Assembly: GCA_017859335.1 (NCBI GenBank)
Contig: JAFMNH010000016.1
Coordinates: 1-33,340 of the forward strand
Source: Rhodothermales bacterium
GTDB taxonomy: Bacteria > Bacteroidota > Rhodothermia > Rhodothermales > UBA10348
Direction: 5' to 3'
DNA length: 33,340 nucleotides
Part shown: piece by piece, positions 1 to 33,340 of the stretch
How the letters are laid out: the number at the start of each line of letters is the position of its first letter
Numbering within the stretch: the stretch's first letter is position 1
The notes under the pieces: model-generated
Seen by the model: the letters and a program-made list of their open reading frames with translations, nothing else
Databases searched by the model: none
Told to the model about the DNA's origin: nothing
Made by a program: the position numbers and the translations under genes

Positions 1-1009
1 ATGAGCCGTCTCCGAAAGCCCACAGGCACTGTCCATCAGCGCCAGTCAGATCGGCTTCAAAGCGTATGATGTCACCCGGAAATCCAGCATACGGGCTGTG
101 CGAGATGGTCGTGATTCGGGGCGGTTCGACCCGATCACGTACGTTGACGCGCGACTGCAGCACGATACGCTTTCGGGGTCCGCTTACACGTGCCACGACA
201 GTGTAGATACCCGCCTGGCGGTAGGTATGGCGAATGGCCTGACCCGTTGTCATGCGGCCGTCACCCAGCTCCCAGGATACATCATACAGGGAGGGGTCCA
301 GGGTCGTCTCGACGACAAAAACGTCCTCCTTGCCGGTATCGAGGAACCCGGGGACAGAGAGGGTGACTTCGCTCAGGGTATGCGTGCGGGCAGGTAGGGC
401 ATAACGCATACTGAAAAGCATGGCATGCAGTGCGTCAGCACCGCTGCCGGATGTAGCCTGGTCTGCAGCCCGATCCGGTAACACAGCCAATGTGCGGAGT
501 TGAACGCCGAGCCGGACCGGCCCGATCGGTCGGAAGATCCCCATGGAAAAGGAGGGGCCTGCGCCCTGTCGACGCAAGCCATTGATCTGTCCACGAACAG
601 ATCCAAGACCAAGTCCGACAAAGGGCTCCAAGCTGCCCAGGCGCCAGGGGTGATGGTGATATTCGATGGCCAGCGTCGAGCGTCGTGAGGTGCTGATGGC
701 GGGGTCGATGGGTGCGAGTCCGGATGCGGAAGTCAGGATGCCGGGGAAAACGCCTGTTGCCCATGACACAAGAATATCACCCTCGGAGGACCACCGGTAG
801 CCAACACCCAGGGCCATCCCCGGACCCATTCTGTCGGACAACCCCTTCAGTCCCGATTCGCCTTTCCAGGGCCTGTCCCCTTTGTACAGCACCGCGGTGC
901 TGGACCCTTCCACGAAGAAACGTTCCCGGGCCGATCGGGGGGACTCGGAAACAACCTGAGCGCGTGCATCAAGGCAGAGCAGAAACAGGAAGAAGGGAAG
1001 AAAGCGCAC
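1..1009 (-). CDS. Exported PKD-domain protein, partial (C-terminus beyond the left edge)
   Basis: An open minus-strand frame of 336 codons begins at a GTG (1009-1007) and runs off the window edge without a stop. The N-terminus is a clean signal peptide (short basic start, a hydrophobic run FLPFFLFLLCL, then ARAQ as probable cleavage site). Residues of roughly 20-210 look like an outer-membrane or surface beta-rich domain. After that comes a PKD-type fold with WELGDG followed by HTYRQAGIYTV, the typical strand and turn of PKD repeats, and a second repeat begins (FGDGS) as the sequence ends. The frame is closed upstream by TGA at 1084-1082; a second GTG at 1075 is possible but would put about 22 residues in front of the signal peptide. 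PKD repeats usually mediate binding at the cell surface or in the periplasm. The whole-protein function is unknown because the end is missing. Confidence 0.8.
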   Translation of the reverse strand, partial: MRFLPFFLFLLCLDARAQVVSESPRSARERFFVEGSSTAVLYKGDRPWKGESGLKGLSDRMGPGMALGVGYRWSSEGDILVSWATGVFPGILTSASGLAPIDPAISTSRRSTLAIEYHHHPWRLGSLEPFVGLGLGSVRGQINGLRRQGAGPSFSMGIFRPIGPVRLGVQLRTLAVLPDRAADQATSGSGADALHAMLFSMRYALPARTHTLSEVTLSVPGFLDTGKEDVFVVETTLDPSLYDVSWELGDGRMTTGQAIRHTYRQAGIYTVVARVSGPRKRIVLQSRVNVRDRVEPPRITTISHSPYAGFPGDIIRFEADLTGADGQCLWAFGDGS

Positions 1010-1131
1010 GGTATCGGGTGGATTCGCTGTCTGAGTCTGGAACGGGGACGTACTCCGCCCGAGAAAAGACGGCACACATGGTCATGATTACACGGTCATG
1101 GATCTCCGAAGGGTTCCAATACCATGCGTGC

Positions 1132-2298
1132 TTACGCCAGTAGAGGTAGCCACTGTTCCGCCACCCAGAACCCAAGAAACGTACCGACTGCATACCCCAG
1201 CGAGCCGATCAGGATGGATGGCAGTACCAGGTCTTCCCGTCCGAGACTTCGAGCCAAGGCCAGGGCTGACGTACCCCCACCAACATTGGCCTGCGAGGCA
1301 ATCGAGGCGATAACCGGGTTGACGCGGAAGATCCAGGCCAGACCATACACGAGCAGTCCATGCACGAGAACCGTGACGATCGTAAACACAAGCAGTGTGC
1401 TGCCGAGGCTGCCCAGGCCACGCATGGCACCCAGATCGCAGAAGGCACCGATGACGCACAGGAAGAGATAGACGGCGAACATTCCCATGACCTTCAGTCC
1501 TGGCAGGCGGGAAACACCGGGCACCTGAGCCAGCAGCAGGGCAGTACCTGTCAGGAAGAGTGCCGACGGGATGGCGGGGAAGAGTGCGGCTATCTGCTCC
1601 GAAAACCATACCGCGCCCAGACCGAGGGCCAGGACCACACCCACATCGAGTGGGTGCATGGTTTCGGTGTCCTCCTGCTCCCCCGTGCTGACCTCGCCGA
1701 TCATTCCACGCATGGTTTCGCCGGGACGCTTCGGCCACCAGCGATGGGCAGCCCGGGGCACGGCAATCGATACCACCATCCAGAGTGTTGTTACAATATT
1801 GTCGACAACGATGGACCCGCCGTAGAGCACACCTTCTTCCATGACACCATAATGCAGCCCCAGGGTATTGAAGTTGACGCTTCCGCCCGTGTAGGTGCCG
1901 ACAAACATGCCGCCAAGCGCGCTGTAGAGCGGGCCGATCGATTCGGGTCCATTCACGACCCACATGCCGGCAAACACACCCACGGCTGTGGCCAGGCTGC
2001 CAAGCAGGAACATCAGGATGATCGATCGGCCCGCCTTCATGATATCCCTCAAGTTGATGGGCAGAAGCAACCAGAATATGGCGAGGGGGGCTACCGTATC
2101 GAAAATGAACGTATAGGCTTTGATGGGCTCCGAAGACGAGGACCCAGTAGGCAGAAGCCCCACGTTGGCCAACAGGGCTGTGAACAGAATGACCAGGAGC
2201 GCCGTCCCGAAGTGCTTCAGGAACGTTTTCCGGACGAGATACTCGGTCAGGAATATGACGGCGCTGAGGACGCCGATGATGTAGGTCGCTTCCGTCAT
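1132..2298 (-). CDS. DUF819 family integral membrane protein
   Basis: This 388-residue protein is almost entirely hydrophobic, with about ten predicted membrane segments separated by short loops. The pattern of small residues in the segment containing GGMFVGTYTGGSVNF and, later, SQANVGGGTSALALA matches the DUF819 (YjcL-like) family of putative transporters, in which two inverted halves carry such glycine-rich re-entrant motifs. One soluble loop (around residues 180-215) is charged and separates the halves. The substrate of this family is not established. The ATG at 2298 is the first in the frame and gives a normal hydrophobic N-terminus. The gene is divergent from the MoeB-like gene and not in an obvious operon. 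Confidence 0.85.
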   Translation of the reverse strand: MTEATYIIGVLSAVIFLTEYLVRKTFLKHFGTALLVILFTALLANVGLLPTGSSSSEPIKAYTFIFDTVAPLAIFWLLLPINLRDIMKAGRSIILMFLLGSLATAVGVFAGMWVVNGPESIGPLYSALGGMFVGTYTGGSVNFNTLGLHYGVMEEGVLYGGSIVVDNIVTTLWMVVSIAVPRAAHRWWPKRPGETMRGMIGEVSTGEQEDTETMHPLDVGVVLALGLGAVWFSEQIAALFPAIPSALFLTGTALLLAQVPGVSRLPGLKVMGMFAVYLFLCVIGAFCDLGAMRGLGSLGSTLLVFTIVTVLVHGLLVYGLAWIFRVNPVIASIASQANVGGGTSALALARSLGREDLVLPSILIGSLGYAVGTFLGFWVAEQWLPLLA

Positions 2299-2442
2299 GG
2301 ATTGACAGGCATCGAAGACAGCAAGGTGGGGACCAATCTCCTGCGGTTTCGTTCAATCAGCTGAACCAGTCCCCCCGTGCGCATCAGGTGTTTCGGGGAC
2401 CGAAGTATCGCAAACAGAGCCCCTTTGTCCAAACCTGTCGCC

Positions 2443-3642
2443 ATGCTGCTGCCTGAGGAACGCTCCCGCTATGCTCGCCATTTGTTGTTGCCGCAACTCG
2501 GTGAAGCTGGTCAGGAGCGGCTGCGTGATGCATCCGTCCTCGTCGTAGGTGCGGGTGGTCTCGGTTCACCTTTGCTGTTGTACCTCGCTGCAGCGGGTGT
2601 GGGTCGCATCGGCATCATGGATGATGACACGGTCAGCCTGAGCAATCTGCAGCGGCAGGTCCTGTTCGGGACAGAAGATATCGGTGCTCCCAAAGCCCTC
2701 GTAGCAGCCGAGAAGCTGCAGCAAATCAATCCTCACGTCATCCTCGAGCCCATCGTTGAGCGCCTCACCCGTGAGAATGCGATCGACCGGATCGGCTTCT
2801 ATGACGCTGTTGCCGACGGCACGGACAACTTTGCCACCCGGTACTTGGTCAATGACGCATGTGTCCTGACCGGCCGGCCGTCCATCTATGGCTCCATTTA
2901 CCGTTTTGATGGGCAGGTATCGGTCTTCGGCCTGGAAGGTGGACCCTGCTATCGATGCCTGTTTCCGGAGCCCCCTCCTCCTGGAACAGTGCCTTCGTGC
3001 GCGGAGGGTGGCGTACTGGGCGTGTTACCCGGATTGGTCGGTACCTTGCAGGCTACCGAGGTCATCAAATGGATCACGGGGATGGGCGAGGTGCTCAAGG
3101 GCCGGCTCCTGATGGTCGACGCCCTGACCATGGAAATGCGCACGTTGCATGCCGAACGTGATCGGGATTGTCGAGTTTGTGGGGATTCGCCGGATATTGT
3201 GGAACTACAGGATTACGAGGCCTTTTGCGGGGTGCCTTCGGCCCTAGCAGACGGGACTTCTACGGTATCCGCTGCTCCCACTCGCCAGACCGACCCATCG
3301 CCCATGTTTTTTGGACCCCGTGTTCCCCAGATATCCGCTACGCAATTGAAGCATATGCGCGAGGCTGAAGAGGACTTTTTGCTCCTCGATGTACGCGATC
3401 CCAGCGAGCTGTCCATTGCTGATCTGGGAGGTCAGTGCGTACCCATGGATGAGCTTTCCGACCGCCTGCCCGAAGTGGCTCCGGACAAGGATGCCCGGAT
3501 CGTGGTCATGTGTCGCTCCGGTGCCAGGTCAGCCCATGTGGTTGCCTGGATGCTCAAGCAGGGGTATACGGATGTGCTCAATCTCGACAAAGGTATCATC
3601 GGATGGTCCCGGGATGTGGATCCGTCTGTACCGGTATACTGA
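2443..3642 (+). CDS. MoeB/ThiF-type E1-like adenylyltransferase fused to a rhodanese domain
   Basis: The enzyme should adenylate the C-terminal glycine of a ubiquitin-like sulfur carrier (MoaD or ThiS type) and may transfer sulfur to it through its rhodanese domain. Residues 1-250 are the E1 fold: nucleotide loop VVGAGGLGSP near residue 34, zinc ligands in CYRC (169, 172) and CRVC (243, 246), and the catalytic-loop cysteine at 186 in PSCAEGG. Residues about 300-399 are a rhodanese domain with active-site loop CRSGARS (Cys 357). I chose ATG 2443 because the family starts with a motif like LLPEERSRYARHLLL; an in-frame ATG at 2377 would add 22 residues that resemble nothing in the family. No sulfur-carrier gene lies next to it, so molybdopterin, thiamine or thiolation use cannot be decided from context. 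Confidence 0.9.
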   Translation: MLLPEERSRYARHLLLPQLGEAGQERLRDASVLVVGAGGLGSPLLLYLAAAGVGRIGIMDDDTVSLSNLQRQVLFGTEDIGAPKALVAAEKLQQINPHVILEPIVERLTRENAIDRIGFYDAVADGTDNFATRYLVNDACVLTGRPSIYGSIYRFDGQVSVFGLEGGPCYRCLFPEPPPPGTVPSCAEGGVLGVLPGLVGTLQATEVIKWITGMGEVLKGRLLMVDALTMEMRTLHAERDRDCRVCGDSPDIVELQDYEAFCGVPSALADGTSTVSAAPTRQTDPSPMFFGPRVPQISATQLKHMREAEEDFLLLDVRDPSELSIADLGGQCVPMDELSDRLPEVAPDKDARIVVMCRSGARSAHVVAWMLKQGYTDVLNLDKGIIGWSRDVDPSVPVY

Positions 3643-3697
3643 TCCGGAATCGCACGTACGGCCTGTCCCCTTCATGCATATCTCTGACGGTGCTCCC

Positions 3698-5923
3698 ATG
3701 CTCCAAGGTATCTTTCGCCTTGCGCTGCTCCTTACGATTCTGGCGGTCCCCGATGCATCTGCCCAACAGCCAATCAACCTGCCCCGTATGGCAGGATCAG
3801 TAGAACTGGATGGGTATGCGGATGAAGCGGCCTGGCGAGGCGTGGCGCCCCTAGACTTGACAATGTACGAGCCGATCTCGGGTGGGGTCGTGACCGAGCG
3901 AACGGAAATCAGGGTGGCCTACGACGACGATTTCATCTACGTGGCGGGCAGCATGTTCGACACGGAGCCGGAACAGATTCGCGCCAACACCCTCTATCGG
4001 GATCGGTATTCAGGCGATGACACCTTCGCCATCGTCCTGGATACATTCAATGACAATGAGAACGCGCTGTGGTTCTTCACCACGCCAACGGGTGTCCGCT
4101 TCGATTATGCGGTTTCGGATGATGCCGATGGCGGCGGTGGCGGAGGGATGGGAAGTGCCGTGAACAGGTCCTGGAATACGTTCTGGGACGTGGTCACGAA
4201 GGTCGATGAACGCGGCTGGTTTGCTGAAATGCGGATTCCGTTCTCCAGTCTGTCGTTCCAGGAAGTCGATGGCCGTGTGGATATGGGGATGATTGTGTAT
4301 CGCTACATCTCCCGAAAAGGCGAGCGCCATGTCTACCCGCCCATTCGCCCCAACTGGGACCTGGGCTTTGCCAAACCCTCCCAGGCTGCCAAAGTGCGCC
4401 TGGAAGGAATCCGGTCCCAGAAGCCACTGTACGTCACGCCCTATGTGACCGGTGGCAGCACGGGACTGCATACCCTCAACGAGTCGGGCACTGCGTACCG
4501 CTTCGACAGTGAGTTCACGCGACAGGCGGGCGTGGACTTCAAGTATGCGCTGACGAGCAACCTGACGCTCGATGCCACGATCAACACGGATTTTGCCCAG
4601 GTCGAGGCCGACGACCAGCAGGTCAACCTCTCCCGCTTTTCGCTTTTTTTCCCAGAAAAGAGACAGTTTTTCCAGGAGCGCTCGGCGCTTTTTGAATTCT
4701 CCACCGGGCGCCGGGACCGCCTCTTCCACAGCCGGCAGATCGGTATCAATGATGGTCAGACGGTACGCATTCTAGGGGGCGGGCGGCTGGTCGGTCGGGT
4801 CGGGGAGTGGGATATCGGCCTGATCAACATGCAGACTGAGGCGCAGGGCAACCTGCCGGCCGAGAATTTCGGGGTGCTCCGTGTGCGTCGGCGCGTGGTC
4901 AATGACCAGTCATACGCCGGGGTCATGGGCACCAGTCGCCTCGGCGATGACGGCTCCTGGAATGCTGCCTACGGCGCGGATGCCGTCATCAGACTGGGCG
5001 ATTTCGAGATCCTTGAAATGAAGTGGGCACAGACGCTTGATGATGCCCTCAGTGATGCGAATGGTGTGTCACTGACCGGTTCAGCCTACGGATCCGTACA
5101 GTTGCAGCGTCGGACCGACATCGGTTGGTCCTATCGCACGGGCGCTTCGTTCGCCGGGCGGGATTACCTGCCCGGGGTTGGCTTCGTTCAGCGTACCGAC
5201 TACTGGCAGTATTCCTGGGACGTCCAGTACGGGTGGTTGTCCCCGGATCAGGCCAAGCTGCGGACGCACGATGGTTCAACGTACGGGAGTGTCTACTTTC
5301 GCAACGCGGATGGATCGCTTGAATCCCTGCGCGCCGGAGGCAGCTGGGATTTTGCCTTCAAGTCCAGCGCCAGCGCTCGCATCAGTGCCAATTACCTGAT
5401 TGAAGATCTACTGGAGGAGGTGTCATTTCCCGGGGAGACTACGGTTCCTGCAGGGAGATACGGTTTCGTTGAGTCCCAGGCGCGATACGAGATGCCGGAG
5501 GGTTCGCTCTTTCGCGGGCAGGTCGATGTCCGGGCCGGCACATTCTACGACGGTACCCGATACGCGATCGGACTCGAGCCGACGTGGAACGTGAACCGGT
5601 TCATTGAACTGGCTGGAGACTACGAGTTCACCCGACTCGAATTTCCGGAAAGGGACCAACAGGCCAATATCCACCTGGTGGGTGTTCGCTCCCAGATCGG
5701 CCTCAACACGAAGTTGTCCCTGAACGCGTTCGTGCAGTACAACACGGCGGCCGACATCGTGGCATCGAACGTCCGGTTCCGCTACAACATGGCCGAGGGC
5801 AATGACCTTTGGGTGGTCTACACCGAGAACCTGAATACGGACCGTTTCCGTGACTCGCCAGCGCTTCCAGTATCCCGAAACCGTACGCTGTTGCTCAAAT
5901 ACACGCATACGTTCATCCGGTAA
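3698..5923 (+). CDS. DUF5916 outer-membrane protein with N-terminal CBM9-like domain
   Basis: The 741-residue protein begins with a signal peptide (LQGIFRLALLLTILAVPDASAQ). The next 200 residues have the carbohydrate-binding CBM9-like pattern (DGYADEAAW near the start, then alternating strands with RIPFSSL). The rest is rich in alternating hydrophobic and polar strands with aromatic girdles and ends in YTHTFIR, as expected for a beta-barrel inserted by the BAM machinery. This order is the DUF5916 architecture common in Bacteroidota and Rhodothermota. A glycine run (DADGGGGGGMGSAV, around residue 150) forms a flexible loop. The open frame extends back into the MoeB gene, but the signal peptide fixes the start at ATG 3698, 56 bp after the upstream stop; ATG 3674 is the only close alternative. 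Ligand and physiological role are unknown. Confidence 0.88.
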   Translation: MLQGIFRLALLLTILAVPDASAQQPINLPRMAGSVELDGYADEAAWRGVAPLDLTMYEPISGGVVTERTEIRVAYDDDFIYVAGSMFDTEPEQIRANTLYRDRYSGDDTFAIVLDTFNDNENALWFFTTPTGVRFDYAVSDDADGGGGGGMGSAVNRSWNTFWDVVTKVDERGWFAEMRIPFSSLSFQEVDGRVDMGMIVYRYISRKGERHVYPPIRPNWDLGFAKPSQAAKVRLEGIRSQKPLYVTPYVTGGSTGLHTLNESGTAYRFDSEFTRQAGVDFKYALTSNLTLDATINTDFAQVEADDQQVNLSRFSLFFPEKRQFFQERSALFEFSTGRRDRLFHSRQIGINDGQTVRILGGGRLVGRVGEWDIGLINMQTEAQGNLPAENFGVLRVRRRVVNDQSYAGVMGTSRLGDDGSWNAAYGADAVIRLGDFEILEMKWAQTLDDALSDANGVSLTGSAYGSVQLQRRTDIGWSYRTGASFAGRDYLPGVGFVQRTDYWQYSWDVQYGWLSPDQAKLRTHDGSTYGSVYFRNADGSLESLRAGGSWDFAFKSSASARISANYLIEDLLEEVSFPGETTVPAGRYGFVESQARYEMPEGSLFRGQVDVRAGTFYDGTRYAIGLEPTWNVNRFIELAGDYEFTRLEFPERDQQANIHLVGVRSQIGLNTKLSLNAFVQYNTAADIVASNVRFRYNMAEGNDLWVVYTENLNTDRFRDSPALPVSRNRTLLLKYTHTFIR

Positions 5924-6092
5924 TCGACACCCTCGTTGGCAGGTCGCCAAGAGCGTTCTCCGTATTCATACCGAGCATCAGATCGAGCAAGTCCGGCCGG
6001 ATCGAAAAATTACGGTGCTTAAACATGCCCCGCGTCTGGACAAGGTGCACGGGCTGTCAGACATCCCCTGTGCGCCGACGGTTATACCCATG

Positions 6093-6128
6093 AAAAAACC
6101 CCGGCTCTGTTTGTCAGAACCGGGGTTT
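6093..6128 (-). terminator. Rho-independent terminator after tRNA-Ala
   Basis: Read on the minus strand, AAACCCCGG and CCGGGGTTT form a 9-bp stem around a 15-nt loop, and the second arm runs into six U residues. It begins 8 bp past the tRNA 3' end, so it very likely ends the tRNA transcript. It may also stop read-through in the plus direction from the DUF5916 gene, though the U-tract on that side is shorter. Confidence 0.85.
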
Positions 6129-6135
6129 ACGCGTG

Positions 6136-6208
6136 TGGAGCTAAGCGGAGTCGAACCGCTGACCTCTTGAATGCCATTCAAGCGCTCTACCAGCTGAGCT
6201 ATAGCCCC
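6136..6208 (-). tRNA. tRNA-Ala, anticodon GGC
   Basis: The 73-nt sequence folds as a standard cloverleaf. The acceptor stem is GGGGCTA with TAGCTCC (one G-U pair), the D arm GCTC/GAGC, the anticodon arm CTTGA-ATGGCAT-TCAAG with anticodon GGC reading GCC/GCU alanine codons, and the T arm AGCGG-TTCGACT-CCGCT. The discriminator base is A. The 3' CCA is not encoded and must be added by the CCA-adding enzyme. The gene stands alone between the DUF5916 gene and mreD, with its own terminator. Confidence 0.96.
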
Positions 6209-6266
6209 TCGTGGTGCCGCGTCCCTGCAGCGGAGCGTCTGGGCGCCCGGGACACCAGCGAATCGC

Positions 6267-6296
6267 AAGATACGGCCTTGAACGCGCATCTGGCAA
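6267..6296 (-). promoter_or_regulatory. Candidate sigma70-like promoter for tRNA-Ala
   Basis: On the minus strand TTGCCA (6296-6291) and TATCTT (6272-6267) are separated by 18 bp and lie about 60 bp upstream of the tRNA 5' end, allowing a short leader. The boxes match the consensus at five of six and four of six positions. No other promoter-like pair is obvious in this gap. Confidence 0.4.
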
Positions 6297-6334
6297 TCAC
6301 AGGGTAACTGGTCAGAGCCCGATCCATCATCATT

Positions 6335-6823
6335 TCACGAGAAGATGCCGGGGTTGCGTGAGGTAAAGAGGGAGGTCATCGTGCCGATGAAGGCTGAATA
6401 CAGGGCGGACCCTATCCACAGACCGGTGACCAGGAACGCGTTGCGAGTGCCTGACTGCAATGCCAGGAGGGTCACGAAAATTCCGTTGTGTACCAAGGCC
6501 ACCACCAGGCTTCCCAAGAATGCCTGCCGAGGCAGGATGAGCAACGCCTCCCGCTCCGAACTTGGGAAAAGGCCCAGCGTGAAGCCTATGATGGTTTTGA
6601 CCAGCATGTGCAGCCCCCAGGTGTTGTAGACGGCATCCAGAAGGAAACCCAGCACAAAACCTCCGATGGCACCCCAATGGCGCCCCTTCCGAACACCCAA
6701 CCATGCCACGAACAAGAGGACGGCATCCGGATAGGTACCCCACAGCGTAATGCGCCCCAGGATGAGCCACTGTGCCGCGAAAATACCAAGGCCGGTCAGG
6801 AAGATGCGAAGAAAGGCAGGCAT
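6335..6823 (-). CDS. mreD: Rod shape-determining protein MreD
   Basis: MreD is a small inner-membrane protein of the elongasome that works with MreC, PBP2 and RodA to guide lateral wall synthesis. The 162-residue product has about five membrane segments and the family pattern: an N-terminal helix, then a segment ending in YPDAVLLFVAWLGVRKG, then GAIGGFVLGFLLDAV, which resembles the most conserved MreD stretch. The start at ATG 6823 (PAFLRIFLTGLG) gives the usual length; the frame stays open upstream to 7087, but that part is basic, low in hydrophobic residues and unlike the family. mreB and mreC are not beside it; upstream is a divergent DUF3098 gene and downstream the tRNA. Confidence 0.85.
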   Translation of the reverse strand: MPAFLRIFLTGLGIFAAQWLILGRITLWGTYPDAVLLFVAWLGVRKGRHWGAIGGFVLGFLLDAVYNTWGLHMLVKTIIGFTLGLFPSSEREALLILPRQAFLGSLVVALVHNGIFVTLLALQSGTRNAFLVTGLWIGSALYSAFIGTMTSLFTSRNPGIFS

Positions 6824-6995
6824 GGGGGCAATGGAACAGGGTAGCCTGTGCGTGGAGCCGAAAAGGTACGAAGGAGGGAGCGCTTTCCTTGCGATTCCGA
6901 ATGGAAACATCGTGTGGAACATGCCTTTATGCATCGGGTTCGGAGCCTCAGAAGACTCGCCCGGGGTCTCACCAATCCATTCCGAAGCACGCATC

Positions 6996-7277
6996 ATGGC
7001 AGAAGGGAGCAAGCGAAACGGACGCCGCCGTCGCCCTGCACGCGCACAAGGCAAGGGCCGACGCGTGATGGTTTTTGAGCGGCGCAATTACATGCTGCTT
7101 CTACTCGGACTGTTGCTGATCATCTCCGGATATGTCCTTATGCGGATGGAGAACGAGGTCGATGGCTTCGTTTCCCTGTACGTCGCCCCCCTGATGATCC
7201 TCGGAGGTTACCTCGAGATCATCTACGCCATTCTGTGGCGACCCAAGCAAAAACAGACAGCTGAAGCGGCTCAGTAA
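6996..7277 (+). CDS. Small DUF3098 membrane protein
   Basis: The 93-residue product has a very basic N-terminus (GSKRNGRRRRPARAQGKGRR) followed by two membrane helices: NYMLLLLGLLLIISGYVLM and VAPLMILGGYLEIIYAIL. The second half matches the DUF3098 pattern of small two-helix proteins seen throughout Bacteroidota, where genes of this type often sit near cell-division genes. Its function is unknown. ATG 6996 is preferred; ATG 7068 would leave only the DUF3098 core without the basic tail. The stop overlaps the converging stop of the DUF1343 gene by 7 bp. Confidence 0.75.
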   Translation: MAEGSKRNGRRRRPARAQGKGRRVMVFERRNYMLLLLGLLLIISGYVLMRMENEVDGFVSLYVAPLMILGGYLEIIYAILWRPKQKQTAEAAQ

Positions 7278-8539
7278 AGCAGGTAGGGGCGGCGCTGCGC
7301 TTCGAACGTGGCCATGTCCTCCTCCCAGCTCCATGCCCAGGCGTCACGATCCATGCCGCCCTTGATGCGCTCAAGGGTTTCCCCCGAACCGGAAAGCAAG
7401 GCCATCCAGCGTTCGCGGAAGAACGAGTCTTTCACGCTGTCCGGCGCCATCCGGTACATTCGCCCCACCAGATCCAAGCCTGTTGCTACCGCATCCACGG
7501 AGTCGGGGTCGGTGATGCTAATGTGCAAGGACCCCAGCTCCGTGTCCTTCCATTTGGGATTCGAGGCTGCGCCGGGAATACGTACGGGCGTCACATTACC
7601 CGCTTCGATACGCAGGCCGGGCGTTCCCCATTTCCGAAGGTCTGCGGCTAATGCATCGGCATCCAGCCACGGAGCACCTACGGTAAGGAACGGGGCTGGC
7701 GTGCCCCGTCCCTCGCTTGCCGTCGTGGCCTCGAAGAAACAGGTGCCGGGGTAGATCATGGCCGATTCGAACGAGGGCAGGTTCGGACTCGGGGCAATCC
7801 AGTGCAGCCCCGTCTCCGGCCAAAGCATGGCTCGTTCCCACCCATCCATTTCGACAACACGCAGATCCAGATTCTTCACGCCAGGTACCCAGTCCTTGCC
7901 CTGGATCATGCGAGCCAGTTCTCCGACGGTCAGTCCATGGCGAACGGGGATCGGATACTGGGAAACGAAGGAGACCAACGAGTCCGGGCGCAGATAACCC
8001 GCCATGCGTTCACCACCGAGAGGGTTGGGGCGGTCCAGTACGATGAACGGTACGCCGGCCTCGGCGGCCGACTGCATCGACAGCCCCATGGTGGATATGA
8101 ACGTGTAGAACCGCGCGCCGACGTCTTGGATGTCGAAAACAAGGGCGTCTAGGCCCACCATCATGTCTGGCGTAGGACGGCGGTTTTCGCCGTACAGGCT
8201 GTAGACCGGAACCCCCGTTGCGTCATCGATTCCATCAGCGATTTTCGCACCGGCGTCCTCGTCTCCGCGGATGCCGTGCTCCGGACCGAATAACGCTCCC
8301 AGCTCTACCTCGGGCGCCTCATGGATCCATTCAATGAGGTGCTTCTCGCCCGAGCGGGCAGTGTGATTGACCACGAGCCCCACTCGCATTCCATCAAGCG
8401 CATCGAATCCCGAGGCCACCAGGCGGTCAGCGCCGGTGGAAACGAGGGCGGGCGGGCGGTCGGCGGCATCTGAAGATGCGCCGTCCGCCCGCCCGCCAGG
8501 AAGAGTGCAGGCCGTGGCTGCCAGTAGCAGCACCGCCAT
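7271..8539 (-). CDS. namZ: DUF1343 lipoprotein, NamZ-like exo-beta-N-acetylmuramidase
   Basis: Members of DUF1343 include NamZ (YbbC), which removes terminal N-acetylmuramic acid from peptidoglycan fragments, so this product may take part in wall recycling. The family signature is clear: GLVVNHTARS, then FGPEHGIRGDEDAGA, YSLYGENRRPT, then LVFDIQDVGARFYTFISTM and LDRPNPLGG in the first 200 residues, and a second domain after that. The N-terminus (AVLLLAATAC) is hydrophobic and ends in a lipobox-like cysteine, suggesting attachment to a membrane, although it has no basic residue before the hydrophobic run. The frame is open to 8662 inside ndk; ATG 8539, 10 bp after the ndk stop, or GTG 8542 is more credible. 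Probably co-transcribed with ndk. Confidence 0.85.
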   Translation of the reverse strand: MAVLLLAATACTLPGGRADGASSDAADRPPALVSTGADRLVASGFDALDGMRVGLVVNHTARSGEKHLIEWIHEAPEVELGALFGPEHGIRGDEDAGAKIADGIDDATGVPVYSLYGENRRPTPDMMVGLDALVFDIQDVGARFYTFISTMGLSMQSAAEAGVPFIVLDRPNPLGGERMAGYLRPDSLVSFVSQYPIPVRHGLTVGELARMIQGKDWVPGVKNLDLRVVEMDGWERAMLWPETGLHWIAPSPNLPSFESAMIYPGTCFFEATTASEGRGTPAPFLTVGAPWLDADALAADLRKWGTPGLRIEAGNVTPVRIPGAASNPKWKDTELGSLHISITDPDSVDAVATGLDLVGRMYRMAPDSVKDSFFRERWMALLSGSGETLERIKGGMDRDAWAWSWEEDMATFEAQRRPYLLY

Positions 8540-8549
8540 CACACACAGC

Positions 8550-9008
8550 TCAACCGCCGTGATTGACGATTTCGTATTCCGGGAAGAAGTAGTTGGCTTC
8601 AATCCGTCCGTTTTCAACAGAGTCCGATCCGTGGGCAATGTTCTGTCCCTTGTTGTCTGCAAACAATTTGCGGATCGTACCCTCGGCAGCTTCTTCAGGA
8701 TCCGTAGCGCCGATCAGTTCACGGTAGTCGGCTACGGCGTTCTCTTTTTCCAGGACCATGGGAACGCAGGGGCCTGACGTCATGAAGTCAACCAGTTCGC
8801 CAAAGAACGGACGCTCCTTGTGAACGGCATAGAAACCTTCGGCTTCTGCGCGGGAGAGCTGGACCATTTTAAGGGCGCGGATAGTGAATCCGGCTTCCTG
8901 GATGCGGCGGGTTACTTCGCCGATGAGGTTCTTGCGGACACAGTCCGGCTTCAGGATGGCAAGCGTGCGTTCTACGGCCATGGCAGTGGGAAACTGTTTG
9001 GGTTTCAT
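8550..9008 (-). CDS. ndk: Nucleoside diphosphate kinase
   Basis: Ndk moves the gamma-phosphate from ATP to other nucleoside diphosphates through a phosphohistidine, keeping NTP and dNTP pools balanced in the cytoplasm. The sequence has [11 protein letters not shown] with the conserved lysine (K20) and the active-site NIAHGSDS (His 126), followed by the usual C-terminal region ending in [10 protein letters not shown]. The length of 152 is about nine residues over the family norm because of the N-terminal KPKQFPTA; an in-frame ATG at 8981 (AVERTLAIL) would give the standard form, and either start could be right since neither has a clear Shine-Dalgarno. The DUF1343 gene follows 10 bp downstream. 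Confidence 0.95.
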
Positions 9009-9102
9009 TGGAAAGTTTCAGTCCGTCCTAACGCCCGCAGTCTGCACAGGGATGCCTGTCGGCGGGGAAGAAGTCATGAATCGCGCAGGAGCTGCAGGTC
9101 TC

Positions 9103-9585
9103 CTACGGAGCGACCACCGGTTCGACGGCCAGCAGGATGGAATAGGCAGAGGCGCGCCGTTCCGTGTTTTCTTCCGGGTATGGATCCACCTGCAGCAGCT
9201 GGTAGCGATACCCGTTGAACTGGATGATATCGTTGACGACGTAGGGCGTGGCAACCAGACCCGGGATCTGGACCACGATCTGGGAGCGTTCTGATTGGTT
9301 GTCGATGATGGTCAGCAAGATACCTGCGCGCCCTGCCTGAACACATTGTACCGTTCGCAGACACCGGTCATCCTCCATGACGGTGGTGAATTCGATGGCC
9401 AGATCTGTTCCGTCCACGATCACCCGCTGTCCGTAGCCAAGTTCGAAGGGCGTCCCTGCTGCGACCACCCGGTCGGCTGATGTGCCGCCTGGCGGTCCGT
9501 GGTCGACGCTGAAGTCCCGACACCCTGCGGCAGCCAACATGCACAGCAGGATCGCTGCTCCCAGCAGCAAGCGGGTACCCTGCAC
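9103..9585 (-). CDS. Small lipoprotein of unknown function
   Basis: A GTG at 9585 gives a 160-residue product that opens with QGTRLLLGAAILLCMLAAAGC, a canonical lipoprotein signal with lipobox AAGC. The mature part is one short beta-rich domain: FELGYGQRVIVDG, then LAIEFTTVMEDDRC and VQCVQAG. This order (glycine-rich strand, D-x-R-C, then C-x-x-A-G) recurs in unnamed secreted proteins of many bacteria, and the two cysteines may form a disulfide. The frame stays open to 9972, and ATG 9663 is an alternative start, but it would place 26 residues in front of the signal peptide. The gene is divergent from the class V aminotransferase gene. No function can be assigned. Confidence 0.7.
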   Translation of the reverse strand: MQGTRLLLGAAILLCMLAAAGCRDFSVDHGPPGGTSADRVVAAGTPFELGYGQRVIVDGTDLAIEFTTVMEDDRCLRTVQCVQAGRAGILLTIIDNQSERSQIVVQIPGLVATPYVVNDIIQFNGYRYQLLQVDPYPEENTERRASAYSILLAVEPVVAP

Positions 9586-9884
9586 CGTATACCAGCGGAC
9601 TTTGATACAACCCCGGGCAGGTGCGAGGCTGGCGTCCTCGGCTGTCCTCTGGTGAATGGGCATACAATAACCGGACGAATGGGTCGTGTTCACACGGCAC
9701 CAAGAAACCACGCCACTGGCACCATCTGCAACCTCAAACCCCTCATCGGCTGTAAAGACGGACCCACCTGTCTCCATCATGACGTGATTCGCCATCAGGC
9801 AGGCACTTCTCCGAATCATCCCCCTGCTTGCATCCAGGTTCTGCGAGGAGGAGATTGCTGTGGTACCAGACCCCGTGTTTCCTG

Positions 9885-11000
9885 ATGCTTGATTGGCCCG
9901 CCTTCCGTGCTCTTTTCCCAGCTCTCGAGGGGCGAACGTATCTGAACACCGCAGGCGGCGGGCCCATGGCAAGGGGTACGGCGCAGGCGGCTGCCAACTA
10001 CTACGCCGAGTCGGTTTCCATGGGCGATCTGGGATGGGATGTGTGGCTGCAAAGGGCCCGGCGTGCCCGCGAGGATGTTGCGTCGTTTGTCGGAGGTCAG
10101 GCAGATCGAACGGCGTTCCTGCCCAATGCGTCGCTCGGTTTCAATATGCTGGCCAGAAGCCTGGGTCGGGAGGCCCGCATTCTGGCCCTCGATCAGGAGT
10201 TTCCTTCGTGCACGCTGCCCTTCCTTCGCGCCGGAGCGGATCTTCGCTTCATCAAGACATCTCCTGATGGCGCCATTGACGCCGACCATCTGACCTCCTC
10301 CTGGATTCCCGGAACTACCGCGTTTGTCATCAGCCATGTCCAGTATGCGAACGGTTTTCGAGCCGATCTGTGTGCCTTGGCATCCGTTTGCCACCATCAC
10401 GGCGCGCTGTTTCTGGTAGATGCCACCCAATCGATAGGCGCATTCCCGCTGGACATGGAAACGATGGGAATCGATGCGTTGGTGTTCTCGGGCTACAAAT
10501 GGGCAACAGCGGGATACGGCAATGCGGCATTTCTCACGGGAGACGGGTGGCCCCAGGCGGATCCCCCATTCGTCGGATGGAGGAGTGCACGCGATGCCTA
10601 CGCCCTTGAAAACGACCGATTGGACGTGCTATCCGGAGGCATCGGTCACGAAATGGGACATCCTCCGTTTCCAGGGCTGTTCGCGCTGGCGGAGGCGCTG
10701 CGCATACTGGATACTGTCGGGCCGGAGAGGACCGCCCAACGGATCATCACCGTGGGCGGGTACCTGCTCCGTGCGTTGGATGAGCGTGGTATTCCCGTAC
10801 GCAGTACCCGAGATGATGCCCACCGCTCGGGTATCCTTCTTCTGGATGTGGATGATGCCCCGGCTGTCTGCTCTGCATTGAAGGAGCACGAGATCTGGAC
10901 GAGTGCGCGCGATGGTGGTCTTCGCGTGTCCCTGCACGGCTACAACGACACATCAGACATGGACCGCTTCCTGCAGGGATTGGACACCACCTTGGCCTGA
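9885..11000 (+). CDS. Class V aminotransferase-fold PLP enzyme (cysteine desulfurase-like)
   Basis: The 371-residue protein has the fold-type I layout of the SufS/CsdA and isopenicillin-epimerase group. It opens with RTYLNTAGGGP, a substrate-loop motif common in this family. The cofactor aspartate is in FLVDATQSIG (Asp 179), and the Schiff-base lysine is in FSGYKWATAGYG (Lys 205). The cysteine that acts in true desulfurases sits in the C-terminal third, and I see no equivalent conserved Cys loop; only isolated cysteines occur there. It is therefore more likely a lyase, epimerase or aminotransferase than a sulfur donor. ATG 9885 is chosen because the family starts immediately before the strand leading to YLNTAGG; ATG 9828 would add 19 unrelated residues. 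No operon partner is apparent. Confidence 0.82.
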   Translation: MLDWPAFRALFPALEGRTYLNTAGGGPMARGTAQAAANYYAESVSMGDLGWDVWLQRARRAREDVASFVGGQADRTAFLPNASLGFNMLARSLGREARILALDQEFPSCTLPFLRAGADLRFIKTSPDGAIDADHLTSSWIPGTTAFVISHVQYANGFRADLCALASVCHHHGALFLVDATQSIGAFPLDMETMGIDALVFSGYKWATAGYGNAAFLTGDGWPQADPPFVGWRSARDAYALENDRLDVLSGGIGHEMGHPPFPGLFALAEALRILDTVGPERTAQRIITVGGYLLRALDERGIPVRSTRDDAHRSGILLLDVDDAPAVCSALKEHEIWTSARDGGLRVSLHGYNDTSDMDRFLQGLDTTLA

Positions 11001-11037
11001 GTCGGAAGTAGTCCCCTGCTTCGCGCGGAAAGATGCC

Positions 11038-12222
11038 TCAGACGGAGCCCTGTGCTTCGGCGAAAGGAGAAAACCATCGGGGGCCACTGCGAAGGGCGGC
11101 AGGCTCCCTGTCCGCATCCCGCTGCAACCAGAAAAGCAGGATGTCGTCTCCGAACGTGCGACGCTGGCTGATGTCAAGTACATGTTCCACCAGGCTGTCC
11201 ACCGGTTGGGGCGAGCCATGGGCATGGCGAACGGCCTCCAGTACACCAGCCTCTCCCAATTGCTCGCCCGAGGCCATGGGCTGCTCGAGGAGCCCATCCG
11301 TATAGGAAACAAGGGCCGATCCCGGTTGGATTTCGATGGTCGTGTCGGTGTATTCCGCGCCCGGATCCAGCCCGAGGATCATGTCGGAATAGGGCACAAT
11401 CTCGACCTTCTTCGGGCCGATCAACGCCGGTCGGCAATGCCCTGCGTTGGCATAGGTAACACGATGCTGCTCCGGCTCCCACCGCATGAGCAGCAACGAG
11501 GCGAATGTATCTTCGAGAAGGGGATCCTCGACCAGCACCTGATTGACCCGTTTCATCAACTCTGCCGGCGAATCCGTTGCGTCCAGCATCGTATGCAGGG
11601 CCGAGCGGATGAATCCCAGGAAACTGAAGGCATAGAATTTTGCCTGCAGGCCTTTCCCCATGACATCACCGACAGTGATGAAAAACGTACCGGGACGTGG
11701 TTCAATCCAATCGAAGATATCGCCGCCGCCGTGGTCCCGTGGCACATTGTGGAACCAGGATCGGTACCCGGCTGCCCGAGGCATGGTCTTCGGCATGAGT
11801 CGCTGGGAAAAGTCCTGCCCGATTCGCGCATCCAGATGGTTGCGGAACTGATCGGATCGCTCCAGCAGACGGTCTACCCTCGAGAGCAATTGCTCCATGT
11901 CGAAGGGCTTGGTGATATAGTCATCCACACCCATCCGCTGTCCCCGCCGGCGGCTGTCCTCGTCCGTCCTGGCTGTCAGGAAGATGAACGGGATGACCCG
12001 CGTATCGTGTCGTTCCTGCAGGGCCGCCTGTAAGGCAAAGCCATCCATCCGGGGCATCAGGATGTCCGAGATGATGAGGTCGGGCAAGTGCTCGTTGATG
12101 CGCTCGATGGCTTCTTTCCCATCGGCCGCGGTACGGACATCGTACTGCCTGCCCAGTCGGTAGCTCAGTAGCCGCCGCAGGGTGTGCTCATCTTCCACTA
12201 TGAGAACGGAATGTCGAGGCAT
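11038..12222 (-). CDS. Response regulator with PP2C-type (SpoIIE/RsbU) phosphatase output
   Basis: Residues 1-120 are a receiver domain with the acidic pocket at the start (VEDE), phospho-acceptor Asp 53 in ISDILMP, Thr 83 and Lys 105 (YITKPF). From about 155 to 370 comes a PPM/SpoIIE phosphatase: GGDIFD (166-171), VGDVMGKG (184-191), SYTDGLLE and FGDDILLFWL supply the metal-binding acidic residues. Such proteins dephosphorylate a STAS anti-sigma antagonist when a partner histidine kinase phosphorylates the receiver. The gene is third in a unit with the RsbW-like and STAS genes, overlapping the RsbW-like gene by 25 bp. No kinase for the receiver is in the window. Confidence 0.93.
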   Translation of the reverse strand: MPRHSVLIVEDEHTLRRLLSYRLGRQYDVRTAADGKEAIERINEHLPDLIISDILMPRMDGFALQAALQERHDTRVIPFIFLTARTDEDSRRRGQRMGVDDYITKPFDMEQLLSRVDRLLERSDQFRNHLDARIGQDFSQRLMPKTMPRAAGYRSWFHNVPRDHGGGDIFDWIEPRPGTFFITVGDVMGKGLQAKFYAFSFLGFIRSALHTMLDATDSPAELMKRVNQVLVEDPLLEDTFASLLLMRWEPEQHRVTYANAGHCRPALIGPKKVEIVPYSDMILGLDPGAEYTDTTIEIQPGSALVSYTDGLLEQPMASGEQLGEAGVLEAVRHAHGSPQPVDSLVEHVLDISQRRTFGDDILLFWLQRDADREPAALRSGPRWFSPFAEAQGSV

Positions 12223-12734
12223 GAATCGGCGGTACTTGAAACAGTGAATACAAGTCGGTTGCTGCCCTTTCCGGTTGCGGCATATTCCACGATATCGGTA
12301 GCTGCATTGAGTAGCAGAAGCCCCATGCCTCGTTCCGGGAATGGGGTGAGTGTGCGGCGCTGGTATTCGATGCGCTCCCGGAAAGGAAAACCGCAGGAGT
12401 TGTCCTCAATCGCGCAGCGCAGCCGGCCATTAATCGGTGTGATTTCCAGTGTGATGAGTGCTTCCTCACCTGAGAAGTCAGCGTGTTGAACCAGGTTTGC
12501 GACCCATTCATGAACGGCCAGGCGAAGGAGCTGGATCGTGTCCGGTTCCACACCGGCGAAAAACGAATGCCCAGACTCCCACGTGTCGAAGAGCGCATGC
12601 AGGCGCTCTACGATCCCAGTGACACCGTTGAAATGATGACGGATGACATCCATCAAACGTTCCGAATAGGTGGCATGAATAGGCGATAAAAGCGGAAAAA
12701 AGGCATCATTCCAACGACTGAACAGCAGCCTCAA
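12198..12734 (-). CDS. RsbW-like anti-sigma serine/threonine kinase (HATPase fold)
   Basis: Proteins of this type bind a sigma factor or other target and phosphorylate a STAS partner. The 178-residue product has the GHKL ATPase boxes: N-box HEWVANLVQHA (Glu 76, Asn 80), a G1 box in EDNSCGF (Asp 111), and a G2-like ERGMGLLLL (136-142). The first glycine of the usual D-x-G-x-G is a serine here. The start at ATG 12734 overlaps the STAS stop by 29 bp, suggesting coupled translation; ATG 12653 is the other possibility and would still keep the complete ATPase domain. It lies between the STAS and REC-PP2C genes, so the three form a complete partner-switch without an adjacent sigma factor gene. Confidence 0.88.
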   Translation of the reverse strand: MRLLFSRWNDAFFPLLSPIHATYSERLMDVIRHHFNGVTGIVERLHALFDTWESGHSFFAGVEPDTIQLLRLAVHEWVANLVQHADFSGEEALITLEITPINGRLRCAIEDNSCGFPFRERIEYQRRTLTPFPERGMGLLLLNAATDIVEYAATGKGSNRLVFTVSSTADSCLDIPFS

Positions 12735-13044
12735 CGGATGAAAACTGACGAAAGACCTTGTATGTGCGCGTCAGCTGTACAACCACCTGCACCGGTCGGG
12801 ATGCAGCAGCGAACATGACGTGGCCGTTCGAGGAAGACAGGTTGCGATGGAGGGAGAAGATGGAGCCCAGTCCAGTAGAGTCAAGGACATTGGTTTCGCT
12901 GAAATCCAGGATGAAACGCCGGATACCCGTGTCTACCTGCTGCTGCACGATGGCCTTGAAGTCGGACGCGTTGCGGAAATCCAGCGAGGCACCGACCCGG
13001 ATTACCACGGCATTCTGTCCTGCCTGCTCAATCGGAAAGTTCAT
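12706..13044 (-). CDS. STAS-domain anti-anti-sigma factor (RsbV/SpoIIAA-like)
   Basis: This 112-residue single-domain protein has the STAS pattern, with FILDFSETNVLDSTGLGSIF containing the phosphorylatable serine (Ser 56 in D-S-T-G). Unphosphorylated, it should bind the RsbW-like kinase and free that kinase's target; phosphorylation by the kinase and dephosphorylation by the PP2C partner set the balance. It is the first gene of the minus-strand unit. The region upstream (13045-13207) is the divergent gap shared with lptC and should carry its promoter, but I cannot point to a convincing one. Confidence 0.92.
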   Translation of the reverse strand: MNFPIEQAGQNAVVIRVGASLDFRNASDFKAIVQQQVDTGIRRFILDFSETNVLDSTGLGSIFSLHRNLSSSNGHVMFAAASRPVQVVVQLTRTYKVFRQFSSVEAAVQSLE

Positions 13045-13207
13045 GATGGTTGCGTGCGTGACCCGTTCTACTGCATGGTACCCAACGGCACCTACCCTTC
13101 ACAATCGGTTGCCTTTGAGCAAACTAAAGCGCAGAAGGGATCGTATCATCCACTCCACAAGGGCATTTTGCTCCGTAAAAAACGGATGCTGCAATATATC
13201 ACACCCC

Positions 13208-13774
13208 ATGCGAACGCCCGCTACAGCGGCCTTTTTGTTTCTATTCCTGGGTTGGGCAGGGTGTCAGGTCCATGACCCCTCGGTAACCGTGGACATGCTC
13301 CGGGAGGACGATGCGCCCGCATCGGAAAGCTGGGAGACCACGATGATGATCATGGAGGAGGGGCTGAACAGGCTACACATGCGGGCCCATCACATGGCTC
13401 GGTTCGAGACCCCTGACAGCACATGGATGGTGCTCAGTGGAAGGGATGACGAGACAGATCGGGTTCGCGTGGTCCTTTTCGGCACCGAGGGTGATACCTC
13501 GGCGGTGGTCACGGCCCAGCGTATTGTCTGGCACGAACGGACTCGCCGCTTCGTTGCCCGTGGCGACGTGCGGGCAGAGGCAGGAGAGGAGCGCAGCCTG
13601 CGAAGCGAGCATCTGGCCTGGATGGAACGAACAGCCCGCATCGGTACGCCCGGCTTTGCCACCATTCGTACGCCGACCGAGACCCTGTCCGGGTATGGCC
13701 TGGATGCCGACGAGAACCTGACAGATTTTACGCTTGCGCGCGTGACCGGTACGGTACTGATCCCGGATGAGTAG
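13208..13774 (+). CDS. lptC: LptC-like LPS export protein, probable lipoprotein
   Basis: LptC normally links the LptBFG transporter to the periplasmic LptA bridge. The 188-residue product is a signal sequence (TPATAAFLFLFLGWAGC) with a cysteine at 19, then a beta-jellyroll-like domain with regular short strands: TAQRIVWHERTRRFVARGDV is typical of the LptC/YrbK family. Canonical LptC is held by a transmembrane helix; here the cysteine suggests lipid anchoring, as in many Bacteroidota homologues, although tryptophan at lipobox position -3 is unusual. The frame is open upstream for 150 codons, but those residues show no domain and overlap the STAS gene on the other strand. The stop overlaps the next gene by 8 bp. 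Confidence 0.83.
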   Translation: MRTPATAAFLFLFLGWAGCQVHDPSVTVDMLREDDAPASESWETTMMIMEEGLNRLHMRAHHMARFETPDSTWMVLSGRDDETDRVRVVLFGTEGDTSAVVTAQRIVWHERTRRFVARGDVRAEAGEERSLRSEHLAWMERTARIGTPGFATIRTPTETLSGYGLDADENLTDFTLARVTGTVLIPDE

Positions 13775-15179
13775 AGCCGGGATGACATATACATTCCTAC
13801 TCCTGCTATGCCTTGCAGCCCTGCCGGCACTGGGGCAGGATACCGAGGACGTCACCGAGGTTGAGGTGGCTTTCGATTCCCTGCGTGTTCGCACGGTTGC
13901 CGGACGGACCGTGGCCGAGTGGTTGCGTCCTGTGCTGAAGCAGGAAGATTTTCGCCTCAGCGCACATAACGGATTCGACGAGGGCAACGGTTTCATACTG
14001 TTCTGGGGAGACGTTGAAATAACGGAAGCCGGAGACACCATCCGCGCTGAACGGGTCCGGTATCAACGGGAAGACCGTATTGGCGAGGCACGTGGTGCCG
14101 TCCGCCTGACCGATGGCCAGGTTGTCCTCGAGGCGCCTTTTGCCCGCTACTTCTCCCGGGAAGAAGTCACAATCTTCGAGGAGGGGGTTACCTACCGGGA
14201 CAGCACCTCGGTCCTTACAGCGCGGTGGGCGCGGTACGTGTCTGTCGAAAACCGCGCTGAATTTGCACGGGAGGTCACCCTGACGCAGAGCGACCTGACA
14301 CTTTTCGCCGACTCCATCCTGCATGCCAGGGAGACGGAGGAAAGCCGGGCCTGGGGGCGAATTGCTGCCGATCATCTGAATGAGTCCGACTCCGTGCGCA
14401 CCTTGATGCTTGCGGATTCCCTCTATCGCAACGCGTCGAGGGACTCCATCCGGGTGGCGGGCAACGCACGACTTCTCCGTCTTGATCCGGCAGGGCCGGA
14501 TACGCTGGTCCTGCGCGCGACCTTCGTCGACCTGCCCCAACCGGGAATGCTTAGAGCCCGGGACTCCGTGGTCGTAGCGGCAGCAGCCTACGCCTTTCGG
14601 GCGGATTCCCTGGACAGCGAGCAAACGGAGGCGGGAGACACGAGGAGTCGATTATCCGGGAGTCCTTCCACCTGGGTACAGGATACGCAGGTCGTTGCCC
14701 AGCGCATGACCATGATGGATGGCAGTCCGGCAGACACCCTGCGGGCTGCGGGTGAGGTATTCGTGGCTACCCCTGACACGCTCTCGGGTCGCATCAACCA
14801 ACTGAGTGGCCAGGCCCTGCTGGCCATCATGGAATCGGATTCCTTGCGTTCCCTCGACATCCGAGAGCAAGCTCGTGCCATCCTTTTCATGGAGTCCGAA
14901 GAAGAGGGTGCAACCGTCGGTTTCAGCGGTTCCGGTGACGGCCTCAGATTCCACTTCCGTGGAGGGGAGCTGGATAACGTCACCTTCTATACCGGAGTGG
15001 AAGGGACCTATTATGCCGAGGACATGCTCGATCAGCTCTCCAACCTGCGGGGATTTATCTTCTCTCCCGACAACAAGCCTGACCGCCATCGTTTGACGGA
15101 AGACTTCTGGAAGACATGGTCAGACAGAACGGAGGGCGGAGAGTCCACGGCCTCCGACCCATGCCATCAGGAGTGTTGA
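13767..15179 (+). CDS. OstA/LptA-like LPS transport protein
   Basis: The 470-residue exported protein has a signal peptide ([18 protein letters not shown]) and then a long series of short strands in which patterns such as [21 protein letters not shown] and [14 protein letters not shown] repeat with changing names; these are OstA (LptA) jellyroll units. It is much longer than E. coli LptA (about 185 residues) and resembles the large OstA-like proteins of Bacteroidota. It should form part of the periplasmic bridge for lipopolysaccharide. ATG 13767 overlaps the lptC stop by 8 bp; ATG 13782, 7 bp after that stop, sits right before the signal core and is an equally good start. Gene order lptC, OstA-like, lptB supports the role. 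Confidence 0.82.
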
Positions 15180-15994
15180 TGTGTCGAATCGATCCAGTCA
15201 GGACGTCCATGCACACTGATCACGAGACGGAGCAGATGCGCGCTGAGGACCAGGAAGCGGTGCTCACCCTTCGTGCGCAGGGATTGGTCAAGCGTTATCG
15301 TAATCGCCAGGTTGTCACCGATGTGGCCTTGAGCGTCAGACAAGGTGAGATTGTCGGACTGCTGGGTCCGAACGGTGCCGGCAAGACGACGACCTTCTAC
15401 ATGATCGTCGGAATGATACGGCCTGACGGCGGCCGGGTACTGCTTGGAAGCCAGGATATCACCACGATGCCCATGTATCGACGTGCCCGGCACGGCATAG
15501 GATATCTGGCCCAGGAAGCATCGGTTTTTTCCCACCTGAGTGTGGAAGACAATCTGCACGCTGTTCTGGAGTATCAGGATCTGAGTCGCGAGAAGCGACG
15601 GGATCGGGTTGAGGAGCTGATTGCCGAGTTCAGGCTTGGTACCGTTCGCCAGTCGAAGGGCTATACGCTATCCGGGGGCGAGCGTCGCCGTACGGAGATT
15701 GCACGGGCGCTGGCCACGAAACCGCGTTTCCTGTTGCTTGACGAGCCGTTTGCCGGCGTCGATCCCATTGCCGTCGAGGACATACAGGCCATTGTGGCCG
15801 GACTGAAGCAGCGCGGAATCGGGGTGCTCATTACCGACCATAATGTCCATGAGACCCTGGCCATCACAGACAGGGCCTACCTGCTCTATGAGGGGAGTAT
15901 CCTGAAGCAGGGTACAGCCGAAGCACTGGCCTCCGACCCGGAGGTCCGTCGTCGCTATCTTGGAGAGAAGTTCAGACTGGAGCGCTATGGCTGA
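15179..15994 (+). CDS. lptB: LPS export ABC transporter ATP-binding protein LptB
   Basis: LptB is the cytoplasmic ATPase that drives extraction of LPS from the inner membrane with LptF and LptG. The 271-residue product has Walker [10 protein letters not shown] (63-71), signature LSGGE (164-168), Walker B FLLLDEP (184-190) and the switch histidine (His 221) in ITDHNVHE, a segment conserved in LptB. The first 30 residues are a poorly conserved extension. I chose ATG 15179 because AGGAG lies six bases in front of it and the codon overlaps the OstA-like stop (TGATG), so translation is probably coupled. ATGs at 15209 and 15236 would trim the extension. lptF and lptG are not in the window. Confidence 0.95.
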
Positions 15995-16114
15995 GGAACA
16001 GCGCAGGGCAGAACCAGTCTGACAGGTCACGCTACCCGCACGCGGGTTCACATCACCTGCTGTCCGATGGCCCAGAGGCTTTCGGGTGGCTCGTTCCAGG
16101 CAAAACGCACTCCC

Positions 16115-17398
16115 ATGCAGGGCAATATCTACGACGAATTCGAGTGGCGAGGGCTGCTCTACGACGCAACTCCAGACCTGAAGGACCTCCTGGCAACGGA
16201 GCGCGTGACGGCCTACATCGGATTTGATCCCACCGCGGCCAGCCTCCACGTCGGTTCGCTCCTGCCCATCATGGGACTGGCACGCATGCAGCGTTTCGGA
16301 CACACCCCGATCGCCCTGGTCGGTGGCGGAACCGGACTGATTGGCGACCCCAGTGGCAAGACGGCAGAACGCCAGCTTCTGACCAAGGAAAAGGTGGCCG
16401 AGAATATTGAAGGTATACGGGCGCAGCTTTCCCACTTCTTGGACTTTGAGCGCGCGGGCAATCCGGCCCGCATCGAAAACAACCACGACTGGTTGGGCTC
16501 GCTGCAGCTCATCGACTTCTTGCGGGATACTGGTAAGCACTTCACGGTCAACTACATGCTGTCCAAGGAGTCGGTAAAGCGCCGCATCGAGTCAGAAGAT
16601 GGTATCTCCTACACGGAGTTCACGTACATGATGCTGCAGGCCTATGATTTCCTGGAGCTCAATCGCAGAGCCGATTGCGTGTTGCAGATGGGAGGATCCG
16701 ATCAGTGGGGCAACATCCTGGCCGGAACGGACCTGATCCGCCGGGTCAATGGAAAGCGGGCACACGGATTGGTCTTCCCCCTGGTCACGAATGCCTCCGG
16801 TACCAAGTTCGGCAAGACGGAAGCGGGCAACGTATGGCTGGATCCGGAGCTGACATCGCCTTACAAATTCTATCAGTTCTGGCTCAACACGGACGACCGT
16901 GACGTGGTGCATTATCTGAAGTCGTTCACCTGGCTGGATCGGGCAGCTATCGAAGGGCTTGAACAATCGGTGGCCGACAATCCCGGGGCTCGTGAGGCGC
17001 AGCGCACATTGGCACGCGAGGTAACGACGATGCTGCACGGTCAGAGTGAGCTCGACAAGGCCGAGCAGGCCGCCAAGGTCCTGTTCGGGGGAGCGCTCGA
17101 CAATCTCAGTGTCAAGGATCTGGCAGATATTTTCGAAGACGTCCCCTCTACGATCATTCCCCGTGGCGACCTCTCAGGGGAAGGGCTGGGTGTGCTCGAG
17201 CTGTGTACCCGCACGGGTATTACGGCGTCGAATGGAGAGGCGCGGCGCCTCATCCGCCAGGGTGGTCTCTTCGTGAACAACGACCGCTACTCGGATGAAT
17301 CAGGTCGCATTACGACTGAAATGGGCATCGAGGGCGAACTGCTGGTGCTACGCAAAGGCAAGAAATCCTATCACCTCGTACAGATTGGTCAGGACTGA
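16115..17398 (+). CDS. tyrS: Tyrosyl-tRNA synthetase
   Basis: TyrRS charges tRNA-Tyr with tyrosine. The 427-residue enzyme shows the class I motifs HVGS (45-48, the HIGH motif) and KFGKT (231-235, the KMSKS motif), and YIGFDPTAASLHVG and QMGGSDQWGN as expected for the bacterial TyrS form. The C-terminal 80 residues form the S4-like RNA-binding domain (EARRLIRQGGLFVNN). ATG 16115 matches the usual start of the family; ATG 16067 in the same frame adds 16 unrelated residues. The stop overlaps the next ATG (TGATG), so the DAHP synthase is probably translated in tandem, linking tyrosine use with aromatic synthesis. Confidence 0.97.
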   Translation: MQGNIYDEFEWRGLLYDATPDLKDLLATERVTAYIGFDPTAASLHVGSLLPIMGLARMQRFGHTPIALVGGGTGLIGDPSGKTAERQLLTKEKVAENIEGIRAQLSHFLDFERAGNPARIENNHDWLGSLQLIDFLRDTGKHFTVNYMLSKESVKRRIESEDGISYTEFTYMMLQAYDFLELNRRADCVLQMGGSDQWGNILAGTDLIRRVNGKRAHGLVFPLVTNASGTKFGKTEAGNVWLDPELTSPYKFYQFWLNTDDRDVVHYLKSFTWLDRAAIEGLEQSVADNPGAREAQRTLAREVTTMLHGQSELDKAEQAAKVLFGGALDNLSVKDLADIFEDVPSTIIPRGDLSGEGLGVLELCTRTGITASNGEARRLIRQGGLFVNNDRYSDESGRITTEMGIEGELLVLRKGKKSYHLVQIGQD

Positions 17399-18414
17399 TG
17401 GTTGTTGTCATGGATATCGGGGCCGGCGAAGCCCAAATCGAAGCGGTCATCGCCACGCTCAATGATCACGGATTCGATGTACACCGCTCGAGCGGAAGTC
17501 AGCGCACGGTGCTCGGTGCGGTGGGTGTAAAAAGGGACTTTGACAAGCGCCATATTGAACTCCTTGACGGCGTGTACACGGTTCATCGGGTGTCCGAGCC
17601 GTACAAATTTGCCGCCCGCTCCTGGAAGGAGGAGCCTACGCGCGCCGTCGTCAAGGATGTGATCATTGGTGGGGAGGAGGTCATTGTCATGGCTGGTCCC
17701 TGTTCGGTAGAGTCCGAGGAACAGATCCACGCATCGGCCCGGGCAGTGGCAGCAGCGGGCGCACGAATCCTGCGAGGTGGTGCGTTCAAGCCGCGCTCGT
17801 CTCCGTACTCCTTCCAGGGTCTGGGCGAGGAGGGGCTTGTGATGATGCGCGAAGCCGCCGACACCCACGGTCTGGCCGTGGTCACGGAACTGATGGATCC
17901 GGCGCATGCAGACCTGATGGCGCGGCATACCGACATGGTGCAGATCGGCGCACGCAACATGCAGAATTTCCCGCTCCTGCGGGTAGCCGGACAGCTCGGC
18001 CTGCCGGTGCTCCTCAAGCGCGGTATGTCCGCGAGCATAGAGGAGTGGCTCATGAGTGCCGAGTACATTCTGGCAGAGAACAACCCGAATGTTGTTCTCT
18101 GCGAGCGGGGCATCCGCACATTCGAGACCATGACCCGCAACACGCTGGACTTGTCGGCCGTGCCCGTGGTTAAGGCGCGCAGTCACCTGCCGGTCATTGT
18201 GGACCCCAGTCATGGCATCGGCATCCGCAACAAGGTGCTTCCCATGGCCCGCGCCGGCGTGGCCGCCGGCGCGGACGGCCTCATGATCGAAGTGCATCCG
18301 GATCCGGACGTGGCTTTGTCCGACGGTCCCCAGTCGCTCCATTTTCCTCAGTTCGACGAGCTCATGAGGCAGGTTCGTTTGATTGCCGAGGCCATCGGGC
18401 GTAGCGTGGCCTGA
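17398..18414 (+). CDS. aroF: 3-deoxy-7-phosphoheptulonate synthase, type I-beta with N-terminal regulatory domain
   Basis: This enzyme joins phosphoenolpyruvate and erythrose 4-phosphate, the first step of the shikimate pathway. Residues 1-70 are a ferredoxin-like regulatory domain of the kind found in Thermotoga-type enzymes, where it brings feedback control by tyrosine and phenylalanine. The TIM barrel follows with GPCSVES (100-106, metal cysteine 102), [21 protein letters not shown] and VDPSHGIG, all conserved in the subgroup that also resembles KDO 8-phosphate synthase. Length 338 is normal. It starts one base inside the tyrS stop codon and ends 184 bp before glmS. Confidence 0.94.
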
Positions 18415-18598
18415 GGCCTATTTCGTGCCCGGATTCCGCATGAAGCGGATACTGCAATGATCGGTGGTCGTGTCTACGTGTCGCTCCCATTACCGGACTG
18501 TGAAGAAAAGCGCTCCCGCACAGAAATATGCTGGGGGGAGTATGAGGTACCGGGTGGGGCGAGTATACTTTCGTCAGCCATCAGCAGTGTGAACGCCC

Positions 18599-20431
18599 AT
18601 GTGTGGTATTGTCGGTTACATCGGAGATCGAGAGGCCCAGGACATTCTGGTCAAAGGTCTTTCGAGGCTTGAATACCGTGGATATGATTCTGCGGGTATT
18701 GCTATCGTGAATGGTCATCTGGGGGTCCGGAAGAAGGAGGGTAAAATTGCTCGTTTGTCCGAAGACCTCCGGGGTAACGGGTTGTCCGGGAAACTGGGAA
18801 TCGGCCACACACGATGGGCAACCCATGGTCCACCAAACGACCTAAACGCCCATCCCCACGTGAGTACGGATGGCTCGTTTGCGCTCGTCCACAACGGCAT
18901 CATCGAGAATTACACGTCCTTGCGTGACATGTTGTCCGAGAGAGGCTACCGGTTCGTCTCCCAGACAGATACCGAGGTGCTGGTTCGGCTCATCGAAGAT
19001 GTTGTGGCCCAGACCGGACTGACCCTCGGCAAGGCGGTTCGTCAGGCACTGAGCCAGGTAAAGGGTACCTATGGTATTGCACTGGTGAGTACTGAGGACC
19101 CCGACATGTTGATTGCTGCTCGCAAGGGTAGTCCGCTCATTCTTGGTGTGGGAGAGAACGAGTATTTCCTAGGTTCGGATGCCGCACCCATCGTTGAATA
19201 CACCCGCAAGGTGGTGTACCTGAACGATGGCGAGTTGGTTATCGTCCGCCGTAGAGGCTTCAAGGTCTTTTCGGTCGATGACGTGAAGCTCAAGAAAACC
19301 ATTCATGAGCTGGAGTGGGATCTGGAGCAGATAGAGAAAGGCGGCTATGAGCATTTCATGCTCAAGGAGATCATGGAGCAGCCCAGTGCCCTGGAAGATG
19401 CCATGCGTGGCCGTCTGTATACTGAAGAGCCCTTCGTGCAGCTCGGTGGGCTCCTGGACTCTCTGGATCAGCTGCGCTCGGCCGATCGTATCATTCTGTG
19501 TGCCTGCGGAACGTCATGGCATGCAGCCCTGGTTGGAGAATACCTGGTCGAAGCATGGGCGCGCATACCTGTCGAGGTCGAGTATGCCTCTGAATTCCGG
19601 TATCGCAACCCCATTCTTCGACAGGGTGATGCGGTGCTTGTCGTGTCCCAAAGCGGAGAAACCGCCGATACGCTGGCGGCCGTGCGGGAGGCGCAGCGTC
19701 AAGGCATCCCCGTTTATGGTATTTGCAACACGGTGGGTTCGACCATCGCGCGGGAGACCGAAGCCGGCGTATACCTGCATGCTGGCCCTGAAATCGGTGT
19801 CGCATCCACGAAAGCCTTCACGGCGCAGGTCACCATCCTTGCCCAACTTGCGCTGGCACTGGCAAAGGACAGATCCCTCGAGCCAACCGAGCTCAGCAGG
19901 ATCGTCGCCGAGCTGAAGGCCATACCGTCACGCATCACTGAGGTGTTGGAAACGGCGGACGCCGTCGAGCAGATTGCCAAAACCTTTCGCTACGCCTCCA
20001 ACTTCCTGTATCTGGGCCGGGGCGTCAATTTTCCGGTAGCCCTCGAGGGGGCGTTGAAGCTCAAGGAGATATCCTACATCCACGCCGAGGGGTATCCTGC
20101 TGCTGAGATGAAACACGGTCCCATTGCGTTGATTGACCGGTTCATGCCCGTCGTCTTCATTGCCATGAAGGACAGCACCTACGAAAAGGTCGTGTCCAAC
20201 ATCGAAGAGGTCGTGGCGCGCGATGGGGTCGTTATCGTCGTGACGGACGCCGAGGAAGGGGAACTGGATCATCTGTGCGAGCACGTCATCCGCATCCCGA
20301 AGACCCATGAGATGCTCTCGCCGTTGCTGACAGTGGTCCCTTTGCAGTTGCTCTCCTATCACATCGCCGTGCTTCGGGGATGCGACGTGGATCAGCCCCG
20401 CAACCTGGCCAAGAGCGTCACCGTCGAGTAA
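18599..20431 (+). CDS. glmS: Glucosamine-fructose-6-phosphate aminotransferase (isomerizing)
   Basis: GlmS makes glucosamine 6-phosphate from fructose 6-phosphate and glutamine, the entry to peptidoglycan and LPS amino sugars. The 610 residues match the family length. The protein starts with the N-terminal nucleophile Cys 2 (CGIVGYIG) and the glutaminase pattern EYRGYDSAG and HTRWATHG, and then has two SIS domains that bind the sugar (CGTSWHA near 300, SQSGETADT). It ends in the diagnostic DQPRNLAKSVTVE, which includes the catalytic lysine. I see no glmS ribozyme in the 184 bp upstream. A TATACT box lies 30 bp before the start but has no convincing -35 partner. Confidence 0.98.
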   Translation: MCGIVGYIGDREAQDILVKGLSRLEYRGYDSAGIAIVNGHLGVRKKEGKIARLSEDLRGNGLSGKLGIGHTRWATHGPPNDLNAHPHVSTDGSFALVHNGIIENYTSLRDMLSERGYRFVSQTDTEVLVRLIEDVVAQTGLTLGKAVRQALSQVKGTYGIALVSTEDPDMLIAARKGSPLILGVGENEYFLGSDAAPIVEYTRKVVYLNDGELVIVRRRGFKVFSVDDVKLKKTIHELEWDLEQIEKGGYEHFMLKEIMEQPSALEDAMRGRLYTEEPFVQLGGLLDSLDQLRSADRIILCACGTSWHAALVGEYLVEAWARIPVEVEYASEFRYRNPILRQGDAVLVVSQSGETADTLAAVREAQRQGIPVYGICNTVGSTIARETEAGVYLHAGPEIGVASTKAFTAQVTILAQLALALAKDRSLEPTELSRIVAELKAIPSRITEVLETADAVEQIAKTFRYASNFLYLGRGVNFPVALEGALKLKEISYIHAEGYPAAEMKHGPIALIDRFMPVVFIAMKDSTYEKVVSNIEEVVARDGVVIVVTDAEEGELDHLCEHVIRIPKTHEMLSPLLTVVPLQLLSYHIAVLRGCDVDQPRNLAKSVTVE

Positions 20432-20450
20432 CGTGTAACCCACAGGCATT

Positions 20451-20485
20451 AAAAAAGCGCGCCCACCAGTCGGTGGGCGCGCTTT
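20451..20485. terminator. Bidirectional terminator between glmS and a convergent gene
   Basis: AGCGCGCCCACC and GGTGGGCGCGCT form a perfect 12-bp stem around a four-base AGTC loop. It has an A run before it and a T run after it, so it can stop transcription from both sides: glmS on the plus strand and the hypothetical gene at 20539 on the minus strand. Confidence 0.93.
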
Positions 20486-20538
20486 TTCATAGCAAAACGG
20501 TGTGTTTTCGAACGGTTGCGCCAGGGGTGCTGAGCGTG

Positions 20539-20919
20539 TCAGTGGATGTTCATACCGGCCGCTCGCTGTCCAAAGACAGCAATCGGTTTTTGCGCAGCAT
20601 CCTGTGCGGGGGTCAGATCGAAGGCGGCAAAGGTGGCGTCGCTGATGCGATAGTCCCGCGTCGTATCGAATACCAGATACGTTTCCCGGTTGTTGATCCA
20701 CCAAGCCACTTCCCGATGCCGGTTGGCTTCCTGCAGCGCCATGGCTAGCACCTGCTCATCGTTCATGCCCACGCTTCTGAAGTTTTCCACAGCGATTGGT
20801 TTCGGCCGGGTGGCCAGATCGTCAATGACATAGAAGACTGTGAAGCACATGAGCATCCAGAGGATGATTCCCCGGACGGACCGGTTATCGGTTACCTGAT
20901 GATAGGGAGAAGCGAACAT
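20539..20919 (-). CDS. Hypothetical single-pass membrane protein
   Basis: I do not recognise this gene. The 126-residue product starts with a short polar stretch, has one membrane helix (GIILWMLMCFTVFYVI, about residues 17-32), and then a soluble part with many charged residues (ALQEANRHREVAWWINNRET). It is likely anchored in the inner membrane with the soluble part facing out or into the cytoplasm; I cannot tell which. ATG 20919 is chosen because it precedes the helix; an in-frame ATG at 21015 would add residues that look random. It converges on glmS and shares the terminator. No operon partner lies upstream. Confidence 0.6.
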   Translation of the reverse strand: MFASPYHQVTDNRSVRGIILWMLMCFTVFYVIDDLATRPKPIAVENFRSVGMNDEQVLAMALQEANRHREVAWWINNRETYLVFDTTRDYRISDATFAAFDLTPAQDAAQKPIAVFGQRAAGMNIH

Positions 20920-21232
20920 GAGCGGGTGGCGTGCACTGCTTGGTGTAAAATGATCTCGATGGTCAGGGGAGTCACGTGCACATTGCATGCCAATCGTCCG
21001 GACCCCGTCAGGCAAGCAAAAACCAGCTGATTGGCGCTAGACACCGCGGTGCGGGTGTTTCGATAACAAACCACTTCGTCCCTGCAGCGCAACGTCGGAA
21101 GGCGTCAGGGATCGGCATCACGTGCCATTACGACCACGAACCATTGCCCCAGGGTGGCGTACATCCCTCCACCTTTCGAAATGCATCCCCACGCTTCACC
21201 GAGTCCAGGTCAACAGGCTCCATTCCCGCCCC
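20920..21232. other. Divergent intergenic region, no gene recognised
   Basis: These 313 bp separate the minus-strand hypothetical gene from prfA. Short frames here have no family resemblance. A TAAAAT hexamer at 20946 lacks a -35 partner at the right distance. I see nothing else I can support. Confidence 0.4.
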
Positions 21233-22318
21233 ATGATCAACCCAGACATCCTCAACGGCATCAAGGAACGGTTTGCCGACATCACCCGGGAAATGTCGGA
21301 TCCGGAGGTGGCTACCGACCCCCGGAAGATGGCCGCCTTGGGACGTGAGCACACCACACTCAAGGAAGTCGTGCATCACATCGATGTCTATGTCGGACAG
21401 AGAAATGAGATTGGGGACCTCAAAGAGATGCTGCGAACGGAGACCGATGCGGACCTGAAGGAGATGGCAGCGTTGGAGCTCGAGACTCTCCAGACGTCAC
21501 TTCCTGCCCTTGAGGAAGAGCTGCGTCTCATGTTGATTCCGAAAAACCCGGAGGATACCAAAGATGCCATCATTGAAATCCGAGCGGGCACCGGAGGTGA
21601 TGAGGCGGCACTCTTCGCCGGCGATCTGTTCAGGCTCTATTCCCGTGTGGCCGAGAAAAAGGGGTGGAAGGTGGACCTGATGGAGAGTTCCCTCGGTACT
21701 CAGGGGGGCTTCAAGGAAATCATCTTCGGGATCAGCGGCCCGGATGCTTTCGGTACGATGAAATACGAGAGTGGCGTGCACCGTGTGCAGCGCGTCCCTG
21801 CCACCGAATCGTCAGGTCGGATACACACCTCGGCAGCCACCGTGGCAGTGCTTCCCGAAGCAGAAGAAGTGGATGTCGATATCCATCCGAATGATCTGAA
21901 AATCGATGTCTACCGCTCCAGTGGACCGGGTGGGCAGAGTGTGAACACAACCGACTCAGCGGTTCGTATCACCCACATCCCGACGGGAACGGTCGTAACC
22001 TGTCAAGACGAGAAGAGTCAACATAAGAACAAGGACAAGGCCCTTCGTGTCCTTCGTTCCCGTCTTTACGAGGCGAAGTTGGCTGAAATCGAGTCGGAAC
22101 GAAGCGAAGCACGAAGATCCCAGGTGTCGACCGGGGATCGAAGCGCCAAGATCCGCACCTACAACTGGCCACAGGGACGGGTGACGGATCATCGACTTGA
22201 GGGAGATGAAAAGAATCATGCCCTCGAGAAGGTCATGAATGGCGAACTCGACGATATCCTCAAGGCACTGCGTACGGCGGAGAACGCCGATCGTCTGGCG
22301 GCCATGAACAGCGATTGA
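21233..22318 (+). CDS. prfA: Peptide chain release factor 1
   Basis: RF1 recognises UAA and UAG stop codons and triggers peptide release. The 361-residue protein has the codon-reading PAT (189-191, the P-x-T motif of RF1) in [15 protein letters not shown] and the catalytic GGQ (233-235) in [10 protein letters not shown]. This identifies RF1 rather than RF2, which has SPF. ATG 21233 gives the standard length; an ATG at 21122 would add 37 residues not seen in the family. It lies 171 bp before rpsF, so a separate promoter for the ribosomal operon is likely. Confidence 0.96.
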
Positions 22319-22489
22319 TGTGGTCTGAGAGGTGGTGCTGAGCTGTTGAGATTCGGCGAATTGACCCTCTGGGGGTGACACTGGCATCAGGACGCCGTAT
22401 GTTGCGGTTCTGTACAATCCCTGCTCCTGAGAAAAGCGCACATGGCGACTGGACTTCGGGGCATAGCCCATCATCATCCAAAGGGATAC

Positions 22490-22870
22490 ATGGCTACAAA
22501 CAAGAACACGTACGAGTTAACGTACATCGTCAATTCGGTTATTTCGGACGAGCAGGTAAAGGACATGGTGTCCCGTATTACTGCTTACGTGACGGAAAAC
22601 GGGGGCGACATCATCGAAGTGGACGAGTGGGGCGCACGCCGCCTGGCTTTCCCGATCCAGAAAAAGCGCAACGGTTACTACGTGAACATGTACTTCACGG
22701 CACCGGGCGACATGATTCCCCGTCTGGAGCGGACGCTTGAGATCGATGACAACATCCTCCGCTATCTCACGCTTCGTATGGATCCCAAAATGGTCCGCCA
22801 CTACGAAGCCACGAAAACCAAGCGCGCCGCGGAAGCTGAGGCAACCGAGGCCGAAACCGAAGAGGCATAA
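22490..22870 (+). CDS. rpsF: 30S ribosomal protein S6
   Basis: S6 binds S18 in the central domain of the 30S subunit. The 126-residue protein has [16 protein letters not shown] at the start, [23 protein letters not shown] in the middle and a C-terminal acidic tail rich in Glu and Ala ([12 protein letters not shown]), common in this family. ATG 22490 begins the core directly; ATG 22442 in the same frame adds a non-conserved stretch. The 170 bp upstream carry GTGACA and TATGTT (22375, 22399; 18 bp apart) as a possible promoter, seen by eye only. Five bases separate it from rpsR, and no ssb gene intervenes. Confidence 0.95.
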
Positions 22871-22875
22871 GCACC

Positions 22876-23082
22876 ATGTCGAACACACCTTCTTTCGTCG
22901 AGCCTGACTACGTCGACTACAAAGACACGGAAACGCTGAAGCGATTTCTCAACGAACAGGGGAAAATCCTGCCCCGGCGCATTACGAACGTATCGGCCAA
23001 GTTCCAGCGCCAGCTTACGCGTGCGGTCAAGCGTGCCCGTCATTTGGCACTCATCCCGTTCGTAGCCGACTCGCTCAAGTAA
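22876..23082 (+). CDS. rpsR: 30S ribosomal protein S18
   Basis: The 68-residue protein carries the S18 core: [24 protein letters not shown], then the basic segment [18 protein letters not shown] that contacts 16S rRNA. It lacks the N-terminal zinc cysteines that some S18 proteins have. It lies between rpsF (5 bp upstream) and rplI (40 bp downstream) in the standard order. Confidence 0.96.
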
Positions 23083-23122
23083 TCTTCAGCAGGACGGAGC
23101 TCCGTCACAGCCCGACAGAATC

Positions 23123-23578
23123 ATGAAAGTACTTCTTCTCGAAGAAATGGAGAACCTGGGAGAGGCTGGCGATATCGTGGACGTCAAGGACGGTTACGGT
23201 CGCAACTTCCTCATCCCTCGCGGTATGGCCAAGATGGCCACCAGCGGCGTGGTCAAAGCATGGCAGGAAGAACGCCGACAGGCATCACGCAAATTGTCGA
23301 AAGCCAAGGAAGATGCCGAAGCGCTGGCCAAGGAAATGGCCGGTGTCGAAGTCGTTGTTTTCGCCAAGGTTGGCGAAGAGAATCGGATTTTCGGTTCCGT
23401 AACGCCGGTTCATGTGGCAGAAGGCCTGGCCAAACACGGTATCGAAGCAGATCGCCGCAAGATCACGGTAAACGACGACATCAAGCACACAGGTGTTTAC
23501 ACCGCTTCGGTGAAAATCCATCCCGAGGTAGTCGCCGAGGTCAAGGTTCGTGTAGAACCGGAGCCAGCTGCTGCCTGA
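23123..23578 (+). CDS. rplI: 50S ribosomal protein L9
   Basis: L9 binds domain V of 23S rRNA near the L1 stalk. The N-terminal domain is clear (KVLLLEEMENLGEAGDIV, DGYGRNFLIPRGMA), followed by a long helix with many Lys and Glu residues and the C-terminal domain (residues 85-151). The length of 151 is normal. It is last in the rpsF-rpsR-rplI operon, whose transcript probably ends at the hairpin 29 bp further on. Confidence 0.96.
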   Translation: MKVLLLEEMENLGEAGDIVDVKDGYGRNFLIPRGMAKMATSGVVKAWQEERRQASRKLSKAKEDAEALAKEMAGVEVVVFAKVGEENRIFGSVTPVHVAEGLAKHGIEADRRKITVNDDIKHTGVYTASVKIHPEVVAEVKVRVEPEPAAA

Positions 23579-23606
23579 TCGACCATCACGGTCGGCAACA
23601 TTGGGT

Positions 23607-23652
23607 ACAGGGTATCCGTTGGCTCAGACCGACGGATACCCTGTTTCGTTTC
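23607..23652 (+). terminator. Terminator of the rpsF-rpsR-rplI operon
   Basis: ACAGGGTATCCGT and ACGGATACCCTGT are perfectly complementary (13 bp) around a 12-nt loop, followed by TTCGTTTC, a broken T-tract. Its position 29 bp after the rplI stop and before dsbD fits the end of the ribosomal operon. Confidence 0.75.
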
Positions 23653-23728
23653 GGGCAATGCCACTAGGTCGGATCCCGTGTACCAGCCTACTCCCAGCGT
23701 CGAGTTCCCCAGCAAAGCGATACCAAAC

Positions 23729-25705
23729 ATGTCGTATCAACGCGTTCCATCCCGGATCTGTGCTCTCTTGCTCATCGTGCTGGGCATGGTCCTTATCCCA
23801 TCGGTAGCCGCTGGGCAGTTCGGTCCTCAATTCGAGGGTCCGGAGGCATACGTGTCCTGGTCCGTCCGACCCATACCGTCTGGTATCGGTGTGCGGGATA
23901 CGTCGGTGGTCAAACTCACGGCCACCATCGCTGACGACTGGAAGATGTATGCGCTCGATGCCTCACTTCCGGCCATGGGCGATGTCCTTGCGCGCCCCAA
24001 TGGGGTCACCGTATCTGTTGGAGATACCCTCGCAGGACTCACCTGGCTTGGACAGGTGGGGCAGTCGGCGCCCTCGGCTGGATATGACGACATCTTCGAG
24101 ATGGACCTGAAGTGGTTTTACGGCGAGGCTTCCTTCTACACGGCTCTCGCATCGAGCGATTCGTCTGCAGGAACGCTCGAAATTCCGCTCACGGTACGCT
24201 ACCAGATCTGTAATGACGAACTGGGGGTCTGCCTTCGACCTGAGACGACCGTACTGACCACAGCACTGTCAGTAGACCCGTCCTGTATTGACTGCTCGGC
24301 CAGCCAGCAGGAGATTGCGTTGGCGCAGCAGGCTGTAGTCGAACAGGGAGCGGCGGAAGCTTCCAGCGCAGGGCTGTTGCCTTTTCTGCTCTTGGCCATT
24401 GGCGCCGGGTTGGCCTCCTTGTTGACGCCTTGCGTCTTCCCCATGATTCCGCTCACGGTCTCCTATTTCACCAAGTACGGTACAACCCGGAAAGAGGCCC
24501 TCCGATTGGCATTGCTCTACGGATCGGCCATCGTGATCACGTTTACGGGCATCGGTATCGTAATGGCCCTTCTGGTTGGCTCGGCAGGGGCTTTGGTCAT
24601 TGCATCAAACCCGTGGGTCAATGCATTCATCGCTTTCGTGCTGGTGGGTTTTGCGTTCTCCCTGCTCGGTTTTTACGAGATCCGCCTGCCCTCCTCGCTT
24701 CTTACCTGGGTCAACGTCCGGGGTGGTGAAGGCAAGGGGTGGACCGGTGTCCTGTTCATGGGGCTGACACTGACGTTGGTCTCTTTCTCGTGTACTGCTC
24801 CTTTCGTCGGTGGGTTGCTGGCGGCAGCGTCAACAGGAACCTGGGCGTATCCCCTCTTTGGTATGGTCGCTTACAGTGTGACCTTTGCCCTGCCATTCGT
24901 ACTGCTGGCCCTCTTTCCACGCTCTTTGGATCTCCTTCCCAAGTCGGGCTCCTGGATGAATACGCTGAAGGTGGTCCTGGGCTTTGTGGAGTTGGCGGCA
25001 GCCGTAAAGTTCTTTTCGAACGCCGACCTCGTATGGGGGTTGGGAGTGCTCCCGCGTACGCTGGGTATCATCTTGGTTCTGATACCATCCCTTTTCATTG
25101 GCCTGTATCTGATGGGATGGCTGCGTGTAGGCCACGGCTCCCTTGGACGCCCCGGCTGGTTTCGAGGAGCGCTGGCTGTGCTGTTTTTCCTCTTCGCTGT
25201 GCGGATGATGCCGGGCCTTGCCGGTAAGCCGTTGGGTTTCCTGGACGCGTACCTGCCTCCGCATCAAGAGGTGGACCGGCAGTTGCTGGCGCTCTTCGGT
25301 ATCGAGCGGGCCGAGGCTGATCTGGAAGAAGGGTGGGTCGTGGATGATATCGAGGGAGCCTTCGCCATGGCTGTCGACCAGGATCTTCCGGTACTCATCG
25401 ATTTTTCCGGGTGGACCTGCACCAACTGTCGTGATATGGAGGCCAATGTCTTTCCGAAACCCGAGGTGCGCAGCCAGCTGGACAGCGCGTTTGTGCCACT
25501 CCGACTCTACACGGATGATCTCGATAAGGGTGATGCCTTTCACGCTTTCCAGATGGCACTGACGGGCACACCTGCCCTACCCACCTACGCGATTGTGGAT
25601 GCGGCCGACAGCACGGTCATTGCTCAGCAAAGCGCCATGATGAGTACGCGGGACTTCGCTGCGTTTCTCGAAACTGGGGCGGATGCCTATCGGATTGAAC
25701 GCTGA
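23729..25705 (+). CDS. dsbD: DsbD-like thiol:disulfide interchange protein
   Basis: DsbD moves reducing power from cytoplasmic thioredoxin across the membrane to periplasmic partners. The 658-residue protein has a signal peptide (ending near AAGQ, residue 30) and an N-terminal periplasmic domain with cysteines at 161 and 168 (QICNDELGVCL). The membrane domain has about eight helices with the redox pair Cys 235 (LLTPCVFPMIPL) and Cys 355 (SFSCTAPFVGG). A C-terminal thioredoxin domain carries WTCTNC (Cys 564 and 567). The N-terminal pair is C-x6-C where E. coli DsbD has C-x5-C. ATG 23729 precedes the signal peptide; ATG 23678 would add 17 residues overlapping the ribosomal-operon terminator gap. 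Confidence 0.93.
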   Translation: MSYQRVPSRICALLLIVLGMVLIPSVAAGQFGPQFEGPEAYVSWSVRPIPSGIGVRDTSVVKLTATIADDWKMYALDASLPAMGDVLARPNGVTVSVGDTLAGLTWLGQVGQSAPSAGYDDIFEMDLKWFYGEASFYTALASSDSSAGTLEIPLTVRYQICNDELGVCLRPETTVLTTALSVDPSCIDCSASQQEIALAQQAVVEQGAAEASSAGLLPFLLLAIGAGLASLLTPCVFPMIPLTVSYFTKYGTTRKEALRLALLYGSAIVITFTGIGIVMALLVGSAGALVIASNPWVNAFIAFVLVGFAFSLLGFYEIRLPSSLLTWVNVRGGEGKGWTGVLFMGLTLTLVSFSCTAPFVGGLLAAASTGTWAYPLFGMVAYSVTFALPFVLLALFPRSLDLLPKSGSWMNTLKVVLGFVELAAAVKFFSNADLVWGLGVLPRTLGIILVLIPSLFIGLYLMGWLRVGHGSLGRPGWFRGALAVLFFLFAVRMMPGLAGKPLGFLDAYLPPHQEVDRQLLALFGIERAEADLEEGWVVDDIEGAFAMAVDQDLPVLIDFSGWTCTNCRDMEANVFPKPEVRSQLDSAFVPLRLYTDDLDKGDAFHAFQMALTGTPALPTYAIVDAADSTVIAQQSAMMSTRDFAAFLETGADAYRIER

Positions 25706-25723
25706 GAGCCTGGGCAGAACTGC

Positions 25724-26185
25724 TCAGCTGTGCTCTTTTTCGATGGGTAAGAGCACGACGGGCTGTTTGGCTTCCCTGGCAACGGTGTTCGATACGGATC
25801 CGAGCAACATGCGCTCAATGGCTGAGTGATGCCGCTTGGCCATGACGATCATTTCCATACCCATTTGGATGGCATCATCAAGAATGATGCGTGCGGGATC
25901 GCCCTCGTGCAAGGCCGGTCGGGAAGGGATAACGAATCGCTCCTTGAGGAAGGCATCGAAGTCGTGTTGCTCTGCCTCAACGATGGCCTCTTCTACGGCC
26001 GGATCGTACAGGACATAGGCCGTGTCTCCGAATCCACTCAGGGGATCGACGCCCAAGGGAGTCGTAGGCGTCGGCATGTGTACATGCAGTACGTACAACT
26101 CGGCATCGAGACGCTGGACAAGCTGCTGAACCTGGTCTGTAATGGCCTTCGGTTCAGTCAGGTCGGTGGCGAACATCACTTTCAT
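25724..26185 (-). CDS. Universal stress protein (UspA-like)
   Basis: The 153-residue cytoplasmic protein has the alpha/beta fold of universal stress proteins: KVMFATDLTEPK at the N-terminus and, near the end, IVMAKRHHSAIERMLLGSVSNTVAREAKQPVVLL. The nucleotide loop of ATP-binding members has the form G-x2-G-x9-G-S; here the first two glycines are replaced (A and H) while the final GSVSNTV is kept, so ATP binding is uncertain. ATG 26185 starts the first strand; ATG 26212 adds nine polar residues and is possible. The frame runs to 26389 without family resemblance. It converges on dsbD, with 18 bp between stops. Confidence 0.85.
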   Translation of the reverse strand: MKVMFATDLTEPKAITDQVQQLVQRLDAELYVLHVHMPTPTTPLGVDPLSGFGDTAYVLYDPAVEEAIVEAEQHDFDAFLKERFVIPSRPALHEGDPARIILDDAIQMGMEMIVMAKRHHSAIERMLLGSVSNTVAREAKQPVVLLPIEKEHS

Positions 26186-26500
26186 GGCAGGCTCCGTTTG
26201 TTTCTGCGACATGTGAGCAGCAATCAGGAAGGCAAGTCCCGAAGCGGCAAATGACCTGATGGGGCATACCAAGGCTATTGGATGCCGGACCCAGTCACAA
26301 TAGTGGATTCCCTTATCAGCGTGTAGTCGACCCGGTTCGGTCCACCCTGCAGGGTGCCTACCGAGCGAGCGGATCACTCCCCAGTACATTGAAGAGAATT
26401 CAAACGGGGAATACAGTACCGGACGAATCCGTGCCCGGCCTCTTACGTTCCATCTCCCTGCTGATAGCGGTCATTTTGTAACGATGTTGGTGATATACAC
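26186..26500. other. Divergent intergenic region between uspA-like and rhomboid genes
   Basis: These 315 bp hold short frames only. Promoters for both flanking genes should lie here, but I cannot assign boxes with confidence. No repeat or RNA gene is visible. Confidence 0.4.
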
Positions 26501-27115
26501 GTGTTCTACGATACGCCCCTTACGCTCTTTCTGCTGTTGATTACCGTCCTGGTCAGTGGGTACACCCTGTATCAGGACCCGTCCCTGATGTCAAGGCTCT
26601 CCTTCAAACCACGTGACATCCTCGATGAGGGCCAGTGGTACCGGATGATTACAGGAGGATTTGTTCATGGAAGCCTGGGCCACTTGGCCTTCAACATGAT
26701 CACCCTCTTCTTCTTCGGGCCAGTACTCGAAGCGCGGCTGGGATCGCTTGTCTTTCTCCTCGTCTATTTCGGCTCGGAACTCTCGGCGCATGCCTTGACG
26801 CTGAAGCTTCACCGGCATACGCCCGGATACGCCGCTGTGGGTGCCTCTGGAGCGATTGCCGGGCTCGTGTTTTCGTTTTGTCTCTTTCGCCCCTTCGAAA
26901 ACATCTATCTGTTTTTCGCCATCGGTATTCCTGCCTGGCTCTTTGCCGTGGGATTCGTCCTCTTTTCCACCATGGCCATGCGAAACCGTCCATCGGGAGC
27001 GATGGGGGGTATTGCACACGAGGCTCATCTTGGAGGTGCCTTGGGCGGCCTGCTGCTGACCATTCTGCTGAAGCCCGAAGCGCTCAGCATCTTTCTTGGG
27101 CAGGTGGGCTTCTGA
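26501..27115 (+). CDS. Rhomboid-family intramembrane serine protease
   Basis: Rhomboids cut substrate membrane helices inside the bilayer. The 204-residue protein has six predicted membrane segments and the family residues: HLAFN (His 61, Asn 65) in segment 2, GASGA (catalytic Ser 116) in segment 4, and HEAHLGGALGG (catalytic His 176) in segment 6. The start is GTG 26501; the only nearby ATG (26484) is out of frame. Substrates are unknown. It is the last protein gene before the noncoding stretch that holds the candidate large RNA. Confidence 0.9.
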   Translation: MFYDTPLTLFLLLITVLVSGYTLYQDPSLMSRLSFKPRDILDEGQWYRMITGGFVHGSLGHLAFNMITLFFFGPVLEARLGSLVFLLVYFGSELSAHALTLKLHRHTPGYAAVGASGAIAGLVFSFCLFRPFENIYLFFAIGIPAWLFAVGFVLFSTMAMRNRPSGAMGGIAHEAHLGGALGGLLLTILLKPEALSIFLGQVGF

Positions 27116-27434
27116 GGCATGAGCCGTTATTGCATGGGTCATGTCCTTCGCAATACAGGTGATCTATCTCCTATTCTCCAGTTCTTCGGTCTCTGGTTTG
27201 TACAAGAACCGTTATTGCTTGCAGATCCGCGGGATTCTACCCTATCTTCCTATCACTCATGCCGCCTGGGATTGCGTCCCCCGTGGGGACACTCAGTCGC
27301 GTAGTGACTATGGGCACCAAAAAGCTCGGTTCGAAAGGGCCGGGCTTTTTGCGCATTGGATGGATTTCCCGGGTTGTGCACATCGGTGAATTAGGTATGT
27401 GAATTTCTTGTGGAAGAAAGACGGGGTCCCTTCG
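27116..27434. other. Intergenic region upstream of the structured RNA
   Basis: This 319-bp gap has no credible protein gene. It contains a direct repeat CCGTTATTGC (27124-27133 and 27209-27218), a small hairpin GTCCCC-cgtg-GGGAC near 27277 and the strong hairpin at 27319-27350. The rhomboid transcript, or a short RNA, could end at that hairpin. Confidence 0.4.
27319..27350. terminator. Bidirectional terminator-like hairpin
   Basis: AAAAAGCTCGG and CCGGGCTTTTT make an 11-bp stem with one G-U pair and a 10-nt loop. Five A and five T residues flank it, so it could work in either direction. It separates the rhomboid transcript from the structured RNA unit. Confidence 0.75.
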
Positions 27435-27463
27435 TTGACACCGTTGTGCCTCTGTCCTACCAT
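27435..27463 (+). promoter_or_regulatory. Sigma70-like promoter of the structured RNA
   Basis: TTGACA (27435-27440, perfect -35) and TACCAT (27458-27463, four of six matches to -10) are 17 bp apart, the optimal spacing. Transcription would start near 27470, directly in front of the first hairpin of the RNA. No coding start follows. Confidence 0.65.
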
Positions 27464-27469
27464 AGTGCC

Positions 27470-28230
27470 AGTGCCTGACGGCACCGTTCCTTGACGCGAC
27501 TGAGTCTCTAGGCTGCATGAGGCAGGCCAAGCCACCTGAAAAGGTGGTTTAGCAGGGCCCCTGCAATGGAAAGCGCCCAAGGTTTCGAGCAAACCGACGG
27601 CAGCGACCATAGCAGTGTCAACGACCAGGAAGGAAGAAGCACAGGACGAGGGTAAAACCTCAGTCCACGCGCAGAAACCGACCGTACGGTGGAAGACAGC
27701 CTGTCCGGTGAAGCGTGGTTTCGACCTCTGCAGCATCTGGCAGGAGGAGCCGGAAGCCAGACCGAGCTGTCAGTACGTCCCGGCGTACGTGCCAGGTCGC
27801 TTCCGGATACCCGCGGTGGCAAACGCACAACCGGCTTCGGCTGGGAAGGCGTTGTCCCGAACCCTCGGCGTCGAGCCGTGGGGGGTAGTAAAGCAACACT
27901 ACGATGAACCTTGGCGCTTCTCAGGAAGCAAAAAGGAGAAATGGCGTTGCCCGCTTTCAGCGCGAACCGGACCGCAAGGTTCGGGAATGCAAAGCGGACA
28001 CCCTGCGTGGCATGTGTCTTTGCCGTGTGCCCATACGACAAAGACCGTAGAGCGGATCGCTTGCGACCCACTGTACGTTCCGCTGCTCCGTAAAAGGGGA
28101 GCGGATACCTTGGAGACTTGAACCTCCCGCTACTGGTGCGGAGGAAACGCTACGGCGCAGATCCCACACCAGGGGAGGTTCTCGTGTCGGGAGCAGAAGG
28201 AAAGCTGTCCTCAGGGGCGGCTTTTTTTTT
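27470..28230 (+). ncRNA. Candidate large structured noncoding RNA, about 760 nt, family not recognised
   Basis: The unit has a promoter, a dense series of helices and a strong terminator, but no convincing reading frame. Helices by position: 27471-27475/27480-27484, 27529-27536/27543-27550 (8 bp), 27581-27585/27591-27595, 27644-27651/27658-27666, 27665-27670/27713-27718, 27750-27757/27799-27806 (8 bp, enclosing 27760-27763/27795-27798 and 27773-27777/27784-27788). Next: 27822-27826/27849-27853 enclosing a C-UUCG-G tetraloop hairpin at 27831-27844, 27866-27869/27875-27878, 27916-27920/27925-27929, 27951-27957/27991-27997 (7 bp, enclosing 27963-27968/27978-27983), 28016-28022/28039-28045 (7 bp), 28051-28056/28079-28084, and 28120-28127/28174-28181 (8 bp, enclosing 28133-28138/28167-28172 and a C-UACG-G loop). 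Unpaired parts are rich in A on the plus strand (GTAAAA, AAAAAGGAGAAA, GGAAAC), which favours this strand. I do not find RNase P, tmRNA, SRP, 6S or intron signatures. Confidence 0.75.
28201..28230 (+). terminator. Rho-independent terminator of the structured RNA
   Basis: AAAGCTGTCC and GGGCGGCTTT pair over 10 bp (two G-U pairs) around the tetraloop TCAG, followed by an unbroken T-tract (nine T residues up to 28230). This is the strongest terminator in the window and works only in the plus direction, where no protein gene precedes it. Confidence 0.92.
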
Positions 28231-28291
28231 GCCCTGTTGCGAAGTAGTCACTCAGGAATGCCGCGGGCTGGGCCCGTTCAATCCGAATCCG

Positions 28292-28999
28292 TCAAGAACC
28301 TTCCCGAACAAGGGCGGTCAGCTGATCCCAGACGGAAAATGACACGACATCGGGATGATCGAAGGGGTCACCCGCGTACCACGCCACCTGCCAGCCTGCA
28401 CCCAGACTGCCGTGCACATCCGAGGTCAGCGAGTCGCCGACGTAGAGGATATCTTCAGGCCGTGTTTCAGCACGTGCAGCAGCTTCGGAAAACAGGCGAG
28501 GATCCGGCTTCAGCACGCCCACCTCCTCACTGATGACAATGGTGGCAGAAAGATCTGAAAGCATGGAAAACTGTCGCAGTTTCGCCTGCTGAACCTCCAC
28601 GAATCCGTTGGTCAGAATACCAACGGGTACATGATCGGCAATGGCCTGAAACGCTTCCATGGCCCCCATCACAGGCCTCCAGAAGGTCGCATAGGTCTGA
28701 AGATACCGGTGGGCCAACTGCTCGTCGGTGTCCGTGGGCAAGGTAAGACGCTCGAGCAACTGCGAAAAACGACCCACCTTGGCTTGATGCTTGGTGTAGG
28801 CGCCACTCGCATACCGCTGCCATACGACCGGATTGATGGATCGGTAGGCGGCGAGAACAGCGTCAAAGGTGTGGGTTCCAAATGGTCGATCCTCTGCTGC
28901 GTGTAGCGCTTGCAAGGCAGCATGCTCGGCGTAGGAATGATCCAGGAGTGTGTCGTCCAGGTCGAAATAAACGAAGCGGACAGGGCGGGTAAGCTTCAT
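28292..28999 (-). CDS. HAD-superfamily hydrolase (YjjG-like phosphatase)
   Basis: The 235-residue protein has the HAD motifs: I, FDLDDTLLD (nucleophile Asp 13, acid Asp 15); II, LTNGF; III, the lysine in VGVLKPDPRLF; IV, VGDSLTSDVHG. The helical cap between motifs I and II matches the HAD-IA (YjjG) subgroup that dephosphorylates nucleotides or small phosphates; the exact substrate cannot be told. ATG 28999 overlaps the end of the upstream gene by four bases (ATGA), so translation is coupled; the frame extends to 29095 without resemblance. Third gene of the unit with the SPT-like and GNAT-like genes. Its stop lies about 60 bp from the RNA terminator. Confidence 0.9.
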   Translation of the reverse strand: MKLTRPVRFVYFDLDDTLLDHSYAEHAALQALHAAEDRPFGTHTFDAVLAAYRSINPVVWQRYASGAYTKHQAKVGRFSQLLERLTLPTDTDEQLAHRYLQTYATFWRPVMGAMEAFQAIADHVPVGILTNGFVEVQQAKLRQFSMLSDLSATIVISEEVGVLKPDPRLFSEAAARAETRPEDILYVGDSLTSDVHGSLGAGWQVAWYAGDPFDHPDVVSFSVWDQLTALVREGS

Positions 29000-30153
29000 A
29001 CAATCGATGCTTCGAACATGGCATATTCCTTGTCCCGGATTCCACCCAGCGACTCCAGGGAATTTTTCAACACCTGGTTGTTGTCCAATACCCAACTCAT
29101 TTCTGCCGCCATGTAGCCCATGCCAATCCCATTGATGACGACCTCATTGACCAGCATCGTGTCGATGGCGCGGCCCTGGAAAGCCTTCCGGACACCCATG
29201 AGCGGCATGCGTGTTTCGCGGATGACACCGCTTGATGCAAGCAGGATCAGTTTGAGCAGGCCGGTGGGAAAAAGCCTGCCACCTGCAATGGTCTTAAAGG
29301 CATAGTTCAGATCGGGCAGCAGAACGGCAAAGCCAATGGCTTCGCCATCTTTTTCAGCAAAGACAACAAGCCGCTCGTCAATGATCTGCTTCATTTCCGA
29401 TGCCAATTGCTTGAACTCGGCCTCGGTCATGGGCACATGACCCCAGTTCTCAGACCAGGCATCGTTGTAGATGTCCATGATCAGACGTGCTTCCTCATCA
29501 AAACGGGACCGGTCCAACGTCCGTATTGAAATATCCGGATAGCGCCGTCTGAGCAGTGCTGTGCCACGCTCCAACTTGGGCCGATTGATGGTTTTGGCAT
29601 GCACGTAGTAGGCCCACATGGTCATGGCCCGCTCGAATCCGTACCTGAGGAGAAAGCCCTCATACCAGGGATGGTTGTACGGCATCAGAAGGGCAGGTTG
29701 ACGATCAAATCCGTCCACGAGCAACCCGGCCACATCATTCATGGAAGGGTTGGTGGGTCCGCGCATGGCCGCGATGCCTTTCCCACGCAGCCAACCCGCT
29801 GCGGCATCAAGCAAGGAGTGTGCAACGCCGTAGTCGTCAATGACATCGAAGAACCCGAAGAAGCCGGTCGCGTCGTTGTACTTTTCAAGATGCATGCCAT
29901 TGGTAATGGCGGCAATCCGGCCTACAATCGTTCCATCTGAGTCGTAGGCAAGGAAGAGTCCCATGTCTCCATGGTCGAAAAACGCATTCTTCCGTGGATT
30001 CAAGAGCTTCGAAACATCCATCCTGAGCGGTGGCACCCATACATCACATTCCCGATACAGATCATAGGGGAACTGGATGAATGCCTTACGGCCCTTACGC
30101 GAGGTCACGGGCTCGATCCGAAAAGGCTGAGAAGGGGTGTCAGGTAGGCTCAC
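28996..30153 (-). CDS. GNAT-like protein, possible N-acyltransferase of sphingolipid synthesis
   Basis: The 385-residue protein belongs to a widespread family with two GNAT-like folds. The first half has FLAYDSDGTIVGRIAAITN, GFFGFFDVIDDYGVAHSLLDAAAGWLR and the very conserved MRGPTNPSMND and GLLVDGFDRQP. The second half has a GNAT-like strand AIGFAVLLPDLN. From memory, homologues often sit beside serine palmitoyltransferase-like genes. Bacterial ceramide synthase is also an acyltransferase unrelated to the eukaryotic enzyme, so an N-acyl transfer to a sphingoid base is a reasonable hypothesis, not a proven role. The gene follows the SPT-like gene by 75 bp and overlaps the HAD gene by 4 bp. Confidence 0.75.
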   Translation of the reverse strand: MSLPDTPSQPFRIEPVTSRKGRKAFIQFPYDLYRECDVWVPPLRMDVSKLLNPRKNAFFDHGDMGLFLAYDSDGTIVGRIAAITNGMHLEKYNDATGFFGFFDVIDDYGVAHSLLDAAAGWLRGKGIAAMRGPTNPSMNDVAGLLVDGFDRQPALLMPYNHPWYEGFLLRYGFERAMTMWAYYVHAKTINRPKLERGTALLRRRYPDISIRTLDRSRFDEEARLIMDIYNDAWSENWGHVPMTEAEFKQLASEMKQIIDERLVVFAEKDGEAIGFAVLLPDLNYAFKTIAGGRLFPTGLLKLILLASSGVIRETRMPLMGVRKAFQGRAIDTMLVNEVVINGIGMGYMAAEMSWVLDNNQVLKNSLESLGGIRDKEYAMFEASIV

Positions 30154-30228
30154 ACCGGTATCCTGTAGTTCAGTTGGCCGGCCGGAGAAAGCAGTCCACT
30201 GGCCGGCGGGCGAGCGGTGAATCCTGCG

Positions 30229-31512
30229 TTACGCCGCTGTTCCATTAGGTGTGATGATCCCGTGCTTGCGTCCGACGCGCTGGAACGCCTCCAGGATGAA
30301 ATCAAGGTCATCATTGGTATGCGTTGCCATGTAGGAGGTGCGCAGCAGGGATTGACCCTGAGGGACTGCAGGGGGGATGACCGCGTTGACAAAAACGCCT
30401 TCATCCAGCAGGTCATGCCACATTTCCAGGCATGTACGCATGGTTGTTGCTACAACCGGTATGATCGGAGCCTGGCTCTTGAGGACATTGAATCCGAGAG
30501 CCTTGAACCCATCGCGCATGTAGTCCGAGATTTCCCACAACCGATCCAGGCGCTCAGGCTCATCAATCAGGATTTCGAGGCATTTGAGGACCGTAGCAAT
30601 GGCGGAGGGCGGCATGGAAGCGCTGAAAATGTGCGCCGATGCCGTGTGCCGGATGTACTCGATGACCTTCCTGTCACCAACGACAAATCCACCAAGTGAG
30701 GCGAAGCTCTTCGAGAAGGTCCCCGTGGTCAGGTGCACGCTGTCGCTCAAGCCAAAGTGGGCCGCACTGCCGCGCCCGCCAGGTCCGATGACGCCGACGG
30801 CGTGGGCATCGTCCAACATGAGTGCTGCACCAAATTCTTCGGCCAACGCCACCAACTCGGGTACCTTGGCAATGGCTCCACTCATGGAGAACACGCCGTC
30901 TGTCACGATGAACTTGCCGGCCTCGGGATGCTCGACCGTTGCCTTCTCAAGCAGTCGCCTGAGGTGCGTCATGTCATCATGTTTGAACCGTACGGTTTCC
31001 GCCATGGAGACCTTCGTCCCGGCCACAATGCAGGCATGGTTGTCTTTGTCGGAGAAAATGATGTCTCCCTTACGCGCCAGGGATTCGATGACGCCCTGGT
31101 TGGTCATGTATCCCGTGGAAAAAAGGACACATGCCTCGGCACCCATGAACGCTGCCAACCGCTCTTCGAGCTGTATGTGCAGATCCAGGGTGCCGTTCAG
31201 AAAACGGGATCCAGTACAGCCCGAGCCGTACTGCTCAATGGCTTCTTCGGCGGCTTTTTTGACACGCGGGTCGGACAGGAGCCCCAGATAATTGTTGGAG
31301 CCTGCCATGATGATCTCGCGCCCCTGCATGATGGCCCGTGTCCCATCATTTTTTTCGATGGGTCGAAAGTAGGGGTACAAATCCGCTTCTTTGACCCGGG
31401 CAAAGAGTCCTTCTTCGGCGAAGAACTGGTCGCATTTGTCAAAAAGAGCGGGTTGTACGGGTGCGACTGGCGCAGTGGCGGAGACAGTCGGCTTGGTGTA
31501 CCTGTCAGACAT
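30229..31512 (-). CDS. spt: Alpha-oxoamine synthase, probable serine palmitoyltransferase
   Basis: The enzyme family condenses an amino acid with an acyl-CoA using PLP. The 427-residue protein has the full set: GSNNYLGL near 71, SGCTGSRFLNGT (substrate loop), His 159 in DNHACIVAG stacking on the cofactor, Asp 234/His 237 in LDDAHAVG and the Schiff-base lysine 268 in TFSKSFASLGG. The motif YPYFRPIE before GSNNYLGL is typical of bacterial serine palmitoyltransferase forms rather than of 8-amino-7-oxononanoate synthase or glycine C-acetyltransferase, but those cannot be ruled out. ATG 31512 is taken as start; ATG 31569 would add 19 residues. The product would be 3-ketosphinganine, and the following GNAT-like gene fits a sphingolipid pathway. 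Confidence 0.8.
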   Translation of the reverse strand: MSDRYTKPTVSATAPVAPVQPALFDKCDQFFAEEGLFARVKEADLYPYFRPIEKNDGTRAIMQGREIIMAGSNNYLGLLSDPRVKKAAEEAIEQYGSGCTGSRFLNGTLDLHIQLEERLAAFMGAEACVLFSTGYMTNQGVIESLARKGDIIFSDKDNHACIVAGTKVSMAETVRFKHDDMTHLRRLLEKATVEHPEAGKFIVTDGVFSMSGAIAKVPELVALAEEFGAALMLDDAHAVGVIGPGGRGSAAHFGLSDSVHLTTGTFSKSFASLGGFVVGDRKVIEYIRHTASAHIFSASMPPSAIATVLKCLEILIDEPERLDRLWEISDYMRDGFKALGFNVLKSQAPIIPVVATTMRTCLEMWHDLLDEGVFVNAVIPPAVPQGQSLLRTSYMATHTNDDLDFILEAFQRVGRKHGIITPNGTAA

Positions 31513-31698
31513 AATGCGAAAACCCGATTTCAAAGCATCGGCTTGGGCGTCGATGGGCATGGTGACCAAAGCGTATGGTTGTGGTTGGTCGAGAGCCGCT
31601 TGGCGTTACAGATGCTGTGATCAGCGGCACCTGAAACAGAGACTCCGGAGCCCGGACGATCAAAACGCCTGCAAATACACATGCCCCAAACAGGTTCC

Positions 31699-31725
31699 GG
31701 CGGTTTGCCGTAGGGCAAAACCGCC
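31699..31725 (-). terminator. Hairpin directly after the DUF5683 stop
   Basis: On the minus strand GGCGGTTTTGCC and GGCAAACCGCC pair with one bulged base around a short loop, starting at the base after the TAA. No T-tract follows, so termination is only probable; it may instead protect the 3' end of the par transcript. Confidence 0.45.
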
Positions 31726-32364
31726 TTACTCGGACGCGCCGAGTCGGAATCGAGCTGAGAGGCGGATACCGCCCGCTGCGGGAGACGCCCTCACGCTGAG
31801 GTCCTCTCCCACGTCAAAGTCGAGTAAGTGCGCACTTACAAAAGCGTCCAGCATGGCCAGACCATACACTAAGCCGACCCCAACCAGGGAAAGGTCACGC
31901 GATCGTCTGAAAATATTTCGCTGGCTGCTAAGCGGACGGGAGGAAACGGTCCCGAATTGGGCCGCTATCCTATCATAGGAGGCCTTGAAAGAAGCCTTTG
32001 GATTACTCTCGGCACTGCCCGAGTCCACCAGTTCTTGCCATGCCTTGTACTGGAATGCTTGCCGGTAGAGGATGTATTCATCATGACTGGCAACGGCTCG
32101 GTAGGTCAGAAATCCCAAGGCACCATAGACGAAGGGCAGTTTGATGTACTGCTTGTTGTAGATCTGCCCCCATCCAGGCACCGCAGCACTGCGCCACAGC
32201 GCTCCCTTAGGCGTTTTGGGTGGGGTGCGAAGAACAACTGTACTGTCAGGCAAAACGGTCTGGGCGCGCGCGGGAGCCACGCTGGTGACCGCGAGCAAAA
32301 AGGCTATCAGGAGACCGGTGGCCATCCCTGATCTGATCCCGGGAGCGGAGCGCATCACGCTCAA
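31726..32364 (-). CDS. DUF5683 membrane protein downstream of parB
   Basis: The 212-residue protein has a signal-like N-terminus (ATGLLIAFLLAVTSVAPARAQ) and the DUF5683 core AAVPGWGQIYNKQYIKLPFVYGALGFLTY, with a further hydrophobic segment around 160-175. The family is small, exported or membrane-bound, and of unknown function. In Bacteroidota it usually follows parB and precedes cell-wall or secretion genes; here its ATG overlaps the parB stop by 4 bp (ATGA), so it is translated from the same message, and an operon link to partition or envelope growth is likely. Confidence 0.85.
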   Translation of the reverse strand: MSVMRSAPGIRSGMATGLLIAFLLAVTSVAPARAQTVLPDSTVVLRTPPKTPKGALWRSAAVPGWGQIYNKQYIKLPFVYGALGFLTYRAVASHDEYILYRQAFQYKAWQELVDSGSAESNPKASFKASYDRIAAQFGTVSSRPLSSQRNIFRRSRDLSLVGVGLVYGLAMLDAFVSAHLLDFDVGEDLSVRASPAAGGIRLSARFRLGASE

Positions 32365-33293
32365 CGCTCGAGGAATTCGAGAATGCGCTCGAGGTCCTCG
32401 TTGGAATAGTAGGCTACCTCGATACGTCCCCCTTTGTTGTCTGCAGCGGGTTTGATCTGCACCTTGGTTCCCAGCGCTCGGCGAATCCGGTCGGCGATAG
32501 CACCCATTTCGGCCGATACAGCACGCTCGGCTCGCTCTTTTGACGGGGACGCCGTCCTTGAATCCGGTTTCTGCAGTTGACGGACTTTCTTCTCGACGTC
32601 GCGCACGGAAAGGCCCAGCGCCACAATTTCCTCCATGAGTGAACGCTGCAGCAGCTCATCCTCCAAAGGAAGCAGGGCCCGGGCATGTCCCGGGGACAGG
32701 GTGCCGTCGCGCAGACCTGCCAGCAGCGATGGCGGCAGATTGAGCAGGCGCAAGGCATTGGTTATGGTGGAACGGCTCTTTCCCACCTTGGTGGCTACCT
32801 GTTCCTGGGTCAGGGAGCACTCCTCCATCAAGCGCCGGTAGCCCATGGCCTCTTCCACCGCATTGAGCTGCTCACGCTGGATGTTTTCGACAATGGCCAT
32901 CTCCAGCATGGCCTCGGTATCGGCTTCACGAACGAAAGCCGGGATGGTGCTCAGGCCTGCCGCTTTCGAGGCCTTGAGGCGCCGTTCCCCGGAGATGAGT
33001 TCATACCGGTCCGCTCCGATCTTGCGGACGGTTATGGGCTGGATGATGCCCAGTTGGCGAATGGACTGGGAGAGCTCCTCAAGGGCTGCCTCGTCGAACT
33101 CGGAACGGGGCTGGTACGGGTTGGGGGATACCGCGCCGATCGTGATTTCGGAGATGGTACCAGCCGAGCGGATACGCTCGTCGAAGTTGTAGAGCTTCGT
33201 ATGCTCGATACCCGATGGCTTGGGGCGATTTTCTTCCGAATCCGGAAGCAGCGCACCCAGACCGCGTCCCAGGGCTGACTTCTGCTTGCTCAT
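32361..33293 (-). CDS. parB: Chromosome-partitioning protein ParB
   Basis: ParB binds parS sites near the origin and spreads as a CTP-dependent clamp to help ParA segregate the chromosome. The 310-residue protein has the N-terminal region with the basic GRGLGALLP box (ParA contact), the ParB/Srx domain with the CTP-binding motifs SGERR (101-105) and ENIQREQLN (136-144), a helix-turn-helix region (LTQEQVATKVGKSRSTITNALRLL split over 155-180) and a C-terminal dimer domain (IEVAYYSNEDLERILEFLER). The gene overlaps the end of the upstream frame by 4 bp (ATGA). I found no copy of the parS consensus in the window. Confidence 0.96.
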   Translation of the reverse strand: MSKQKSALGRGLGALLPDSEENRPKPSGIEHTKLYNFDERIRSAGTISEITIGAVSPNPYQPRSEFDEAALEELSQSIRQLGIIQPITVRKIGADRYELISGERRLKASKAAGLSTIPAFVREADTEAMLEMAIVENIQREQLNAVEEAMGYRRLMEECSLTQEQVATKVGKSRSTITNALRLLNLPPSLLAGLRDGTLSPGHARALLPLEDELLQRSLMEEIVALGLSVRDVEKKVRQLQKPDSRTASPSKERAERAVSAEMGAIADRIRRALGTKVQIKPAADNKGGRIEVAYYSNEDLERILEFLER

Positions 33294-33340
33294 TCGTGTC
33301 CCTCTTGCTCCCCGGAGGCAGCGGTTTCTTCTTCGGTGGC
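33290..33340 (-). CDS. C-terminal end of the gene upstream of parB, probably parA, partial
   Basis: The last 17 codons in the window on the minus strand read ATEEETAASGEQEGHE and stop at TGA, which overlaps the parB start (ATGA). Acidic tails like this occur at the end of ParA proteins and gene order supports ParA (Soj), but the domain itself lies beyond the right edge, so the name is an inference. Confidence 0.6.
   Translation of the reverse strand, partial: ATEEETAASGEQEGHE

Follow-up and report, generated by a model that had tools for sequence, protein, structure and literature searches.

Organization of the locus

The window, by which we mean the whole 33,340-nt stretch of Rhodothermales contig JAFMNH010000016.1 that we analyzed, carries a plus-strand region of about 760 nt with its own promoter and terminator, located between a rhomboid protease gene and a convergent HAD-like hydrolase gene. 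An earlier note, made from the letters alone, had proposed that this region is a stand-alone gene for a large structured RNA outside the known families. The features of the locus are as follows:

26501-27115, plus strand: rhomboid protease gene (PF01694), the syntenic upstream neighbor, outside the RNA
27375-27416, plus strand: DnaA-box-like elements TGTGCACA, TGTGAAT, and TTGTGGAAG, upstream of the -35 box and degenerate in the window copy
27435-27463, plus strand: sigma-70-type promoter TTGACA-N17-TACCAT, with spacing and distance to the RNA core the same in most homologues
27464-28230, plus strand: large structured RNA, with a 5' end probably near 27470
28203-28230, plus strand: intrinsic terminator AGCTGTCC/GGGCGGCT plus nine T, conserved in the consensus fold
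28292-28999, minus strand: HAD-like hydrolase gene (PF00702), the syntenic convergent neighbor, outside the RNA

Both signals were found as the earlier note had described them. In the promoter, TTGACA (27435-27440) and TACCAT (27458-27463) are separated by a 17-nt spacer, and the terminator hairpin (28203-28222) is followed by its nine T (28222-28230). At least 10 of the 12 promoter consensus bases are matched in 48 of 56 homologues, and the -10 box lies exactly 22 nt upstream of the conserved core in 40 of 56. Since the rhomboid gene upstream has a terminator of its own, at about 27320-27352, the RNA forms a separate unit; given also that the HAD gene lies on the opposite strand, the promoter and terminator serve the RNA region alone, in keeping with the claim that no plus-strand protein gene uses them. 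From these two signals, we infer that the region is transcribed.

Known RNA families and coding potential

We searched the window against the 4227 families of Rfam 15, counting as membership any covariance-model score that reached the curated gathering cut-off. At that score, the whole window gave no match except a distant tRNA. A permissive search of the RNA region returned chance-level matches only, the best of which (E = 0.48) was to an unrelated short family, and at all 13 diverged homologous loci searched, the RNA went unmatched in Rfam. These searches agree with the earlier placement of the RNA outside the known families, as does the finding that ordinary genes for RNase P RNA, tmRNA, and SRP RNA, whose signatures had seemed absent by eye, all lie on other contigs; on this ground we rejected the RNA as an unrecognized version of any of the three. 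We also observed an ordinary tRNA-Ala (GGC) gene at 6135-6208 on the minus strand of the window.

6S RNA is a hairpin of about 180 nt with an open promoter-like bubble. We found no match to its model, RF00013, at the locus, and the length and architecture of our RNA differ from those of 6S RNA. Separately, RF00013 reached its cut-off in 0 of 41 Rhodothermales relatives, with one sub-threshold candidate of 38.4 bits (in G039), which indicates that 6S RNA is either diverged or missing in these genomes.

The window has open frames of 168 aa on the plus strand and 187 aa on the minus strand, and Pfam gave no match for the ORFs overlapping the RNA. Matches to these ORFs in relatives are confined to short stretches conserved as DNA, chiefly the 5' core along with part of the middle; they do not extend as proteins, and ORF lengths and frames vary between species. 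A conserved protein, which the earlier note had named as evidence that would count against an RNA gene, is thus not encoded here.

Distribution and genomic neighborhood

A plain DNA search found the region in 35 of 41 relatives. Conservation peaks in a 5' core of roughly 60 nt, where identity is 84-98% even when different families of the order are compared. A core model (R1) built on this 5' core gave a single strong match per genome in 56 of the 114 Rhodothermales species; a cultured bearer is Roseithermus sacchariphilus (CP030158.1). When we searched 245 genomes at the level of the class and 296 at that of the phylum, no convincing homologue appeared outside the order, only marginal matches. 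Those in G211 and G434 had E values of about 4e-4 to 9e-4 per genome, which over hundreds of genomes is near chance. An exact 18-mer of the core has matches in Arthrobacter, Mesorhizobium, and other unrelated genomes, where the rest of the core is missing, and 0 matches in 2.9 million viral contigs.

The RNA is missing from families f3, f4, f10, and f15 and from part of f12 and f13. A dedicated model search of 28 RNA-less genomes gave weak matches only, and the best-scoring of these proved on inspection to be chance matches or coding sequence with no RNA context. The two most familiar genera of the group, Rhodothermus and Salinibacter, seem to be without the RNA (we take G040 to be Rhodothermus marinus and G036 to be Salinibacter ruber), and its absence from them may explain why it has been overlooked.

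Many families share a gene order in which the rhomboid gene is followed by the RNA and then by the convergent HAD hydrolase gene and genes for a GNAT-type protein, a KBL-type aminotransferase, DUF5683, and parB. These neighbors are also present in species without the RNA. In two such genomes (G036 and G093), the rhomboid and HAD coding matches converge about 150-170 bp apart, while in another (G038, of family f15) other genes fill the interval. Given this shared synteny and the RNA-less intervals, we conclude that the RNA gene is chromosomal and vertically inherited, and that it has been gained or lost whole. Since about half of the order does without it, including genomes in which the rhomboid and HAD genes converge closely, the RNA is not essential to the order. 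As a side observation, in the G038 locus (L152, about 8700-10250) the stretch separating the rhomboid gene from the GNAT gene contains, judged by eye, an apparent toxin-antitoxin pair of the HipB/HipA type.

Structure and covariation

The plus strand of the RNA region folds to -350.7 kcal/mol, compared to -296.6 +/- 8.7 kcal/mol for dinucleotide shuffles (z = -6.24; 0 of 20 shuffles as good), which bears out the earlier claim of many helices over about 760 nt. The minus strand gave z = -4.27. Three routes, namely the single-sequence fold, an RNAalifold consensus, and covariation in the core, were concordant on the structure. Its elements, with pairing scored over the cells of the core alignment, are as follows:

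27471-27484, plus strand: P1 hairpin GTGCC-TGAC-GGCAC (97% of cells paired; double changes in 3 of 5 pairs)
27493-27499, plus strand: P2 5' strand GACGCGA (partner 28182-28188; 87.9% of cells paired)
27502-27508, plus strand: P3 5' strand GAGTCTC (partner 28113-28119; double changes in 4 of 7 pairs)
27511-27528, plus strand: P5 hairpin GGCU/GGCC, whose loop carries the near-invariant kissing strand AUGAG at 27517-27521 (84% of stem cells paired)
28016-28045, plus strand: internal kissing hairpin GTCTTTGCCGT-GTGCCCAT-ACGACAAAGAC (double changes in 5 of 6 stem pairs; loop constant)
28113-28119, plus strand: P3 3' strand GAGACTT (supported by fold, consensus, and core alignment)
28120-28181, plus strand: P4 hairpin GAACCTCCC...GGGAGGTTC, between the 3' strands of P3 and P2
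28182-28191, plus strand: P2 3' strand TCGTGTC with the conserved RGG

The single-sequence fold of the window copy already holds P2, P3, and P4. Given 13 full-length relatives and no supplied structure, RNAalifold recovered P1, P2, P3, P4, the internal hairpin, and the terminator, with double changes in 53 of 132 consensus pairs. In the core alignment (33 sequences across families), 87.4% of cells are paired, compared to 25-46% in slid-partner controls, and 13 pairs have double changes, compared to 4.7 +/- 1.5 in shuffles (0 of 500 as high). The covariation that the earlier note had named as support for its proposal is therefore present. Together with the Rfam negatives, the lack of a conserved protein, and the conserved promoter and terminator, this supports a stand-alone large structured RNA gene outside the known families, and we regard it as virtually certain that the locus is a real structured noncoding RNA gene.

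Pairing between the near-invariant 5' core, GUUCCUUGACGCGACUGAGUCUCUAGGCUGCAUGAGG, and the 3' end of the RNA creates a three-way junction of P2, P3, and P4. Across relatives, P2 joins GACGCGA with UCGYGUC near the 3' end and so closes the molecule. Its variation in the alignment is mostly G-C to G-U, and reading by eye we saw C-G to A-U exchanges in L111 and L043. P3 generally pairs GAGUCUC with GAGACUC, and its strands change in concert: GAAUCUC faces GAGAUUC or GAGGUUC in L033-L035, GUCUUU faces AAAGAC in L026-L028, and in L040 and L054 an extra base is matched on the opposite strand. In L026-L028, L039, L054, and L093, different complementary sequences take the place of the P4 stem, which in L026-L028 is reduced to a bare UUCG-capped stem. 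P1 is lengthened or replaced in some families. At nine loci (L039, L093, L041, L042, L062, L112, L114, L115, and L122), it seems to have been replaced by or lengthened into a larger domain, with the promoter shifted upstream.

The internal hairpin's loop sequence CCCAU (28030-28034), which is CYCAU across homologues, pairs with AUGAG (27517-27521) in the P5 loop. The register of this kissing helix is less certain than the other helices because it contains an A-C mismatch and few of its pairs vary. We prefer AUGAG:CYCAU because two sets of changes fit it: the loop is CUCAU in L036, L111, L113, and L114, which turns the central A-C mismatch into A-U, and a double change in L124 turns one G-C pair into A-U. 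An alternative register with a bulged A and GG:CC pairing has more cells paired and zero double changes, and we judged it weaker.

The remainder of the RNA is a variable periphery capped by tetraloops, and the length from P1 to the end of P2 ranges from 462 to 1062 nt across homologues. Among 51 homologues, we counted 120 stable UUCG hairpins versus 3.2 expected (37-fold) and 152 GNRA hairpins versus 30 expected (about 5-fold). Both excesses occur on the RNA strand only, with the reverse-strand equivalents at background.

DnaA-box-like sites upstream of the promoter

In nearly all loci, the DNA upstream of the -35 box carries repeated TGTGNA/TTATNCACA elements, and relatives have exact TTATNCACA boxes at the position equivalent to that of the degenerate elements in the window. 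Over the equivalent 95 bp in 56 loci, there are 24 exact and 93 one-mismatch boxes, compared to 0.1 and 4.6 expected. Exact boxes occur at 4.5 per kb, about 300-fold above the 0.014 per kb measured across 510 kb of flanking DNA, and at least three half-sites are found in 34 of 56 promoter windows, versus 1 of 5395 background windows. The elements are lacking at four loci. Three of these (L114, L115, and L122) have longer 5' domains, and their true promoter therefore probably lies further out.

Clusters of TTATNCACA-type boxes beside a promoter, kept between species, are the pattern by which a DnaA-regulated gene is recognized, and this RNA gene has it. Regulation by DnaA would be the simplest reading of the sites, although the TGTGNA boxes could bind a different protein with a similar site.

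Possible functions of the RNA

We lean toward the view that the RNA is a trans-acting scaffold, alone or in an RNP, with transcription linked to DnaA, and we hold this view with moderate confidence. In the mechanism we propose, the 5' core would fold back onto the RNA's own 3' end through the P2-P3-P4 junction, and the AUGAG:CYCAU kissing loop would lock the internal hairpin onto this core. The result would be a stable scaffold RNA that, alone or with proteins, may act away from its own gene, in a style like that of OLE RNA. DnaA, as the presumed binding protein just upstream of the -35 box, would probably control the promoter, which would tie the level of the RNA to the replication or growth state of the cell. 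A broader reading, in which an ornate RNA machine (scaffold or ribozyme) of a new class is controlled by DnaA and helps to link chromosome replication with some other process in Rhodothermales, is possible but tentative.

The RNA might instead be regulatory, sequestering a protein in the manner of 6S RNA or CsrB/RsmX or pairing with mRNAs, and we consider this unlikely. A stand-alone gene with a strong promoter and a probable cell-cycle link would suit such a role, and CcnA of Caulobacter offers a precedent as a cell-cycle noncoding RNA that acts on mRNAs (PMC8959179). A functional stand-in for 6S RNA is conceivable, with RF00013 below its cut-off in all 41 relatives; that absence says little, however, because the model misses many control genomes as well, and the architecture of our RNA is not 6S-like. 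CsrB/RsmX sponges carry repeated GGA motifs in hairpin loops. GGA motifs in our RNA are not enriched (1.14-fold relative to shuffles), and we therefore rejected a CsrA-type sponge. In addition, the invariant core is mostly paired internally and not free for targets.

We see a lower chance still that the RNA is a ribozyme, with the invariant core and kissing loop forming its active site and the variable periphery serving only for folding. The variable body is flanked on both sides by a short, almost unchanging core, and distant parts are linked by a pseudoknot-like contact; these features and the lack of a detectable protein partner would be consistent with catalysis, and RNase P and tmRNA are encoded by separate genes. 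Yet no ribozyme family in Rfam was matched, and we saw nothing to indicate a substrate or a conserved cleavage site.

The dense DnaA-box-like sites, along with a parB gene 4-5 kb away in the window, raise the possibility that the RNA is a by-product of a locus serving as chromosomal replication origin or DnaA-titration site. We sampled GC skew in 20-kb pieces in three genomes. The skew minimum lies near 0.4-0.6 Mb in G112, near 2.49 Mb in G034, and near 1.0-1.2 Mb in G030, while the RNA lies at 1.12, 2.78, and 0.19 Mb, respectively. The sites are thus kept far from the skew-inferred origins, and with the minima hundreds of kilobases off, we rejected the locus as oriC. Structure and covariation also occur in the predicted transcript, beyond the box region, and overall we consider an origin or titration site very improbable. 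Finally, we give almost no credence to a protein-coding gene or mRNA leader with incidental structure: the 168-aa and 187-aa frames are the points in its favor, but they are unconserved and unmatched in Pfam, the next gene is on the opposite strand, and a terminator lies 3' of the RNA.

We made several separate observations on dnaA itself. Two full-length dnaA-like genes are present in G000 (contigs C167 and C110), G004, G015, G036, G112, and G113, and carrying the second copy was unrelated to carrying the RNA among the few genomes we checked. Genome G050 (family f15) has 17 Bac_DnaA domain matches, of which 16 are additional to dnaA; these are mostly near-identical short ORFs scattered over contigs and are probably ATPases of a multi-copy insertion element. 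A single dnaA was found about 100-250 kb from the sampled skew minimum in G034 (about 2.49 Mb) and in G030 (about 1.0-1.2 Mb); the origin in this order may therefore lie elsewhere than at dnaA.

Returning to the scaffold reading, the DnaA-box-like cluster provides a concrete, testable handle on the biology of the RNA. Given that the gene is chromosomal, deeply conserved, vertically inherited, and present in a cultured bearer, genetic and structural work is feasible.

Comparison with known large RNAs

To our knowledge, few bacterial RNA classes are of comparable size and complexity, and each such class raises the question of what roles remain for RNA in modern cells. OLE is part of a membrane RNP with OLE-associated proteins, and GOLLD, ROOL, and OLE form homo-oligomers or nanocages. 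The earlier note had likened the window RNA to these three; the likeness stands for size and complexity only and fails for membership, as no Rfam model was matched.

A published study describes OLE, GOLLD, and ROOL as RNA-only complexes with kissing loops, among them a cryo-EM dimer of OLE, and reports that GOLLD is encoded in phages and prophages (PMC12286853). OLE resembles our RNA as a stand-alone structured chromosomal RNA, of about 600 nt, conserved in one broad bacterial group. That group, however, is Bacillota rather than Rhodothermales, the core sequence is different, the OLE model in Rfam was not matched, and no OLE-type partner genes occur among the syntenic neighbors of our RNA.

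CcnA of Caulobacter crescentus is a noncoding RNA tied to replication and cell-cycle control elements (PMC8959179). Its gene is located within the replication origin, with CtrA as the presumed activator, whereas the Rhodothermales RNA lies off the skew-inferred origin in three genomes, has DnaA-box-like sites, and belongs to a large, structured, unrelated class.

ROOL, also large and ornate, is similar in length and has conserved loop-loop contacts, but it has another host range, its Rfam model was not matched, and its core and closing helices are unrelated in sequence. GOLLD exceeds 700 nt and has kissing loops, one conserved end, and a variable remainder, a plan like that predicted here from sequence, although in the Rhodothermales RNA both ends are conserved and Rfam gave no GOLLD match. 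While GOLLD and ROOL are mostly borne by phages or prophages, the Rhodothermales RNA is a single syntenic chromosomal copy with no viral match to its core. We found no description of it in Rfam 15 or the open-licence literature, and one may exist elsewhere. Because it matched no known family and, unlike GOLLD and ROOL, is chromosomal and syntenic, we rate it, within that scope, as a class of RNA not described before.
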